DNA of 64,000 nucleotides, from assembly GCF_036346855.1 (NCBI RefSeq), contig NZ_CP107841.1, positions 3,600,001-3,664,000 on the forward strand. The letters run 5' to 3'. This document shows, piece after piece, positions 1 through 64,000 of this stretch (positions are counted from its first letter, which is position 1; each line of letters starts with the position of its first letter). The DNA comes from Streptomyces europaeiscabiei. GTDB lineage: Bacteria; Actinomycetota; Actinomycetes; Streptomycetales; Streptomycetaceae. The notes beneath the pieces were generated by a model. The model did not search any database. It was not told where the DNA came from and worked only from the letters and a program-made list of their open reading frames with translations. The position numbers were made by a program, and so were the translations under genes.

Positions 1-243
1 GTCGCGGACCCCCGAGGAGACCGGGAGCTTCAGATGCCAGCCCGCGTCACTGCCTCCCGTGCGACGGCGCAGGGTGATGGAGGCGGCGGCGAGGCGTTCG
101 TCGGGGGTGTCGTAGTAGACGGCGTCCAGCTCCGCCACACCCTTGTCGATGACGGTCGCGACCCCGGCAACACCGGTGAGGTCCGGCAGGCCGCTCTCGT
201 CGGACTCGTACTTCCGCTCGATCTCGCGCTTGGTGTCCGCCAT
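1..243 (-). CDS. CYTH-domain protein, N-terminal part only
   Basis: The 81 visible codons begin ATG at 243 and run off the window edge. The N-terminus contains REIERKY, the ExExK-type signature of the CYTH triphosphate tunnel fold (CyaB/thiamine triphosphatase), followed by a YYDT..RLAAASITLRRR stretch typical of the first strands of that fold. CYTH enzymes hydrolyse or transfer inorganic triphosphate-containing substrates with a divalent metal. Streptomyces often carries CYTH fused to a C-terminal CHAD domain, but whether CHAD follows here lies outside the window. It is read in the same direction as sfr, 90 bases downstream of it, so it may be the last gene of that transcript. Confidence 0.8.
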   Translation of the reverse strand, partial: MADTKREIERKYESDESGLPDLTGVAGVATVIDKGVAELDAVYYDTPDERLAAASITLRRRTGGSDAGWHLKLPVSSGVRD

Positions 244-333
244 GAAATGAATCTAGTCCTACTTCGGGCAAAGGGGCAGACCACCGCGCCCCTCAGAGGA
301 GCGTGGAAGCCTGCCCCGGAGCAGCGCGGAGCC

Positions 334-1530
334 CTACGCCGACATCGGGCGTTCCACTCGAATGGACTGCAGCAGCCCCACCGCCACCCAGACCGCGAAC
401 ATCGACGACCCGCCGTACGACACGAACGGCAGTGGCAGTCCCGCCACCGGCATGATGCCGAGGGTCATTCCGATGTTCTCGAAGGCCTGGAACGCGAACC
501 AGGCGATGATGCCGCCGGCGACGATCGTGCCGTACAGCTCGGTGGTCTCGCGGGCGATCCGGCACGCCCGCCACAGGACGACCCCGAGCAGCAGGATGAT
601 CAGCCCCGCGCCCACGAACCCCAGCTCCTCCCCCGCCACCGTGAAGACGAAGTCGGTCTGCTGCTCGGGCACGAACTGTCCGGTGGTCTGCGAGCCCTTG
701 AACAGCCCGGTGCCGAGGAGTCCGCCGGAGCCGATGGCGATGCGGGCCTGGTTGGTGTTGTAGCCGACGCCGGCCGGGTCGAGCTCGGGGTTGGCGAAGG
801 CCGCGAAGCGGTTGATCTGGTACTCGTCGAGCACCCCGAGCTGCCAGACGGCGATCGCGCCCATCGCGCCCGTGCCGATGAGGCCGAGGACCCATCGGTT
901 GGACGCGCCGGAGGTGAGCAGGACGCCCAGCACGATGACCACCATGACCATGACCGAGCCGAGGTCGGGCATGAGCAGGACGATCAGTATCGGCACGGCA
1001 GCGAGGCCGAGGGCCTGGACGACCGTGCGGTGGTCGGGGTGGGGCTTGTCGCCCGCGTCCACCCGGGCCGCCAGCAGCATCGCCATGCCCAGGATGATCG
1101 TGATCTTCACGAACTCGGAGGGCTGGAGCGAGAAGCCGCCGCCGATGACGATCCACGCGTGGGCGCCGTTGATCGTCGCGCCCAGCGGGGTCAGCACCAG
1201 CAGGATCAGCAGGACCGAGATGCCGTACAGGATCGGTACGGCCGTGCGCAGGGTGCGGTGACCGAGCCAGACCGTGCCGATCATGAGAGCGAAGCCGATG
1301 CCGGTGTTGAGCAGGTGCCGGAAGAGGAAGTAGTACGGGTCGCCCTGGTTGAGCTCCGTGCGGTTGCGGGTCGCCGAATAGACGAGGGCTGCGCCGATCA
1401 GGGAGAGCGTGATGGCCGAGAACAGTATCGGCCAGTCGAGCCGACGGGCGAGCGAGTCACGGGCGAACAGCCGGGTCCAGCCGGAGCGCTCGGGCCCGTA
1501 CCCGGAGACGGAGAAGCTGTTGCCGGTCAT
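334..1530 (-). CDS. sfr: SEDS-family peptidoglycan polymerase (RodA/FtsW type)
   Basis: A 398-residue polytopic membrane protein of the SEDS family, which polymerises glycan strands from lipid II together with a class B penicillin-binding protein. Hydrophobic segments run along the length, with SEDS-typical stretches such as GGGFSLQPSEFVKI and a C-terminal GGTATPLPFVSYGGS-like loop (here PVAGLPLPFVSYGGSSM). The ATG at 1530 overlaps the stop of the upstream PBP2 gene as ATGA, so translation is coupled; an upstream in-frame start at 1599 would lie deep inside PBP2 and is less likely. In Streptomyces this gene closes the mre operon and is called sfr; it serves spore-wall and lateral-wall synthesis. 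Confidence 0.95.
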   Translation of the reverse strand: MTGNSFSVSGYGPERSGWTRLFARDSLARRLDWPILFSAITLSLIGAALVYSATRNRTELNQGDPYYFLFRHLLNTGIGFALMIGTVWLGHRTLRTAVPILYGISVLLILLVLTPLGATINGAHAWIVIGGGFSLQPSEFVKITIILGMAMLLAARVDAGDKPHPDHRTVVQALGLAAVPILIVLLMPDLGSVMVMVVIVLGVLLTSGASNRWVLGLIGTGAMGAIAVWQLGVLDEYQINRFAAFANPELDPAGVGYNTNQARIAIGSGGLLGTGLFKGSQTTGQFVPEQQTDFVFTVAGEELGFVGAGLIILLLGVVLWRACRIARETTELYGTIVAGGIIAWFAFQAFENIGMTLGIMPVAGLPLPFVSYGGSSMFAVWVAVGLLQSIRVERPMSA

Positions 1531-3851
1531 ACGGACGTCCTCCGCCCCTGGCCGCTCCCGCGGCGGTCTCTGCCACCGCCCGAACGCCGTCGGCCGCATT
1601 CCGTTCGTCGGCGTGCGGCACGGTTGCCGCTGCCGCCGCGCGTACTGACGATCGCCGCCGGGACGTCGAAGGACACCGGCTGGGCGCCCGGTCCGGCGGC
1701 GACGGTCTGCGTGCCGTCCTCCGCGGTCTCTTTCTTGGTCTTCTTCGGCGGGTAGGAGTCCAGCTTCGGACTGTCGATCGAGCCGTCGGACTCGATCTTC
1801 GGCAGGCCCTTCTGCGGGGTGGGCAGGAGCGCCTTCCTCTTGTCGATCTTGCCGTCCTCGGAGACGCCGTACAGCGCGTTGTACAGCTTGCGCACGGCGG
1901 GGGCCGAGGCACCGGAGCCCGTACCACCCTGGGAGATCGTCATGACGATCGAGTAGTCCTTGGTGTACGTGGCGAACCAGGAGGTCGTCTGCTTGCCGTA
2001 GACCTCGGCCGTACCCGTCTTGGCGTGCATCGGGATCTCGTCCTGCGGCCAGCCCTGGAAGCGCCAGGCGGCCGTACCACGGGTGGCGACTCCCTCAAGG
2101 GCTTCGTCTATCTCGTCGTGGGTCTTCTTCGTCATCGGCAGCTTGCCGTGCGACTTGGGTGCGATCTCCTGCACGTTCTTGCCGTCGGCGCTGATGACGG
2201 CCTTGCCGACGGTGGGGTCGTAGAGGGTGCCGCCATTGGAGATGGCCGCGTAGATGGTGGCCATCTGGATGGGGGTGACGAGGGTGTCGCCCTGGCCGAT
2301 GGAGTAGTTGACGGAGTCACCGGCGCGCATGCGGTTGCCTTCGAGGCAGTTCTCGTAGGCGATCTGCTCGGCGTACGTGCCGCCCTTCTTGCCGTACTTG
2401 CACCAGGCGTCCTTGTTGGCCTTCCAGTAGTCCAGCTTCCACTTGCGGTCCGGGATACGGCCGGTGACCTCGTTGGGCAGGTCGATGCCGGTCTCGTCGC
2501 CGAGGCCGAACTGGTGGGCGGTCTTGTAGAACCAGTCGTTGGCGCCCTTGTTGGGCTTGATGCCGCCGTCGCGCTTCCACTCCTCGTGGGCGAGGCGGTA
2601 AAAGACGGTGTCGCAGGAGACCTCCAGTGCCTTGCCGAGGCTGATCCCGCCGTGGCTCTGGGACTCGAAGTTCTTGAAGACCTGGCCGCCGATCGAGTAC
2701 GAACTGGAGCATTCGTAGGGGCCGTTGAAGGAGTAGCCGGCGTTCACCGCGGCGGCGGTCGGGACCACCTTGAAGATGGAGCCGGGGGCCGACTGGCCCT
2801 GGATCGCGCGGTTCAGCAGCGGATAGTTGGACTTCTTGCCGGTGAGCTTGGTGTAGTCCTTGGCGGAGATGCCGCCGACCCAGGCGTTCGGGTCGTAGTC
2901 CGGGTTGGAGGCCATGGCGACGACGCGGCCGGTCTTGGCCTCCATCACGACGACCGCGCCGGAGTCGGCCTTGTAGTTCGTCCCGGTGTTGCGGTCGTTC
3001 TGCTTGCGGGCTTCCTTCATCGCCTCGTTGAGTTCGTACTCGGCGATGCGCTGCACGCGGGCGTCGACGCTGGTGACCAGGTTGGCGCCGGGCTGGGCGG
3101 GGTCTGCCTCGGCCTCACCGATGACGCGGCCCAGGTTGTCGACCTCGTAGCGGGTGACGCCGGCCTTGCCGCGCAGCTCCTTGTCGTACTGGCGCTCCAG
3201 GCCGGAGCGGCCGACCTGGTCGGAGCGCAGATACGGCGAGTCGGTGTCCTGGGCCTTGGTGATCTCCTCGTCGGTGACCGGCGAGAGATAGCCGAGGACC
3301 TGCGAGGTCTTGGAGCCGCCGGGGCTGGCATACCGGCGGACTGCCTGGGGCTCGGCGGTGATGCCGGGGAAGTCCTCGGAGCGTTCGCGGATCTGCAGGG
3401 CCTGCTTGGCGGTGGCCTCGTCGGTGATGGGGATCGGCTGGTAGGGCGAGCCGTTCCAGCAGGGCTGGGGCGTCTCGGAGTCGCAGAGGCGGACCTTGTC
3501 CATGACGTCCTTGGACTTCATGTCCAGGACTCCGGCGAGCTTGGTGAGGACGGCTTTGCCGTCGTCGTCCATCTTCAGCAGGTCGGTGCGGGAGGCCGAG
3601 ACGACCAGCCGGGTCTCGTTGTCGGCGATCGGCACTCCGCGGGCGTCCAGGATCGAGCCGCGCACGGCGGGCTGCACGACCTGCTGGACGTGGTTGCCGG
3701 AGGCCTCCTTGGCGTAGGCGTCACCCTCGCGGATCTGGAGGTACCAGAGGCGGCCACCGAGGGTGCCGAGGAGGGAGAAGACGAGGATCTGGATGATGAT
3801 GAGCCGGATCTGGACCCGTGGGGTCCGCCCGGTCTCCGGGATGTTGGTCAC
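1527..3851 (-). CDS. mrdA: Class B penicillin-binding protein 2 (peptidoglycan transpeptidase)
   Basis: A 774-residue bitopic transpeptidase with a short cytoplasmic start, one membrane anchor near residues 15-35 (QIRLIIIQILVFSLLGTLGG), a dimerisation region, and the penicillin-binding domain. The three catalytic motifs are visible: SIFK near residue 357 holding the acylated serine, SVN near 513 and KTGT near 610. The start is GTG with GGGGGAGA just upstream. The C-terminal 50 residues are a basic, low-complexity tail (RRRTECGRRRSGGGRDRR) that is not part of the fold. It follows mreD and overlaps sfr, its likely SEDS partner. It is called pbp2 in the Streptomyces mre operon and acts at the outer face of the membrane in cell and spore wall assembly. 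Confidence 0.95.
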   Translation of the reverse strand: MTNIPETGRTPRVQIRLIIIQILVFSLLGTLGGRLWYLQIREGDAYAKEASGNHVQQVVQPAVRGSILDARGVPIADNETRLVVSASRTDLLKMDDDGKAVLTKLAGVLDMKSKDVMDKVRLCDSETPQPCWNGSPYQPIPITDEATAKQALQIRERSEDFPGITAEPQAVRRYASPGGSKTSQVLGYLSPVTDEEITKAQDTDSPYLRSDQVGRSGLERQYDKELRGKAGVTRYEVDNLGRVIGEAEADPAQPGANLVTSVDARVQRIAEYELNEAMKEARKQNDRNTGTNYKADSGAVVVMEAKTGRVVAMASNPDYDPNAWVGGISAKDYTKLTGKKSNYPLLNRAIQGQSAPGSIFKVVPTAAAVNAGYSFNGPYECSSSYSIGGQVFKNFESQSHGGISLGKALEVSCDTVFYRLAHEEWKRDGGIKPNKGANDWFYKTAHQFGLGDETGIDLPNEVTGRIPDRKWKLDYWKANKDAWCKYGKKGGTYAEQIAYENCLEGNRMRAGDSVNYSIGQGDTLVTPIQMATIYAAISNGGTLYDPTVGKAVISADGKNVQEIAPKSHGKLPMTKKTHDEIDEALEGVATRGTAAWRFQGWPQDEIPMHAKTGTAEVYGKQTTSWFATYTKDYSIVMTISQGGTGSGASAPAVRKLYNALYGVSEDGKIDKRKALLPTPQKGLPKIESDGSIDSPKLDSYPPKKTKKETAEDGTQTVAAGPGAQPVSFDVPAAIVSTRGGSGNRAARRRTECGRRRSGGGRDRRGSGQGRRTSV

Positions 3852-3867
3852 TGCCTGTCTCCCCCTC

Positions 3868-4062
3868 TCAGTGCGTGAACGGGTGGTGCGTGAACGGGCG
3901 CTGCTCGTGCGGATGATGCGCCTTCGGATGATGCGCCTTCGGATGATGCGCCTTCGGGTGATGCGCGTTCGGGTGATGCGCGTGGTGCTGGTACATGGAG
4001 TACACCGCTCGGCCGTGATCGGTTCCCCCCTCCGACCCGCACGGCCTCTGACGTGCCGTCAC
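3868..4062 (-). CDS. Possible tiny His/Pro-rich protein between mreD and pbp2
   Basis: A 64-codon frame starting GTG at 4062, overlapping the mreD stop as GTGA and ending 17 bases before the pbp2 start, so it fills the whole gap between two operon genes. Residues 24-51 are made of HHP-containing repeats (HHPNA, then three HHPKA) and the tail is THHPFTH. About 13 histidines plus prolines suggest metal binding if it is made. It has no recognisable domain. The repeats are encoded by a 15-bp tandem array whose period is a multiple of three, which fits selection on a reading frame but also fits simple slippage. I do not know this protein from the well-studied mre operons; it may be strain-specific or not expressed. 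Confidence 0.4.
   Translation of the reverse strand: MTARQRPCGSEGGTDHGRAVYSMYQHHAHHPNAHHPKAHHPKAHHPKAHHPHEQRPFTHHPFTH
3911..3985. repeat. 15-bp tandem repeat, five units
   Basis: Five consecutive 15-bp units. The first three are identical (GGATGATGCGCCTTC on the plus strand) and the last two are variants starting GGGTGATGCGCG. They encode the HHPKA/HHPNA repeats of the small frame on the minus strand. The array lies between mreD and pbp2. Confidence 0.9.
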
Positions 4063-4730
4063 AGCCGCTTGACCCCCTTGATGCGTCCCGCCTTGGCCAT
4101 CCGTGATCGCGCGGCCTTGATGCGGAATCCGCCGCGCTGGTTGCCGATGCGCAGGCCGGTGCCGGAGGAGAGCCAGCCGGAGGAGACGTCGGATGCCTTG
4201 GCGGCGCTGTTGGTCTCGGCAAGCGGGTTGTTCTCGGCGCGCCGGGCGAGCGCCATGACGCCGGGGACGACGAAGGGCGCGAGCAGCAGGTCGTAGAGCG
4301 CGGCGGTGAACAGCAGGCTGGACAGTCCGACATGGCGGGCCGCGTCGTCACCGACGAGGGCGCCGACCCCGGCGTAGAGGAGCGTCGCGCCGAGCGCGGC
4401 GACGACGACCACGGCCATCGGCCCGGTCGCCGACTTGAGCCGCCCGGTCTCGGGCTTGGCGAGCCCCGCGAGGTAGCCGATGACGCAGAGGACCAGGGCG
4501 TACCGTCCTGCCGCGTGGTCGGCGGGTGGCGCGAGGTCGGACAGCAGCCCGGCGCCGAAGCCGACGAGGGCGCCGCCGACATGGCCGTAGACCAGGGCGA
4601 GGCCCAGCACGGTGAGGAGCACCAGGTCCGGTACGGCGCCCGGAAGATGGAGTCTGGAGAGGACGCTCACCTGGATCACCAGGGCGACGATCACCAGGGT
4701 GGTGGAGAGCAGCATCCGGTTGAAGCGCAT
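4059..4730 (-). CDS. mreD: Rod shape-determining membrane protein MreD
   Basis: A 223-residue protein beginning MRFNRMLLSTTLVIVALVIQVSVL, with five or six hydrophobic segments in the first 160 residues, as in MreD. It links MreB filaments and MreC to the wall-synthesis enzymes in the membrane. The C-terminal 60 residues are longer than in rods such as E. coli and are basic and Ser-rich, ending RSRMAKAGRIKGVKRL; this cytoplasmic tail is seen in actinobacterial versions. It lies 28 bases after mreC with AGGAG upstream of the ATG, and its stop overlaps the next small frame. Confidence 0.92.
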   Translation of the reverse strand: MRFNRMLLSTTLVIVALVIQVSVLSRLHLPGAVPDLVLLTVLGLALVYGHVGGALVGFGAGLLSDLAPPADHAAGRYALVLCVIGYLAGLAKPETGRLKSATGPMAVVVVAALGATLLYAGVGALVGDDAARHVGLSSLLFTAALYDLLLAPFVVPGVMALARRAENNPLAETNSAAKASDVSSGWLSSGTGLRIGNQRGGFRIKAARSRMAKAGRIKGVKRL

Positions 4731-4758
4731 GAAGGGGTCAGCTCCTACTGTCCTACGT

Positions 4759-5736
4759 CTACTGCTCTTGCGGCTGTCCGTCGGTGCCGTCGCCGGGTTC
4801 GTCCGCGCCCGGGGTGACCGTCACCGTCACGGTCGGCGTGGGTGTGGCCTTCGGCTTGTTCGGCAGGACGGTGTCGCGCGGGTCCTTGCGGGGCGGCTGG
4901 ACGACGACGCCGACGATGTCGAGCTGGGTGAAGGCCACGAACGGCTTGACGTAGATCGTGCGGGTGAGGTCGCCGCCGGAGGGGTCGACGCGGGAGACGA
5001 GGCCGACCGGGACGCCGGGTACGAACGGCTTGTCGGCCTGCGAGCCGAAGGTGACGAGGCGGTCGCCCGCCTTCACCTTGGCCTTGCCGTTGAGGAGTTC
5101 GACGCGCAGCGGCCGGTCACCCTGACCGGAGGCGAAGCCGAGTTCGTCGGTGGCCTCCATGCGGGTACCGACGGTGAAGTCGGGGTCGTTGGCGAGGAGC
5201 ACGGTCGCGGTGCTCGGTCCGACGGTGGTGACGCGGCCGACGAGTCCGTTGCCGTTGAGGACGGTCATGTCGCGGGTGATGCCGTCGTTGCTGCCGATGT
5301 CGATGGTGACGGTCCAGGAGAAGCCCTGGGCCGCTCCTATGGCGATGACCTCGGCGCCCTTGATGCCGTACTGGCCGTTCGCGGCGGTCTTCAGCATCTT
5401 GTCGAGCTGTTCGGTCCTGCTGCGGTTGCGGTCGTCGCTGCCGAGGGACGCCTTCAGTTCGGCGTTCTCCTTCTCCAGCGCGGCGAGGCGGTCGTGGCGG
5501 GAGCCGGAGTCGCGGACGGCGCTTATGGCGTTGCCGATCGGGTCGACGGCGGTCGACACCCCGTCCTCGATCGGGCCGAAGACGGTGGCGGCTCCACGTC
5601 GGGCACCGTCGACCGGTGAGTCCTCCCCGCCGCGGATGTCGACCGTGATCAGCGCGAACGCGACGGCGATCAGCAGCACCAGGAGCAGCCGGCTCTCTCG
5701 TGTGTCCCTCACGTGCGGCGGCCGTGCCTTCCTCAT
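4759..5736 (-). CDS. mreC: Rod shape-determining protein MreC
   Basis: A 325-residue bitopic protein. A short basic N-terminus precedes one membrane segment (LLLVLLIAVAFALITVDI, residues 17-34), then a coiled coil (LAALEKENAELKASL, about 83-97) and the extracytoplasmic beta-domain of MreC with GLVGRV and LVTFGS-type strands. The C-terminus adds a Pro/Thr-rich tail (TPTPTVTVTVTPG). MreC is the periplasmic scaffold that touches PBP2. The ATG at 5736 has only a weak ribosome site; a GTG eight codons later (MRDTRES..) is a credible alternative. It is second in the operon, 150 bases after mreB. Confidence 0.93.
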   Translation of the reverse strand: MRKARPPHVRDTRESRLLLVLLIAVAFALITVDIRGGEDSPVDGARRGAATVFGPIEDGVSTAVDPIGNAISAVRDSGSRHDRLAALEKENAELKASLGSDDRNRSRTEQLDKMLKTAANGQYGIKGAEVIAIGAAQGFSWTVTIDIGSNDGITRDMTVLNGNGLVGRVTTVGPSTATVLLANDPDFTVGTRMEATDELGFASGQGDRPLRVELLNGKAKVKAGDRLVTFGSQADKPFVPGVPVGLVSRVDPSGGDLTRTIYVKPFVAFTQLDIVGVVVQPPRKDPRDTVLPNKPKATPTPTVTVTVTPGADEPGDGTDGQPQEQ

Positions 5737-5886
5737 AGGAATTCGACAGGAATGGGGGAATTCGGGTAGCCCCTGGGAATCCCGAGACGGGAACGACAGG
5801 GGCGCTTTGTGGGAGCTTATGCCTCGATATCAACGATCCGCCGCACGAGAGGAGAACGTCCCGTACGGCGGAATCGAAGTGTTACT

Positions 5887-6918
5887 TCATCTGCGGGGCT
5901 GGGCGTCGAGCACCTGCTGCAACGCCTCGAACTCCTCGACACACTTGCCGGAGCCGAGCGCCACGCTGTCCAGCGGGTCCTCGGCGATATGGATCGGCAT
6001 TCCGGTCTCACGGCGGAGCCGCTCGTCGAGACCGCGGAGCAGGGCGCCGCCGCCGGTCAGGACGATGCCGCGGTCCATGATGTCGCCGGAGAGTTCCGGC
6101 GGGCACTTGTCGAGGGTCGTCTTGACGGCATCGACGATGGCGTTGACGGGTTCCTCGATCGCCTTCCGCACTTCCGCGGCGGAGATGACGACGGTCTTGG
6201 GCAGCCCGGACACCAGGTCCCGGCCGCGGATTTCGGTGTGCTCGTCAGCGTCGAGGTCGTACGCCGAACCGATCGTGATCTTGATCTGTTCGGCCGTCCG
6301 CTCACCGAGAAGGAGCGAGTACTCCTTCTTGATGTGCTGGATGATCGCGTTGTCCAACTCGTCGCCCGCGACGCGGATGGACTGGGCGGTGACGATGCCG
6401 CCGAGGGAGATGACCGCGACCTCCGTGGTGCCGCCGCCGATGTCCACCACCATGTTGCCCGTGGCCTCGTGGACCGGCAGGCCGGAGCCGATGGCCGCGG
6501 CCATGGGCTCCTCGATGATGTGCACCTGGCGGGCGCCGGCCTGGGAGGACGCCTCGATGACGGCGCGACGCTCGACACCGGTGATGCCGGACGGCACGCA
6601 GACGACGACCCGAGGACGGGCGAGATACCGCCGCTTGTGGATCTTCAGGATGAAGTAGCGGAGCATCCGCTCGGTGATCTCGAAGTCGGCGATGACACCG
6701 TCCTTCAGCGGACGTACGGCAACGATGTTGCCCGGGGTCCGCCCGATCATCTTCTTCGCCTCCGCGCCGACCGCGAGAATTCCACCGGTGTTGGTGTTGA
6801 TCGCGACGACGGACGGCTCGTTCAGTACGATCCCACGACCCCTGACGTACACCAGCGTGTTGGCGGTCCCGAGGTCGACAGCCATGTCACGGCCGATGAA
6901 CGACATTGAGTTCCCCAT
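5887..6918 (-). CDS. mreB: Actin-like cytoskeletal protein MreB
   Basis: A 343-residue bacterial actin. Phosphate-1 ([15 protein letters not shown]), the conserved NEPSVVAI strand, phosphate-2 ([18 protein letters not shown]) and the adenosine motif ([15 protein letters not shown]) are all present. It polymerises on ATP at the membrane; in Streptomyces it is needed mainly for spore-wall thickness and integrity. Two close starts are possible: ATG 6918 (MGNSMSF) and ATG 6906 (MSFIGRD), the latter preceded by GGGGAAC at good spacing. Extension further upstream is unlikely because the sequence there is low-quality coding. It is the first gene of mreBCD-pbp2-sfr. Confidence 0.97.
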
Positions 6919-7304
6919 CAGGATTCGTCTGGCCTTCCCAAGCGGAGCGCTGACGGCTTTTGAGAGCCTTTCAGGGCTTTTCGGGTCGGCGAAGTGGGTG
7001 CTGTGACGTGAAGGCTTACATCGTAGTCTCGCCCGCACGAACACTGCGCGAGGGTCTTCGCCATTGTGGGCATGCGATGCGCCGCCTCGCCTCTGCAGAC
7101 GGTCCATCGGGGGTGCACGTTCCCTCGATCGCCGCGCATATGCCGTTGTACGGCCGGATTTTCGGCGGGTTGGCTGGTCAGCCGGGGGTAGGCCGTGTGG
7201 GTGGTGGCCGTGTGTTGCCAGAAGGCCGTGTGTTGCCAGAAGAGTAAGGGTGGCGGGGGCAGGACCGATCACCGGCCCCCGCCGTGGCGAAAGCGCTGAC
7301 GCCG
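6919..7304. promoter_or_regulatory. mreB upstream region with an 18-bp direct repeat
   Basis: This 386-base stretch separates ndk from mreB, both read on the minus strand, so it should hold the mre promoter(s). I see no consensus promoter that I can place with confidence. An 18-bp unit (GGCCGTGTGTTGCCAGAA) is repeated in tandem at 7206-7223 and 7224-7241, near the ndk end. Nothing else stands out. Confidence 0.5.
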
Positions 7305-7718
7305 CTACGCGCGCCCGGGGAAGAAGATCTTCACCTCGCGCTCGGCGGACTCCTCGGAGTCCGACGCGTGGATCAGGTTCTCCCGCACGATCACGCCGTA
7401 GTCACCACGGATGGAACCCGGCTGCGCGGCGATCGGGTCGGTCGGGCCGGCCAGCGCCCGCACTCCCTCGATGACGCGCTCGCCCTCGACGATCAGCGCG
7501 ACGACCGGCCCGGAGGCCATGAACTCGACGAGCGGCTCGTAGAACGGCTTGCCCTTGTGCTCGCCGTAGTGCTGCTCCAGCGTGTCCTGGTCCAGGTTCC
7601 GCAGCTCCAGCGCGGTGATCTGCCAGCCGGCCTTCCGCTCGATACGGCTGATGATCTCGCCGGTCAGGCCACGCCGGACGGCGTCGGGCTTGAGCAGGAC
7701 GAGGGTGCGCTGGCTCAC
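7305..7718 (-). CDS. ndk: Nucleoside diphosphate kinase
   Basis: A 137-residue cytosolic enzyme that moves the gamma-phosphate of ATP to other nucleoside diphosphates through a phosphohistidine. [18 protein letters not shown] is the standard N-terminus, and the active-site motif [15 protein letters not shown] carries the catalytic His. The length is typical for the family. It is preceded by a 12-bp terminator stem at 7798-7823, so it is probably its own transcription unit, separate from folC and the DUF4233 gene. Confidence 0.97.
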
Positions 7719-7797
7719 AGTGGTGACTCCTTCATCACAAGGGTGCGGAGCTCAGAGGCTACAGGGCGCGCCCGACCGGGTGTTACGCAGCGTCAGC

Positions 7798-7823
7798 GTG
7801 GCCGGGTCCGAGGACCCGGCCAC
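7798..7823 (-). terminator. Intrinsic terminator after the folC-DUF4233 pair
   Basis: A perfect 12-bp inverted repeat (GTGGCCGGGTCC / GGACCCGGCCAC) with a two-base spacer, 28 bases past the stop of the DUF4233 gene and ahead of ndk. There is no strong T-run, as is common in Streptomyces. Confidence 0.75.
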
Positions 7824-7850
7824 CCTTGAACCAGGACCTCGCCCCCTGCT

Positions 7851-8210
7851 TCAGGAGGCTCCGGCGCCGGCCTCGGCGGAGGCCTGTGCCGCGAACCGGG
7901 CCTTCGCCTCGTCGATCTTCCGCCCGAAGTGGACCGAGGCCCACCACAGGGCGGCGAAGACCGCGCCCATGAAGAACATGGTCGGGACGAAGAAGCCGGA
8001 GAGGATCAGCGCGATCTGGAGGGCCCAGCCGAGTTGGATGCCGCCGGGCCGGGTGACGACGCCGCACAGCACGACGCACAGGAACATGGCGATGCCGCTG
8101 ACGGTCCAGACCGTCGACATGGTCAGATCGGGGTCCTTCATGGCGACCAGCCCGGCCAGGCCGATCACGAAGAACTCGCCGATCAGGGTCGAAGAACAGA
8201 GGGTACGCAT
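7851..8210 (-). CDS. DUF4233 membrane protein
   Basis: A 119-residue protein with three or four hydrophobic helices (for example LIGEFFVIGLAGLVAM, IAMFLCVVLCGVV, LQIALILSGFFVPTMFFMGAVFAALWW) and a charged Ala-rich C-terminus. It corresponds to the DUF4233 family, found in actinobacteria directly after folC. Its ATG is nine bases after the folC stop, so the two are co-transcribed. Its function is unknown; the constant link to folC suggests a role in folate biology or simply a conserved operon. Confidence 0.85.
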   Translation of the reverse strand: MRTLCSSTLIGEFFVIGLAGLVAMKDPDLTMSTVWTVSGIAMFLCVVLCGVVTRPGGIQLGWALQIALILSGFFVPTMFFMGAVFAALWWASVHFGRKIDEAKARFAAQASAEAGAGAS

Positions 8211-8219
8211 GTGTGGAAC

Positions 8220-9737
8220 TCAGCCCTTCCCCAGCAGCAGCCGGGCTTCGCCGACGGTGATGACGGAACCGGTGACGAGGACGCCGCCGCCCGTGAACTC
8301 GCCCTCCTCCTCGGCGAGTGTGACCGCCGCCTCCAGGGCGTCGGGCAACCGCGGCTCCACCTGCACCCGCTCCTCGCCGAACACCTCGACCGCGATCCCG
8401 GCCAGTTCGTCGGCGTCCATCGCCCGATGGCTGGAGTTCTGCGTGATCACGACCTCGGCGAAGATCGGCTCGAAGGCCTCAAGGAGACCCCGTACGTTCT
8501 TGTCGCCGCTGGCCCCGACCACGCCGATCAGCCGGCTGAAGTCGAACGCCTCACCGACCGCCTCGGCCGTGGCCCGCGCGCCGGCCGGGTTGTGGGCGGC
8601 GTCGAGCACGACGGTCGGGGAACGCCGTACGACTTCCAGCCGTCCCGGTGAGGAGACCGCCGCGAAGGCCTTGCGGACCGTGTCCAGGCCGAGCGGTTCG
8701 GGGCGCTGCGAGCCGACGCCGAAGAACGCCTCGACCGCGGCGAGGGCGACGGCCGCGTTGTGCGCCTGGTACGGACCGTGCAGCGGGAGATAGACCTCGG
8801 GGTACTCGCCGCCGAGGCCGCGCAGGGTGAGCATCTGCCCGCCCACGGCGACCTGCCGCGAGACGACGCCGAACTCCAGGCCCTCCCTGGCGACCGTCGC
8901 GTCGACCTCCACGGCCTTCTTCAGCATCACCTGCGCCGCGTCCACCGGCTGCTGCGCCAGGATCACGGTCGCGTCCTGCTTGACGATCCCGGCCTTCTCG
9001 ACGGCGATCTCGGCGGGCGTCTCGCCGAGCCGGTCGGTGTGGTCGAGGTCGATGGGGGTGACGACGGCGACGTCCCCGTCGATGACGTTGGTGGCGTCCC
9101 AGGTGCCGCCCATGCCGACCTCGACGACGGCCACGTCCACGGGCGCGTCCGCGAAGGCGGCGTACGCCATGCCGGTCAGCACCTCGAAGAAGGAGAGCCG
9201 GTACTCCTGCTGGGCGTCGACCATCTCGATGTACGGCTTGACGTCCTCGTACGTCTCGATGAACCGCTCGGCGGAGATCGGGGCGCCGTCGAGGCTGATG
9301 CGCTCGGTGATCGACTGGACGTGCGGGGAGGTGTACCGGCCGGTGCGCAGTTCGAAGGCGCTGAGCAGGGCCTCGATCATGCGGGCGGTGGAGGTCTTGC
9401 CGTTGGTGCCGGTGATGTGGATGGAGGGGTACGCGCGCTGGGGTTCGCCCAGGACGTCCATCAGCGCGGCGATCCGCTTGACCGAGGGCTCCAGCTTGGT
9501 CTCGCCCCAGCGGCCGGCCAGTTCCGTCTCGACCTCGCGCAGCGCCTTGTCGACGGCCGGGTCGGCGGGGCGCGTCGGTACGTCGCCCTCCGGCGCGCCG
9601 CTCTGGGTGCGCAGGGTGCGGCTGCCGGCCTCGATCACCGCGAGATCGGGGTCCCGGTCGGTCTCGGCCGCGACAATCTCCTCGAAGGGGTCGACTGCGT
9701 CGGGCTGCTCGCTGCTGTCGTACGGGGACTCACTCAC
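8220..9737 (-). CDS. folC: Bifunctional folylpolyglutamate synthase / dihydrofolate synthase
   Basis: A 505-residue Mur-ligase-fold enzyme that joins glutamate to dihydropteroate and then to folates, using ATP. The P-loop HITGTNGKTSTARMIEALL lies near residue 108, followed by TSPHVQSITERI, the VVEVGMGGTWDATNV segment with the Mg-binding Glu, and HNPAGARATAEA in the C-terminal domain. The first 70 residues are a poorly conserved acidic extension longer than in E. coli FolC. It lies downstream of valS (254 bases apart) and is coupled to the DUF4233 gene. Confidence 0.96.
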   Translation of the reverse strand: MSESPYDSSEQPDAVDPFEEIVAAETDRDPDLAVIEAGSRTLRTQSGAPEGDVPTRPADPAVDKALREVETELAGRWGETKLEPSVKRIAALMDVLGEPQRAYPSIHITGTNGKTSTARMIEALLSAFELRTGRYTSPHVQSITERISLDGAPISAERFIETYEDVKPYIEMVDAQQEYRLSFFEVLTGMAYAAFADAPVDVAVVEVGMGGTWDATNVIDGDVAVVTPIDLDHTDRLGETPAEIAVEKAGIVKQDATVILAQQPVDAAQVMLKKAVEVDATVAREGLEFGVVSRQVAVGGQMLTLRGLGGEYPEVYLPLHGPYQAHNAAVALAAVEAFFGVGSQRPEPLGLDTVRKAFAAVSSPGRLEVVRRSPTVVLDAAHNPAGARATAEAVGEAFDFSRLIGVVGASGDKNVRGLLEAFEPIFAEVVITQNSSHRAMDADELAGIAVEVFGEERVQVEPRLPDALEAAVTLAEEEGEFTGGGVLVTGSVITVGEARLLLGKG

Positions 9738-9810
9738 GGGGCCAGTCTACGGTTCGGACGCCCACTGGCTCGGAGGTACCCGCTGTAGGGCGACTGCGGG
9801 GGTACGTGGC

Positions 9811-9836
9811 TGGTCGCGCAGTTCCCCACGCCCCTT
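9811..9836 (+). repeat. Dispersed repeat, single arm (CGCAGTTCCCC family)
   Basis: TGGTCGCGCAGTTCCCC followed by ACGCCCCTT is one arm of the palindromic element found at 16906-17022, 21758-21793 and 25398-25489. Here only one arm is recognisable, between valS and folC. Confidence 0.7.
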
Positions 9837-9941
9837 GGAACCCGGCGGTCACAGCTGTGGGCAGTCGTGCCGCTGGGGCGGCACGGGTGGGCGCGGCGGC
9901 ACCCGGCAAGCGCCGGTGAGCGAAACCCGCCCCGCCCGGCA

Positions 9942-9976
9942 GAAGGCCCCGGCGCCTGACAAGCACCGGGGCCTTC
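9942..9976 (-). terminator. Intrinsic terminator of valS
   Basis: An 11-bp perfect stem (GAAGGCCCCGG / CCGGGGCCTTC) with a 13-base loop, 15 bases beyond the valS stop codon. Confidence 0.75.
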
Positions 9977-9991
9977 GTCACCTACGGATGG

Positions 9992-12622
<2,631 letters not shown>

Positions 12623-12759
12623 CCGCTCAGTTTAGGGGTGTCACGGGGTGGTCCCGAAACCCGATTCTTCCGTAACGGTGTGACCCCCGGTGCGTGGGAC
12701 CCATCGAGTTTGCGCCAGGATGTCAGGAACACATAAGCATCTGGAGGGGAACCCAGAAC

Positions 12760-13686
12760 ATGAGTCACAACCAGCCGGGCCCGTACGGCGGGCAGCCCCA
12801 GCAGCCCGGACCGTACGGCCAGCCGGGCCCCTACGGCCAGCAGCCGCCGCAGGCCGCCCCCCAGCCCGGCTACGGCTACCCGCAGCAGGCGCCCCCGCAG
12901 CAGCCCGGCTACGGGTACCCCCAGCAGGCCCCCCAGGGCGTCCCGCCCCAGACCCCGCCCTACGGCCAGCAGCAGGCCCCGTACGGCCAGCAGCCCTACC
13001 CGACCGTGCCCCAGCCCCCCGTCTCCGGCGGTGGCGGCAAGAAGGTCGGCATCATCCTGGGCGCGGTCGCCGTGGTGGCGGCGGTCGCCGTGGGCGCGTA
13101 CTTCGTGATCGGCGGAGGTGGCGGCGGGGACATCGCGGATGACGGGCCGCACAAGCTGACCACGCCGGAGACCGTCATCGACGGGCAGTACAAGAAGGGC
13201 GAAGGCGGCAGCAGCAGCGGCGGGATGAGCGACAAGGAGATCAAGCAGACAGAGGGCTGGGGTGTGCAGAACCCCAAGGACGTCAGCTCGACCTACGCGT
13301 CGGGGGAGGGCCTCACCGCCAAGAACCTGACCTTCGCCGGGGTGTACGGCACGATCGACGACCCGGAGAAGGTCATCGACGCGATGTTCGCCAACATGAA
13401 GGCGGAGTCCGAGAAGGGTTCGGGCTCCGACGGCAAGCTCGTGGGCAGCCCCCAGGAGGTCACGCCCGAGGGCTTCGAGAACGGCATCATGAAGTGCCAG
13501 GAGAGCGAAGGCTCCGAGGGCGGCAAGACCATGACGGTGCCGCTGTGCATCTGGGGTGACCACAGCACGGTCGCGTACGTGGTCTCCTTCGACGTGGCCG
13601 CGATGGCCGCCGGCAAGAGCTCGACGATCGACGAGGCGGCCGAGTTGGCGGCCAAGCTGCGCAACGACGTGCGCGTCGAGGCCTGA
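12760..13686 (+). CDS. Single-pass membrane protein with Pro/Gln/Tyr-rich N-terminus
   Basis: A 308-residue protein. Residues 1-85 are a low-complexity cytoplasmic tail of PYGQQ, GYGYPQQ and QPGPYG repeats; one membrane helix follows (KKVGIILGAVAVVAAVAVGAYFVI, about residues 89-112) and then a soluble outer domain of about 190 residues with two cysteines near the C-terminal half (MKCQES.., PLCIWGD). This Pro-rich tail plus single helix layout is very common in Streptomyces surface proteins of unknown role. The ATG at 12760 is chosen because GGAGGGGA sits nine bases ahead. The gene ends at a perfect bidirectional terminator facing clpX. Confidence 0.85.
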   Translation: MSHNQPGPYGGQPQQPGPYGQPGPYGQQPPQAAPQPGYGYPQQAPPQQPGYGYPQQAPQGVPPQTPPYGQQQAPYGQQPYPTVPQPPVSGGGGKKVGIILGAVAVVAAVAVGAYFVIGGGGGGDIADDGPHKLTTPETVIDGQYKKGEGGSSSGGMSDKEIKQTEGWGVQNPKDVSSTYASGEGLTAKNLTFAGVYGTIDDPEKVIDAMFANMKAESEKGSGSDGKLVGSPQEVTPEGFENGIMKCQESEGSEGGKTMTVPLCIWGDHSTVAYVVSFDVAAMAAGKSSTIDEAAELAAKLRNDVRVEA

Positions 13687-13702
13687 CACTCTCGCTCAAC
13701 CA

Positions 13703-13738
13703 CGAAGGGGCCCCGGTCGATTGACCGGGGCCCCTTCG
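13703..13738. terminator. Bidirectional terminator between convergent genes
   Basis: A perfect 16-bp stem (CGAAGGGGCCCCGGTC and its complement) with a GATT loop lies 17 bases after the plus-strand gene and 23 bases after clpX on the other strand. The symmetric stem can stop both transcripts. Confidence 0.9.
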
Positions 13739-13760
13739 ATGTCTGTGTACCGCCGAGGAG

Positions 13761-15047
13761 TTACGCCGTCTTCTGCTCCCCCGGTCCCCGCCCCCGCGCG
13801 TCCCGCGGGATGAGGGTCGGGTTGACGTTGGAGCGGACCACGTCGGCGTTGATGACGACTCGGGCCACGTCCTTGCGTGACGGGACCTCGTACATGACCG
13901 ACATCAGGACTTCCTCCATGATGGCGCGCAGGCCGCGCGCGCCGGTCTGGCGGAGGATGGCCTGGTCGGCGATGGCTTCGAGGGCCTCGCGCTCGAAGTC
14001 CAGTTCCACACCGTCGAGTTCGAAGAGGCGCTGGTACTGCTTCACCAGCGCGTTGCGGGGCTCGATGAGGATCTGGAGCAACGCCTCGCGGTCCAGGTTG
14101 TGGACCGAGGTGATGACGGGCAGACGGCCGATGAACTCCGGGATCATGCCGAACTTGACCAGGTCCTCCGGCATGACGGCCTCGAACTGGTCCTTGGACT
14201 CCAGCTCGCGCTTGGAGCGGATCGTCGCGCCGAAGCCGATGCCCTTGGCGCCGGCCCGGGACTCGATGATCTTCTCCAGGCCCGAGAAGGCGCCGCCCAC
14301 GATGAACAGGACGTTCGTCGTGTCGATCTGGATGAACTCCTGGTGGGGGTGCTTGCGGCCGCCCTGGGGCGGGACCGACGCCGTGGTGCCTTCCAGGATC
14401 TTCAGCAGGGCCTGCTGGACGCCCTCGCCCGACACGTCGCGCGTGATGGAGGGGTTTTCACTCTTCCTCGCGACCTTGTCGATCTCATCGATGTAGATGA
14501 TGCCGGTCTCGGCCTTCTTGACGTCGTAGTCGGCCGCCTGGATGAGCTTCAGCAGGATGTTCTCGACGTCCTCGCCGACATACCCCGCCTCCGTCAGCGC
14601 CGTCGCGTCCGCGATCGCGAACGGGACGTTCAGCATGCGCGCGAGAGTCTGGGCGAGGAGGGTCTTGCCCGAGCCCGTGGGGCCCAGCAGGAGGATGTTG
14701 GACTTCGCCAACTCGATGGCGTCCTCACGGCTTTGACCGCCGCCGTTCTCACCGGCCTGGACCCGCTTGTAGTGGTTGTACACCGCGACGGAGAGCGCCT
14801 TCTTGGCCGCCTCCTGGCCAACCACATAGCCCTCTAGGAACTCGTAGATCTCGCGGGGCTTGGGGAGTTCCTCCCAGCGGACCTCGCTGGTCTCCGCGAG
14901 CTCCTCCTCGATGATCTCGTTGCAGAGGTCGATGCACTCGTCGCAGATGTACACACCGGGCCCTGCGATGAGCTTCTTGACCTGCTTCTGGCTCTTGCCG
15001 CAGAACGAGCACTTGAGCAGATCGCCGCCGTCACCGATGCGTGCCAC
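13761..15047 (-). CDS. clpX: ATP-dependent Clp protease ATP-binding subunit ClpX
   Basis: A 428-residue AAA+ unfoldase. The N-terminal zinc-binding domain has two Cys pairs (KCSFCGK at 12-18 and ICDECIDLC near 34-42). Walker A GPTGSGKT is near residue 118, Walker [10 protein letters not shown] near 183, and the C-terminal sensor-2 region contains [15 protein letters not shown]. It recognises tagged substrates and feeds them to the ClpP chamber. It lies 203 bases downstream of clpP2 in the same direction, so it can be expressed with clpP1P2 or from its own promoter in that gap. Confidence 0.98.
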
Positions 15048-15250
15048 GGTGTGCTTCCCCTTCGCCTGGGAGACGCCTGGACAATCGAAATCCAGCGACT
15101 CCTGGTGCTGCCTTATGTCGACGGTACCTTGCCGGGCCCCCCGTTCGGGCCCCCCTTGGCACGGTTCGCTTTGACGTGCACCTTGTCGTGCACTGGGTCA
15201 AACGGCGCCAATCATGCCAAGGGGCGGCAGACAATACATCCTTTCCGCGG

Positions 15251-15931
15251 TCAGCGGACGTTGTTGTTGTTCATCTTCCGCGTGGAGATGATCTGGTCGA
15301 TCAGGCCGTACGCCAGTGCGTCCTCGGCCGTGAGGATCTTGTCGCGCTCGATGTCCTCGCGGATCTTCTCGATCGGCGTGGTCGAGTGCCTGGCCAGCAT
15401 GTCCTCCAACTGCGCACGCATCCGGAGGATCTCGTTGGCGGCGATCTCCAGGTCGGAGACCTGACCGCGGCCCGTCTCGCTGTACGGCTGGTGGATCAGG
15501 ACGCGGGCGTTCGGCAGGGCCATGCGCTTGCCCGGCGTACCGGCGGCCAGCAGGATCGCGGCGGCGGAGGCCGCCTGGCCCATGCAGACCGTCTGGATGT
15601 CCGGCTTCACGAACTGCATCGTGTCGTAGATCGCGGTGAGCGCCGTGAAGGAGCCGCCGGGGCTGTTGATGTAGACGGAGATGTCCCGGTCGGGGTCCAT
15701 CGACTCCAGGCACAGCAGCTGCGCCATGACGTCGTTGGCGGAGGCGTCGTCGATCTGCACCCCGAGGAAGATCACCCGCTCCTCGAAGAGCTTCGCGTAC
15801 GGGTCGTACTCGCGGACGCCCTGCGAGGTGCGCTCGACGAAGCGGGGGATGACATAACGGGACTCGGCGCGGGGGCCGGTGTACTCGGCCTCGGTGCGGG
15901 CGTAGATGCCGCTGCCGGGGAAGTCGTTCAC
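15251..15931 (-). CDS. clpP2: ATP-dependent Clp protease proteolytic subunit (ClpP2)
   Basis: A 226-residue serine peptidase subunit. The nucleophile lies in [13 protein letters not shown] (the family's GxAAS pocket), the catalytic His in VLIHQPYSE and the Asp further on. The GTG at 15931 is chosen because AGGAGACACC precedes it and because the protein then starts NDFPGSG, as in Streptomyces ClpP2; a longer frame up to 16069 would read through Pro-rich sequence with no ribosome site. It is second in the clpP1P2 operon, 144 bases after clpP1, and forms a mixed double ring with ClpP1. Confidence 0.95.
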
Positions 15932-16075
15932 GGTGTCTCCTGGAAAGAGGGCTGGGGCGGTGGTGTGGAGGGACTGGGAAGGGCGCTGACGGCCCCGGGG
16001 AGGCTCAGGAGCACCCCCGGAGGGCTTCAGGGGCTCCGGGGAGCACCCTGTGGCCTGCTTGGCCGCCATCGGCTC

Positions 16076-16696
16076 TCAGGCCGCCCCGGTACCGCCGCCG
16101 CCCGGCATACCGGCGGCCGTGGGGATCACGTCGTCGATGAGGCCGTACTCCTTGGCCTCGAAGGCGTCGAACCAGCGGTCGCGGTCCGAGTCGCGGGTCA
16201 CCTGCTCGACCGACTGACCGGTGTGCTGAGAGGTGAGCTCCGCCATCCGCTTCTTGGTGTGGAGCAGCCGCTCGGCGTGGATCTTGATGTCCGAGGCCGA
16301 ACCGGCCAGACCAGCCGAGGGCTGGTGGATCAGGATCTCGGCGTTCGGCAGCGCGAACCGCTTGCCAGGGGTGCCCGCGCTGAGCAGGAACTGGCCCATC
16401 GAGGCCGCCAGGCCCATGGCGATGGTCACCACGTCGTTCTTGATGAACTGCATCGTGTCGTAGATCGCCATGCCGGCCGTGATCGAGCCGCCGGGGCTGT
16501 TGATGTAGAGGTAAATGTCCTTGTCGGGGTCTGCGGCAAGGAGCAGCAGCTGTGCGGTGATCTTGTTGGCAATGTCGTCGTCGACCGGCTGGCCGAGGAA
16601 GATGATCCGCTCGCCAAGCAGCCGGTTGTAGACCTGGTCGCCGAGGCCACCACCGATGGAAGGCTCGCCGGCGGCATAGGGCATCAGATTCGTCAC
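16076..16696 (-). CDS. clpP1: ATP-dependent Clp protease proteolytic subunit (ClpP1)
   Basis: A 206-residue ClpP with the catalytic Ser in [15 protein letters not shown], His in ILIHQPSAG, and the handle region [15 protein letters not shown]. The C-terminus is Gly/Ala-rich. The GTG at 16696 has AGGTGG five bases upstream; an internal ATG four codons later is an alternative. It is the first gene of clpP1-clpP2. A promoter and a ClgR activator site can be read upstream, consistent with stress- and development-dependent control of this operon in Streptomyces. Confidence 0.96.
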
Positions 16697-16794
16697 GTAT
16701 CCACCTGCTCGTCTTACGACGGCGCCGGGCCGTCTTCACGTTTCCCTTCCGGGGACCGAGCCGTTCGCCGACAGCCCAGCCCTCGTATTCATGG

Positions 16795-16822
16795 ACCCTA
16801 ACGCGGTGGCTCCGCCGGTGAA
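16795..16822 (-). promoter_or_regulatory. Predicted clpP1 promoter
   Basis: On the minus strand TTCACC (-35, 16817-16822) and TAGGGT (-10, 16795-16800) are separated by 16 bases, about 95 bases ahead of the clpP1 start. The ClgR-type site lies just upstream of the -35, the right place for an activator. Confidence 0.55.
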
Positions 16823-16838
16823 TCCCGCAAAGGGAACT

Positions 16839-16852
16839 GTTCGCTGTCAGCG
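16839..16852. promoter_or_regulatory. ClgR binding site upstream of clpP1P2
   Basis: The plus strand reads GTTCGC-TGTCA-GCG, an exact match to the GTTCGC-N5-GCG motif described for ClgR, the activator of clp and lon genes in Streptomyces. It sits 17 bases upstream of the predicted -35 element. A weaker partial copy (GTTCGC-N5-GCC) is at 16763-16776 in the transcribed leader. Confidence 0.75.
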
Positions 16853-16905
16853 CATGCGTGTGCGCTCCGCCGGTTGGGCGGGTGCCTTGTGGCTGCCGGA
16901 CCGGA

Positions 16906-17022
16906 AAGGGGCGCGGGGAACTGCGCGGTCGGCCACGGACAGGCCGCAGACGCGTCTGCTACGCCGGGTGTATCGGCGGGTGCGGCTTACAGGGGGCTGG
17001 TCGCGCAGTTCCCCGCGCCCCT
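16906..17022. repeat. Dispersed palindromic repeat, both arms
   Basis: The arms AAGGGGCGCGGGGAACTGCG (from 16906) and TCGCGCAGTTCCCC/GCGCCCC (17001-17021) face each other across about 70 bases. Same family as 9811, 21758 and 25398. It lies between tig and clpP1, just past the tig terminator. Confidence 0.8.
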
Positions 17023-17030
17023 GGGTAGGC

Positions 17031-17069
17031 CGACGGGCCCCTGGGTCACAAGTGATCCAGGGGCCCGTC
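17031..17069 (-). terminator. Terminator of tig
   Basis: A 19-bp stem with one G-T wobble (CGACGGGCCCCTGG and its complement at the core) and a two-base loop lies 21 bases after the tig stop. Confidence 0.85.
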
Positions 17070-17089
17070 GGAAGGCGATCGGCGAGTGG

Positions 17090-18493
17090 TCAGGCCTCGG
17101 GGGCCTTCTCCTCGGCCTCGGCCGCAGCCGGGGTCTCCTCGGTGGCCTCGGCCGTGGCCGGGGTCTCCTCGGTCTCGTCCTCTTCGTCGTCCAGGTCGAC
17201 GACCTCGCCGTTGGTGTCCTTCACCGTGGAGGACTCCACGACCAGGGCCAGGGCCTTGCCGCGGGCGACCTCGCCGACGAGAAGCTGGACCTGGTTGTTC
17301 TGGACGACCGCCTGGGCGAACTGGTCCGGGGACATGCCGGAGGAGGAGGCACGCCGCATGAGGTGCTCGGTGAGCTCCTCCTGGTTGACGTTCAGCTTCT
17401 CCTTGGCGACCAGCTCGTCGAGGACGAACTGGGTCTTGATGCCCTTGACGGCCGCTTCCTTGGTCTCGGCGTCGAACTCCTCGACCGTCTTGCCCTGGAT
17501 CTCGAGGTACTTCTCGAGGTCGAGGCCCATCTGGCCGAGCTGGTGGTGCTCCAGGTTGTGCTTGCGGGTGTTGATCTCGTCCTCGAGCAGCTTCTCGGGG
17601 ACGGGCACCTCGACGATCTCCAGCAGCTTCTCCAGGACACGCTCCTGGGCCTGCGTGGCCTGGTCGTACTGCTTCATGTTCTCCAGGCGCTTGCGGCTGT
17701 CAGCCCGCAGCTCCTCGAGGGTGTCGAACTCCGAGGCGAGCTGGGCGAACTCGTCGTCCAGGGCCGGGAGTTCACGGGCGGCGACCTGGGTGACCTTGAC
17801 GGTGACCTCGGCCTCCTTGCCGGCCGCCGAGCCGCCCTTCAGCTCGGAGGCGAAGGTGGTCTCGCCACCGGCCTCCAGGCCCTTCACGGCGTCGTCGATG
17901 CCGTCCAGCAGCTCGCCGGAGCCGATCGTGTAGGAGACGCCCTCGGCGACGCCGTCCTCCAGGATCTCGCCGTCGACCTTGGCCTGAAGGTCGATCGTCA
18001 CGACGTCGCCGTCCTCGGCGGCACGCTCGACCGGGGAGGTGGAGGCGAAGCGCTCGCGCAGCTGCTCGACCGCCTTCTCGATGTCCTCCTCGGTGACCTC
18101 GACGGCGTCGACCTCGACCTCGATGCCGGAGAAGTCCGGGATCTCGATGGCCGGGCGGACGTCGACCTCGGCGGTGAAGTTCAGCGTCTCGCCGTCCTTC
18201 AGCTCGGTGATGTCGACCTCGGGCTGGCCCAGGACATTGAGCTCGGCCTCGTTGACCGCGTCGGTGTAGAACTTCGGGAGCGCGTCGTTGACGGCCTCCT
18301 CCAGCACCGCACCGCGGCCGAACCGCTGGTCGATGACGCGGGCCGGGATCTTGCCCTTGCGGAAGCCCTTCACCGTGACCTGCTGGTTGATCTTCTTGTA
18401 CGCCGCGTCGAGGCTGTCCTTGAGCTCCTCGAAGGGCACCTCGATGCTGAGCCGAACCCGGGTCGGGTTCAGGGTCTCCACGGCGCTCTTCAC
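17090..18493 (-). CDS. tig: Trigger factor, ribosome-associated chaperone
   Basis: A 467-residue chaperone and peptidyl-prolyl isomerase that meets nascent chains at the ribosome exit. The ribosome-docking signature GFRKGK is at about residues 40-45, the FKBP-like domain lies around 150-240, and the C-terminal arms are helical. The end is a long acidic Glu/Ala/Thr-rich tail ([17 protein letters not shown]) typical of actinobacterial Tig. The GTG at 18493 follows AAGGAG by eight bases and gives the standard start [17 protein letters not shown]. It stands alone, with its own promoter, beside the clpP genes. Confidence 0.97.
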
Positions 18494-18621
18494 GGTTCGG
18501 TCTCCTTGGGGGCTGACTTCTTGGGGTTCTGCTGACGTACCCCGCCGGGAGTGGCGGAGCTTCAGCGGATTCGCGGCCCTTGAGGGACTTGAGAATGCAG
18601 ACACACGGGCGCGCAGCTTGC

Positions 18622-18650
18622 ATAGTAGCCGCAGGCGGTACACGCCCCAA
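18622..18650 (-). promoter_or_regulatory. Predicted tig promoter
   Basis: The minus strand reads TTGGGG (18645-18650), a 17-base spacer and TACTAT (18622-18627), about 130 bases ahead of the tig start. Immediately upstream is an 18-bp tandem duplication (GGTGATCTTGCCGGTGGC at 18653-18670 and 18671-18688). Confidence 0.55.
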
Positions 18651-18712
18651 AAGGTGATCTTGCCGGTGGCGGTGATCTTGCCGGTGGCGGGTGCCACGTA
18701 CCGGCGCGGTGG

Positions 18713-18786
18713 TCGGGGTGGCGGGATTTGAACCCACGGCCTTCCGCTCCCAAAGCGGACGCGCTACCAAGCTGCGCCACACCCCG
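18713..18786 (-). tRNA. tRNA-Pro (anticodon TGG)
   Basis: A full cloverleaf reads on the minus strand: acceptor CGGGGTG / CACCCCG with A as discriminator, D-arm GCGCAGCTTGGTAGCGC, anticodon loop CTTTGGGAG giving TGG, and T-arm with GGTTCAAATCC. CCA is not encoded. Confidence 0.96.
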
Positions 18787-18963
18787 TCTGGTGCGACACG
18801 TAGGGTACATGCCCGCAGGCCATGCGGTTGCCGCATTTACCGAGTGCGCGGGCGCATGCGACGGCGGGTGACGCGCGCGGCCCGGAAGGGGTGTGCGGCG
18901 ACGGCGCCCGACCCGCTACGATGCCTTCTGTGCCGCGGTCGTCCGACCTGCGGCGCGAGCTGT

Positions 18964-19037
18964 GCGGGCGTAGCTCAATGGTAGAGCACTAGTCTTCCAA
19001 ACTAGCTACGCGGGTTCGATTCCCGTCGCCCGCTCCA
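18964..19037 (+). tRNA. tRNA-Gly (anticodon TCC)
   Basis: Acceptor GCGGGCG / CGCCCGC, D-arm TAGCTCAATGGTAGAGC, anticodon loop CTTCCAA giving TCC, T-arm GGGTTCGATTCCC, discriminator T, and an encoded CCA at 19035-19037. TACGAT at 18917-18922 may be the -10 of its promoter. A strong terminator follows directly. Confidence 0.96.
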
Positions 19038-19041
19038 ACGG

Positions 19042-19085
19042 CCTCCGGCCCGGTTTCGAGGGACTCCTCGAAACCGGGCCGGAGG
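19042..19085 (+). terminator. Terminator of tRNA-Gly
   Basis: A perfect 19-bp stem (CCTCCGGCCCGGTTTCGAG and complement) with a six-base loop is followed by TCTTTT, the clearest rho-independent terminator in the window. Confidence 0.92.
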
Positions 19086-19151
19086 TCTTTTGTCGTCCCA
19101 CGGTGCGCCGACTGACGGCTCGCCGCCTCACACTGTGTGTCCGGGCGGTCA

Positions 19152-19355
19152 CTAGAACTGGATCGAGTTGATCGTGTCCGCTATCGAGTTGAGGAAGCGT
19201 TGAATGTCGTCGGCCATGCCCGTCGAGGCGAGAAAGAAGCCGAAGAGGATGGCGACGACGGCCGGTCCGGCCTTGATCGTCCCTCCCCGCATCAGGACCA
19301 CCAGGATGATCCCCAACAAGAGCACCACTGACAGCGAAATGGCCACACAGATCAC
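19152..19355 (-). CDS. Small conserved-looking membrane protein
   Basis: A 67-residue protein with two hydrophobic segments, SLSVVLLLGIILVVLM (about residues 7-22) and GPAVVAILFGFFLASTGMA (about 30-48), then an amphipathic C-terminus ending NSIADTINSIQF. The start is GTG at 19355 after GAGGGT, or a second GTG three codons later (MAISLSVV..). Similar small two-helix proteins are familiar from Streptomyces genomes, sometimes in plasmid or mobile regions, but no integrase is present here. Function unknown. Confidence 0.65.
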   Translation of the reverse strand: MICVAISLSVVLLLGIILVVLMRGGTIKAGPAVVAILFGFFLASTGMADDIQRFLNSIADTINSIQF

Positions 19356-19925
19356 ACCCTCGGTCGGTCCGCACTACCGGCCCGGGGCGCCGACCCCACG
19401 CGCACCCCGCCAGAACCATCGTGCCACCAACCAGGCCGTCATATGCAGCAGGTGAGACAACGTCGGCCACGGCACCGTGCGCGCGCCACCCGCACCCCGG
19501 GCCAACGGGATGACGCCGGGCGCGAATTCGGGTTGATCGTTTCCGTACACACACAACCCGTCCGCAGGTAATTCGAATTGTTGCCACAGACACATCAAGA
19601 GGCATACCCAGGACGGCAATTAACCGGACATTTCACCAGAGTCGCCTGCGCATGTTATGCACCATTTAGTCGGGATGAATGCGGACAGACCGACACGCAC
19701 CATGTGCCGTGCGGTGTACGCACGGTGATGCTCTGCCCGATGAAGACTTCACCGAATCCTGGGTACACGTGGGTGACGCGTACTCCCAATAACAGGATTC
19801 ACGTCAGTGGTTTTACGGAATCGCACAGACAACGCTAGGGTGCCTCAGATGTTCACCGCTGCCTCGTCCCCCACTTGCGCAGCGAGTGCTCGGACCACCC
19901 CCCGGAGTTCCCGGCGGGAGGGTCT
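19356..19925. other. 570-base intergenic region, unusually AT-rich for the window
   Basis: Between the small membrane gene and the acyltransferase gene. Base composition around 19600-19840 is visibly less GC-rich than its surroundings. No frame in it looks coding, and no tRNA-like or repeat structure was found. It should contain the divergent promoters of both neighbours, though none can be placed reliably. Confidence 0.5.
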
Positions 19926-21128
19926 GTGACGAACTCGCTGCGACCGCACGGCCTGCCAGGGGCGCCGCTCCCGCCGGCACAGTCACCACAGTCGTCGGCC
20001 GACGGAGTGCCGAGTCCGCGCTCGCTGAAGTCCTCGTCCCCCCACCCGACGCCAAGTGGCGCCTCCCCGGAGGCCAGACCGGCCAAACAACGTGACGCGT
20101 TCTTCGACAACGCCAAGTACCTCGCCATCGTGCTCGTCGCGATGGGGCACGCGTGGGAGCCACTGACCGACCACAGCCGTGCCGCCGAGGCGCTGTACAT
20201 GGTCGTGTACACGTTCCACATGCCGGCGTTCATCATCATCTCCGGCTACTTCTCGCGCAGCTTCGACATGCGCGCCGACCGGCTCCGCCGGTTGGTGACC
20301 GGCATAGCCGTGCCGTACGTCCTCTTCGAGATCGCGTACTCCGTCTTCAAGCGGTACGGCGACAACGACCCCTCGCACCCGATCAGCCTGCTCGACCCCT
20401 GGTACCTCACCTGGTTCCTGATCGCGCTGTTCGTGTGGCGGCTGACGACCCCGCTGTGGAAGGTGGTGCGCTGGCCGGTCCCGGTGGCGCTCGCCATCGC
20501 GGCGCTCGCGTCCGTCTCACCGGACATCGGTGACGACCTGGACCTGCAACGTGTCCTGCAGTTCCTGCCGTTCTTCGTCGTCGGTCTCTTCATGAAGCCC
20601 GCGCACTTCCAGTTCATGCGGCGCCGCGAGGTGCGGCTGCTGTCCGTGCCGGTGGCGGCGAGCGCGCTGGCCCTTGCGTACTGGCTGGGCCCGGACATGA
20701 ACTCGGCCTGGTTCTACCACCGTGACAGCGCACAGGAGTTGGGTGCGCCGTGGTGGGCCGGGATCGTCATGACCCTCGCGCTGTTCGGCTGCTCCATGGT
20801 GCTCACCACGTGTTTCTTCGCCTGGGTGCCCCGGCGGAAGATGTGGTTCACCGTCCTGGGCGCGGGCACGCTGTACGGCTACCTGCTGCACGGGTTCCTC
20901 GCGAAGGGCTCGCGCTTCTGGGACTGGTACGACGCCAACGCGTGGGTGTACCAGCCGCTCGGCGAGCTCTTCGCCACCTTCTTCGCGGCGGCCGTCATCA
21001 CCCTGCTGTGCACCCCGCCGGTGCAGCGGATGTTCCGGTTCGCCATGGAGCCGAAGATGGAGTGGGCGTTCAAGCGGGACGCAGCCGAGCTGGCCCGCGA
21101 GCGCGGGAAGGCCGGGAGCAAGGTGTAG
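19926..21128 (+). CDS. Membrane acyltransferase, acyltransferase-3 family
   Basis: A 400-residue polytopic protein. A Pro/Ser-rich tail of about 55 residues precedes the fold, which opens with RDAFFDNAKYLAIVLVAMGHAWEPL and has FHMPAFIIISGYFSR, the conserved start of the acyltransferase-3/OafA fold in which an early His is catalytic. About ten hydrophobic helices follow. Members O-acetylate sugars or cell-surface polymers. The closest class by appearance is the fucose 4-O-acetylase-like group (COG3594). The GTG at 19926 has GGGAGGG directly upstream, so I prefer it to the longer frame from 19875. The substrate is unknown. Confidence 0.85.
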   Translation: MTNSLRPHGLPGAPLPPAQSPQSSADGVPSPRSLKSSSPHPTPSGASPEARPAKQRDAFFDNAKYLAIVLVAMGHAWEPLTDHSRAAEALYMVVYTFHMPAFIIISGYFSRSFDMRADRLRRLVTGIAVPYVLFEIAYSVFKRYGDNDPSHPISLLDPWYLTWFLIALFVWRLTTPLWKVVRWPVPVALAIAALASVSPDIGDDLDLQRVLQFLPFFVVGLFMKPAHFQFMRRREVRLLSVPVAASALALAYWLGPDMNSAWFYHRDSAQELGAPWWAGIVMTLALFGCSMVLTTCFFAWVPRRKMWFTVLGAGTLYGYLLHGFLAKGSRFWDWYDANAWVYQPLGELFATFFAAAVITLLCTPPVQRMFRFAMEPKMEWAFKRDAAELARERGKAGSKV

Positions 21129-21146
21129 CCCGGGTTCCCTCGTCCC

Positions 21147-21632
21147 TCAGTGGTTGTCCGTCGCCTCCTCGGCCGCCGGTTCGTCCGGCAGGCCGAGGAG
21201 GTTTCGCATGTGGGCGTACTTGTGGGTCAGACGGGTGCGGGTGGGTTCGTCCAGGGCGGCGAGGCGGGCCGGGTTCGCGTTGTGCGCGAGGTCCGACTGC
21301 TTGACGAGGAGAGCGCCCGGGGTGGTGAGGATGCGGGCGGCGTAGGCCTCCGGGGCTTCGCCCTCGCGCTTGGTGAGGGCCAGCACGATGGACTTCGTGC
21401 GGTCGGTCAGGGGGGCTTCGGTGAGCCAGTCCCCGGTGAGGGCGTCGTCCTCGATGGCGTCGTGCAGCCAGGCCGCGGCGATCTGTTCCTCGTCACCGCC
21501 TCGTGCCCTGACGCCGTGGGCGACCGCTTGGAGGTGCTCGGTGTAGGGGCGGCCCGCCTTGTCGGTCTGGGTGGCGTGCGCGGCCCTGGCGAGGGTCTCT
21601 ACTTCGGGGAGGGAGAGGGGGGTTGGGGGCAT
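21147..21632 (-). CDS. HD-domain phosphohydrolase, RelA/SpoT-hydrolase-like
   Basis: A 161-residue single-domain protein. It has the HD pattern HATQTDKAGRPYTEHLQAV, AAWLHDAIEDDALT (the HD pair and the following ED) and LLVKQSDLAHNANPAR, equivalent to the VKLADRLHN motif of SpoT/Rel hydrolases. The size and motifs fit a small alarmone hydrolase or a related nucleotide pyrophosphohydrolase; substrate specificity cannot be told from sequence. AAGGAG lies ten bases before the ATG. It is convergent with the acyltransferase gene (18 bases between stops). Confidence 0.8.
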   Translation of the reverse strand: MPPTPLSLPEVETLARAAHATQTDKAGRPYTEHLQAVAHGVRARGGDEEQIAAAWLHDAIEDDALTGDWLTEAPLTDRTKSIVLALTKREGEAPEAYAARILTTPGALLVKQSDLAHNANPARLAALDEPTRTRLTHKYAHMRNLLGLPDEPAAEEATDNH

Positions 21633-21757
21633 CGGGTCTGGGCTCCTTCATATGGCGTGTGGTGGGTGCCGGTCCGGATGTCGCCCCCGCCGCCCCTACC
21701 CGTCCCATCCTCAAGGGGCTGCGCCCCTTTTACCTCCGTCCGCAGGTCCGGTGGGGG

Positions 21758-21793
21758 TTCTCGCGCAGTTCACCGCGCCCCTTTCAGGGGCGC
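21758..21793 (+). repeat. Dispersed palindromic repeat, compact copy
   Basis: TTCTCGCGCAGTTCACCGCG followed by CCCCTTTCAGGGGCGCC. One long arm of the family seen at 9811, 16906 and 25398, with a short inverted CCCCT/AGGGG at its end. It lies ten bases beyond the stop codon of the phosphatase gene and may serve as its terminator. Confidence 0.7.
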
Positions 21794-21803
21794 CGTTGCG
21801 CTT

Positions 21804-22976
21804 CTACCTTGTTGCCGTCGGGCCCTCTCGGCAGATCAGTAGGAGGGCTCGGTCGTCGTTGACGTCCTTGGCCACGGCCTCGATGAGGTGCCAGGCGGCG
21901 CCGTGGAAGCCGCCGGCCACGTAGCGGTCGGCCTCTCCGGTGAGACGGTCGATGCCTTCGACTATGTCCCGGTCGGAGGTCTCGACGAGACCGTCGGTGA
22001 AGAGCATCAGGACGTCGCCGGGGCGCAGGGAACCCTTGACCGGGTCGAACTGGGCACCGTCGTAGACGCCGAGGAGGGGGCCCTCGGCGGCCTTCTCCTC
22101 CCAGCGGCCGGTGCCCGCGCTGAGCTGGAGCCCCGGCGGGTGGCCGGCGGAGAAGAGTTCGTAGTCGCCGGAGTCGAGGTCGAGGACGAGGTGGATGGAG
22201 GTCGCGAAGCCCTCGTCCCAGTCCTGGCGGAGAAGATAGCCGTTGGCCGCCGGCAGGAACGCGTGCGGTGGGAGCGATCCCAGCAGACCGCCGAAGGCGC
22301 CGGACAGGAGCAGGGCGCGGGAGCCCGCGTCCATGCCCTTGCCGGAGACGTCGGTGAGGACGACTTCGAGGGTTCGGCCGCCGTTCGTACGGGCGGCCAC
22401 GACGAAGTCGCCGGAGAAGGACTGGCCGCCCGCCGGGCGCAGGGCCATCTCGCGGTGCCAGCCGGCCGGCAGCTGCGGCAACTTGCTCTGGACCCGGATG
22501 CGTTCACGCAGGTCGAAGAGCATGGTGCCGCCGCGCCGCCAGGGGACGCCGACACGGCTGCGGAACTGGGCGATGAGGAGACCGAAGAAACCGCAGGCGG
22601 CGACCACCAGCACTATGCCGGGCGTGACCCGGGCGGGGCCGTCGGTGTAGGGCCCGAGCCGTACGGACTCCACGATCAGCGCGGTCGCGGCGGCCGCGTA
22701 CAGGCCGAGGAGGCTGGCGGGCCGCAGCAGCAGGCCGCCCGCGACGATGGGGAGGACGAGCACGGCGGGCGAGAACCACACCTCGTTGATCATCGTGAGG
22801 CAGGTGATCAGCGGGATCATCAGCAGCAGGCCGACGAGGGCGATCCAGTCGGAGCCGTCCCCGCGGAAGTAGTCGACGGCGGATTTGCGCACGCCGGTGC
22901 GGGCCCGGTGAACCAGCTTCTTCATCCGGGCCGTGAACGTATCGGCCGCCGCGCGCCGCTCTCGTCCTGCTGCCAT
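21804..22976 (-). CDS. Membrane-anchored PP2C-type (SpoIIE) serine/threonine phosphatase
   Basis: A 390-residue protein. The first 40 residues are basic and cytoplasmic, then about four membrane helices (residues 45-135, for example WIALVGLLLMIPLITCL and VTPGIVLVVAACGFFGLLI) lead to a cytoplasmic SpoIIE/RsbU-type phosphatase domain. Metal-site motifs are visible: FSGDFVVA (the SGD Asp), VVLTDVSGKGMDAG, and LMLFTDGLVETSD near the end. Such proteins dephosphorylate anti-anti-sigma factors; Streptomyces has dozens. No sigma or anti-sigma gene is adjacent, so the target is unknown. Confidence 0.9.
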   Translation of the reverse strand: MAAGRERRAAADTFTARMKKLVHRARTGVRKSAVDYFRGDGSDWIALVGLLLMIPLITCLTMINEVWFSPAVLVLPIVAGGLLLRPASLLGLYAAAATALIVESVRLGPYTDGPARVTPGIVLVVAACGFFGLLIAQFRSRVGVPWRRGGTMLFDLRERIRVQSKLPQLPAGWHREMALRPAGGQSFSGDFVVAARTNGGRTLEVVLTDVSGKGMDAGSRALLLSGAFGGLLGSLPPHAFLPAANGYLLRQDWDEGFATSIHLVLDLDSGDYELFSAGHPPGLQLSAGTGRWEEKAAEGPLLGVYDGAQFDPVKGSLRPGDVLMLFTDGLVETSDRDIVEGIDRLTGEADRYVAGGFHGAAWHLIEAVAKDVNDDRALLLICREGPTATR

Positions 22977-23201
22977 TGTTCGGGACCTTATCCATCCGAC
23001 CAGCCCCTGTGCACAGGAGGTCCTACTTGTCCCCCTTCCGAGGGCCGGTTCACGACGAATCTCACACAGATCTCACACCGGAACGCGTCCTTCGGCCCCC
23101 GTGCGCCCTCCGTGCGGCACCCGGGAAGGATCCCACGTCGAACCGCGACGCGCGGGAACAATTCGCTCGCTCGTGCCGGATCGCCCTGCTAGGCATGGCG
23201 T

Positions 23202-24446
23202 ATGACGACTGAGCTGCGGGCGCTGCGCAAGGAAGACTGGAACGTCTGGTACGACAACCTCATCCGCGCGTTCGGCGGCGCCCCCGAACCGGCGGAGGAG
23301 CGCGAGTTGTGGCAGGCGCTCACTCCGTACGACCGCTCCATCGGCGTGTGGGACGGTGACCAATGCGTGGGTACGGCGGGGGCGTTCGACTTCCGTCTCA
23401 CCGTACCCGGTGGCGCTGTCGTCCCCGCGGCGGGCGTCACGATGGTCGGGGTCGCGGCCACGCACCGGCGGCGCGGGTTGCTGACGTCCATGATGCGGCG
23501 GCAGTTGGACGACGTCCGCTCCTGGGGCGAGTCGCTGGCCGTGCTGACCGCGTCCGAGCCGGTGATCTACGGCCGGTTCGGGTACGGCCTGGCCACCCAC
23601 CGGCTCGCCGCCGACATCGACACCACCCGGGTACGGCTGTCCGTACCGCCCGGCACCGATGACGTACGGCTGCGGTACGCGGACCCCGCCGAGGTGCTCG
23701 ACGCGTGCGAGGCGGTGTACGCCCGCCGGGTGCCGGAGCGGCCCGGGATGCTGGCCCGGCGGCCCGGCTGGGCGCGGGCCGACCTGCTCGACACGGACCG
23801 CCACCGGGACGGGGCGTCGCCCCTGCAGTGCGTGGTGGCCGAGCGGGCCGACGGCGACGGGTCCGGCCTGGTCGGGTACGCGCGGTTCCGGATCAAGTCC
23901 GACTGGGGGCCGAGCGGGGCGGAGGGCGTCGTCCAACTGAGCGCGCTGGAGGCCGTGGACCCCGCCGCGCACGCCGCTCTGTGGCGGTTCCTGTTCGACA
24001 TCGACCTGACGCGGTGCATCGTCGCCCACCGGCTGCCCGTGGACGAGCCGGCGCTGCACCTGATGTCGGACATCCGGCGCTGCGGGCTGCGGGTCAGGGA
24101 CGACCTGCATCTCCGGCTCGTGGACGTCGGCGCGGCCCTGCGCGTGCGGACCTATCAGGCGCCGCTGGACGTGGTGTTCGAGGTGGAGGACGCCTTCTGC
24201 CCCTGGAACGAGGGGCGTTGGCGGCTCACCGGCGACCCGAAGGGCGCGACCTGCGAGCGGACCGCCGACGCCGCCGATCTCTCCCTCTCCGTACGGGAGT
24301 TGGGGGCGGCCTATCTGGGCGGTGTGAGCCTGTCCTCCCTGGCCGCGGCCGGGTTGGTGCGGGAACTGCGGGAGGGTGCGCTGGCGGAGGCGTCCGTGGG
24401 GTTCCTCGCGTCGGGGCTGGCGCCCTGGCTGCCGCACGGGTTCTAG
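23202..24446 (+). CDS. Eis-like GNAT N-acetyltransferase
   Basis: A 414-residue protein with the three-part Eis layout: an N-terminal GNAT domain (GVAATHRRRGLLTSMMRRQL is the acetyl-CoA pyrophosphate loop, about residues 83-102), a second GNAT-like domain, and a C-terminal sterol-carrier-like domain. SEPVIYGRFGYG holds the Tyr that acts as general acid in mycobacterial Eis, and the chain ends in Phe (LPHGF), whose free carboxylate is catalytic in Eis. Eis enzymes acetylate amines such as aminoglycosides; the natural substrate here is unknown. TAGGCA six bases before the ATG could be the -10 of a leaderless transcript. Confidence 0.9.
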   Translation: MTTELRALRKEDWNVWYDNLIRAFGGAPEPAEERELWQALTPYDRSIGVWDGDQCVGTAGAFDFRLTVPGGAVVPAAGVTMVGVAATHRRRGLLTSMMRRQLDDVRSWGESLAVLTASEPVIYGRFGYGLATHRLAADIDTTRVRLSVPPGTDDVRLRYADPAEVLDACEAVYARRVPERPGMLARRPGWARADLLDTDRHRDGASPLQCVVAERADGDGSGLVGYARFRIKSDWGPSGAEGVVQLSALEAVDPAAHAALWRFLFDIDLTRCIVAHRLPVDEPALHLMSDIRRCGLRVRDDLHLRLVDVGAALRVRTYQAPLDVVFEVEDAFCPWNEGRWRLTGDPKGATCERTADAADLSLSVRELGAAYLGGVSLSSLAAAGLVRELREGALAEASVGFLASGLAPWLPHGF

Positions 24447-24488
24447 GGCACGGCTCGGAACCCGAAACCGTGTCCGTGGGTCCGGCCT

Positions 24489-25310
24489 TCACTTCCGCTG
24501 GCAGGCCGGGCACCAGAAGAGGTTGCGGGCGGCAAGATCGGCGGTGCGGATCTCGCCGCCACAGAGGTGACAGGGCATGGCCGCCCTGCGGTACACGTAC
24601 ACCTCGCCGCCGTGGTCGTCGACGCGGGGCGGGCGCCCCATGGCCTCGGGGGTGTGTTCCGGGCGGACGGTGTCGATGCGGTTGTGGCGTACGCCCTCGC
24701 GCATGAGGCCGACGAGGTCGGTCCAGATCGCGTCCCACTCCGCCGGGGTGACGTCCTTGCCCGCGCGGTACGGATCGATGCCGTGCCGGAAGAGGACCTC
24801 CGCGCGGTAGACGTTGCCGACGCCCGCGATCACCTTCTGGTCCATGAGCAGCGCGGCGATCGTCGTACGGCTGCGGGAGACACGGGTGTAGGCGCGCGCC
24901 GGGTCGGCGTCGGGGCGGAGCGGGTCCGGGCCGAGGCGGGCGTGGATCGCCCGCTTCTCGGCGTCCGTGATCAGGGCGCAGGTCGTCGGGCCGCGGAGGT
25001 CCATGTACGACGTGTCGTTGCGCAGCCGCAGGCGGACGGTGTCCGTGGGCGGGGGCGCGGGGGCCGGGCCGAAGGTCACCTTGCCGAAGAGGCCCAGGTG
25101 GATGTGCACCCATTCCTCGGCGTCCGGGTCGCCGAAGTGCAGGAAGAGGTGCTTTCCGTGGGCCTCGGCGGTGGTGAGCGGGGTGCCCGTGAGGAGGGCC
25201 GCCGCATCGGCGAACTTGCCCTGGGGGCTCGTGACGTGGGCGTTCTTGCCGCCGCCGAAGTGGGCGAGGGAGTCCTCGGCGAGGCGGTGGATGGTGTGCC
25301 CCTCCGGCAC
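24489..25310 (-). CDS. Fpg/Nei-family DNA glycosylase / AP lyase
   Basis: A 273-residue base-excision enzyme. Catalytic Pro2-Glu3 open the protein (MPEGHTIHRLAEDSL), HGKHLFLHF carries the conserved Lys near residue 53, the H2TH segment includes DQKVIAGVGNVYRAEVLFRHGIDP, and a C-terminal zinc finger has CHLCGGEI and CPACQRK. MPEGHT places it nearer the Nei (endonuclease VIII) branch, which removes oxidised pyrimidines, than Fpg. The start is GTG with CGGAGG five bases upstream. It lies 201 bases downstream of rpiB with a palindromic repeat between. Confidence 0.92.
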   Translation of the reverse strand: MPEGHTIHRLAEDSLAHFGGGKNAHVTSPQGKFADAAALLTGTPLTTAEAHGKHLFLHFGDPDAEEWVHIHLGLFGKVTFGPAPAPPPTDTVRLRLRNDTSYMDLRGPTTCALITDAEKRAIHARLGPDPLRPDADPARAYTRVSRSRTTIAALLMDQKVIAGVGNVYRAEVLFRHGIDPYRAGKDVTPAEWDAIWTDLVGLMREGVRHNRIDTVRPEHTPEAMGRPPRVDDHGGEVYVYRRAAMPCHLCGGEIRTADLAARNLFWCPACQRK

Positions 25311-25397
25311 GCTGTCCTCCGGGGGTTCGGCAGGGGGGTGGGGGGTGGTTGGGGGTGCGTTCTCGGGTGTGGGTGTGGGTGGGTGGGTGTGGGTTGC

Positions 25398-25489
25398 TCG
25401 CGTAGTTCCCCGCGCCCCTTAAAAGCATGGGGCGCCCCTGAGAAGCATGGGGCGCCCCTGGTCATTCAGAGGCGCGGGGAACTACGCGG
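25398..25489. repeat. Dispersed palindromic repeat with internal direct repeat
   Basis: The arms TCGCGTAGTTCCCCGCGCCC (25398-25417) and its near-complement ending in GGGGAACTACGCGG (25471-25489) flank two direct copies of a 19-bp unit, AAGCATGGGGCGCCCCTGA (25423 and 25443). This is the most complete copy of the family in the window. It lies between rpiB and the Nei gene. Confidence 0.85.
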
Positions 25490-25511
25490 GCGACCACACG
25501 CGGCCGGAGCC

Positions 25512-25997
25512 CTACGGCTGGGGGTGGTGCGGCGGGATCGGCGGCAGGTCGCCGGTGGTCTCGTACGTCGCCAGCATGTCGATGCGGCGGATGTGGCGCT
25601 CGTCACCGGAGAACGGGGTGTTGAGGAAGGTCTCGACGAACTTGGTCGCGTCTTCCTGGGGGTGCATACGGGCGCCGACGGCGACGACGTTCGCGTTGTT
25701 GTGCTCGCGGCCCAGCGCGGCGGTCTCGGCGCTCCACGCGAGGGCGGCGCGGACGCCGGCCACCTTGTTCGCGGCGATCTGCTCCCCGTTGCCGGAGCCG
25801 CCGATGACGACGCCGAGGGACCCGGGGTCCGCCGCCGTGCGCTCCGCCGCGCGGAGGCAGAACGGCGGGTAGTCGTCCTGGGCGTCGTAGATATGGGGCC
25901 CGCAGTCGACGGGCTCGTGGCCGGCGGCCTTCAGCCACTCCACGAGGTGGTTCTTGAGTTCGTATCCGGCGTGATCAGAGCCGAGGTAGACGCGCAT
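25512..25997 (-). CDS. rpiB: Ribose-5-phosphate isomerase B
   Basis: A 161-residue LacA/RpiB enzyme that interconverts ribose 5-phosphate and ribulose 5-phosphate. The N-terminus MRVYLGSDHAGYELKNHL is canonical. The active loop reads GGSGNGEQIAANK: the actinobacterial form uses this Glu as base in place of the Cys of E. coli RpiB. HNNANVVAVGAR and the phosphate-binding Arg residues are also present. It has a Pro-rich C-terminus. It heads the minus-strand pair rpiB-nei. Confidence 0.95.
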   Translation of the reverse strand: MRVYLGSDHAGYELKNHLVEWLKAAGHEPVDCGPHIYDAQDDYPPFCLRAAERTAADPGSLGVVIGGSGNGEQIAANKVAGVRAALAWSAETAALGREHNNANVVAVGARMHPQEDATKFVETFLNTPFSGDERHIRRIDMLATYETTGDLPPIPPHHPQP

Positions 25998-26272
25998 GGT
26001 CCGAGTGTGACACGCGTGTTTCGGCGGGGCACGACGGGGTGCGGACAGATGAAACCGTGAGCCGAACCACAGAACCTCAAGTAAACCTCAAGTAACAATC
26101 CGGATTCAAAGGTTCAGGAATCCTTTCACCTCCGATTCACTGGACCGATCTTTACAGCGGCTCACCCGGCCCTCGGTTGTCGACTCTCTCGTTTCCGCTC
26201 TTACGAGAGTCGATCGGAGGTCACTGGGCAGACGCACGGAAGTCCCCACCACGGCACAAAGGAACTCCCCCC

Positions 26273-27730
26273 ATGACCTCGCAGCCGACTCTGCCGTCCC
26301 AGACGGACACCTCAGACTCTTCCTCTCCCCCCTCCCCCGGCCTGCATGCCGGTCTCAAGAACCGTCATCTGTCGATGATCGCGATCGGTGGTGTGATCGG
26401 GGCCGGACTGTTCGTCGGATCGAGTTCCGGTATCAGGACCGCCGGCCCCGGCATCCTCCTGTCGTACGCGCTCGTCGGCACGATGGTGGTGCTGGTGATG
26501 CGGATGCTCGGTGAGATGTCCGCCGCCAATCCGACGTCGGGTTCGTTCTCGGCCCACGCCGACCGCGCGCTCGGGCGCTGGGCCGGGTTCTCGATCGGCT
26601 GGCTCTACTGGTTCTTCTGGGTCGTCGTGCTCGCGGTCGAGGCGACCGCGGGTGCGGTGATCCTGGAGGGCTGGATGCCGGCGGTGCCGCAGTGGGGCTG
26701 GGCGCTGATCGTGATGGTCGTGCTGACCGCCACCAACCTGGTGTCGGTCGGCTCGTACGGCGAGTTCGAGTTCTGGTTCGCCGGGATCAAGGTCGTCGCG
26801 ATCGCCGCGTTCATCGTGGTGGGCGGTCTCGCGGTGTTCGGGATGCTGCCGGGGGCCGACACCGACAAGGCCGGGCTGGCCAACCTGACCGACCACGGCG
26901 GGTTCCTGCCCAACGGTGCGGGCGCGATCCTCATCGGTGTGCTGCTGGTCGTCTTCTCCTTCATGGGCAGCGAGATCGCCACGCTGGCCGCCGGGGAGAC
27001 GGAGAACCCGCAGAAGGCCGTCACCAAGTCCACCAACAGCATCATCTGGCGGATCGGCGTCTTCTACCTCGGCTCGATCTTCGTCGTGGTCACGCTGCTG
27101 CCGTGGAACGACCCGTCGATCAAGGAGAAGGGCTCCTACGTCGCCGCCCTGGACTCCCTCGGGATCGCGCACGCCGGGCAGATCATGAACTTCATCGTGC
27201 TGACGTCGGTGCTGTCCTGTCTGAACTCCGGTCTGTACACCGCGTCGCGGATGGCCTTCTCGCTGGGTGAGCGCGGGGACGCACCGCGCGCGTTCGGCCG
27301 TACCAACGGCCGGGGTGTGCCGATGACCGCGATCCTCGCCTCGGTCGTCTTCGGCTTCGTCGCCGTCATCTTCAACTACTTCTTCCCCGAGGGTGTCTTC
27401 CTCTTCCTCGTCAACTCCTCCGGCGCGGTCGCCCTGTTCGTGTGGCTCGTCATCTGCTTCTCGCAGTTGCGTATGCGCAAGATCATCGAGCGGGAGACGC
27501 CGGAGAAGCTCGTCGTGAAGATGTGGCTGTACCCGTATCTGACGTGGGCCACGATCGGGCTGATCCTCTTCGTCCTCGGCTACATGCTCACCGACACCGA
27601 GCACGGCAACCGCGAGATCCTGCTGCTGTCGCTGCTGGTGGCGGCCGTCGTCGTCGGCATCGCGATCGTCAAGGAGAAGATCGGCGACCGGAAGGCCACC
27701 ACCGCCGGGGTGTCCGACAAGGCGCACTGA
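26273..27730 (+). CDS. Amino-acid permease, APC superfamily
   Basis: A 485-residue transporter with a Ser/Thr-rich N-terminus and 12 predicted helices. It has the APC signature SMIAIGGVIGAGLFVGSSSG in helix 1 and GSFSAHADRALGRWAGFSIGWLYWFFWV around helix 3, and most resembles the GABA/aromatic/asparagine permease group (GabP, AnsP). It imports amino acids with protons; the substrate cannot be set. The ATG at 26273 has AAGGAA upstream, better than the longer frame from 26177. The 275-base leader holds a direct repeat CCTCAAGTAA (about 26077-26095) and an inverted repeat CGACTCTC / GAGAGTCG (26181-26188, 26205-26212) that could be an operator or attenuator. Confidence 0.9.
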   Translation: MTSQPTLPSQTDTSDSSSPPSPGLHAGLKNRHLSMIAIGGVIGAGLFVGSSSGIRTAGPGILLSYALVGTMVVLVMRMLGEMSAANPTSGSFSAHADRALGRWAGFSIGWLYWFFWVVVLAVEATAGAVILEGWMPAVPQWGWALIVMVVLTATNLVSVGSYGEFEFWFAGIKVVAIAAFIVVGGLAVFGMLPGADTDKAGLANLTDHGGFLPNGAGAILIGVLLVVFSFMGSEIATLAAGETENPQKAVTKSTNSIIWRIGVFYLGSIFVVVTLLPWNDPSIKEKGSYVAALDSLGIAHAGQIMNFIVLTSVLSCLNSGLYTASRMAFSLGERGDAPRAFGRTNGRGVPMTAILASVVFGFVAVIFNYFFPEGVFLFLVNSSGAVALFVWLVICFSQLRMRKIIERETPEKLVVKMWLYPYLTWATIGLILFVLGYMLTDTEHGNREILLLSLLVAAVVVGIAIVKEKIGDRKATTAGVSDKAH

Positions 27731-27772
27731 GCGCGGGCGGTCGAGACCGTTCCGGAGTCCACAGTCCGGGTC

Positions 27773-27809
27773 CGGGGTCCGGTGGCGGTTCGTACGCCGC
27801 CGGGCCCCG
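27773..27809. terminator. Terminator between convergent permease and kinase genes
   Basis: A 15-bp stem with two G-T pairs (CGGGGTCCGGTGGCG against CGCCGCCGGGCCCCG) and a seven-base loop, 43 bases after the permease stop and 19 bases past the kinase stop. Confidence 0.7.
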
Positions 27810-27827
27810 TTTCCGTCGCCCAGGGGC

Positions 27828-30104
27828 TCACAGGGGGGTGAAGGTCTTCTCCACCTTCTCGTAGACGGGAAGGGCCCGGTCCTCGATGTCGGGGTGGTAC
27901 CAGGTGGTGAGCTGGTAGGACTTGCCGCCGCTGTCGAACCCCAGGGAGCGGACGTGCCAGGGCAGTTCCTGGGCCGTGACCGTGTACTCCCACACGACGG
28001 CGGGCTCGCCCCGGAACTCGGTCTCCTCCAGCCGGATCCTGCTGTATCCCGGCCCCTCGCTGGTGCTCTGCTCCTTCTTCCGCCACTGCTCCAGGAGGTC
28101 GCCGCGCGCGAGGGAGGCCTTGCCGACGATCTCCTGCCGGGCGTCGGGCGAGGTGTAGTGCACCTCCGCGCCCGCGTGCACCTCCCGTGAGAAGCCCTCC
28201 GGCGGCACCCAGGCGAACACACCGGCCTCCGTGCGGGCGCCGGGTGGCAGGTCGGGCGGGCGGGAGGTGCCGGCGACGGTGGGGGTGGGGGACGGGGTGG
28301 AGGGGGTGGCCGAGGACGACGCCTTGTCGTCCCTGCCGTCGGACGAGCCGTTCATCGCCGGTACGACGACTGCGGCCACGGCGGCGGTCACGGCCACGGC
28401 GGTGGCCGCGACGAGGGCGATGCGGCGCTTGTTCCGCGGGGGTGCCGCGGGTCCCGCGGGAACGGCCGGGGTTTCGGAGGGTTCAGGGGGTTCGGTGCGT
28501 GTGGGGCCTGGGGGTTCCGTGGGCTCGGCGGGCTTCGCGCGCCTCGACGGCACGGGTGGGCCCAGGAGTTCGCCGGGCGGCATGGCAGTGGGGGTGGGCC
28601 TGGGCCGGGTCGGTGCTTCGCTTCCGTCGGGGGGCGGCGGCGCGCCTTCCGAGGGGAGTTCGGGGGTGCTTGCGGGCGGGGCTTCGGAGGAGGCGTCGGC
28701 GGTCTCGGGGGGAGGGCCCAGGTAGGGGTTGCCGGGGACCGCCGGGCGCTGTGAGACGAAGGGGGGTGGGAGGGGGGTGCGGTTGCGGACGGGGGTGGTG
28801 GGTCGGTCGGGGGTGGTTGGTCGGTCGGGGTGGGGGGTGGGGGGTTCGGTGCGGGGTGGTGGGTTCGGTGACGGTGCGGGGTGGGGGGCCGGTGTGGGGG
28901 TGGGGGGCTGTTGCGGCTGGGGGTGCGGTGCGGGCTCGGGGGGCGATACGGGCCCGGGGTCGGGCCGGTTCCGTACCGTCGGCGTCGGCGTCGGCCGTAC
29001 CGGGGTGGGGCGTCCGGCGGGTGCGGGTGCGGGTTCCTGGTGTGTGGGTTCCGGGGGCGTCGCCTCGGGGTTCTGGGGGGTGCCGGCCCAGGGATCCGCG
29101 GCGCCGATCAGCGGCCGCGGCCTCTCCGCCACCGGTTCCGAACGGCCTGCGACCGGCTCGCCGAACCCGGCCGCGGACTCCGCGATGCCAACCCCCGCCT
29201 CCTCGGCTCCGGCCGACTGCGCCCCGGCCCCGGCCCCCGGCTGCCCCGTCCCGGCGACCGGGCCCGTGGCGATGTCGCGGAGCGCCTCGGTGAGTTCGTG
29301 CAGGCCGGGGCGGGACTCCGGCTGTTTCTTCAGGAGGGCGTCGAGGATGTCGTGGAGGGCGCCTGCGGCCGCGGGGAGTTCCGGTTCCTCGTAGAGGACG
29401 GCGTGGAGGGTGGCAAGGGTGGTGGAGCGGGAGAAGGGGGAGCGGCCGCCGAGAGCGGCGCAGAGGGTGGCGCCGAGGGACCAGAGGTCTGAGGGCGGGC
29501 CCTGGGGGCGGCCGGAGACCCGCTCGGGGGCCATGTAGTCGGGGGAGCCGACGAGCATGCCGGCCATGGTGAGGGCCTCGGTGTTCTGAATGGCGGCGAT
29601 GCCGAAGTCGGTGAGGACGGCCTGGTGGGCGCCCGTGCGCTTGACGAGGACGTTGGCCGGTTTGATGTCGCGGTGCAGAACGCCCTGGGCGTGCACCTGG
29701 CCCAGGGCGTCGACGAGTTCGAGGCCGATGCGGGCCGTGTCGCGTACGCCGAGGGGACCGTCCTCCGCCACAAGCCGTTCCAGGGAACGGCCGTCGACCA
29801 GTTCCATGACGATCCAGAGCCGGTCGCCCGCGTCGACCACGTCATAGACGCGTACGACGTGGGGGTGGTCGATACGGGCCGTGGCCCTGGCCTCCCGCAG
29901 GGTTCGCTCGCGTCGGGTGCGGCTGTCCTCGGGGTCGAGCCCGTCGATACGCATTTCCTTGACGGCGACCTGCCGGTCGAGTATTTCGTCGGTGGCCCGC
30001 CAGACCCGGCCCATTCCACCTTGGCCGATGCTTTCGGCCAGCCGATAACGGCCGGCCACCATAAGACCCGGAACACCACCCCGCGTTATTTCCGGCACCC
30101 CCAT
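27828..30104 (-). CDS. PknB-type transmembrane serine/threonine protein kinase
   Basis: A 758-residue receptor-like kinase. The kinase domain (about residues 18-280) has the glycine loop IGQGGMGRVW, VAVKEM, the catalytic loop LHRDIKPANVLV, TDFGIAA, and MAPERV. A very long Pro/Thr/Glu-rich linker follows, then one membrane helix (about 556-582) and an extracellular domain of about 160 residues that resembles no PASTA repeat. The ATG at 30104 is chosen because GAAGGGGGG lies just ahead; a longer frame to 30266 would start inside the divergent gene's leader. It is divergent from the LPQTG-protein gene, with 160 bases between them. Confidence 0.9.
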   Translation of the reverse strand: MGVPEITRGGVPGLMVAGRYRLAESIGQGGMGRVWRATDEILDRQVAVKEMRIDGLDPEDSRTRRERTLREARATARIDHPHVVRVYDVVDAGDRLWIVMELVDGRSLERLVAEDGPLGVRDTARIGLELVDALGQVHAQGVLHRDIKPANVLVKRTGAHQAVLTDFGIAAIQNTEALTMAGMLVGSPDYMAPERVSGRPQGPPSDLWSLGATLCAALGGRSPFSRSTTLATLHAVLYEEPELPAAAGALHDILDALLKKQPESRPGLHELTEALRDIATGPVAGTGQPGAGAGAQSAGAEEAGVGIAESAAGFGEPVAGRSEPVAERPRPLIGAADPWAGTPQNPEATPPEPTHQEPAPAPAGRPTPVRPTPTPTVRNRPDPGPVSPPEPAPHPQPQQPPTPTPAPHPAPSPNPPPRTEPPTPHPDRPTTPDRPTTPVRNRTPLPPPFVSQRPAVPGNPYLGPPPETADASSEAPPASTPELPSEGAPPPPDGSEAPTRPRPTPTAMPPGELLGPPVPSRRAKPAEPTEPPGPTRTEPPEPSETPAVPAGPAAPPRNKRRIALVAATAVAVTAAVAAVVVPAMNGSSDGRDDKASSSATPSTPSPTPTVAGTSRPPDLPPGARTEAGVFAWVPPEGFSREVHAGAEVHYTSPDARQEIVGKASLARGDLLEQWRKKEQSTSEGPGYSRIRLEETEFRGEPAVVWEYTVTAQELPWHVRSLGFDSGGKSYQLTTWYHPDIEDRALPVYEKVEKTFTPL

Positions 30105-30264
30105 GCCCCCCTTCAACAACCGACCGCACATGTCACAGAAGAACCAAAAAGTCGCGCATTGGTCACACTTCGTGCCGCACCAGCATAGTGGTGGGAAATC
30201 TTGTGGTACCTCTTCATAGGCCGTGAATTCAGGCACGGCCAGGGGGACGCAAGGGGGATGGAAC

Positions 30265-31029
30265 ATGAGTTCTCATCGTAAGGCCGCCATCGCCGGATCG
30301 CTGCTCACCGTGTCGTTCGCATCGGTGATGATCCTCGGCTTCACGGCGTCGGCGGACGACGAGGGGGGATTGAGCGGTCATGGCGGAAAGGCCGTGGACA
30401 CGGCACCTGCGGGAGTAAAGCTCTCGACGCTGCTGTCCAAGGAGATCAAAGTCGACAACAAGTCCGAGGAAACGAATATCACCGGCGTCGTGAAGAACGA
30501 GGGCAGCAAGGCGAGCGGGGCAATCCGATTGCTTGTGGTCGGTTTTGACGGCATGACGGTCAAGAACGTCGAAGGCTGTTCGGCAATCCCGGAGGGGGAT
30601 CTTCCCGACGGCGCGAACAGTGGCTTCGCATGCGCGATCGACGATCTGGCGGCCGGAAAGTCGAAGACCTATGCGATCGACGCCACGTACGACCTGAGCA
30701 AGCAGGGCAGGATCTGTCTTCCGGTCCAGAACTCCGACGGTTCGAAGACGTTCTGGCAGCAGGGCCCGGTCCCCTTCGGCACGACCAACCAGTCACCCAA
30801 CGAACCCGCCACCCCGCTGCTCCTCGGCACCGACAACAGCCCGGTCACCCCCGGCGGCGGTGACGGTGACGGCGGTGGAGGCGGAGGGAAGGACGACACG
30901 CCGGACGAGCTTCCCCAGACCGGTCCGGCCGACCGTGTCCTGCCGCTCGGCATGGCCGGTGCGGCGCTCATCTCGGCCGGTGCGGCGGGCCTGTGGTGGA
31001 ACCACCGGCGGGCCCGTCAGGAGTCCTGA
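30265..31029 (+). CDS. Secreted surface protein with C-terminal LPQTG sorting signal
   Basis: A 254-residue protein. The signal peptide is HRKAAIAGSLLTVSFASVMI... ending near ASA. The mature part is a small beta-rich domain with three cysteines (EGCSAI, GFACAI, RICLPV), then a Gly/Asp-rich spacer, LPQTG, a hydrophobic stretch (VLPLGMAGAALISAGAAGLWW) and a basic end NHRRARQES. This is a complete sortase sorting signal, so it is probably attached to peptidoglycan. No sortase gene is in the window. The ATG at 30265 is preceded by AAGGGGGA. The function of the domain is unknown. Confidence 0.85.
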   Translation: MSSHRKAAIAGSLLTVSFASVMILGFTASADDEGGLSGHGGKAVDTAPAGVKLSTLLSKEIKVDNKSEETNITGVVKNEGSKASGAIRLLVVGFDGMTVKNVEGCSAIPEGDLPDGANSGFACAIDDLAAGKSKTYAIDATYDLSKQGRICLPVQNSDGSKTFWQQGPVPFGTTNQSPNEPATPLLLGTDNSPVTPGGGDGDGGGGGGKDDTPDELPQTGPADRVLPLGMAGAALISAGAAGLWWNHRRARQES

Positions 31030-31068
31030 CCCACCGAACAGGGAAAGGCTGACGGAACCTGTCAGGTC

Positions 31069-31179
31069 ATGCGGGCACGGTCCCCTCCGCTGTACGACGC
31101 CGGAACGCGCGAGAGGCTCGCCGTGGTGCGGTCGCAGTACGACCCGGCGAACCTCTTCGCAAGGGGCGCTGATTCCTGA
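31069..31179 (+). pseudogene. Relic of a BBE-type FAD-linked oxidase C-terminus
   Basis: The frame from 31069 reads ...LYDAGTRERLAVVRSQYDP followed by ANLF and a stop. The VRSQYDPANLF pattern is the hallmark end of berberine-bridge/VAO-family oxidoreductases (RLxxVKxxYDPxNLF). Nothing upstream encodes the rest of such an enzyme: the LPQTG gene ends 40 bases before. It is therefore a remnant left after deletion of a larger gene, not a functional protein. Confidence 0.6.
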
Positions 31180-31212
31180 GCGGCGCCCGGTCGGCGGGGC
31201 TGAGCCGCCGCG

Positions 31213-31794
31213 TCAGTTCTTCAGCAGCTTCCAGGCCGTCGGCAGCAGCCCCATGGCCAGGGCGACCTTGATGGCGTCGCCGATCAGGAAGGGGGTGAGG
31301 CCGACCGCGACGGCGGCGGAGAGACTGATGCCGGCGGTGGCGGCGAGGTAAGGGACGCCGACGGCGTAGATGATCGCCTCGCCGACGAGCATCGTGCCGG
31401 CCATGCGCAGCGTGGAGCGGTCGCCGCCGCGGCGGGCGAGGGCGCCCACTGCGGCGACGGCGAGGATCATGCCGAGGATGTAGCCGAAGGAGACGCCGAT
31501 GCCGGAGGTGCCGTTGGCGAACCACGGCACGCCGGCCAGGCCGGCCAGCGCGTACAGGGCGAGCGCGGCGACGCCGCGGCCCGCGCCGAGGGTGGTGCCG
31601 ACGAGCAGGGCGGCGAAGGTCTGGCCGGTGACCGGGACCGGGGAGCCCGGCACGGGCACGGCGATCTGGGCGGCGAGCCCGGTGAGCGCGGCGCCGCCGA
31701 CCACGAGCGCGATGTCGCGGGCGCGGACGCCGGAGACGGGCAGGAGGTCGGCGAGGACCTCGCCGGGGCGGGCTGACGTGGTGGCGGTGCTCAT
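31213..31794 (-). CDS. bioY: Biotin transporter substrate-binding component BioY
   Basis: A 194-residue membrane protein with six hydrophobic helices. It carries the BioY pattern VPVPGSPVPVTGQTFAALLVG, then ALYALAGLAGVPWFA and GYILGMILA. BioY is the S-component of an ECF-type biotin importer and binds the vitamin; no energy-coupling ATPase or T-component gene is nearby, so it either works alone or shares a module encoded elsewhere. The ATG at 31794 with GGAGTGA upstream is preferred over the longer frame from 31860. Confidence 0.92.
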   Translation of the reverse strand: MSTATTSARPGEVLADLLPVSGVRARDIALVVGGAALTGLAAQIAVPVPGSPVPVTGQTFAALLVGTTLGAGRGVAALALYALAGLAGVPWFANGTSGIGVSFGYILGMILAVAAVGALARRGGDRSTLRMAGTMLVGEAIIYAVGVPYLAATAGISLSAAVAVGLTPFLIGDAIKVALAMGLLPTAWKLLKN

Positions 31795-32101
31795 GTTCGG
31801 GCTCACTCCGGCGGGTGAAGTCGGCGGGGACCCGGTGACGCTATCCCAGGCCTCTCGCACCGGACACCATCAGCGCTCGACAAAAGGGGGAACGACGGCT
31901 TGGTTGACTTCGCACAAAGGATGCGGGTTACACCCGGTACGGCGTGACGCCGGTCACTGAGGTGGGGCGGCTTTGGTCTTGCGGGGGCGCCTCGCTGGAT
32001 CTGTAGGGTTTTGCCAATCGCGTCGGCGGCGTGGACAGGCGCTGTCTCGCCCGTCGGTCGCCGTCTGGGCAGCGGTGGGTCGTTTTGCTAGCTTCGAGCG
32101 C
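31795..32101. other. bioY / leader-peptide divergent intergenic region
   Basis: 307 bases that must hold the bioY promoter (minus) and the promoter for the ROK transcription unit (plus). TAGCTT at 32089-32094 ends seven bases before the leader-peptide ATG and would fit a -10 for a leaderless mRNA. I see no biotin-type operator or riboswitch structure that I can defend. Confidence 0.45.
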
Positions 32102-32188
32102 ATGGTTGCTCAGGCCCGGTACTTCTCGTCGCGTCGCTACGTCGATCTGCGACGCGTCGGCACGGCCACCTGTCGCCGTCCCGGGTGA
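32102..32188 (+). CDS. Putative 28-residue leader peptide before the ROK gene
   Basis: The peptide is basic at its N-terminus and contains RRYVDLRRVGTATCRR. This matches my memory of small 'putative leader peptides' in Streptomyces with an H/YVDLxRVxxAxC core, which are found upstream of sulfur-assimilation genes. A TAGCTT -10-like element seven bases before the ATG suggests a leaderless transcript. It ends 68 bases before the ROK start codon. The single Cys near the end may be the sensing codon. The match is by form, not by a database search. Confidence 0.55.
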   Translation: MVAQARYFSSRRYVDLRRVGTATCRRPG

Positions 32189-32256
32189 GGCGGCTCCGGC
32201 ACGCACCGCCCTTTCGAGACGGCGCAGTGTCGGACCCGTTCCCGAGGATGATCGCC

Positions 32257-33534
32257 ATGCCCCACGCCGCGGCAGCACCCGCCCTTTACGCTCCCGCCTC
32301 CCCTTCCTCTCGCACCTCCCGTTCCTCTCCCACCCCTGCCTTCTCCCCCGTACCGCGTGTCGCCGACAGTGACCGGCGGCGGACCAGCGCCAGCGTGGTG
32401 CTGCGGTCCGTGCTGGAGCACGGGCCGGTGGCGCGCAGCATCATCGCCCGGGTGACCGGGCTGTCACCGGCCTCGGTGACCGACTACTGCGCCCGGTTCG
32501 CGGGGCTCGGGCTCATCCGTGAGGCCGAACCGCCCCGGCGGGCCAAGGGTGCCGGGCGCCCGCACGTACCCCTCGACCTGGACGACTCGCGGTTCGTGGT
32601 GGGCGGGGTGCATGTGGCCGTGCCGTACACGACGGTCGCGCTGCTCGATCTGCGTGGACGGGTCGTCGTGGAGCGGCGGTTGAAGCACGGCTCCACCGAC
32701 CCCGCCCCGGTCCTGGCGCGGGCCGCCGACGAACTCCGGGCCCTGCTGGACGAGGCGCCGGACTGCCGGGCCCTGGCCGTCGGCTTCGCGGCCGGCGGCT
32801 GGGTGGACCGGGAGACCGGGACCGTCGTCGAGCATCCGCTGCTGGGCTGGCGCGAGGTGCCGGTGCGGGAGATGCTCGGTGCCGGGACCGGGCTGCCGGT
32901 CCATGTGGACGGGCATGCGCGGGCCTTGGTCAACGCCGAGCAGTTGTTCGGGCGGGCGCGCGGCAGCCGGAGTGTGCTGCATCTGTTCGTCGGCAACATG
33001 GTCGACGCGGCGTTCGCGACCAACGACGAGGTGCATCACGGGCCCCGCTCGCAGGCGGGAGCGATCGCCCATCTGCCGTTGCCCGGCGGTACGGAGCCCT
33101 GCGAGTGCGGCCGGACCGGCTGCCTCCAGGCCGAGTTGAGCGAGCGGACACTGTGCCGGCGGGCGCGCGCGGCCGGGGTCATCGACGGGGTGAACCCGAT
33201 ACGGGTGCTGGACGCGGCGGCGGACGGCGACGCCGTGGCCGTGCGACTGCTGGTGGAGCGGGCACGGATGGTGGGGCGGGCGGCGGAGTTGCTGCTCGAC
33301 GTGCTGAACCCGGAGACCGTGGTCGTCACCGAGATCGGGATCATCGGCCGGGCGGACTGCCTCGCCGCGCTGCACGAGGCCGTCGGGCCGGACCGGGCGG
33401 TGGCCGTGGGGCCGACGAGCTTCCCCGACTCCGTGCTGGCCACGGCGGGCGGAGCGGTGGCTCTGGACGTGCTCTACCGGGATCCGCTGGGGGCCGTGGC
33501 GCGTCTCGACCGCGCCTGCGCCGAAGTCGGTTAA
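32257..33534 (+). CDS. ROK-family transcriptional regulator
   Basis: A 425-residue protein. After a Ser/Pro-rich start comes a winged helix (SVVLRSVLEHGPVARSIIARVTGLSPASVTDYCARFAGLGLI, about residues 45-90) and then a ROK sugar-kinase-like fold. The ROK zinc motif appears as CECGRTGCLQ, with Gln where most have Glu. The phosphate-binding DxGxT of true kinases is replaced by GGVHVAVPYTTV, so it is a regulator and not a kinase. The ATG at 32257 has GAGG nine bases upstream. It directly precedes the sulfonate transport genes and is the obvious candidate regulator. Confidence 0.9.
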   Translation: MPHAAAAPALYAPASPSSRTSRSSPTPAFSPVPRVADSDRRRTSASVVLRSVLEHGPVARSIIARVTGLSPASVTDYCARFAGLGLIREAEPPRRAKGAGRPHVPLDLDDSRFVVGGVHVAVPYTTVALLDLRGRVVVERRLKHGSTDPAPVLARAADELRALLDEAPDCRALAVGFAAGGWVDRETGTVVEHPLLGWREVPVREMLGAGTGLPVHVDGHARALVNAEQLFGRARGSRSVLHLFVGNMVDAAFATNDEVHHGPRSQAGAIAHLPLPGGTEPCECGRTGCLQAELSERTLCRRARAAGVIDGVNPIRVLDAAADGDAVAVRLLVERARMVGRAAELLLDVLNPETVVVTEIGIIGRADCLAALHEAVGPDRAVAVGPTSFPDSVLATAGGAVALDVLYRDPLGAVARLDRACAEVG

Positions 33535-33551
33535 TTCAGAAACTCCGAATG

Positions 33552-33581
33552 TTGACAGGCAATACCGAAGACCGGGAACAT
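33552..33581 (+). promoter_or_regulatory. Predicted promoter of the sulfonate operon
   Basis: A perfect TTGACA (33552-33557), an 18-base spacer and GAACAT (33576-33581). The expected start point, about seven bases further, falls on or next to the ATG of the Cys-rich leader at 33589, so the leader would be translated from a leaderless mRNA. The -10 is a poor match to consensus. Confidence 0.5.
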
Positions 33582-33588
33582 CGTATTC

Positions 33589-33624
33589 ATGCTGCTCACG
33601 AGTTGTCGCACCCTCTGTTGCTGA
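33589..33624 (+). CDS. Cys-rich 11-residue leader peptide (attenuator candidate)
   Basis: ATG at 33589 to TGA at 33622-33624 encodes MLLTSCRTLCC: three Cys in eleven residues, two of them the final codons. Cysteine codons ending a short frame ahead of sulfur-acquisition genes are the classic layout of amino-acid-sensing attenuation. A perfect 10-bp hairpin begins 12 bases after the stop. There is no good ribosome site, but a promoter seven bases ahead would make it leaderless. It is too short for statistical support on its own; context carries the call. Confidence 0.55.
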   Translation: MLLTSCRTLCC

Positions 33625-33636
33625 CACGTTGACGTA

Positions 33637-33659
33637 CCGGAGTGCCCCCGGCACTCCGG
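33637..33659 (+). terminator. Hairpin in the sulfonate-operon leader
   Basis: A perfect 10-bp stem (CCGGAGTGCC / GGCACTCCGG) with a CCC loop, 12 bases after the Cys-rich leader. It could be an attenuator. There is no T-run after it. Confidence 0.5.
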
Positions 33660-33734
33660 CCGACGCGGCACTTCTTCCTGCGTGAGTTCTCCTTCCGCAG
33701 CTTCCTTCCTTTCCGTCCGCTTCTGCGGATCCTT

Positions 33735-33784
33735 CCGTTCGTGATTCCGTTCGTGATTCCCGTGCGCGATTCCCGTGCGCGATT
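33735..33784. repeat. 12/13-bp tandem repeats in the leader of the binding-protein gene
   Basis: Two copies of CCGTTCGTGATT (33735-33758) followed by two copies of CCCGTGCGCGATT (33759-33784). They lie between the leader hairpin and the binding-protein gene and lengthen the untranslated leader to about 200 bases. Confidence 0.85.
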
Positions 33785-33834
33785 GAGTGCGGGATTTCGT
33801 GCACTTCCCACCGTTTCCCCCTGGGGGTCCTCCC

Positions 33835-34899
33835 ATGTCTTCTTCCGCCGCGCCCGGTTTCGACCGGCGACTCTTCCTCACCTCTCTCCTCGGCGTCACG
33901 GCCGCGGCGGCCGGTCTCAGCGGCTGCGCCGACAGCAGCGCGGCGACCGCCCGGACGGCCGCGGACGCGCCGCTGCCCACCAAGGTTCCCTCGGGTACGA
34001 GCCTGAAGATCGCCTCCTTCCAGAACCAGCAGCAACTGCAGTTCGAGCTCGCGAAACTCGGCGAGCTGCCTTTCAAGGTGAGCAGTTGGGCGAACATCGG
34101 CGCCGGGCCCGATGTCATCAACGCCTTCCGGGCGGGGTCGCTGGACGTCGCCAACAACGCGGGAATTCCGCCGATCCAGGCGCATTACCAGGGATACGAC
34201 GCGAAGATCGTCGCGATCAACGTCACCCGGAAACCGAACTATCTCTTCGCCACCAAGCCCGCCAGCGGCATCTCCTCGGTCGAGGATTTCCGGGGCAAGA
34301 GGCTCGCCTTCTCCCAGGGGCAGGCGCAGGGCGTCGTACTGCTGCGGGCGTTGAAGGAGGCGGGGCTCGCGTACGACGACGCGGAACTCGTCCCGCTCAC
34401 CAGCAACCAGTTCCTGACGGCCCTGCAGTCGGGCCAGGTGGACGTCGCGCCGCTCGCCAACCAGCAGGCGCCCGCCTATCTGCAGCAGTACAAGGCCAAG
34501 GGCGCCCGCACGATCCCCACCGACGTGGTGGACCTGCTCAACCTGCTGTGGGCGCCGGCCTCCGTGCTGGGCGACTCCTCGAAGGTGGCCGCCGTCGCCG
34601 CGTACATCCCGTACTGGGCGAAGGGCGCGGTCTGGCAGTACGAGAACCCGGACATCTGGAACGAGGAGTTCTACGTGAAGACCCAGAACCTGAACCTCGC
34701 GCAGGCGGAGTCGATCAGCGAACTCGCCAACAAGCCGCTCTTCCCGCCCAGTTGGGACGAGGCGATCAAGTGGGAGCAGGAGACCGCGGATCTGCTGGCG
34801 GAGGGTGGCTTCGTGAAGAAGTTCGACGTCGGCACGCTCTTCGACCGGCGGTTCGAGGGGATCGCGGCGAAGGCCGTGGCCGCGGAGTACCGGAAGTGA
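33835..34899 (+). CDS. Sulfonate/taurine-type ABC transporter binding lipoprotein
   Basis: A 354-residue protein of the SsuA/TauA/NMT1 group. The N-terminus DRRLFLTSLLGVTAAAAGLSGC combines a twin-arginine-like start with a lipobox (LSGC), so it is a lipid-anchored exported receptor, possibly Tat-exported. Inside are family motifs such as FRAGSLDVANNAGIPP, GISSVEDFRGKRLAFSQGQAQ and LQSGQVDVAPL. It delivers alkylsulfonate-like substrates to the permease. Its stop overlaps the permease GTG. The ATG at 33835 follows GGGGG. Confidence 0.88.
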   Translation: MSSSAAPGFDRRLFLTSLLGVTAAAAGLSGCADSSAATARTAADAPLPTKVPSGTSLKIASFQNQQQLQFELAKLGELPFKVSSWANIGAGPDVINAFRAGSLDVANNAGIPPIQAHYQGYDAKIVAINVTRKPNYLFATKPASGISSVEDFRGKRLAFSQGQAQGVVLLRALKEAGLAYDDAELVPLTSNQFLTALQSGQVDVAPLANQQAPAYLQQYKAKGARTIPTDVVDLLNLLWAPASVLGDSSKVAAVAAYIPYWAKGAVWQYENPDIWNEEFYVKTQNLNLAQAESISELANKPLFPPSWDEAIKWEQETADLLAEGGFVKKFDVGTLFDRRFEGIAAKAVAAEYRK

Positions 34900-35762
34900 G
34901 CGCCGTGACCACCAGTGCCGCCCGGGTCCGCACGACCGCCGTAGGCACGGTCGAGGCCGTGGAGGAGACCTCCCAGGTCCGCAGGCGCCGACGTCTCTCC
35001 CCCGGCAAGCGGCTGCCCGCCTCCCGGCTCGTCGGGCCGGTGCTGTTCCTCGCCCTCTGGGCCGTCGCCTCCGCCGCCGGGCAACTCGACCCGGCGGCGA
35101 TCCCGGCGCCCTGGACGGTGCTGGAGACGGGCGTCCGTCTGTGGACCGGGGGGACGCTGACGACGGACATCACGACCTCGTTGCAGCGGGCCGGATCCGG
35201 GTTCGTGATCGGGCTGACCGCCGGCGTCGCGCTCGCCCTGGCCTCCGGGCTCAGCCGGGTCGGCGAGGCGCTGATCGACGGGACCGTACAGCTCAACCGG
35301 GCGATCCCGACGCTGGGCCTGATCCCGCTGTTCATCCTCTGGCTGGGCATCGGCGAGACCTTCAAGATCGCGATCATCGCCATCGTCGTCTACATCCCCA
35401 TCTACCTCAACACGCATGCCGCGCTGGCCGGGATCGACAGCCGATTCGTCGAACTCGCCGAGGTGCAGGGTCTGTCGAGGCTGCAGTTCGTCCGGCAGAT
35501 CGTCATCCCCGGCGCGCTGCCCGGCTTCTTCGTGGGCCTGCGGCTCGGGGTGACCGGCTCCTGGCTGGGCCTGGTCGTGCTGGAGCAGATCAACGCCACC
35601 AACGGACTCGGCTACATGATGTTCCAGGCCCAGAACTACGGCCAGAGCGACGTCATCCTCGTCGGCCTGGTCGTCTACGGGATCTTCGGCCTGATCTCCG
35701 ACAGCGCGGTCCGTCTCATCGAACGGAGGGTGCTGTCATGGCGACGCACGCTGAGCAGCTGA
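34896..35762 (+). CDS. ABC transporter permease, SsuC/TauC type
   Basis: A 288-residue permease with a basic N-terminal tail (VRRRRRLSPGKRL) and about six helices. The EAA loop that touches the ATPase reads AEVQGLSRLQFVRQIVIPGALPG. The start is GTG at 34896, overlapping the binding-protein stop as GTGA. The 3' end overlaps the ATPase gene by 25 bases. It forms the membrane channel for sulfonate-type substrates together with its neighbours. Confidence 0.9.
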   Translation: MSAVTTSAARVRTTAVGTVEAVEETSQVRRRRRLSPGKRLPASRLVGPVLFLALWAVASAAGQLDPAAIPAPWTVLETGVRLWTGGTLTTDITTSLQRAGSGFVIGLTAGVALALASGLSRVGEALIDGTVQLNRAIPTLGLIPLFILWLGIGETFKIAIIAIVVYIPIYLNTHAALAGIDSRFVELAEVQGLSRLQFVRQIVIPGALPGFFVGLRLGVTGSWLGLVVLEQINATNGLGYMMFQAQNYGQSDVILVGLVVYGIFGLISDSAVRLIERRVLSWRRTLSS

Positions 35763-36487
35763 CGAACACCGGGCGGACGGCCACCCCTGAGCCGCGAACG
35801 GCCACGGCCACCCGGCCTGCCGTGCAACTCCGGGCACTCACCCGGTCGTTCGACGGGCGCAAGGTCCTCGACGGCATCGACCTCGACATCCCCGCCGGGC
35901 AGTTCGTGGCCCTGCTCGGGCACAGCGGCTCCGGCAAGAGCACGCTGCTACGGGCGGTCGCCGGGCTCGACCACGAGGTGGTGGGCAGCGGGCGGCTCAC
36001 CGCGCCGGCCCGGGTGTCCGTCGTCTTCCAGGACTCCCGGCTGCTGCCCTGGCGCCGGGTCCTCGACAACGTGCTGCTCGGCGCGGAGGGCAAGGAGGCC
36101 GCGGCCAGGGGCCGCGAGCGCGCCTGGCCGAACGAGCTGTCCGGCGGCGAGGCCCAGCGCGCGGCCCTCGCTCGCTCCCTGGTCCGCGATCCCGAACTGC
36201 TGCTGGCCGACGAGCCGTTCGGCGCCCTGGACGCGCTCACCCGGATCAGGATGCACACCCTGCTCAGGCAGCTGTGGGAGCACCACAAGCCCTCCGTCCT
36301 GCTCGTCACCCACGACGTCGACGAGGCGATCGTGCTCGCCGACCGCGTCCTCGTGCTCGAGCAGGGGCGCATCGGCCTCGACCTGACCATCGACCGCCCG
36401 CACCCGCGCTCGTACCGGGACCCCCTGCTGGGGGAGTACCGCGAGCGACTGCTGATCGCGCTCGGCGTGACGGAGGACCACCAGTGA
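35738..36487 (+). CDS. ABC transporter ATPase, SsuB type, with a short helical domain
   Basis: A 249-residue ATPase. Walker A GHSGSGKST, Q-loop VVFQDSRLLPWRR, signature LSGGEAQR, Walker B LLLADEP and the switch His in LLVTHDVDEA are intact. Between the Q-loop segment and the signature it has only KEAAARGRERAWPNE, about ten residues fewer than E. coli SsuB as I recall it. The missing part is the helix that normally reads ALxxVGLxxR, so a small in-frame deletion is likely; activity may still be possible. ATG at 35738 follows GGAGGG. Its stop forms GTGA with a downstream repeat frame. Confidence 0.88.
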   Translation: MATHAEQLTNTGRTATPEPRTATATRPAVQLRALTRSFDGRKVLDGIDLDIPAGQFVALLGHSGSGKSTLLRAVAGLDHEVVGSGRLTAPARVSVVFQDSRLLPWRRVLDNVLLGAEGKEAAARGRERAWPNELSGGEAQRAALARSLVRDPELLLADEPFGALDALTRIRMHTLLRQLWEHHKPSVLLVTHDVDEAIVLADRVLVLEQGRIGLDLTIDRPHPRSYRDPLLGEYRERLLIALGVTEDHQ

Positions 36488-36666
36488 CCTCCGGTGAAAC
36501 GCCGACGACCCCCGCAGGCCCACCCATCCCCTCCGGCCAACCACCGACAACTCCCGCAGGCCCACCCATCCCCTCCGGCCAACCACCGACAACTCCCGCA
36601 GGCCCACCCATCCCCTCCGGCCAACCACCGACGACCCCCACACGGCCGGCCCATGACCTCCGGTGA
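36484..36666 (+). CDS. Possible Pro-rich repeat peptide, first frame
   Basis: A GTG at 36484 overlaps the ATPase stop (GTGA) and opens a 60-codon frame made of PPIPSGQPPTTPAG repeats, ending HDLR. It has no known domain. A single-base shift near 36640 moves the same repeat peptide into the next frame, so this may be half of a frameshifted gene or simply translated repeat DNA that maintains coupling. Confidence 0.3.
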   Translation: MTSGETPTTPAGPPIPSGQPPTTPAGPPIPSGQPPTTPAGPPIPSGQPPTTPTRPAHDLR

Positions 36667-36781
36667 ACCGACCACGACTCCCCGCGGACCGTCGATCGCC
36701 TCCGGCAAGCCGCCGACGAGTCCCGCCGGGCCCCGGACGACCGTCACAGAACCGCCCATGACCCCCGAGGACCACCAGTGA
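36653..36781 (+). CDS. Possible Pro-rich repeat peptide, second frame
   Basis: An ATG at 36653, 14 bases inside the end of the first repeat frame, opens a 42-codon frame that starts MTSGEPTTTPRG and ends TPEDHQ, like the ATPase C-terminus (TEDHQ). Its TGA overlaps the GTG of the monooxygenase gene. The chain of overlapping stops and starts would carry ribosomes from the ATPase gene to the monooxygenase gene. Confidence 0.3.
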   Translation: MTSGEPTTTPRGPSIASGKPPTSPAGPRTTVTEPPMTPEDHQ

Positions 36782-38124
36782 CATCGAGACAGCTCCACCT
36801 CAACGCCTTCCTGATGCACACCGGCCACCACGAGGCGTCGTGGCGGCTTCCGGAGTCCGACCCGTACGCGCACGTCGAGCTGGACCACTATGTGCGGCTG
36901 GCCCGGATCGCGGAGCGCGGCACCTTCGACTCGCTCTTCCTGGCCGACGGGCCGCAGCTGTGGGGCAGCGTGGGCCAGCGTCCGGCGGGCGCCCTGGAAC
37001 CGCTCACCCTGCTCACCGCCCTGGCGACGGCGACCCAGCACATCGGCCTGATCGCCACCGCCTCCACCTCCTACAACTCCCCCTACAACCTGGCCCGCAA
37101 GTTCGCCTCGCTCGACATCCTCAGCGGCGGCCGGGCCGGCTGGAACATCGTCACCACCGCCGGCGCGGAGGCAGCCCGCAACTTCGGTCTCGACGCCGAG
37201 CCCGCACACGCCCAGCGGTACGCGCGGGCCTCCGAGTTCCTCGACGTGGCCCTGAAGCTCTGGGACAGCTGGGAGGACGACGCGATCGTCGCCGACAAGG
37301 CGTCCGGTGTCTGGGCCGACGACACGAAGATCCATCCGCCCCGGCACCGGGGGACGTACTTCAGCGTCGAGGGCCCGCTCAACGTCCCCCGCTCGCCCCA
37401 GGGTTACCCACTGCTCGTGCAGGCCGGGTCGAGCGAGGACGGCAAGACGTTCGCGGCACGGTACGCGGAGGCCGTGTTCACCGCCCAGCAGACCATCGAG
37501 GACGCGCAGGCCTTCTACGCCGACCTCAAGTCCCGTACGGCCGCGACCGGCCGGGACCCCGAGCACATCAAGGTACTGCCAGGCATCGTCCCGGTGCTCG
37601 GCTCGACGGAGGCCGAGGCGCGGGCGGCCGAGCGGGTCCTGGAGGACCACATCGTGTACACGCACGGGGTGGGCAATCTGGAGCGGTTGCTGCAACTGGA
37701 CGCGGGGACACTGGAGTTGGACGCCCCGCTCCCCGACGGTCTGCCGCCCGAGAGCGCGATCGAGGGTGCCAAGAGCCGCTACACGCTCGTCGTCGAGCTG
37801 GCCCGGCGCGACCGGCTCACCGTGCGGGAGCTGATCGGGCGGCTGGGCGGCGGGCGCGGGCACCTCACCTTCGCCGGGACGCCCGAGCAGGTCGCCGACA
37901 AGATCGAGACCTGGTTCACGCGGGGCGCCGCCGACGGCTTCAACATCATGCCCGCGGTCCTGCCGTCCGGCCTCGACGCCTTCGTCGACCACGTCGTCCC
38001 GATCCTGCGCGCCCGCGGTCTGCTCCGCACCGAGTACGGCCCGCGCCGGACCCTGCGGGACCGCTACGGCCTGCCGAGGCCCGCCAACCAGCACGTCAGC
38101 ACGTCCGCACCCGCCCTCGTCTGA
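36778..38124 (+). CDS. FMN-dependent monooxygenase, NtaA/SnaA/DszA family
   Basis: A 448-residue bacterial-luciferase-fold enzyme. Family features: [18 protein letters not shown], the [34 protein letters not shown] core, and [26 protein letters not shown]. These two-component enzymes use reduced FMN from a partner reductase to oxygenate substrates such as nitrilotriacetate, dibenzothiophene sulfone or sulfonates. Beside a sulfonate transporter and tauD, desulfonation is the likely role. GTG at 36778 overlaps the stop of the repeat frame. No flavin reductase gene is nearby. Confidence 0.9.
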
Positions 38125-38204
38125 TCCCCGAAGTCCCGCCGCCCCGAACGTCCGGCCCTCGAAAGTCCAGCCCTCGAAAGTCCGGCCCAGAAAGAAAGCA
38201 CGCC

Positions 38205-39158
38205 ATGACCATCGACATCCAGAAGGTCACCGCCCACATCGGCGCCCGTGTCTCCGGCGTCGACATCTCCGAGCCCCTCGACGAGGAGACGGTGCCGCCC
38301 TGCGCGAGGCCCTCAACGTCCACAGGGCGCTCGTCTTCGACGACGTGAACCTCGACGACGAGACCCACCAGGCCTTCGTCCGCCACTTCGGCGACATCAC
38401 CACCGCCCACCCGACGGTGGCCGCCGTCGAGGGGGCCGCGAACGTCCTGCCCGTGGACAGCGAGCGGGGGCGCGCCAACCACTGGCACACCGACGTCACG
38501 TTCGTCCTCAACCCGCCGCAGGCCACCACCCTGCGCAGCATCACGATCCCGCCGTACGGCGGCGAGACCCTGATCGCGAACTCGGCGGCGGCCTACCGTG
38601 ACCTGCCCGAACCACTGCGGCGGCTGGCCGACGGCCTGTGGGCCGAGCACACCAACGACTACGACTACGCGGTGCCGGACGAGGAGATCGACGCGGAGCG
38701 GGCCGAGCAGCGCGCCCGGTTCACGTCGATCAAGTACCGCACGGTCCACCCGGTGGTCCGCGTCCACCCTCCCCCACTTCTCGACTTCGCTCGAAGCGGG
38801 GGGACCCCCATCCGGTGAACGCGGGCTGTTCATCGGCGGTTTCGCGCAGCGGATCGTGGGCCTGTCGCTCGGCGAGTCCCGCAAGCTCCTCGACCTGCTC
38901 CGGTCGTACGTGACCCGGCCGGAGAACGTGCTGCGCCACCGCTGGTCGGAGAACCAGCTCGTCGTCTTCGACAACCGCATCACCCAGCACTACGCCATCG
39001 ACAACTACGACGGCCTGCCGCGCCGGCTGCACCGGGTGACCGTCGCCGGTGACGTGCCGGCGGGCATCGAGGGCACGGAGAGCCACTCGGTCGAGGGGGA
39101 CGCCTCGCACTACACGTCCGTGGCCTCGCAGCCCGTGCCCGTGCCCGTGGCGGCCTGA
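38205..39158 (+). pseudogene. Disrupted TauD-type alpha-ketoglutarate dioxygenase
   Basis: Pieces of one TauD/TfdA protein lie in three frames. The start [20 protein letters not shown] is intact to about 38293, where loss of one G shifts the frame (adding a G restores [10 protein letters not shown]). The middle part holds the iron ligands HTD (HWHTDVTF) and runs to about 38768. There an inserted palindrome of about 45 bases interrupts it and brings a stop. The last part (ERGLFIGGFAQRIVGLSL to the end) contains the distal His region FDNRITQHYAIDNYDG. As it stands no full enzyme can be made. The first shift could be a base-calling error; the insertion is not. Confidence 0.85.
38768..38812. repeat. 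Palindromic mini-element inserted in tauD
   Basis: About 45 bases: CTCCCCCACTTCTCGACTTC followed by GCTCGAAGCGGGGGGACCC and CCATC. CCCCCACTT pairs with AAGCGGGGG around CTCGACTTCGCTCG. From memory, very similar GGGGGTCCCCC..CTTCGAGCGAAG..GGGGGAG sequences are scattered through Streptomyces genomes, usually between genes. Here it sits inside a reading frame. The exact ends are uncertain by a few bases. Confidence 0.7.
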
Positions 39159-39240
39159 CCCCGTCGCCGCGGAGCCGGGCGGCGGCCCCGCCGGGGCCCG
39201 TGCCGCGCGGGCACAGCCGGCGCCCGACGCGTCCGGAAAG

Positions 39241-39276
39241 CGGACAGCCCTTCCGTTTCCACGGAAGGGCTGTCCG
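39241..39276 (+). terminator. Terminator of the sulfonate operon
   Basis: A perfect 15-bp stem (CGGACAGCCCTTCCG and complement) with a TTTCCA loop, 83 bases after the tauD stop. Confidence 0.85.
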
Positions 39277-39294
39277 TGGTGGTGGGCGTCCTCC

Positions 39295-39505
39295 GGGCCG
39301 TCGATCGTCGTCGTCCACGCCCACTCCGGGCTCCTCGCCATGGCGGTGACGCGGACGCTCGGCGAGATGCGCGCCACGCACCCCTCTTCGGGCTCCCTCT
39401 CGGCCCTCACCGAACACGCCATCCGCCCACGGGCGGGCTTCGTGGCCGGTCGGCCGGTCGTTCCGGGTACTGGCGCGTCTTCGTCCTGACGGCCCGGGAG
39501 CCGAG
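39295..39505 (+). pseudogene. Relic of an amino-acid permease
   Basis: The frame reads GPSIVVVHAHSGLLAMAVTR, then TLGEMRATHPSSGSLSALTE and HAIRPRAGFVAG. This aligns residue by residue with the helix 2-3 region of APC permeases, for example the intact one at 26273-27730 (GPGILLSYALVGTMVVLVMR, MLGEMSAANPTSGSFSAHAD). Just after, the frame shifts and GYWRVFVLTARE continues the match (YWFFWVVVLAVE). No start or other helices are left, so it is a deletion remnant. Confidence 0.65.
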
Positions 39506-39591
39506 GCGCGGACGCGGTCGTACCGGTCGGGCGGGACGGCGCTGTTCCTGGCGGCGCCCGGATGTGCCCGACAGAGGGCGCGCCGCCCGCT

Positions 39592-39690
39592 GACACACCT
39601 CGCATGCTTCAGGGCCCTCGCGCCGACACACCTCGCATGCTTCAGGGCCCTCGCGCGGAGGACGGACGGTCGGTTCGCGCGAGGGCCCTT
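39592..39690. repeat. 33-bp tandem duplication with hairpin upstream of sodF
   Basis: A 33-bp unit beginning GACACACCTCGCATGCTTCA is present twice in tandem (39592-39624 and 39625-39657). The end of each copy, AGGGCCCTCGCGC, can pair with GCGCGAGGGCCCT at 39677-39689, giving a 13-bp hairpin that probably insulates sodF from upstream transcription. Confidence 0.8.
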
Positions 39691-39737
39691 TCGCGTGCCC
39701 GAACACGCCCCACCAGCCTCTTGCTGCTAGCGTGCAC

Positions 39738-39754
39738 TTGCAAGTAGTTTGCAA
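39738..39754. promoter_or_regulatory. Nur box in the sodF promoter
   Basis: TTGCAA-GTAGT-TTGCAA is an exact copy of the TTGCAA-N5-TTGCAA operator known for Nur, the nickel-sensing Fur-family repressor of Streptomyces sodF. TAGCGT at 39728-39733 is a plausible -10, so the box overlaps the transcription start, where Nur would block RNA polymerase when nickel is available. Confidence 0.85.
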
Positions 39755-39776
39755 TAAGAGGTCGGAGGGGACCCCC

Positions 39777-40418
39777 ATGCCCGTCTACACGCTTCCCGAA
39801 CTGCCGTACGACTACGCCGCGCTCGCACCCGTCATCAGCCCCGAGATCATCGAGCTGCACCACGACAAGCACCACGCGGCGTACGTCAAGGGAGCCAACG
39901 ACACGCTCGACCAGCTCGCGGAGGCGCGCGACAAGGAGACGTGGGGCGCGATCAACGGCCTGGAGAAGAACCTGGCCTTCCATCTCTCCGGCCACATCCT
40001 GCACTCCATCTACTGGCAGAACATGACCGGCGACGGCGGCGGTGAGCCGCTGGCCGCCGACGGCGTGGGCGAGCTGGCGGACGCCATCACCGAGTCCTTC
40101 GGTTCGTTCGCGGGCTTCAAGGCCCAGCTGACCAAGGCCTCCGCCACCACCCAGGGCTCCGGCTGGGGCGTGCTGGCGTACGAGCCGCTCAGTGGGCGAC
40201 TCATCGTGGAGCAGGTCTACGACCACCAGGGCAACGTCGGCCAGGGCACCACCCCGATCCTCGTCTTCGACGCCTGGGAGCACGCCTTCTACCTGCAGTA
40301 CAAGAACCAGAAGGTCGACTTCATCGACGCCATGTGGGCCGTCGTCGACTGGCAGGACGTGTCCCGCCGTTACGAGGCCGCCAAGTCCCGCGCGGGCGTG
40401 CTGCTGCTGGCCCCCTGA
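39777..40418 (+). CDS. sodF: Iron superoxide dismutase
   Basis: A 213-residue cytosolic Fe(Zn)-SOD. Metal ligands can be read: His in [12 protein letters not shown], His in [12 protein letters not shown], and Asp/His in [24 protein letters not shown] and [14 protein letters not shown] are typical. The ATG at 39777 follows GGAGGGG. The Nur box upstream predicts repression by nickel, when the nickel SOD (sodN, not in this window) takes over. A terminator follows 70 bases after the stop. Confidence 0.97.
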
Positions 40419-40487
40419 GCAGGCCCCGCCGAGATGTCCTGCTCGTGATCGTCTTCTCAACCTTCACCGGGCAGGCAGAAAGAGGCA

Positions 40488-40520
40488 GAACCCCCGCGAG
40501 GACGTGACCCGCGGGGGTTC
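40488..40520 (+). terminator. Terminator of sodF
   Basis: An 11-bp perfect stem (GAACCCCCGCG / CGCGGGGGTTC) with an 11-base loop, followed by TCTCG. Confidence 0.75.
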
Positions 40521-40647
40521 TCGCCGTCCGGGACCGGAAAACGCCACCGGCGGGACGCGTTCCGGTCTGACGGTTTCCTGAACTTTCGCCCTATGATCCC
40601 GGTTTCCGGCCGGATTCCCGATCCGGCCGACCGGACCGGGAGGTCGC

Positions 40648-40866
40648 ATGTCGACGAGCTACAAGCACTGCCCGCCGTGTGGAGGAAGCAAGCCCCTGCC
40701 GTTCTACGAGGCCGACAAGGAAGTGCGGCAGCACCTCGAGTCTCTGGGGAAGAACCCGGCCGGCTGGTGGCGCTGCGCCAACCACGGTGAGAAGGGCCGC
40801 TGCCTGTTCGTCCAGCCGTGGGGCAACCAGAGCGAGGGGCTCACCCTCCCGGAGTCCTTCAGGTGA
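40648..40866 (+). CDS. Small Cys-containing hypothetical protein
   Basis: A 72-residue protein MSTSYKHCPPCGGSKPLPFY... with CPPC near the start, then WWRCANHGEKGRC. The CxxC plus C..H..C arrangement could bind one zinc ion as a small ribbon. GGGAGGTCGC lies before the ATG. It is convergent with the DsbA-fold gene (nine bases between stops). I do not recognise a named family. Confidence 0.65.
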   Translation: MSTSYKHCPPCGGSKPLPFYEADKEVRQHLESLGKNPAGWWRCANHGEKGRCLFVQPWGNQSEGLTLPESFR

Positions 40867-40875
40867 CCCGGCCGC

Positions 40876-41529
40876 TCAGACCAGGTTGCTGAAGTCCGGG
40901 CCCTTGGTGCGGGTGCGCTTGAGTTCGTAGAAGCCCGGGACCGAGGCGACCAGGAGGGTGCCGTCCCAGAGCTTGGCGGCCTCCTCGCCCTTCGGGGCGG
41001 GGGTGACGACCGGACCGAAGAAGGCTATCTGCTCGCCGTCGGCGCCGGGGACGGCGATGACGGGGGTGCCGACGTCCTGGCCGACCTTGTCGATGCCCTC
41101 CTTGTGGGAGGCGCGCAGCTCGGCCTCGTACGGGGTGGAGTCCCAGTGCTCCATGAGGGACTCGGGCAGCCCGACCTCGGCCACCGCGGCGGCGACGACG
41201 TCCTTCTCTATGCCCAGGCCCTGGTTGTGCGCACGTGTGCCGATCGCGGTGTAGAGGTCACCGAGGACCTTGGCTCCGTGCTCCTGCTGGGCGGCTATGA
41301 CGATCCGTACCGGGCCCCAGGCCTTGGTGGCCAGCAGCTCGCGGTACTCCTCGGGCAGGTCGTCGATCTTGGGCTCGTTCAGCACCGCGAGGCTCATCAC
41401 ATGCCAGCGGACCTCGATGTCCCGGACCTTCTCCACCTCCAGGACCCACCGCGAGGTCATCCAGGCCCACGGGCACAGGGGGTCGAACCAGAAGTCGACG
41501 GGGGTCTTGCCGGAGGTCTGCTCGGACAT
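40876..41529 (-). CDS. DsbA-fold oxidoreductase, mycothiol-dependent nitroreductase-like
   Basis: A 217-residue thioredoxin-fold protein with a large helical insert. VDFWFDPLCPWAWMTSRWVLEV matches the start of the Mycobacterium Rv2466c group (mycothiol-dependent nitroreductase, DsbA family), but the motif is CPWA, not CPWC, so the resolving Cys is absent. A single-Cys (monothiol) mechanism with mycothiol is possible. VGTPVIAVPG holds the cis-Pro loop. AAGGAG lies four bases before the ATG. Confidence 0.85.
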   Translation of the reverse strand: MSEQTSGKTPVDFWFDPLCPWAWMTSRWVLEVEKVRDIEVRWHVMSLAVLNEPKIDDLPEEYRELLATKAWGPVRIVIAAQQEHGAKVLGDLYTAIGTRAHNQGLGIEKDVVAAAVAEVGLPESLMEHWDSTPYEAELRASHKEGIDKVGQDVGTPVIAVPGADGEQIAFFGPVVTPAPKGEEAAKLWDGTLLVASVPGFYELKRTRTKGPDFSNLV

Positions 41530-41703
41530 GGTTCTCCTTGGACGAGAGTTCGGAAGGCCGTTCGTGTGGGAAGTCGCTTCAGCTGCCAACACCGACGGCC
41601 GGGCGTCGCATTCCCACCTGCCCGCCCTCGGACGCGCATGACAGGATCGGGCCTGTCCGCATACTGAACGCCACCTGAACACCACCCCTAGGGAGTGCCG
41701 CCC

Positions 41704-44304
41704 GTGCCCGGTGAGAATCTGTCCCGCGACGAGGCCCAGGAGCGGGCCGCACTGCTGGCCGTCGACGGTTACGAGGTCTCCCTCGACCTGCGGTCAGCCG
41801 TCGGCGACACGGATGGCCACAGTGGCGAGCCGCGCACCTTCCGCTCGGTGACGACGATCCGCTTCCGCTGCGCCGACCCGGGCGCCGGCAGCTTCGCCGA
41901 TCTGATCGCGCCGAGTGTGACGGCCGTCTCCCTCAACGGAAAGGACCTCGACCCGAGCGAGGTCTTCGACGGCTCCCGGATCGCCCTCGACGACCTGGCC
42001 GCCGAGAACGAGCTGGTGGTCGACGCCCGGTGCGCCTACTCCCGAACCGGCGAGGGGCTGCACCGCTTCGTCGACCCCGAGGACGGCGAGGTCTATCTCT
42101 ACACCCAGTACGAGCCGGCGGACTCCCGCCGGGTCTTCGCGAACTTCGAGCAGCCGGACCTCAAGGCTCCCTTCCGCTTCGAGGTGCGCGCGCCCGAGGG
42201 GTGGGTCGTGTGGAGCAACGGGGTCGGCGAGCAGACGGACGGGGTGTGGCGGTTCGCGGAGACGAAGCCGATCTCGACGTACATCACGGCGGTCGTCGCG
42301 GGCCCGTACCACTATGTGACGGACACCTACGAGCGGGTCTTCGAGGACGGTACGCGGCTGGAGATCCCCCTCGGCGCGATGTGCCGCAAGGGTCTCGCCC
42401 CCTACTTCGACTCCGACGACGTCTTCCTGATCACCAAGCAGGGCCTGGACTTCTTCCACGACCACTTCGACTACCCGTACCCGTTCGGGAAGTACGACCA
42501 GGCGTTCGTGCCCGAGTACAACCTCGGCGCGATGGAGAACCCGGGGCTCGTCACCTTCCGCGAGGAGTTCATCTTCCGGGGCAAGGTCACGCGGGCGTCG
42601 TACGAGCGGCGGGCGAACGTCGTCCTGCACGAGATGGCGCACATGTGGTTCGGCGACCTCGTGACCATGGTGTGGTGGGACGACCTGTGGCTGAAGGAGT
42701 CCTTCGCCGACTTCATGGGCTCCTTCTCGATGGTCGAGGCGACCCGCTTCACCAACGGCTGGGTCACCTTCGCCAACAACCGCAAGTCCTGGGCGTACCG
42801 CGCCGACCAGCTGCCCTCCACCCACCCCGTCACGGCCGACATCCGTGACCTGGAGGACGCGAAGCTCAACTTCGACGGCATCACGTACGCCAAGGGCGCC
42901 TCCGTGCTCAAGCAGCTGGTGGCGTACGTGGGGCGCGAGGCCTTCCTGGAGGGCGCCCGGCGCTACTTCAAGCGGAACGCGTACGGCAACACGAAGCTGG
43001 GCGACCTGCTGTCGGTGCTCGAGGAGACCAGCGGGCGGGACATGGTGTCCTGGTCGCGGGCGTGGCTCCAGACGGCGGGGGTCAACTCCCTCACTCCGCA
43101 GGTGCTTCTCGACGCCGACGGCCGGATCGACGAGCTGGCCGTGGTGCAGGAGGCGGCCGAGTCGCACCCCGAACTGCGGCCGCACCGGGTGGCGATCGGC
43201 CTGTACCGGCGCAACGGCGAAGGCGACGCGCTGGAGCGGTACGCGCGGGCGGAGGTCGATGTGGACGGCCCGCGTACGGTCGTGGGCGAGCTGGCCGGGG
43301 CCGAGGCGCCCGAGCTGGTGCTGGTCAACGACGACGACCTGACGTACTGCAAGATCCGTTTCGACGCGGGGTCCCTGGACACGCTGCGGGCCGGGCTCGG
43401 GGACGTCTCCGACCCGCTGGCCCGGGCGCTGTGCTGGTCGGCGCTGTGGAACCTGACGCGGGACGCGCTGCTGCCGGCGCGGGACTTCGTCGACCTCGTG
43501 CTGCGGTTCGCGGGACGGGAGTCCGACATCGGGGTGTTGCAGATGCTGCACGCGTGGGCGGGCTCGGCGCTCACGCACTACGCGGCGCCTCAGTGGCGGG
43601 AGGCCGGGGGCCGGCTGCTGGCGGAGGGTGCGTTGCGTGAGCTGCGGGCGGCCGAGGCGGGCAGTCAGCACCAGCTGACGTGGGCCCGTTTCCTCGCCTC
43701 GGTCGCCTCGGGCGAGGGTGATCTGGGGGTGTTGCAGGGGTTGTTGGCCGGGACCGAGAAGGTCGACGGGCTGGACGTCGACCAGGAGCTGCGGTGGGCC
43801 TTCCTGGAGCCGCTGGCAACGCACGGGGTCGCCGACGAGAGGGTGCTGGCCGCGGAGCTGGCGCGGGACGACACGGCTTCCGGGAAACGGCATCAGGTGC
43901 GGTGTCTTGCGGCGCGGCCGTCCGCGGCGGTCAAGGCGCAGGCGTGGGCGTCGGTCGTGGAGTCGGACACGCTGTCCAACGCGTTGGCCGAGGCGACGAT
44001 CACGGGGTTCACCCGGCCGTCCCAGCGGGAGTTGGTGGCACCGTACGCCGCCAAGTACTTCGAGGTGATCGAGCGGGTGTGGGCCGAGCGGTCGATCCAG
44101 ATCGGGATGGACGTGGTGCGGGGCTTGTTCCCGTCGCTGCAGGATTCCCAGGGGACACTGGACACGACGGACGCGTGGCTCGCCTCGCACGAGGGGGCGG
44201 CGCCGGCGTTGCGGAGGCTGGTGCTGGAGGCCCGGGACGATCTGGCCCGGGGGTTGCGGGGCCAGGCGTGCGACGCGGCGGCGGGGACGGGGGCGGCGGG
44301 TTGA
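41704..44304 (+). CDS. pepN: Aminopeptidase N (M1 zinc metallopeptidase), copy 1
   Basis: An 866-residue cytosolic exopeptidase. The exopeptidase motif is LGAMENPG near residue 278, and the zinc site is HEMAHMWFGDLVTMVWWDDLWLKESF near 314 (HExxH plus the Glu 18 residues later). The C-terminal half is the helical ERAP1-like domain. The start is GTG at 41704 with GGGAG ahead; a GTG nine bases earlier is too close to the ribosome site. A paralogue with the same opening (SRDEAQERAALL / TRDEAQQRAALL) lies at 57439-60018. The last residues are Ala/Gly-rich. Confidence 0.95.
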   Translation: MPGENLSRDEAQERAALLAVDGYEVSLDLRSAVGDTDGHSGEPRTFRSVTTIRFRCADPGAGSFADLIAPSVTAVSLNGKDLDPSEVFDGSRIALDDLAAENELVVDARCAYSRTGEGLHRFVDPEDGEVYLYTQYEPADSRRVFANFEQPDLKAPFRFEVRAPEGWVVWSNGVGEQTDGVWRFAETKPISTYITAVVAGPYHYVTDTYERVFEDGTRLEIPLGAMCRKGLAPYFDSDDVFLITKQGLDFFHDHFDYPYPFGKYDQAFVPEYNLGAMENPGLVTFREEFIFRGKVTRASYERRANVVLHEMAHMWFGDLVTMVWWDDLWLKESFADFMGSFSMVEATRFTNGWVTFANNRKSWAYRADQLPSTHPVTADIRDLEDAKLNFDGITYAKGASVLKQLVAYVGREAFLEGARRYFKRNAYGNTKLGDLLSVLEETSGRDMVSWSRAWLQTAGVNSLTPQVLLDADGRIDELAVVQEAAESHPELRPHRVAIGLYRRNGEGDALERYARAEVDVDGPRTVVGELAGAEAPELVLVNDDDLTYCKIRFDAGSLDTLRAGLGDVSDPLARALCWSALWNLTRDALLPARDFVDLVLRFAGRESDIGVLQMLHAWAGSALTHYAAPQWREAGGRLLAEGALRELRAAEAGSQHQLTWARFLASVASGEGDLGVLQGLLAGTEKVDGLDVDQELRWAFLEPLATHGVADERVLAAELARDDTASGKRHQVRCLAARPSAAVKAQAWASVVESDTLSNALAEATITGFTRPSQRELVAPYAAKYFEVIERVWAERSIQIGMDVVRGLFPSLQDSQGTLDTTDAWLASHEGAAPALRRLVLEARDDLARGLRGQACDAAAGTGAAG

Positions 44305-44632
44305 CTGCCGCTGAACTCTTACGTGTTGCGCACCCGGCGACTGCCGCCGGGCGGGGGACGGGTGCGCAACTCGGCGCTACGAGGTGCCGCTGCGCCCACC
44401 CGTGCCACCCAGCGGCAGGACTGCCCGCAGCGGGGTAGGAAACGGGCGAAGCCTCAACCCGGTTCAGGGTTACCGAATTCGGGTAATCGGAGCCGTAACC
44501 TTTCCTGATCCCCATACGGACCAGCGGGTATCGGCAGTCGAACGCACGTACTTTAGCGTGGTCTTGTCCGGATTTGTCGACGAGCGTGTAACAGCGGTTC
44601 ATGGGCCGCCCCGGAGCGGGAACCTCCGGGTC
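44305..44632. terminator. Intergenic region with hairpin after pepN copy 1
   Basis: A 12-bp perfect inverted repeat (GTTGCGCACCCG at 44325-44336 and CGGGTGCGCAAC at 44359-44370) starts 20 bases after the stop and probably terminates pepN. The remaining 260 bases include a GTTACCGAATTCGGGTAA near-palindrome at about 44471-44489, which may be an operator for the next gene; nothing else is evident. Confidence 0.6.
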
Positions 44633-45703
44633 ATGACCCACAACACCCCGCTCTCCCCCCGCCCCCTCCGTCGCCTCTCGGACGCCACGCGCCGGGTGCT
44701 GACGGCCACGCAGTTGCGCGCGCAGGGTGTCACCGCGGCCGAGACGAACGAGCAGTGCCGGCCCGGTGGCTCCTGGCAGCAGATCCTGCCGGGCGTGTTC
44801 CTGCTGCACCCGGGCCCGCCCACCTCCGAGGAGCGGCTGCACGCGGTGCTGTCGTACGCGGCGCGCTCCCCGTTCCGCGAGACTGCCGCCGGGTCCGCGG
44901 GAGCCGTCGGCGTACCCGCGCAGCCGAACGCCGACGAGCCCCGCCCGGCCCCCCGCCACCCGGACGCGGTGATCACGGGCCTGGCCGCCCTGACCCTGCA
45001 CGGGTTCACGTCCGCTCCCCCGCTCCCCTCCCTCGACGCGATCGACGTCCTGGTCCCGCGCATGCGCCGGCTGCGGACCGCGGGCTGCGCGCGGATCGTC
45101 CGCACCCCGGCCATGCCGACCCCGTCGTACGTGACCGGGCTGCCCGTCGCCCCGGTGCCGCGCGCACTCGCCGACGCGGTCGCGGAACTCGCCGACGCTG
45201 GCGCCGTACGTCGGCTGCTGACGGAGGCCGTGTGCGGCGGCCACACCGAAGCAGCCTCCGTCGTACGAGAGTTGACGGACGCACGGCTGCTGAACCGTCC
45301 GCATGTCGCCGACGCGGTGGAGTCGCTGCTCGCCGAGGGGCGGGCGATCGCGGAGGACCACCTGTACCGGATGGTCCGCGAGTACGCCCTGCCCGACCCG
45401 GTCTGGGACGTCGACCTCCGCCTGCCCGGCGGCCCCCACCTCGGCGGTCTCGACGCGTACTGGCCGGAGCAGGCCGTCGCGGTCGAGCTGGACACCCGCG
45501 CCCCGCGCCAGGAGGACGACGCGCTGTGGTCCGAGTACGCCCGCAAGCGCGAGATGTTGGAGCGGCTCGGCATCACCGTCGTCCACATCACCCCCAGGAA
45601 GCTGCGCGATTCGCTGGAGCAGCAGGCGGCCGTGGTCCGCACCGCGTTGATGGCGTCGTGCGACCGGGATCCGGCGGCGTATGTGGTGGTACTGCCGCGG
45701 TGA
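44633..45703 (+). CDS. AbiEi-like / DUF559-like protein of unknown role
   Basis: A 356-residue protein. The N-terminal half (QLRAQGVTAAETNEQCRPGG, WQQILPGVFLLHPG, VITGLAALTLHGF) resembles the winged helix and following domain of AbiEi antitoxin-family regulators. The C-terminal third (GGLDAYWPEQAVAVELDTR, YARKREMLERLGITVVHITP) looks like the small endonuclease fold of DUF559/Vsr-like proteins, with D..ExD candidate metal residues. No AbiEii toxin gene is beside it. Such orphan fusions are common in actinobacteria. The ribosome site is weak, so the start is uncertain. Confidence 0.7.
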   Translation: MTHNTPLSPRPLRRLSDATRRVLTATQLRAQGVTAAETNEQCRPGGSWQQILPGVFLLHPGPPTSEERLHAVLSYAARSPFRETAAGSAGAVGVPAQPNADEPRPAPRHPDAVITGLAALTLHGFTSAPPLPSLDAIDVLVPRMRRLRTAGCARIVRTPAMPTPSYVTGLPVAPVPRALADAVAELADAGAVRRLLTEAVCGGHTEAASVVRELTDARLLNRPHVADAVESLLAEGRAIAEDHLYRMVREYALPDPVWDVDLRLPGGPHLGGLDAYWPEQAVAVELDTRAPRQEDDALWSEYARKREMLERLGITVVHITPRKLRDSLEQQAAVVRTALMASCDRDPAAYVVVLPR

Positions 45704-45746
45704 CCGGGTAGTCGACCGGGAAGGCCGGTGACCGGCAGGAGGGGAG

Positions 45747-45780
45747 AGGAGGGGCCGCCGAGCGTTCGGCGGCCCCTCCT
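45747..45780. terminator. Bidirectional terminator
   Basis: A perfect 15-bp stem (AGGAGGGGCCGCCGA and complement) with a GCGT loop, between the convergent AbiEi-like and serine hydrolase genes. Confidence 0.88.
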
Positions 45781-45832
45781 CGTACGTTCCCGGGACGCCC
45801 TGAGCTGCGTCGTGTACTCCCCGACCGTGGTT

Positions 45833-46993
45833 CTACCTCCCGCAGAACTCCGCCTCCATGATCGGCAGGCTGTCGCCCGCCCAGTCGCTGTTGAAGTTGT
45901 AGGTGAGGGTGTGTCGGCCGTCGGCCGTGGTGGCGGTTTCGGAGAGGGAACCGTGGATGCCGCCGCTGTGGCCCCAGAGCTGGACGCCGCAGGAGAGCTT
46001 GTAGGTGATGAGGCCGAGGCCGTAGCCGCCGCGGTCACCGTCGACGGGGATGACGTTCTTCATCTCGGCGAGCTGCTTCTCGGGAAGGAGCTTGCCGCGC
46101 AGGAGGGCGGAGATGAAGCGGTTGAGGTCGTCGGCGTCGGAGATCATCCCACCCGCCGCGCCGGCCGCCGAGGAGTTGAACCTCGTGACGTCGTACGTCC
46201 TGCCGTCCGCCGTCTCCGCCAGCTTGGAGTAGGCACGGCTGTGCGGGCCCGGGAGGTTGGGGACGGTGCCGGGGACCTTCGTGTCGCGCAGGCCGAGGGG
46301 TTCGATGATGCGGGCGCGGATCTCGTGGCCGTACGAGTTGCCCGTGGCCTTCTCGATCACCATGCCGGCCAGCACGTAGTTGGTGTTGGAGTAGCTCCAG
46401 TCGGCGCCGGGGGCGAAGTCCGGCTCGTGCTTCATGGCGATGCCGACCAGTTCCCGCGGGCTCCAGGTGCGGTAGCGGTTCTCGAAGAAGCCCTCGGCGA
46501 GGAAGACGTCCTTCACGAACTGCTTGTCCGAGGTGTAGTCGGCGATTCCGCTGGTGTGGTTGAGGAGTTGACGGAGCGTCATCCTGCGGCCGTCGTGGCC
46601 CTTGCCGCGCACCACGCCCGGCAGCCACTTGTCGACCTTGTCGTCCAGGGTCAGCCTGCCCTCCGCCTCCAGTTGGAGGAGCACGGTGGAGACGAAGGTC
46701 TTCGTGATGCTGCCGACGCGGAAGTGGTCGCGGGCGGAACGCGGTTCGCCCGTCGTCAGGTCACCGACCCCCGAGGTGGCCTTCCAGACCCCGTGTCCGT
46801 CCTTCGCCTGGACGGCGATGCCGACGACCCCGTCCTTGACGTTGGCGTCCATCGCCTTCCGGGTGGCGCGGTGGTCGCCTCCCGCCGAGGCCCCGGTGGG
46901 TACGGCCGCCACCGCCGGGGCGGCCAGCGCCACCGCGGCGGTCACGGCGGTGACCGCCATCAGGGCCGTACGTCGGCCTGTGCGTACTGACAT
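45833..46993 (-). CDS. Secreted serine hydrolase, class C beta-lactamase / DD-peptidase family
   Basis: A 386-residue exported protein. The signal peptide has a TGRRTALMAVTAVTAAVAL core and ends near AVAA. Catalytic motifs of the family: SITK (nucleophile Ser, RVGSITKTFV) near residue 95, YSN (DWSYSNTNYVLAG) near 200, and GHSGG near 345. Members are D-alanyl-D-alanine carboxypeptidases, esterases or amidases of the cell envelope. It is probably secreted and acts on the wall or peptides. It stands 114 bases downstream of the phosphoesterase gene, in the same direction. Confidence 0.92.
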   Translation of the reverse strand: MSVRTGRRTALMAVTAVTAAVALAAPAVAAVPTGASAGGDHRATRKAMDANVKDGVVGIAVQAKDGHGVWKATSGVGDLTTGEPRSARDHFRVGSITKTFVSTVLLQLEAEGRLTLDDKVDKWLPGVVRGKGHDGRRMTLRQLLNHTSGIADYTSDKQFVKDVFLAEGFFENRYRTWSPRELVGIAMKHEPDFAPGADWSYSNTNYVLAGMVIEKATGNSYGHEIRARIIEPLGLRDTKVPGTVPNLPGPHSRAYSKLAETADGRTYDVTRFNSSAAGAAGGMISDADDLNRFISALLRGKLLPEKQLAEMKNVIPVDGDRGGYGLGLITYKLSCGVQLWGHSGGIHGSLSETATTADGRHTLTYNFNSDWAGDSLPIMEAEFCGR

Positions 46994-47107
46994 GTGGATC
47001 TCCCCCTTCGCCCGACATTCTCGGCGACTCCGAGAACGGCCGGGTCGGGGAGGGGGACACCGGCGGTGCGCGCCGGGGTTGAGCGGGGCGAGTCGGTTGA
47101 GCCGTTT

Positions 47108-48886
47108 CTAGCCCTTCCGCAGGACGAGCTCCGCGTTGCGGTCGCCGGGCGTGCCGGTGAGTGTGTCGCGGCGGCCGGGGGCGTTGTAGGAAAGCTCGCG
47201 GTAGAGGGCGGCGAGGCCGGTCTGCGAGAGGTCCGTGAAGTCGGTGGCGTGCGGGGCGGCCGATTCGATCAGGGTGGTGAAGAGGGAGATCGTGCCGTCC
47301 TTGTTGTCCACCAGCTCGATGACGCGGGCGAGTTGGGGAAAGTCGATGTGGGAGGCCGTGGAGATCTCCCAGAAGGAGCCCCCGCTCGCGGACCCGTGCG
47401 GGGTGATGCGGTTGCGGTGGCTGTGGCCGTTCACCCAGGCCAGAACGTTGCGGTTGCGGCCGAGCAGGGACAGCACCTCGTCACCGCCGTGGCGGGCCTC
47501 GCCGGGGCGGGAGGGGTCCTTGCGGAGGTTCCGCATCGACGCGCTGGTGTGGTGGCTGAAGACGACGGCGTACGAACCGCCCTTGGCCGCCTCTTGCAAC
47601 GTACTCTCCAGCCACTTGAGTTGGGCCGTGCCGAGTGAGCCCTCGTAGTGGCCGCCGGGGTCGGTGGAGTCGAGGCTGATGCCGATGACGTCGTCGGCGA
47701 TGCGGAAGGCGTAGTACTGGGTGCGGGCGTCCAGGTTGGCCTGCGAGTAGCCGTGGCCGACCGGGCCGGGGCCCGTGTGGGCCGGGTCCAGGTGGGCCTT
47801 CAGGTACTCCCGCGGGGTGAAGGGGGCGCGGCCCTCGTCCGGGGTGACGGACCGCATCTTCTTCGCCTGGGCCTTGAGGATGGCCTTCCACTCGGCGCCC
47901 CGGGGGTCGCCGCCGCTCTTGACGTTGTCCCAGATGGCCTTGCCGACCCGCTCGTCCAGCGTCATCAGCTTCCTGCCGCCGACCGCGAAGTCGGCGAAGT
48001 AGGAGTCTCCGGGGGCGTAGCAGCCGCCGGGGAGGGAGTCGTGGTTGCCGACCGTGGAGTACCAGGGGACGTTCAGTCCGGGGCTGTTGACCTCGCGGAT
48101 CGCGGCGGCCAGGAAGCCGTTCAGGCGGGGGAAGCCGAGCTGCTTGTCGGCGTCGCGGAGGGCCGCGTCCGGCTGCCAGTAGAGCTTCAGGCCGCTGTCC
48201 TGGACGCCCTCGTAGCGGCGCGGGTCACCGGAGTTGGGGGTGACGCGGCCGCCACTCATCACCTTCAGGAACCAGTCCAGTTCCGTCCTGGAGTTGTTGT
48301 CGGTGTTGTCGCCGGTCGTCATGACGAAGTGGAGGGGGGAGCCGGTCACCGGGGCTCCGCGCAGCGCGTTCACCCGCTCGACGAGCGAGACCGCGCCGGC
48401 CACGGACAGCGCCTCCTGCGGACGCCAGGCGCTCGCGGTCTGGGAGCGCAGGTACTCGTAGCGCAGCGGGTGCTGGACGTCCACCACGTGCAGGTCGGTG
48501 AACTGCACGAAGGAAGCCAGCGCCGTACGGCGCTTCGCGCGGCCGGACTTGGGGGTCGCGAGGTCACCGCGTACGACCCGCGCCCAGGCCGGGCCGGCGC
48601 CGAGGCGTCGGTAGCCGGAGGAGTTACGCGGGGCGGCCACCGAGGCGAGGGTCGTGCCTCGTGTGTACGGGGCGAGGGGCGCGGCCGGGGCCGCTCTGTT
48701 CGAGAGGTTCGCCAGGGGGACCTCGGTGGCCGCGGCCCGGTCGGCGGCGGTGGCGGCGTGGGCGTCGGTCTCCGGCCGCAGGGCGAAGCCGACCCCTGCG
48801 GCGAGGCCGACCGCGCCGGTGGCGGCGAGGAAGGCCCTGCGGTCAGGGTTGGTGGCGGCTGCAGCGACTGAGCGTATGCGCGACAT
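47108..48886 (-). CDS. Tat-exported metallophosphoesterase (TIGR03767-like)
   Basis: A 592-residue protein. NPDRRAFLAATGAVGLAAGVGFAL is a twin-arginine signal. The calcineurin-like metal ligands are all present: FTDLHVVD (DxH), MTTGDNTDN (GDxxD), VGNHDS, VVFSHHTS and NGHSHRN. The insertions are long, as in the actinobacterial TIGR03767 subfamily. It is expected to hydrolyse phosphoesters outside the cell with two metal ions. ATG at 48886 follows GGGGAGA. Confidence 0.9.
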   Translation of the reverse strand: MSRIRSVAAAATNPDRRAFLAATGAVGLAAGVGFALRPETDAHAATAADRAAATEVPLANLSNRAAPAAPLAPYTRGTTLASVAAPRNSSGYRRLGAGPAWARVVRGDLATPKSGRAKRRTALASFVQFTDLHVVDVQHPLRYEYLRSQTASAWRPQEALSVAGAVSLVERVNALRGAPVTGSPLHFVMTTGDNTDNNSRTELDWFLKVMSGGRVTPNSGDPRRYEGVQDSGLKLYWQPDAALRDADKQLGFPRLNGFLAAAIREVNSPGLNVPWYSTVGNHDSLPGGCYAPGDSYFADFAVGGRKLMTLDERVGKAIWDNVKSGGDPRGAEWKAILKAQAKKMRSVTPDEGRAPFTPREYLKAHLDPAHTGPGPVGHGYSQANLDARTQYYAFRIADDVIGISLDSTDPGGHYEGSLGTAQLKWLESTLQEAAKGGSYAVVFSHHTSASMRNLRKDPSRPGEARHGGDEVLSLLGRNRNVLAWVNGHSHRNRITPHGSASGGSFWEISTASHIDFPQLARVIELVDNKDGTISLFTTLIESAAPHATDFTDLSQTGLAALYRELSYNAPGRRDTLTGTPGDRNAELVLRKG

Positions 48887-49158
48887 GGCGCGGTCTCCCC
48901 GAGTGCGAACGCGTCGGAAGTGGTCGCGGGGGCCTGCGGCCGGGGTGCGGCCGATGGTGTTTCCCGCTCGTACTTGATGCTTGGCAGCCGGGGTGGCCTG
49001 GACGTTAACGACGCGGCAACGGGTGACACCGATCACCGTACGTGGATCTTCGGGTACGGTGCGCGTCCACCGGGCGTTTCCGAATGTGAGCGGGAGTGAG
49101 GGGAAGGGGTCACTCCTTGTTCACTTGGCGGGGTAGAGCGCCCATTCGCTGTGGGAGC

Positions 49159-49307
49159 TTCGGTGAATGCGTGCGTGCGGGCGGGCTCGTCCTCGGCGAA
49201 TGCGGGCGTGCGGGCTCGTCTTCGGTGAATGCGTGCGTGCGGGCTCGTCTTCGGTGAATGCGTGTGCCGGGGCTCGTCTTCGGTGAATGCGGGCGGGCGG
49301 GCTCGTC
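49159..49307. repeat. 29-bp tandem repeat, five units
   Basis: Units starting TTCGGTGAATGCG and ending GGGCTCGTC repeat at 49159 (33 bp), 49192, 49221, 49250 and 49279. The period of 29 is not a multiple of three, so the array is not coding; it lies in the 473-base gap between the NUDIX and phosphoesterase genes. The rest of the gap (48887-49158) shows no clear feature. Confidence 0.9.
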
Positions 49308-49359
49308 GTGGTCTCTCGCGTCCACGCGGCGGAGCCGCAATCGATACGGTCCCGCGCCC

Positions 49360-49821
49360 CTACAAGCCCGTCGGCAGTTCCAGGTGGCCGTTCTGGGGGC
49401 GTTCCCTCCACAGGCGCAGTCCTGCGTCCACCAGGCCCACCCGCTCCAGGTTCGGGACCTCGTCCAAGGGGTGCCAGGCGGCCATGTCCGTGGAGCCGTT
49501 CGTCTCGTGACGGAGGTCGCCGCCGGTGACGCGGGCCTCGTAGACGATGCGCAGGGCCTGGAAGTCGACGCGGGTGCCGAGGCGGCGGGGGTCCTCGCGT
49601 CTGTCGGTGCCGATGCCGAGCAGGGCGGTGGGTTCGACGGAGTAGCCGGTCTCCTCGGCCGCTTCCCGGACGACCGTGTCGTACGGGTCCTCGCCGTGCT
49701 CCATGCCGCCGCCGGGCAGGGTCCACTTCTTCAGCCCGTCCCGGGAGACCCAGCGGGCCAGCAGCAGATGCCCGTCGCGTACGCACACGGCGTAGGCCGC
49801 CACCCTCAACTCCTCACGCAT
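49360..49821 (-). CDS. NUDIX hydrolase
   Basis: A 153-residue protein with a full Nudix box, GGGMEHGEDPYDTVVREAAEETGY (G-x5-E-x7-REUxEExG), at about residues 37-60. It begins MREELRVAAYAVCVRDGHLLLARW. It hydrolyses a nucleoside diphosphate linked to another group; the substrate is unknown. Confidence 0.92.
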   Translation of the reverse strand: MREELRVAAYAVCVRDGHLLLARWVSRDGLKKWTLPGGGMEHGEDPYDTVVREAAEETGYSVEPTALLGIGTDRREDPRRLGTRVDFQALRIVYEARVTGGDLRHETNGSTDMAAWHPLDEVPNLERVGLVDAGLRLWRERPQNGHLELPTGL

Positions 49822-49848
49822 GCGCAGACGTTACCCAACGAGCATGGT

Positions 49849-49885
49849 GAAGGGGCGAGTGCTCCCCAGTGACACTCGCCCCTTC
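49849..49885 (-). terminator. Terminator upstream of the NUDIX gene
   Basis: A perfect 13-bp stem (GAAGGGGCGAGTG / CACTCGCCCCTTC) with an 11-base loop. It lies ten bases after the inferred original stop of the decayed membrane gene at 49896-50082. Confidence 0.75.
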
Positions 49886-49895
49886 GCCCGCCAGA

Positions 49896-50082
49896 TCACC
49901 GCTCGCGGTGACCGTCCCTCCGTCGGCGGCCCGTCTCGCTCAGGGCGAATCCCGCCGCCGCGGCCAGGCAGAACCGGGATGGTGACCGACCAGCCCGTGG
50001 TGACGCCGGTCCAGGTCACCACGGCCGGCAGGAACAGAGCGGTCAGCACGGTTGTGAGCTGGTTGCCGGGCCTTCGGGAAAT
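49896..50082 (-). pseudogene. Decayed small membrane protein gene
   Basis: An ideal AAGGAGA ribosome site (50088-50094) is followed five bases later by ATT, not ATG. From there one frame reads ISRRPGNQLTTVLTALFLPAVV and on to GWSVTIP. A shift of one base then gives CLAAAAGFALSETGRRRRDG and a stop at 49896, right before a terminator. The result would be a two-helix membrane protein of about 62 residues. Both the start and the frame look damaged; a rare ATT start remains possible. Confidence 0.4.
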
Positions 50083-50117
50083 GTGCGTCTCCTTCCAGGG
50101 AGTGACTGACAGCACGT

Positions 50118-50144
50118 TGGCCCGTCCCCCCGTAGGACGGGCCA
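50118..50144 (-). terminator. Terminator of the secreted-protein gene
   Basis: A perfect 10-bp stem (TGGCCCGTCC / GGACGGGCCA) with a seven-base loop, 42 bases after the stop at 50187. Confidence 0.8.
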
Positions 50145-50186
50145 CCGCACGTCAGAGCGACGCGTGTTGCGTCGACGCGGGGAACA

Positions 50187-51278
50187 TCAGCAGGAGTACC
50201 GCCTCCAGCCCGCGATGAACCCGTCCCAGTCGGTCTTGATCTCGACGCACTTCTTCTCGTTCTCCGCGAGGGCGAAGGTCTTGCGGAGCTTCGAGCCGAC
50301 AGCGACGACGCCGGCCATGCAGCCGACGCGGATCCACGGCACCGGGATCCGGTTGCACATGAAGGTCATCGCGGCGGTCACACCGAAGATGCCGCCCTTG
50401 GAGTCGACGGCCTTGACCTCGCTCCTGCCGAAGCGCACGTAGACGTACCGGCCGTAGGAGATCTTCGGGTCGGCCACCACCGGGAAGGTCGTGTCGCCGG
50501 TGAAGGCGACGGACTGGACGATGGTGTCGCCCTCGATGCGGTACTCGGTGGGCACCGGGTTACCCAGGGCGTCCTTGGCCCACGGGGCCTCGACCTGGCC
50601 CATCACGACGTTTATCCTGCCGTCGCCGTCGCCGTCGAAGTCGACGGTGCCGGGCTCGGTCTCCTCGTCGCCGGCGTTCCGCTCCAGCAGTTCCCCGGGC
50701 ACATCGGCCGCGTCCATCTCCTGGACGACCTCGATGGTGTTGTTCTCGGTGTTCTCCACGAGGCTCGCGCCGGCCGGGAGGTCGAGGTCGAAGCGGTACT
50801 CGCTCGGCGCCGTCGACTTCTTGATGTCGACCAGCGCGCGGACCGAACCGTCGGAGGTGAGCTGGACGGCCGTGGCCGAGGTGGCGGCGGTGGCGTCGTA
50901 GTAGATCGTGCCGCTGTCCGTCTGCTGCGCCGTACCGAGGCCGGAGCCGGGCAGGCTGACACCCAGGGTCGTACCGGTGTTGTTCTCCTTCAGCGTGACG
51001 GGGGCCGTGGAGTTGCGCGGCACCTCGATCACACCGGCGGAGGAGTCCGACACGGCCACGCTGTCCACGTCGTCCAGCTCCGCCTTGAGCAGATTGGAGA
51101 CACCGGTTGCCCTCTCGACCTGCTTGCCGACGGTGTCGACCGGCTCCACCTGCGGCTTGTCCGGCGGGACGATGATCGCTTGGGCGGGGGTCGCCGTGGC
51201 CAGAACGGAAACCGTGATCGCGCCGATGAAGGTGCTGACGAGACGACGCCGTGTGGATCTGGTCTGCTTCGACGACAC
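50187..51278 (-). CDS. Secreted protein with Ca-binding-like loop, function unknown
   Basis: A 363-residue protein. The signal peptide RRRLVSTFIGAITVSVLATA ends TPAQA. The mature chain is beta-rich with a VDFDGDGDGRINV segment that resembles a dockerin/EF-hand calcium loop, then TFPVVADPKISYGRYVYVRF, and a hydrophobic C-terminal patch (GVTAAMTFMCNRIPVPWIRVGCMAGVVAVG) with several Cys, ending GWRRYSC. The GTG at 51278 is chosen because GGTGAAG precedes it by six bases. It is divergent from the LuxR-type regulator. Similar Streptomyces secreted proteins ending in a WxxxxxxYC-type tail are known to me only as hypothetical. Confidence 0.75.
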   Translation of the reverse strand: MSSKQTRSTRRRLVSTFIGAITVSVLATATPAQAIIVPPDKPQVEPVDTVGKQVERATGVSNLLKAELDDVDSVAVSDSSAGVIEVPRNSTAPVTLKENNTGTTLGVSLPGSGLGTAQQTDSGTIYYDATAATSATAVQLTSDGSVRALVDIKKSTAPSEYRFDLDLPAGASLVENTENNTIEVVQEMDAADVPGELLERNAGDEETEPGTVDFDGDGDGRINVVMGQVEAPWAKDALGNPVPTEYRIEGDTIVQSVAFTGDTTFPVVADPKISYGRYVYVRFGRSEVKAVDSKGGIFGVTAAMTFMCNRIPVPWIRVGCMAGVVAVGSKLRKTFALAENEKKCVEIKTDWDGFIAGWRRYSC

Positions 51279-51393
51279 GTAGAACTTCACCTCCAGGCGG
51301 AATGGTTCGCGTTCACTGCTGCTTCGCTCCGCCCTGATCTTCGACTCACGCACAAGCCGTGCGCCAGGCCTGAAGGGTGGCCGCGATGAGCCG

Positions 51394-51409
51394 TGGCACC
51401 TAAGTGCCA
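51394..51409. promoter_or_regulatory. Inverted repeat in a divergent promoter region
   Basis: TGGCAC-CTAA-GTGCCA, a perfect 6-bp inverted repeat, lies between the secreted-protein gene and the LuxR-type regulator. It is a candidate operator for the regulator. Confidence 0.4.
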
Positions 51410-51503
51410 GCCCTGTCGTGTTCGCCACAAGGCCACAGATCCACCGTGAAATCCCTCCGGATCGAACTAGGATTCTCCTTCCGGGGGAGGAGGGGGTGCG
51501 GGG

Positions 51504-52499
51504 GTGAAAGGGCCGACCGTGCTGGGTGCGTTTCTGGAATCGGACACCGAGGCCGTCCGCGTCTATCGGAGCCTGCTCGCGAACCCCTCCTGGACCCTGC
51601 AGGACGTCCAGCTGCACACGGGTCTGGCCGAGGAGGACGTGCGGGCGGCCGTGCGCCGGCTCGCGGACCTCTCCCTGTTGAGCCCGGTCACGGACACCAC
51701 TTTCCTGCCCATGAACCCCGAGACGGTCTTCAGTCCGGCACTGCGCCGCCTTGAGGCCGAACTGGACGCGCAGCGGGCATATCTGACGAAGCATCAGGCA
51801 ACGGTCGCCGAGCTCGCCACCGAGTACGCCGCCCTGGGGCTGCGGCACACCACCGGTGCCGATCACCTCGTCGGCGTGGACGCGGTCCGCTCCGGGCTGG
51901 AGCGGCTGTCGCGGGACGCGGTGCACGAGGTCTGCACGTTCACACCCGGCGGCGCCGTGAGCGCGGCCGGCCTGGAGTCGGCCCGCCCCCTCGACGAGGA
52001 GTCCTTCGGCCGGGGCGTACGGATGCGGTCCGTCTACCTCGACAGTGTCCGCAACGACCAGGCCACCTCCGAGTACGCGTCCTGGCTCACCTCCAAGGGC
52101 GGCCAGGTGCGCACCGTCCCGGCACTGCCGATGCGTATGATCATTTGCGATCGTGAGGTCGCGGTCGTGCCGGTGAACGCCGAGGACAGCCGGCAGGGCG
52201 CCCTGGTGGTCCGCTACCACGGAGTAGTACGGGCCCTCGCGGAACTCTTCGAACTCGTCTGGGCGCAGGGGGTGCCGCTGGGCGAGGAGACCAGGCCCTC
52301 CGCGGAGCACGAGGCGAGCGATCGGGACCGCGTCCTGCTGAAGCTGCTGTCCGAGGGGATGACCGACCAGGGAATCGCCCGCAAGCTGGGGATCTCCGTG
52401 CGTACGATCCGACGGCTGATGTCCGACCTGATGAAGCGGCTGGACGCGCAGAGCCGGTTCGAGGCCGGAGCGGAGGCCGTGCGGCGGGGCTGGCTCTAG
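51504..52499 (+). CDS. LuxR-type (TrmB-like N-terminus) transcriptional regulator
   Basis: A 331-residue regulator. The N-terminal 70 residues form a winged helix (VYRSLLANPSWTLQDVQLHTGLAEEDVRAAVRRLADLSLL). A middle region of phospholipase-D-like/TrmB-type shape carries MRMIICDREVAVVPV. The C-terminal HTH is LuxR-like (VLLKLLSEGMTDQGIARKLGISVRTIRRLMSDLMKRLDA, about residues 275-315). This helix-turn-helix TrmB-LuxR layout is frequent in Streptomyces. GGAGGAGG precedes the GTG. It is divergent from one secreted-protein gene and followed by two more, which may be its targets. Confidence 0.85.
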   Translation: MKGPTVLGAFLESDTEAVRVYRSLLANPSWTLQDVQLHTGLAEEDVRAAVRRLADLSLLSPVTDTTFLPMNPETVFSPALRRLEAELDAQRAYLTKHQATVAELATEYAALGLRHTTGADHLVGVDAVRSGLERLSRDAVHEVCTFTPGGAVSAAGLESARPLDEESFGRGVRMRSVYLDSVRNDQATSEYASWLTSKGGQVRTVPALPMRMIICDREVAVVPVNAEDSRQGALVVRYHGVVRALAELFELVWAQGVPLGEETRPSAEHEASDRDRVLLKLLSEGMTDQGIARKLGISVRTIRRLMSDLMKRLDAQSRFEAGAEAVRRGWL

Positions 52500-52608
52500 C
52501 CGACGGCAGGCAACGGCGCCGCCCGGCAGGCCGGGGAACCGGAGGACGACGCCGACGCCGACGCCGTGGAGCGTCTGCCCGTTGCCGCGGCGGGCATGCT
52601 GGCACCGT

Positions 52609-52638
52609 CCTGCCATGGCCGCAAGAGGCCATGGCAGG
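52609..52638 (+). terminator. Terminator after the LuxR-type gene
   Basis: A perfect 12-bp stem (CCTGCCATGGCC and complement) with a GCAAGA loop, 110 bases after the stop. Confidence 0.8.
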
Positions 52639-52723
52639 AGCTCTACGTTCTCCCCCCGATCCGCCATGATCAGTGGTGCCCCGCAGCGGGCATGTCATGT
52701 ACTCCACACGAAAGAGGAGCATT

Positions 52724-52960
52724 GTGCATTCCTCGACGAGCTCTCGGCGCCTCAGCGTCCTCGCCTTCCTCGCCCTGGGCTCCGCCGCGGCGACCCTGAT
52801 CCTCGGCACCTCCGTGGGCGCGTCGGCGGGCACCCGGCTGGTCGCCGACGACGGGCTGCCGGACATCGTCAAGCCGAAGGACCCGGCCACGGGCAGCATC
52901 GAGCCCGGCGTGATCGTTCCCGGGCACAAGGTGACATGGACGTGGGACGACCAGGACTGA
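52724..52960 (+). CDS. Small secreted protein
   Basis: A 78-residue protein. SSRRLSVLAFLALGSAAATLILG is a signal peptide with cleavage near ASA; about 46 residues remain, ending VPGHKVTWTWDDQD. GAGGAG lies four bases before the GTG at 52724, which decides the start over upstream in-frame codons. No family recognised. It forms a short run with the next secreted-protein gene. Confidence 0.65.
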   Translation: MHSSTSSRRLSVLAFLALGSAAATLILGTSVGASAGTRLVADDGLPDIVKPKDPATGSIEPGVIVPGHKVTWTWDDQD

Positions 52961-53048
52961 CGGGGCCCACCTCACGGCCTCGTGCCACGCCGAGCCGCGG
53001 ATCGGACCGAAGCCCGGCTCAACAGGACACCGACACCCAGAGGATCCC

Positions 53049-53426
53049 CTGAAGAAGCGGCACCTCGCAGCCAGTGGCATCCTGGCCCTGGCGGCCGTCG
53101 CCGTGGCGCAGCCCTCGGCCTCGGCGGCCACCCTGAGCGTGAGCAACGCGGGCTCGCGGGCCTCGTACAACACGGCCACCGCCGTGCTGGAGGTCTGTGA
53201 CATCGACGGCGCGGACGGCAAGCGCGCGGTCGCGACCCTGGAGCGGAGCGGCACGGTCATCCAGCTGCTCCGGCAGGTGTCCGCCACCAACGGCGCCGGC
53301 AACAGCTGTGCGCGGGCCGCCGTGCCCGTGGCCTCCGGCTCCACCGTCATCCTGACCGCCCGGGTACAGGCCGGCGCCTCGGGTGCGCCCGAGGACGAGG
53401 TGAGCAGGCAGCTGAGGTTGCCGTAG
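53049..53426 (+). CDS. Small secreted protein starting at CTG
   Basis: The frame from CTG at 53049 reads (M)KKRHLAASGILALAAVAVAQ and ends its signal peptide at SASA, then continues as a 100-residue beta-rich domain with two Cys (EVCDIDGADG, NSCARAAV). AGAGGA lies just ahead of the CTG. The only standard start in frame, GTG at 53103, would remove the signal peptide. A CTG start is therefore the simplest reading. It is about 125 residues. Function unknown; it resembles hypothetical secreted proteins of Streptomyces. Confidence 0.65.
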   Translation: MKKRHLAASGILALAAVAVAQPSASAATLSVSNAGSRASYNTATAVLEVCDIDGADGKRAVATLERSGTVIQLLRQVSATNGAGNSCARAAVPVASGSTVILTARVQAGASGAPEDEVSRQLRLP

Positions 53427-53484
53427 CGGCCCGGAAAGCCTTCCGGTGCCTCACGGATCCTGTCGGCGAGGTGCCCCATCCCGT

Positions 53485-53737
53485 TCGTGACGGCCCGTCG
53501 GTTCTCCGACGGGCCGTTTCCGTGACCGGGGAAAGGCCCGGAGGCAGATGCGACTGGGGACGCGACGCCCGGCTGACAGCAACGCCAAACCGACGACGAC
53601 ACCAAGCCGACGGCGACACCCGGCCGAGCGACACCCGGCCGACGGAACGGCTCTGGTCGAACCAACTGCTCGTGACGGCCCGTCGGTTCTCCGACGGGCC
53701 GTTTCCGTGACCGAGGAGAGGCCCGGAGGCAGATGCG
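53485..53737. repeat. Duplicated terminator cassette
   Basis: A 68-bp sequence occurs twice in the same direction (53485-53552 and 53670-53737) with about three differences. Each copy holds a perfect 11-bp stem CGGCCCGTCGG / CCGACGGGCCG with TTCT loop followed by TTTCC, so both are terminators. Between them are short repeats of GCGACACCCGGCCGA. The 400-base gap carries nothing else that looks functional. Confidence 0.85.
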
Positions 53738-53826
53738 GCTGGCTGGACCCCGCCGCAGAGGGACGTCCGGCTGAGGAGGCACCGGCTGAGGGGCTGCCCC
53801 CGGTGCCCGCCTCCCTTCAGCCGTCC

Positions 53827-54849
53827 TCACTCACACGTCGAACCCCCCGTGCCGGACAGCGCCTCCTCGATCCAGGCCCGGTCACGGGCGATGTCCGCCT
53901 CCTTCGTGGTCCAGATGTCGGGCTGGGCACTGTCGTGCGGGATGCCGACGAGGACGTGGTCGCCCTGCTTCAGCCGGGGATCGGCGTCGCGGTCCATGGG
54001 GAAGACGATCCGGTCATCGCCCTTGTCGGGCTTGATCCAGCGGTCCACCTCGACCGTGATCCGGTCCTGGTGGGCACCGGTCACGGGTTCGACCTCGCGG
54101 ACGGTCCCCTCGACGATGAGGCGGGCACAGGAGACGTATCCCTCAGGGCTGAGCGAGGCGGAGCTGTCCCCGCCGCCGTCCTCCAGGCTGCCGCCCCCCT
54201 TGGCAGCCGACTCCTCGGCGACACCCGAGTCGGCTGACGACTTCGAGCTGTTCATCCCGGCGCCGGCCTGTACGACAACCCAGCCCACGCCGAGGACCAC
54301 GGAGGCGGCCGCGGCGGCGGCGAGGGTACCGAAGGTGATCTTCAGGGCTCGCCGGGCGCGGGACGGCCGCGGCAGCAGGGGCGTCACCGACGTGGTGGGG
54401 GCCTGCGCGGGCCCGGACACGCGCCCGGAGTCCGTCTCGGCACCGGCCGCGTCCCCCGGCCGCGCGGCCACGGGTCGCCCCGGCGGGGCCCCGGCCGCGG
54501 CGTCCTGACCCGTCACCGCCAGCGCCTCACCGATCAGCCCCAGCTGCTCCCTCAGCAGCGCGATGTCGGCGGCGGCCGCGTCCCGCGAGGCCACGAACTC
54601 GGCGTCACGCAGGGCCTCTTCGGGCAGCGGTTCGTCGAGAAGGGCGGCCATCAACGCGTCCATGCCGGCGTAGACGGAGCCGTCGTGACCGACGTCGTCA
54701 TGACGCCGAGCGCCGTCGTGCGCGGGCCCGACGCGCTCGGCGCCGTCACCCAGGGCGAGCTCGTCGTGCTCGCCGTCCCCGTGCTCACCGTCCCCGCGCG
54801 CGATGTCGTCGTACTCGGCGTCGCGCCTGCTGTCGTCCCGGGCGGCCAC
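53827..54849 (-). CDS. Membrane protein paired with ECF sigma factor (putative anti-sigma)
   Basis: A 340-residue protein. The cytoplasmic part starts with an Asp/His/Glu-rich stretch (DGEHGDGEHDELALGDG) and a helical region (EEALRDAEFVASRDAAAADI), but lacks the HxxxCxxC zinc motif of common anti-sigma factors. One membrane helix (LKITFGTLAAAAAASVVLGVGWVVV, about residues 170-195) leads to an outer domain with two Cys (VSCARLIV, STCE). GTG at 54849 lies one base after the sigma stop, so the two genes are coupled. An anti-sigma role is inferred from position only. Confidence 0.7.
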   Translation of the reverse strand: MAARDDSRRDAEYDDIARGDGEHGDGEHDELALGDGAERVGPAHDGARRHDDVGHDGSVYAGMDALMAALLDEPLPEEALRDAEFVASRDAAAADIALLREQLGLIGEALAVTGQDAAAGAPPGRPVAARPGDAAGAETDSGRVSGPAQAPTTSVTPLLPRPSRARRALKITFGTLAAAAAASVVLGVGWVVVQAGAGMNSSKSSADSGVAEESAAKGGGSLEDGGGDSSASLSPEGYVSCARLIVEGTVREVEPVTGAHQDRITVEVDRWIKPDKGDDRIVFPMDRDADPRLKQGDHVLVGIPHDSAQPDIWTTKEADIARDRAWIEEALSGTGGSTCE

Positions 54850-54850
54850 G

Positions 54851-55396
54851 TCACACCACCTCGTCCTCGTGCAGGCGGTTGCGCAGCGCGCGGACCGCCG
54901 AGTGGAGCCTGCTCTTGACCGTGCCCTCGGGGATGCCGAGTTCATCGGCGATCCCGCGCACCGGCAGGTCGGCGTAGAAGCGCAGGACGAGCACCTGACG
55001 CAGGGCGTCGGGCAGCTCGTCCAGGCCTCGGGCGACGGCGAGCGAGAGCACGCTGGAGTCCTCGCCGGAGGGGTGCGCCGCCGGTTGCCGCAGCGAGGCC
55101 AGGCGCTCCCCCAGGCGCTCCTGGCGCCGCTTGGCGCGGTGCCAGTCCATCGCCAGGTTCGACGCGACCACCGCCGCCCACGCGGACACGTCCCGCGGTG
55201 CCTCACGGCCGCTCGCGGCCCGCTCCAGCAGCCGCAGCCGTACCTGCTGTACCCCGTCCAGCAGGTCCGACTGCGGCACACCGCCGAGCGCGAGCACCGC
55301 CCGCACCCGCCGCTCCTGGGCCGTGTCCAGTGGGTCGTCGGCCTCCTGGACCCCCTCGACGACCCCCTCGACGTGGCGCGCCTTTCTGCGCAGCAC
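54851..55396 (-). CDS. ECF-family RNA polymerase sigma factor
   Basis: A 181-residue sigma factor with region 2 around AWAAVVASNLAMDWHRAKRRQ (residues 70-92) and region 4 as LPDALRQVLVLRFYADLPVRGIADELGIPEGTVKSRLHSAVRALRNRL (about 125-175), a clear sigma-70 r4 helix-turn-helix. GTG at 55396 follows GGGAGGGGAGG. Its promoter region shows a GAAC-N17-CGTC pair typical of ECF autoregulation. It is co-expressed with the membrane protein downstream. Confidence 0.88.
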   Translation of the reverse strand: MLRRKARHVEGVVEGVQEADDPLDTAQERRVRAVLALGGVPQSDLLDGVQQVRLRLLERAASGREAPRDVSAWAAVVASNLAMDWHRAKRRQERLGERLASLRQPAAHPSGEDSSVLSLAVARGLDELPDALRQVLVLRFYADLPVRGIADELGIPEGTVKSRLHSAVRALRNRLHEDEVV

Positions 55397-56773
<1,377 letters not shown>

Positions 56774-56785
56774 GCACGGGTGGGC

Positions 56786-56817
56786 GGGGCGGTCACTCTG
56801 CAAGGGGTGGCCGCCCC
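56786..56817. terminator. Terminator of asd and the convergent DUF1203 gene
   Basis: An 11-bp stem with one G-T pair (GGGGCGGTCAC / GTGGCCGCCCC) and a ten-base loop, 12 bases after the asd stop and seven bases past the DUF1203 stop. Confidence 0.75.
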
Positions 56818-56824
56818 GTCGGCG

Positions 56825-57325
56825 TCACGGCCGTCGCACCTCGTACAGGAAACAGCCGTACTCGACGGCCCGCACCTGCACGAGTGCGACGTCGGGGTCC
56901 GAGAAGGCCTCGGCGAAGGCGGCGTCGAAGCCCTCGGGTCCCTCGGGCTCCTGGACCAGCCGTCCGCCGAGAATGCGTCCGTCGGCGGAGTAGCGGCGAA
57001 CCGTCCGGTGGGCGTTGCCGAACGGGTGACCGTCGCCGACCGGACCCGGGCATGCCTCGGCATGGACGAAGACGGGCCCCTGCTCGTCGTACGCCCCCGG
57101 ATCGGCACCCGTCCGCGCCGCCCAGCGCCGGAGGGGCGCGTAGGACACCAGGACGATCCGCTCCCCGGGTTCACCGCGCCGCAGACAACAGCGCAGCGGC
57201 GCGCCGCCCTCGTCGTCCGTGAACGGCTCGCGCGAGCGCCCCGAGTCGTCGGCCGAGCGGAGTTCCGTCAACGCCTCCGGGTCAATGGGGCGTGGGATGT
57301 ATGTGGTTGTCGTAGGCGTGGTCAT
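56825..57325 (-). CDS. DUF1203 protein
   Basis: A 166-residue protein with the DUF1203 pattern: PLRCCLRRGEPGERIVLVSYAPLRRW, YDEQGPVFVHAEACPG and a C-terminal AVEYGCFLYEV. Family members are small soluble proteins of unknown function. It is divergent from pepN copy 2 (113 bases apart). Confidence 0.85.
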   Translation of the reverse strand: MTTPTTTTYIPRPIDPEALTELRSADDSGRSREPFTDDEGGAPLRCCLRRGEPGERIVLVSYAPLRRWAARTGADPGAYDEQGPVFVHAEACPGPVGDGHPFGNAHRTVRRYSADGRILGGRLVQEPEGPEGFDAAFAEAFSDPDVALVQVRAVEYGCFLYEVRRP

Positions 57326-57438
57326 GTGCCCCAGGCTCGCGCGCGCACGGCCTGTTCACCGGCGGGAAACGGACATCGCGTTCCCCGCCGGTGCCATGGA
57401 AGGATGGCGCAACCCACACATACCGAGGAGATGACCGC

Positions 57439-60018
57439 GTGCCTGGCACAAACCTGACCCGCGACGAGGCTCAGCAGCGGGCGGCGCTGCTCAGCGTCGA
57501 CTCGTACGAGATCGATCTCGACCTCTCCGGCGCGCAGGAGGGCGGCACCTACCGGTCCGTGACCACGGTGCGCTTCGACGTCGTCGAGAACGGCGCGGCG
57601 TCCTTCATCGACCTGGTGGCCCCGACCATCCACGAGGTGACCCTCAACGGCGACGCGCTGGACCCGGCGGAGGTCTTCAAGGACTCCCGGATCGCCCTCC
57701 CCGGCCTGCTGCAGGGCCGCAACATCCTGCGGGTCGTGGCCGACGCCGCGTACACCAACACGGGTGAGGGTCTGCACCGGTTCGTCGACCCGGTCGACGA
57801 CCAGGCGTACCTGTACACCCAGTTCGAGGTCCCCGACGCCCGCCGTGTCTTCGCGAGCTTCGAGCAGCCGGACCTGAAGGCGACCTTCCAGTTCACGGTG
57901 AAGGCCCCGACCGGCTGGACCGTCATCTCCAACTCGCCGACACCGGAGCCCAAGGACGACGTCTGGGTCTTCGAGCCGACGCCCCGTATCTCGACGTACA
58001 TCACGGCCCTCATCGTCGGCCCGTACCACTCCGTGCACAGCGTGTACGAGAAGGACGGGCAGAGCGTGCCGCTCGGCATCTACTGCCGTCCGTCCCTCGC
58101 CGAACACCTGGACTCCGACGCGATCTTCGAGGTCACGCGACAGGGCTTCGACTGGTTCCAGGAGAAGTTCGACTACGCGTACCCGTTCAAGAAGTACGAC
58201 CAGCTGTTCGTGCCGGAGTTCAACGCGGGCGCGATGGAGAACGCGGGCGCGGTGACCATCCGCGACCAGTACGTCTTCCGCTCGAAGGTGACGGACGCCG
58301 CGTACGAGGTCCGCGCCGAGACCATCCTCCACGAGCTGGCCCACATGTGGTTCGGCGACCTGGTCACCATGGAGTGGTGGAACGACCTCTGGCTGAACGA
58401 GTCGTTCGCGACGTACACGTCCATCGCCTGCCAGGCCGACGCGCCCGGTTCCCGGTGGCCGCACTCCTGGACCACGTTCGCCAACTCCATGAAGACCTGG
58501 GCGTACCGGCAGGACCAGCTGCCGTCCACGCACCCGATCATGGCGGAGATCCGCGACCTGGACGACGTGCTCGTCAACTTCGACGGCATCACGTACGCGA
58601 AGGGGGCTTCCGTCCTGAAGCAGCTCGTCGCGTACGTCGGCCAGGACGAGTTCTTCCGGGGCGTGCAGGCCTATTTCAAGGCGCACGCGTACGGCAACAC
58701 GCGCCTGTCCGACCTGTTGGGCTCCCTGGAGGAGACCTCCGGCCGTGATCTGAAGGCCTGGTCGAAGTCGTGGCTGGAGACGGCGGGCATCAACGTCCTG
58801 CGCCCCGAGATCGGGACGGACGAGCACGGTGTGGTCACCTCCTTCGCGATCCGCCAGGAGGCCCCGGCGCTGCCCGCGGGCGCGAAGGGCGAGCCGACGC
58901 TCCGCCCGCACCGCATCGCGGTCGGCCTGTACGAACTGGACGACGACAGCGGCAAGCTGATCCGTGACGAGCGCATCGAGCTGGACGTGGACGGCGAACT
59001 GACCGCCGTGCCGCAGCTGGTGGGCAGGCGCCGTCCCGCGGTCGTGCTTCTCAACGACGACGACCTGTCGTACGCGAAGGTCCGCCTGGACGAGCAGTCG
59101 CTCGCGTTCGTCACCGAGCACCTCGGCGACTTCGAGGCCTCCCTTCCCCGCGCGCTGTGCTGGGCCTCGGCCTGGGACATGACACGTGACGCGGAGCTGG
59201 CGACCCGCGACTACCTGTCCCTGGTCCTGTCGGGCATCGGCAAGGAGTCCGACATCGGTGTCGTGCAGTCCCTGCACCGTCAGGTGAAGCTGGCGATCGA
59301 GCTGTACGCCGACCCGACGACCCGCGAGGCGCTGCTGACCCGCTGGACGGACGCCACGCTCGCGCATCTGCGCGCCGCGGCCGCCGCCTCCGACCACCAG
59401 CTGGCCTGGGCCCGCGCGTTCGCCGCGACCGCCCGCACCCCCGAGCAACTGGACCTCCTGGAGGCCCTGCTGGAGGGCACGCAGACGATCGAGGGCCTGG
59501 CCGTCGACACCGAGCTGCGCTGGTCCTTCGTCCAGCGGCTCGCGGCGGTGGGCCGCTACGACGAGGCGGAGATCGCCGGCGAGTACGAGCGCGACAGGAC
59601 GGCCGCCGGCGAACGCCACGCCGCCACCGCCCGCGCCTCCCGCCCGACCCCCGAGGCCAAGGCCGAGGCCTGGTCCCAGGTCATCGAGTCGGACAAGCTC
59701 CCCAACGCGCTCCAGGAAGCGGTCATCGGCGGCTTCGTCCAGACCGACCAGCGCGACCTTCTCGCCGCCTACACCGACAGGTACTTCGAGGTGGTGAAGG
59801 AGATCTGGGAGTCCCGCTCCCACGAGATCGCCCAGCAGATCGCGGTCGGCCTCTACCCGACCGTCCAGGTCTCGGCCGACACCCTGCACAAGACGGACAC
59901 CTGGCTGAACACCGCCGAGCCCAACGCGGCCCTGCGCCGCCTGGTCTCGGAGTCCCGCTCGGGCGTGGAGCGGGCCCTCAGGGCCCAGGCCGCGGACGCG
60001 GCGGCGACCACGGCGTAG
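57439..60018 (+). CDS. pepN: Aminopeptidase N (M1 zinc metallopeptidase), copy 2
   Basis: An 859-residue enzyme. The exopeptidase motif is AGAMENAG near residue 266, the zinc site HELAHMWFGDLVTMEWWNDLWLNESFA near 301. The VTMEWWNDLWLNESF form is the standard one, while copy 1 has VTMVWWDDLWLKESF; copy 2 is therefore the more conventional PepN. It has the ERAP1-like C-terminal domain. GTG at 57439 has GAGGAG upstream. It is followed by a strong terminator. It removes N-terminal residues from peptides in the cytosol. Confidence 0.96.
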   Translation: MPGTNLTRDEAQQRAALLSVDSYEIDLDLSGAQEGGTYRSVTTVRFDVVENGAASFIDLVAPTIHEVTLNGDALDPAEVFKDSRIALPGLLQGRNILRVVADAAYTNTGEGLHRFVDPVDDQAYLYTQFEVPDARRVFASFEQPDLKATFQFTVKAPTGWTVISNSPTPEPKDDVWVFEPTPRISTYITALIVGPYHSVHSVYEKDGQSVPLGIYCRPSLAEHLDSDAIFEVTRQGFDWFQEKFDYAYPFKKYDQLFVPEFNAGAMENAGAVTIRDQYVFRSKVTDAAYEVRAETILHELAHMWFGDLVTMEWWNDLWLNESFATYTSIACQADAPGSRWPHSWTTFANSMKTWAYRQDQLPSTHPIMAEIRDLDDVLVNFDGITYAKGASVLKQLVAYVGQDEFFRGVQAYFKAHAYGNTRLSDLLGSLEETSGRDLKAWSKSWLETAGINVLRPEIGTDEHGVVTSFAIRQEAPALPAGAKGEPTLRPHRIAVGLYELDDDSGKLIRDERIELDVDGELTAVPQLVGRRRPAVVLLNDDDLSYAKVRLDEQSLAFVTEHLGDFEASLPRALCWASAWDMTRDAELATRDYLSLVLSGIGKESDIGVVQSLHRQVKLAIELYADPTTREALLTRWTDATLAHLRAAAAASDHQLAWARAFAATARTPEQLDLLEALLEGTQTIEGLAVDTELRWSFVQRLAAVGRYDEAEIAGEYERDRTAAGERHAATARASRPTPEAKAEAWSQVIESDKLPNALQEAVIGGFVQTDQRDLLAAYTDRYFEVVKEIWESRSHEIAQQIAVGLYPTVQVSADTLHKTDTWLNTAEPNAALRRLVSESRSGVERALRAQAADAAATTA

Positions 60019-60067
60019 CGAAGGACAGGCCGTACGACGCCGGGGCGGCCGGACGGCGTACGACGAG

Positions 60068-60096
60068 AAGGGGCGCCCGGTGACCGGGCGCCCCTT
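60068..60096. terminator. Bidirectional terminator after pepN copy 2
   Basis: A perfect 13-bp stem (AAGGGGCGCCCGG and complement) with a TGA loop, between pepN and the convergent EamA gene. Confidence 0.88.
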
Positions 60097-60118
60097 TCCC
60101 GTGCCGGACGGGCGTCCC

Positions 60119-61087
60119 CTAGACGGTGGTTGACGTCCGCCGGACGGCGGTTGACGTCCGCTGCCGCCCTCCACCCCGCGGCCCTCCCCACGGCCGGCGG
60201 GTCGGCGTCGGTGTGCGCGGCTGGAGCTGGCCCAGGACCGTCGCGCCGAAGGCGACACTCATGCCGAGGAGTTGGAGGGGCGTGAGGGACTGGCCGAGGG
60301 CCGCCCAGCCGACGACGGCCGCGGTGAGGGGGGAGAGGGGGCCGAGGAAGGTGACCTGGGTGGCGGAGAGACGGCCGATGCCCCGGAACCAGAGCCAGTA
60401 GGAGACGGCGGTGTTGGCGAGGGCCAGATAGAGGTACCCGCCGATCGCCCGGGTGTCCAGGGCCGGGGGCGCGCCCTCCACGAAGAGGGCGAGCGGGGCG
60501 ATCAGGAGGCCGCCCGCGGTCAGTTGCCATCCGGTGAGGGCGAGGGGGCCGACGCCGGCCGGGCGGCCCCACCGCTTGGTGAGGACCGTGCCGGTGGACA
60601 TGGAGGCGGTGGAGGCGAGCGCCGCGAGCAGCCCGACCGGGTCCAGCGCACCCGCCGCCTTCAGTACGACCAGGCTGACGCCGAGGGCCGCGGCTATCCC
60701 GGTGAGCAGCGTGCGTACGGTCGGCCGCTCCCCCAGCAGCACGGTCGCCAGGCCCGCGACGAACAGTGGCCCGATCGAGCCGACGACCGCCGCCATACCG
60801 CCCGGCAGCCGGTACGCGGAGAGGAAGAGCAGCGGGAAGAAGGCGCCGATGTTCAGCGCGCCCAGCACCGCGGCCTTCCACCACCAGACCCCGCTCGGCA
60901 GCCTGCGGGAGAGGGCCAGGAGCAGCAGCCCCGCCGGGAGCGCCCGGACCAGGCCCGTGAACAGGGGGCGGTCGGCCGGCAGGAACTCCGTCGTCACGGC
61001 GTAGGTGGTGCCCCAGGAGAGGGGGGCGAGTGCGGTCAGGGCGATGAGGGGGAGACGACTCGCGGTGTGCGCGGTGTGCGCGGTCAT
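60119..61087 (-). CDS. EamA-family (DMT) transporter
   Basis: A 322-residue protein with ten helices in two EamA repeats: the first from LPLIALTALAPLSWGTTYAV, the second around LALTGWQLTAGGLLIAPLALF. It is an RhaT/YdcZ-like exporter or importer of small metabolites. The last 30 residues are a Pro/Arg/Thr-rich tail ending in a duplicated RRTSTAV / RRTSTTV motif encoded by a 19-bp direct repeat. It is divergent from a MarR regulator with a perfect palindrome between, so it is probably under MarR repression. Confidence 0.88.
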   Translation of the reverse strand: MTAHTAHTASRLPLIALTALAPLSWGTTYAVTTEFLPADRPLFTGLVRALPAGLLLLALSRRLPSGVWWWKAAVLGALNIGAFFPLLFLSAYRLPGGMAAVVGSIGPLFVAGLATVLLGERPTVRTLLTGIAAALGVSLVVLKAAGALDPVGLLAALASTASMSTGTVLTKRWGRPAGVGPLALTGWQLTAGGLLIAPLALFVEGAPPALDTRAIGGYLYLALANTAVSYWLWFRGIGRLSATQVTFLGPLSPLTAAVVGWAALGQSLTPLQLLGMSVAFGATVLGQLQPRTPTPTRRPWGGPRGGGRQRTSTAVRRTSTTV

Positions 61088-61153
61088 GGGACGCGTCCTT
61101 CGCGGCGGGAGGGCCTGCTCGATCGACGTACAGGGTTAACTTGCTTGTGATTA

Positions 61154-61167
61154 GCTTAGCGCTAAGC
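61154..61167. promoter_or_regulatory. Palindromic operator between EamA and MarR genes
   Basis: GCTTAGCGCTAAGC is a perfect 14-bp palindrome in the 137-base divergent region, of the size and symmetry bound by MarR dimers. It lies 57 bases before the MarR ATG. Confidence 0.7.
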
Positions 61168-61224
61168 CACTTTCCGTCAAGCTACTTTCTTGCGGCCGAC
61201 CCATCGGCATCCGATACTCGCCCC

Positions 61225-61743
61225 ATGAACGCGCGCTCCGAGCCCGGCAGGCCCCTCCGCGACCCCGTCGACGTGATCGTCGACCAGTGGGCGATCGCAC
61301 GGCCCGACCTCGACATCACCGCGATGGAGGTGTTCGGCCGCGTCCACCGGCTCTCGCGGGCACTCGGTGACCGGTTGGAGAAGGTGTACGCGCGGTTCGG
61401 GATCTCACGCGGCGAGTTCGACGTGCTCGCGACCCTGCGGCGGTCCGACGAGCCGTACACGCTCTCACCTCGCGAGCTCTCCGCCACCCTCATGCTCACC
61501 ACCGGCGGTATGACCGGCCGCCTCGACAAACTCGAACGCGCGGGCCTCCTCCGCCGCTCCCCCGACCCGCACGACCGCCGCGCCCTCCAGGTCACCCTCA
61601 CCGACGACGGGCTGCGCCTGATCGACGACGCCCTTGTCGCGGGCCTCACCGTCCAGACGGAGGCGCTCTCCCACCTGAACGACGAACAGGCCGGCCAACT
61701 GGCCGGCCTGCTGAGGCTGCTGGTGGTGGGGACGGGGTCGTGA
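61225..61743 (+). CDS. MarR-family transcriptional regulator
   Basis: A 172-residue winged-helix protein. LSPRELSATLMLTTGGMTGRLDKLERAGLLRRSPDPHDRRALQVTLT is the recognition helix and wing, with the DxRxxxxxLT signature. ATG at 61225 is chosen: a longer frame would begin within the palindrome region. It probably represses itself and the divergent EamA transporter, with release on binding a small ligand. Confidence 0.9.
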   Translation: MNARSEPGRPLRDPVDVIVDQWAIARPDLDITAMEVFGRVHRLSRALGDRLEKVYARFGISRGEFDVLATLRRSDEPYTLSPRELSATLMLTTGGMTGRLDKLERAGLLRRSPDPHDRRALQVTLTDDGLRLIDDALVAGLTVQTEALSHLNDEQAGQLAGLLRLLVVGTGS

Positions 61744-61813
61744 CCGCGGACCGAGGAGCCGTACGGGAAACCGTACGAGAAACCGTGCGCTCCTCCCGAG
61801 GCAGAGACGCCAT

Positions 61814-61873
61814 CCGAGACACCGCCCGAGAGGCCGTCCGAGACACCGTCCGAGAGGCCGTCCGAGAGGCCCG
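61814..61873. repeat. 12-bp tandem repeat, five units
   Basis: Units CCGAGACACCGC, CCGAGAGGCCGT, CCGAGACACCGT, CCGAGAGGCCGT and CCGAGAGGCCCG end exactly at the stop codon of the FAD monooxygenase gene (61874). It lies downstream of both convergent genes. Confidence 0.85.
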
Positions 61874-63475
61874 CTAGGACGCGGCGTCGGCACCCAGCCA
61901 CGCCGTCAGCGCCGCCTCGACCGTCGTGGCGTCCGCGCCCTCCACGCCGTCGGCCGCCCAGGCCACGTACCCGTCGGGGCGGACGAGGACGGTCGTGCGG
62001 CGGTCGCTCGCCCAGGTCTCCACGGCGAGACGGCCCTTGCGGGACGGGGAGTCGATGTCCCACGCGGGCGGGGCGGTCCGTGGGGTGATGAGGACGAAGC
62101 GGCCGTCGCGCAGCGACTCGTAGAGGCGGCCGTTGGCGAGGCGGACGTCCGGGACCCGGGTGCCGACCAGGCGGTGGGCGCCGCGGGGTGCCGCGTACCG
62201 GTAGCCGATGCCGGTGATCTGACCGATCGCGCGTGTGCGGGCGAGGGGAAGGCGGTTGACGAGGGTGGTGAGGGCGCCGCGGAACGCCAGGGCCCACGGG
62301 GACTTGACCATGACGAGGCGGACGATGCCACCGCTGCTCCGGAGCACCGCCCTGCCCACGGGGTGGCGTTCGGCCTCGTACGTGTCGAGGAGGGCGGGGT
62401 CCGCGTGGCCGCGCAGAACGGCGGCGAGCTTCCAGCCGAGGTTGGCGGCGTCCTGGAGGCCGGTGTTCATACCCTGCCCGCCGGCCGGGGTGTGGACATG
62501 TGCGGCGTCACCGGCGAGGAGGACCCGGCCCACCCGGTACGCGGGGGCCTGGCGCTCGTCGCTGTGGAATCGGGACATCCAGCGGGCGTCACGCATGCCG
62601 TAGTCGCGGCCGAGCGCGAGCCTCGTGATCTCCCTGACCTCGTCGAGGTCGAGCGGCTCACTGTCGGGGACATCGCGGCCCCGCCGCCAGCCGATGACCC
62701 GGTAGTAGCCGTCGCCGAAGGGGGCGAGGAAGGCGAAGGCGTCGCCGACGGCGTTCGCGGTCAGCACCTGCGGCGGCTCCTCGTCGAGCCGTACGTCCGC
62801 GAGAACCACAGAACGGATGACCGACTTCCCCGGGAACGGCAGCCCGATCGCCTCGCGGACCGCGCTGCGGTGACCGTCCGACCCGACGACGTACGCGGCG
62901 GTCAGCCGGTCCGTCCCCCCGTCCGCCGTCCGCACCTCGACCGTGACCACGCCCGTGCGGGTACCCGCCCCGGAGCCCGTGTCCGGGTTCGCGTCCACGT
63001 CCACGCCCACACCCGGGTTCGGGTTCGGGTTCGGGTCCGCCTGCCCGTCCACGCTCTGCCCGATCGCCGTCACCTCCGTCTCGTACCGGAACCGCACCCC
63101 GGCCTCCACCGCCCTCCGCTCCAGGACCCTCTCCACCTCGTACTGCGGGATCACCAGCAGGTGGTTGAAGCGGGAGGGGAGGGTGTCGAGGCGGAGGGAG
63201 AGGCGCCCGAAGAGGTCGATGCGGTCGAGGATCCGGCCCTTGGCCTCCAGCTCGTCGGCGAGGCCTCGGGCGTCGAGCTGCTCCAGGGTGCGGGCGTGCA
63301 CGGCGAAGGCGCGGGAGAGGTTACTGACGCCGTGGCGACGCTTCTCGACGAGCGTGACCGGGATGCCGGCGGCGGCGAGATCACCGGCCAGCAGCAGACC
63401 GGTGGGGCCCGCGCCCACGACGACGACGCCGCGGTCGTCCCTGGTGTTGCCGTGTGTGCCGTGCTTGCCGTTCAT
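61874..63475 (-). CDS. FAD-dependent monooxygenase, PHBH/aromatic hydroxylase family
   Basis: A 533-residue flavoprotein. Rossmann motif VVVVGAGPTGLLLAGDLAAAG at residues 17-37, the DG motif YVVGSDGHRSAVREAIG near 200, and GD/NAD motif VLLAGDAAHVHTPAGGQGMNTGLQDAANLGWKL near 320, then a thioredoxin-like C-terminal domain. Members hydroxylate aromatic compounds, including antibiotics such as rifampicin and tetracyclines. A DPNPNPNPGVGVDVDANPD insert near residues 148-166 is low-complexity. AGGAGG precedes the ATG. It is divergent from a TetR gene with shared operators, which suggests substrate-induced expression. Confidence 0.92.
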   Translation of the reverse strand: MNGKHGTHGNTRDDRGVVVVGAGPTGLLLAGDLAAAGIPVTLVEKRRHGVSNLSRAFAVHARTLEQLDARGLADELEAKGRILDRIDLFGRLSLRLDTLPSRFNHLLVIPQYEVERVLERRAVEAGVRFRYETEVTAIGQSVDGQADPNPNPNPGVGVDVDANPDTGSGAGTRTGVVTVEVRTADGGTDRLTAAYVVGSDGHRSAVREAIGLPFPGKSVIRSVVLADVRLDEEPPQVLTANAVGDAFAFLAPFGDGYYRVIGWRRGRDVPDSEPLDLDEVREITRLALGRDYGMRDARWMSRFHSDERQAPAYRVGRVLLAGDAAHVHTPAGGQGMNTGLQDAANLGWKLAAVLRGHADPALLDTYEAERHPVGRAVLRSSGGIVRLVMVKSPWALAFRGALTTLVNRLPLARTRAIGQITGIGYRYAAPRGAHRLVGTRVPDVRLANGRLYESLRDGRFVLITPRTAPPAWDIDSPSRKGRLAVETWASDRRTTVLVRPDGYVAWAADGVEGADATTVEAALTAWLGADAAS

Positions 63476-63487
63476 GGCGGCCTCCTG

Positions 63488-63582
63488 CCAACACGTGTTG
63501 GCCAACGGTTGTTGGCCAACGCCTGTTGTCAAAGTAGAGATGCATCGCTGGACTGTCAACACGCGTTGGCCTACGTTTGTTG
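63488..63582. promoter_or_regulatory. TetR operator array
   Basis: CCAACACGTGTTGG is a perfect palindrome (63488-63501), followed by GTTGGCCAACG repeated at 63497 and 63511. A second related site, CAACACGCGTTG (63557-63568), lies close to the TetR start and is followed by TTTGTTGGC. The sites flank both divergent starts, the pattern of a TetR repressor controlling its own gene and the monooxygenase. Confidence 0.75.
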
Positions 63583-63584
63583 GC

Positions 63585-64000
63585 ATGACCGATACGGAAC
63601 CCACGCCTCCCTCCCCCGCCCCGGCAGTACCCGCGAAGACCGCCCGCCGCTCCGATGCCACCCGGCACGCGATCCTCCTGGCCGCGCGCGAGCGGTTCGC
63701 GGCCGACGGGTACGACCGGGCCACCATCCGGGCGATCGCCCAGGACGCGCGGATCGATCCGTCGATGGTCATGCGGTACTACGGCTCGAAGGAGGGGCTG
63801 TACGCCGCGGCGCTCGACGTGGACCTGCTGCTGCCGGACCCGGCCGCGTTCGACGCGCGGGACGTGGGCCGGGTGCTGGTGAGCCACTTCCTCGACCTCT
63901 GGGAGCGGAACGAGGTGCTCACCGCGATGCTGCGGGTCGGCGCCACCCATCAGGCGGGCGCCGAGCGGATGCAGGGCGTGTTCCGGGACCAGTTGCTGCC
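63585..64000 (+). CDS. TetR-family transcriptional regulator (cut by window end)
   Basis: 139 codons are visible. After a Pro-rich start comes the HTH: RSDATRHAILLAARERFAAD, then GYDRATIRAIAQDARIDPSM and VMRYYGSKEGLYAAAL, a standard TetR DNA-binding domain. The ligand-binding domain begins around DLLLPDPAAF and runs off the edge. It is divergent from the FAD monooxygenase gene. Confidence 0.93.
   Translation, partial: MTDTEPTPPSPAPAVPAKTARRSDATRHAILLAARERFAADGYDRATIRAIAQDARIDPSMVMRYYGSKEGLYAAALDVDLLLPDPAAFDARDVGRVLVSHFLDLWERNEVLTAMLRVGATHQAGAERMQGVFRDQLL

Follow-up and report, generated by a model that had tools for sequence, protein, structure and literature searches.

Cysteine-responsive leader peptides of mycobacteria provide the nearest precedent for the element described here (PMC1262725, PMC4633059, PMC9031893, PMC13236596). 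The Ms5788A-type small ORF that precedes cysA2 (Rv0815) in M. tuberculosis and Msmeg_5788 is described as leaderless, carries Cys codons near its stop and is the first frame of a sulfur-metabolism operon (PMC4633059). Cys leaders were also described for the cys/cbs operons of Mycobacterium, P. acnes and B. longum, and Rho control was suggested for the mycobacterial cys leaders (Seliverstov 2005, PMC1262725). These share with the leader discussed below the position of the Cys codons next to the stop, pyrimidine tracts and the lack of an obvious terminator, but they belong to other operons and genera, and the accessible part of that report names no Streptomyces Cys leader (PMC1262725). For S. 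lividans TK24, eight leader peptides are listed; they are leaderless, as is predicted for the present one, and include the 12- and 13-residue leuL2 and ilvL. One, before metNIQ, contains Cys; in the part available to us, the list neither includes a leader of ssu genes nor assigns any leader to cysteine (PMC8079986). The titles and abstract openings of the open-licence literature likewise name no Cys leader before Streptomyces ssu genes, which is weak evidence of absence. The 11-codon frame found here in Streptomyces europaeiscabiei is, on its sequence features, probably a leaderless leader peptide that senses cysteinyl-tRNA for an ssu operon and descends from the actinobacterial Cys leaders.

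The window, i.e., the whole stretch of 64,000 nucleotides that was analysed, lies in a 10.95-Mb genome of S. europaeiscabiei and encodes an SsuA with 99% identity to the protein of S. europaeiscabiei 96-14. The locus runs from a ROK gene through the promoter, leader and spacer to ssuA-like, ssuC-like and ssuB-like genes and a flavin monooxygenase gene (Table 1). A preliminary description of this DNA had reported a TTGACA box ahead of a short frame with two terminal Cys codons and a third further upstream, and a perfect hairpin behind it; the sequence bears out all of these, including the -10-like GAACAT that follows the box and a stem of exactly 10 bp. It had also placed the frame before a sulfonate-type ABC transporter. 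In favor of this, the aliphatic-sulfonate SsuA, SsuC and SsuB models are the best or near-best for the three transporter genes and the NtaA/DmoA-type flavin monooxygenase gene 3′ of them scores over its model cut-off, but all three transporter genes score below the curated cut-offs. The leader is thus followed by a candidate cysteine/sulfur operon for which sulfonate, because of these scores, is the predicted substrate. Other features of the region include a tandem repeat with a 42-bp unit (5.7 copies, 36488-36726) between the ssuB-like and monooxygenase genes, and a TauD-like dioxygenase gene (38205-39159) that is broken by a frame shift near 38300 and interrupted by a GC-rich palindromic element (38767-38812). 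A search of the window against Rfam at gathering thresholds gave no match at the leader; it returned only a sodF sRNA (RF02790, 86.5 bits, 40434-40523) and two tRNAs.

Table 1. Features of the ssu leader locus of S. europaeiscabiei, with positions counted from the first base of the window.
Feature	Position	Strand	Remarks
ROK-family regulator gene	32185..33534	+	NCBIfam Mlc/NagC-type matches, below cut-offs
Candidate activator site TTAATTCAGAAACTCCGAATG	33531..33551	+	abuts the -35; 11 positions plus AAT identical in 74/74 loci
Promoter	33552..33581	+	-35 TTGACA 33552-33557; -10-like GAACAT 33576-33581; 18-nt spacer
Leader frame MLLTSCRTLCC, stop TGA	33589..33624	+	Cys codons TGT (6), TGT (10), TGC (11)
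Candidate leader-internal RNA hairpin	33604..33626	+	TGTCGCA (first Cys codon and Arg) with TGC-T-GACA (last Cys codon, stop and CA)
Pyrimidine-rich 5′ spacer, possible Rho-loading region	33625..33834	+	pyrimidine fraction (Y) 0.66
10-bp hairpin CCGGAGTGCC-CCC-GGCACTCCGG	33637..33659	+	perfect stem, 3-nt loop; no U-run behind it
ssuA ribosome-binding site and start TGGGGGTCCTCCCATG	33822..33837	+	Shine-Dalgarno within a small local hairpin
ssuA-like, sulfonate-binding protein	33835..34899	+	TIGR01728 SsuA_fam 102 bits, below cut-off of 163.5
ssuC-like, permease	34896..35762	+	PRK11365 SsuC 183 bits, below cut-off
ssuB-like, ATPase	35738..36487	+	PRK11247 229 bits, below cut-off; start inferred from MATHAEQ frame

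The frame is conserved among related Streptomyces ssuA loci. A search for SsuA homologues found 86 relatives in named genomes, and the upstream regions of the best 80 of the 86 were used. We looked for TTGAC with a start codon 24-35 nt behind it that opens a frame closed by two Cys codons and a stop (CC-stop), so that the frame itself is part of the rule. This was satisfied in 74/80 ssuA loci. The other six comprise two CC-stop frames with a longer spacer, two that end in SCRTLCR, one in RTLCR and one in RTLCH. The promoter and leader arrangement is thus present in 80/80 loci, none of which failed on the frame, with CC-stop in 76 and a single terminal Cys (Cys-Arg or Cys-His) in four. The preliminary description had made its reading depend on such conservation, and its absence is excluded by these counts. 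Among the 74 loci the leaders are 8, 11, 12, 13, 16, 27, 50, 51 or 52 codons long, and the start and CC-stop stay in frame with each other; 68 are mini leaders (8-16 codons) and six are long. At the DNA level, positions 33530-33680 matched 79/295 Streptomyces genomes, including the genome itself, some of them via the operator-like element or a short piece alone. Random leaders simulated with the base composition of the spacers reached CC-stop within 16 codons in 70 of 200,000 cases. Across the whole genome, the pattern of TTGAC, gap, ATG and CC-stop has two matches, the leader and one out of frame, and the reversed control gave 1 and 1. The bare pattern is not rarer than chance, so conservation is the main evidence that the leader is real.

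The Cys codons themselves hardly vary. Counted back from the stop, which is TGA in all 74 leaders, codon -3 is TGT in 74/74 and codon -2 is TGC in 72 and TGT in two, and the earlier Cys codon of the 68 mini leaders is TGT in 66 and TGC in two. Codons -8, -5 and -4 do vary, and the changes at -4 and -5 are synonymous or conservative. TGT is the minor Cys codon in the window (10 TGT vs 75 TGC, counted over 32 of its 42 script-called genes). It may have been kept in the leader through slower decoding or through RNA structure.

Seven bases (CGTATTC) separate GAACAT from the ATG. The distance from the -35 box to the leader start is 31 nt in 68/74 loci and 30 nt in the other six, the start codon is ATG in 73 and GTG in one, and the base that precedes it is C in all 74. 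A C at -1 is usual where transcription starts at A. Because the gap is fixed and a C precedes the start codon, the leader mRNA would be leaderless, as the preliminary description had suggested from the distance between the -10 and the ATG. A simple sigma-70 consensus scan called no promoter at the leader, as GAACAT fits the TATAAT consensus poorly.

Immediately upstream of the -35 is an operator-like element. Eleven consecutive positions, TTAATTCAGAA, are identical in 74/74 loci, followed by a variable centre and by GAAT, the AAT of which is found in all 74. In its own genome, a 23-nt stretch that covers part of the element together with TTGACAGG has a single match even when three mismatches are permitted, and a looser operator pattern has one copy in each of the 20/200 family genomes that match and none with the reversed-pattern control. 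A ROK gene homologue lies upstream of ssuA in 79/80 loci. We suggest the adjacent ROK protein as a candidate regulator of the operon that may bind this element. In C. glutamicum, sulfonate genes are regulated by the ROK-type activator SsuR, and the sites described for its paralogue CysR, located 3 bp before the -35, are inverted repeats of the half-site TGAAtnnAAt with a spacing of 6-8 bp (PMC2580772). The Streptomyces arrangement is like these sites in combining a ROK regulator and sulfonate genes with an inverted repeat beside the -35, and the bases most often found ahead of the -35 in Streptomyces ssu loci are similar to aTTnnaTTCA, the complement of the half-site. The window element itself is mismatched to the half-site at the outer end (G for T and G for A), and the Streptomyces element differs from the published sites in its right half and its distance to the -35 (PMC2580772). 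The motif described for S. coelicolor RokB is a different one (PMC4856308).

The genome carries further Cys leaders. A scan with NF042933, the model of the Ms5788A family, gave 14 matches at E-values up to 10, none of them over the cut-off; control genomes match at that level too (8 of 14). By inspection seven of the 14 are leader-like (L113-L118 and L122, judged by eye to be of the RRHVDL type), and five of these seven pass the cut-off of NF042934. The leader of a rhodanese gene (L113), MKRQADLTKRRAVDLCRVAAMLCRTF followed by the stop, scores 43.6 bits against NF042933 (cut-off 45) and is among those that pass NF042934. According to Pfam, the genes behind the seven leaders encode a rhodanese, an FMN reductase, a cysteine dioxygenase, a luciferase-like protein, a PLP enzyme, a 2OG oxygenase and a GST-like protein; six of the seven are over the cut-off and the GST-like gene is below it, and the PLP enzyme gene is the second gene behind its leader. 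With related leaders ahead of these seven genes, the ssu leader probably belongs to a wider group of Cys leaders that serve sulfur genes, much like the group known from mycobacteria.

Longer forms of the ssu leader tie it to this group. A search with the operator led to two other genera, the leaders of which end in LTKCRVIDLMRVGRTLCC (L129 and L130) or LTRCRVIDLMRVGRTLCS (L131) in the first and in LTKCRVIDLMRVGRSHCC (L132) in the second; such long leaders (LTKCRVIDLMRVGRTLCC, VKRRVIDLMRVGRSSC) lie 5′ of ssuA in both genera and in another family. A search for SsuA across the order matched 101/245 genomes, and for 20 of the weaker matches we inspected the DNA ahead of the gene. In three loci of another family (L180-L182) the operator's left half recurs, with a single change in L181, together with an identical promoter gap and the leader MDRHHVNLVKRRVIDLMRVGRSSCRR plus stop or a close variant. 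Of eleven orthologues with 52-58% identity, nine (L183-L190 and L192, at 54-58%) combine the left half of the operator and the promoter with another kind of leader that also contains Cys, such as MTSRQRIQQSMPRTACRCRTAAPVREFSRPFCCRPCPGPR in L186; the one of these that was scanned matched no leader model. Four homologues at about 40% identity (L194-L197) have leaders of the type TQRRAVDLRRVASALCS plus stop without the operator, and both of those scanned pass the NF042934 cut-off. Upstream of SsuA homologues L191, L193 and L198 we found no convincing leader, and L179 has only a doubtful Cys-rich frame.

Model scans, which take sequences of at least 20 residues, used the longer ssu leaders, as the 11-codon leader is too short for the models. 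All nine that were scanned fall below the curated cut-offs of NF042933, NF042934 (cis_reg_atten) and NF042936 (Ms4527A family); six have a weak match to one of these three models and three have none, with best scores of 20.4 bits for NF042933 (L062; cut-off 45) and 15.4 bits for NF042934 (cut-off 27). Direct comparison places the ssu leaders by homology in the lineage of leaders that come near or over the NF042933 and NF042934 cut-offs. The long ssu leader of L062 aligns with the rhodanese-gene leader (RQVSLTKRRVIDLMRVGRTLC / RQADLTKRRAVDLCRVAAMLC) with a z of 12.9 and 0/2000 shuffles as good, and for 5/5 long ssu leaders 0 or 1 of 2000 shuffles score as well. The comparison is about as good with the leader of L114 and far weaker with those of L116 and L117. 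The window leader resembles the Ms5788A family in being short and in having Cys codons close to its stop, but it has 11 codons, ends in CC-stop and lacks the RRxxDLxR core. A block of that type is retained in the long ssu leaders of the other genera and family, in those of the SsuA homologues at about 40% identity and in the genome's other Cys leaders. The mini sequence LTSCRTLCC fits LTKCR-(FIDLMRIGR)-TLCC with the loss of nine residues, and in L058 the missing stretch is flanked by two GCCG repeats. On a midpoint-rooted tree of SsuA (81 rows), the long and mini labels require three changes, at least two of which are forced by starred branches. Since the long forms occur in other genera and families, the direction was probably from long to mini, with the tree only midpoint-rooted. 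Thus, the ssu mini leader looks like an actinobacterial Cys leader of the Ms5788A / cis_reg_atten type minus its RRxxDLxR core, with the start codon, one CR and the terminal CC-stop retained.

The conserved frame, its terminal Cys codons, the promoter distance and the homology to known Cys leaders support the proposal, already made in the preliminary description, that the leader senses Cys codons. We envisage the following mechanism. Transcription would start at the A of the leader ATG, give or take one base, and a 70S ribosome would load on the 5′ end of the mRNA. Scarcity of Cys-tRNA would slow or halt this ribosome at the UGU-UGC pair before the stop, and a ribosome parked about 30 nt from the 5′ end would raise expression of the ssu operon, the products of which would supply sulfite and hence cysteine. 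The least certain step is how the stall may be read out. Our first choice, held tentatively, is that the stall would stop Rho-dependent early termination in the pyrimidine-rich spacer; a switch in the RNA structure of the leader or protection of the 5′ end of the mRNA are the alternatives. The spacers have more C than G in 74/74 Streptomyces loci, with a mean Y of 0.67 and a minimum of 0.58, compared with 0.39-0.58 for 20 further intergenic 5′ regions within the window. Over the 150 nt after the leader, where the ssuA start was not located, Y is 0.60-0.68 in L194-L197 and 0.61-0.68 in L185, L186 and L188. Spacers in L180-L182 have a Y of only 0.51-0.56, and behind six other Cys leaders of the genome Y is 0.54, 0.56, 0.74 (over 38 nt only), 0.60, 0.54 and 0.64. 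The Rho step is weakened by this lack of pyrimidine richness in the other family and its variability behind other Cys leaders. We also considered the pyrimidine-rich spacer as a trait of all Cys leaders, which is unsupported, with Y at 0.51-0.74 outside the Streptomyces ssu set. The spacer also contains tandem repeats of 12-13 bp (TTCCGTGCGCGA) before ssuA, at 33733-33802.

Cys leaders of M. smegmatis reportedly act by translational attenuation, an account attributed to Canestrari in 2020. By this route the ribosome-binding site of ssuA would be hidden in mRNA structure until stalling at the Cys codons freed it; this is the mechanism class given for the M. smegmatis leaders (PMC9031893, PMC13236596). 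The ssuA Shine-Dalgarno is indeed predicted to be mostly paired (mean unpaired probability 0.23). However, masking the leader and 12 nt in silico leaves its accessibility unchanged (0.231 before and 0.222 after, in 68/74 loci, with a change of more than 0.05 upward in seven and downward in 11). Six of the 74 loci were dropped from this comparison as no Shine-Dalgarno motif was found, and in L002 the wrong motif was chosen. The pairing moreover looks local (GGAGTCCTCCC) and lies 86-344 nt from the leader; the Shine-Dalgarno is part of a short sequence able to pair with itself, GG[AG]G..CTCCC-ATG, which many relatives share. We therefore regard translational attenuation as unlikely at this locus.

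Classical transcription attenuation, in which the 10-bp hairpin would be the terminator and a stalled ribosome would favor an antiterminator, is less probable again. The hairpin is strong: folding of 33625-33670 gives -26.2 kcal/mol, with a z of -3.97 and 0/200 shuffles as stable. It is present with altered loops in L002-L006, and UGCUG and CGUUG can pair around it in L002, L003 and L006. But the strong form is confined to the scab-species clade of the window, and the search for a genus-wide hairpin after the stop was negative, with a mean z of -0.70 at +0 to +35 (73 distinct spacers) vs -0.82 at +60 to +110 (54). Neither a U-run nor a terminator-like match occurs at the hairpin, i.e., the terminator hairpin with U-run of a classical amino-acid attenuator is lacking. 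An intrinsic terminator was rejected, there being no U-run after the leader or the hairpin; the only terminator-like match in a scan of 33450-33900 is at 33822-33835, over the ssuA start. The footprint of a stalled ribosome extends about 12-15 nt downstream. The stem begins 12 nt 3′ of the stop codon and would lie beyond a ribosome on the Cys codons. Because of this position and the absence of the hairpin genus-wide, the suggestion of the preliminary description that stalling opens the hairpin is unsupported.

A second, smaller hairpin may form within the leader. It appears in the RNAalifold consensus of 67 mini-leader regions, and its pairs are kept in 61-68 of 68 rows (41 distinct); as the pairs are nearly invariant, covariation offers no proof of it. 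The base after the stop is C in 68/68 mini leaders, and C in three and T in three of the six long ones. Part of the conservation of the leader could be due to an RNA hairpin formed by the same letters. That these letters are conserved solely as a DNA or RNA element (an operator or a protein-binding hairpin) with an incidental reading frame is very improbable, since, although this 7-bp hairpin fits nearly all mini leaders, the C after the stop is constant in them and a clear operator-like element lies immediately upstream, the frame is kept across nine length classes, codons -4 and -5 change synonymously or conservatively and the homologous longer Cys leaders only partly permit the hairpin.

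The preferred reading, a leader that senses cysteinyl-tRNA, concerns a kind of device that is already known; within the searches made, what is new is its gene context and how extremely it has been shortened. The shortest leader, MSCRTLCC and a stop, has eight codons and would, to our knowledge, be among the smallest amino-acid sensors of its kind. We know of no explanation for the role of the conserved central RRxxDLxR motif. As the mini leaders have lost this motif naturally, comparison of long and mini leaders tests whether it has a role in stalling or whether starved Cys codons alone account for it. One possible interpretation, which we put forward with some reserve, is a natural deletion in which a Cys leader was cut to 8-16 codons, such that sensing would need no more than a fixed 5′ end, Cys codons adjacent to the stop and perhaps the small hairpin at the Cys codons; together with the ROK site this would give a two-layer control of sulfur metabolism, possibly via Rho. 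The leader would be a cysteine sensor of 27-36 nt, ready for reporter use. The Cys-attenuator lineage of mycobacteria would extend through Streptomyces to the uptake of organosulfur compounds, where its members have become so short that the models tried do not cover them.
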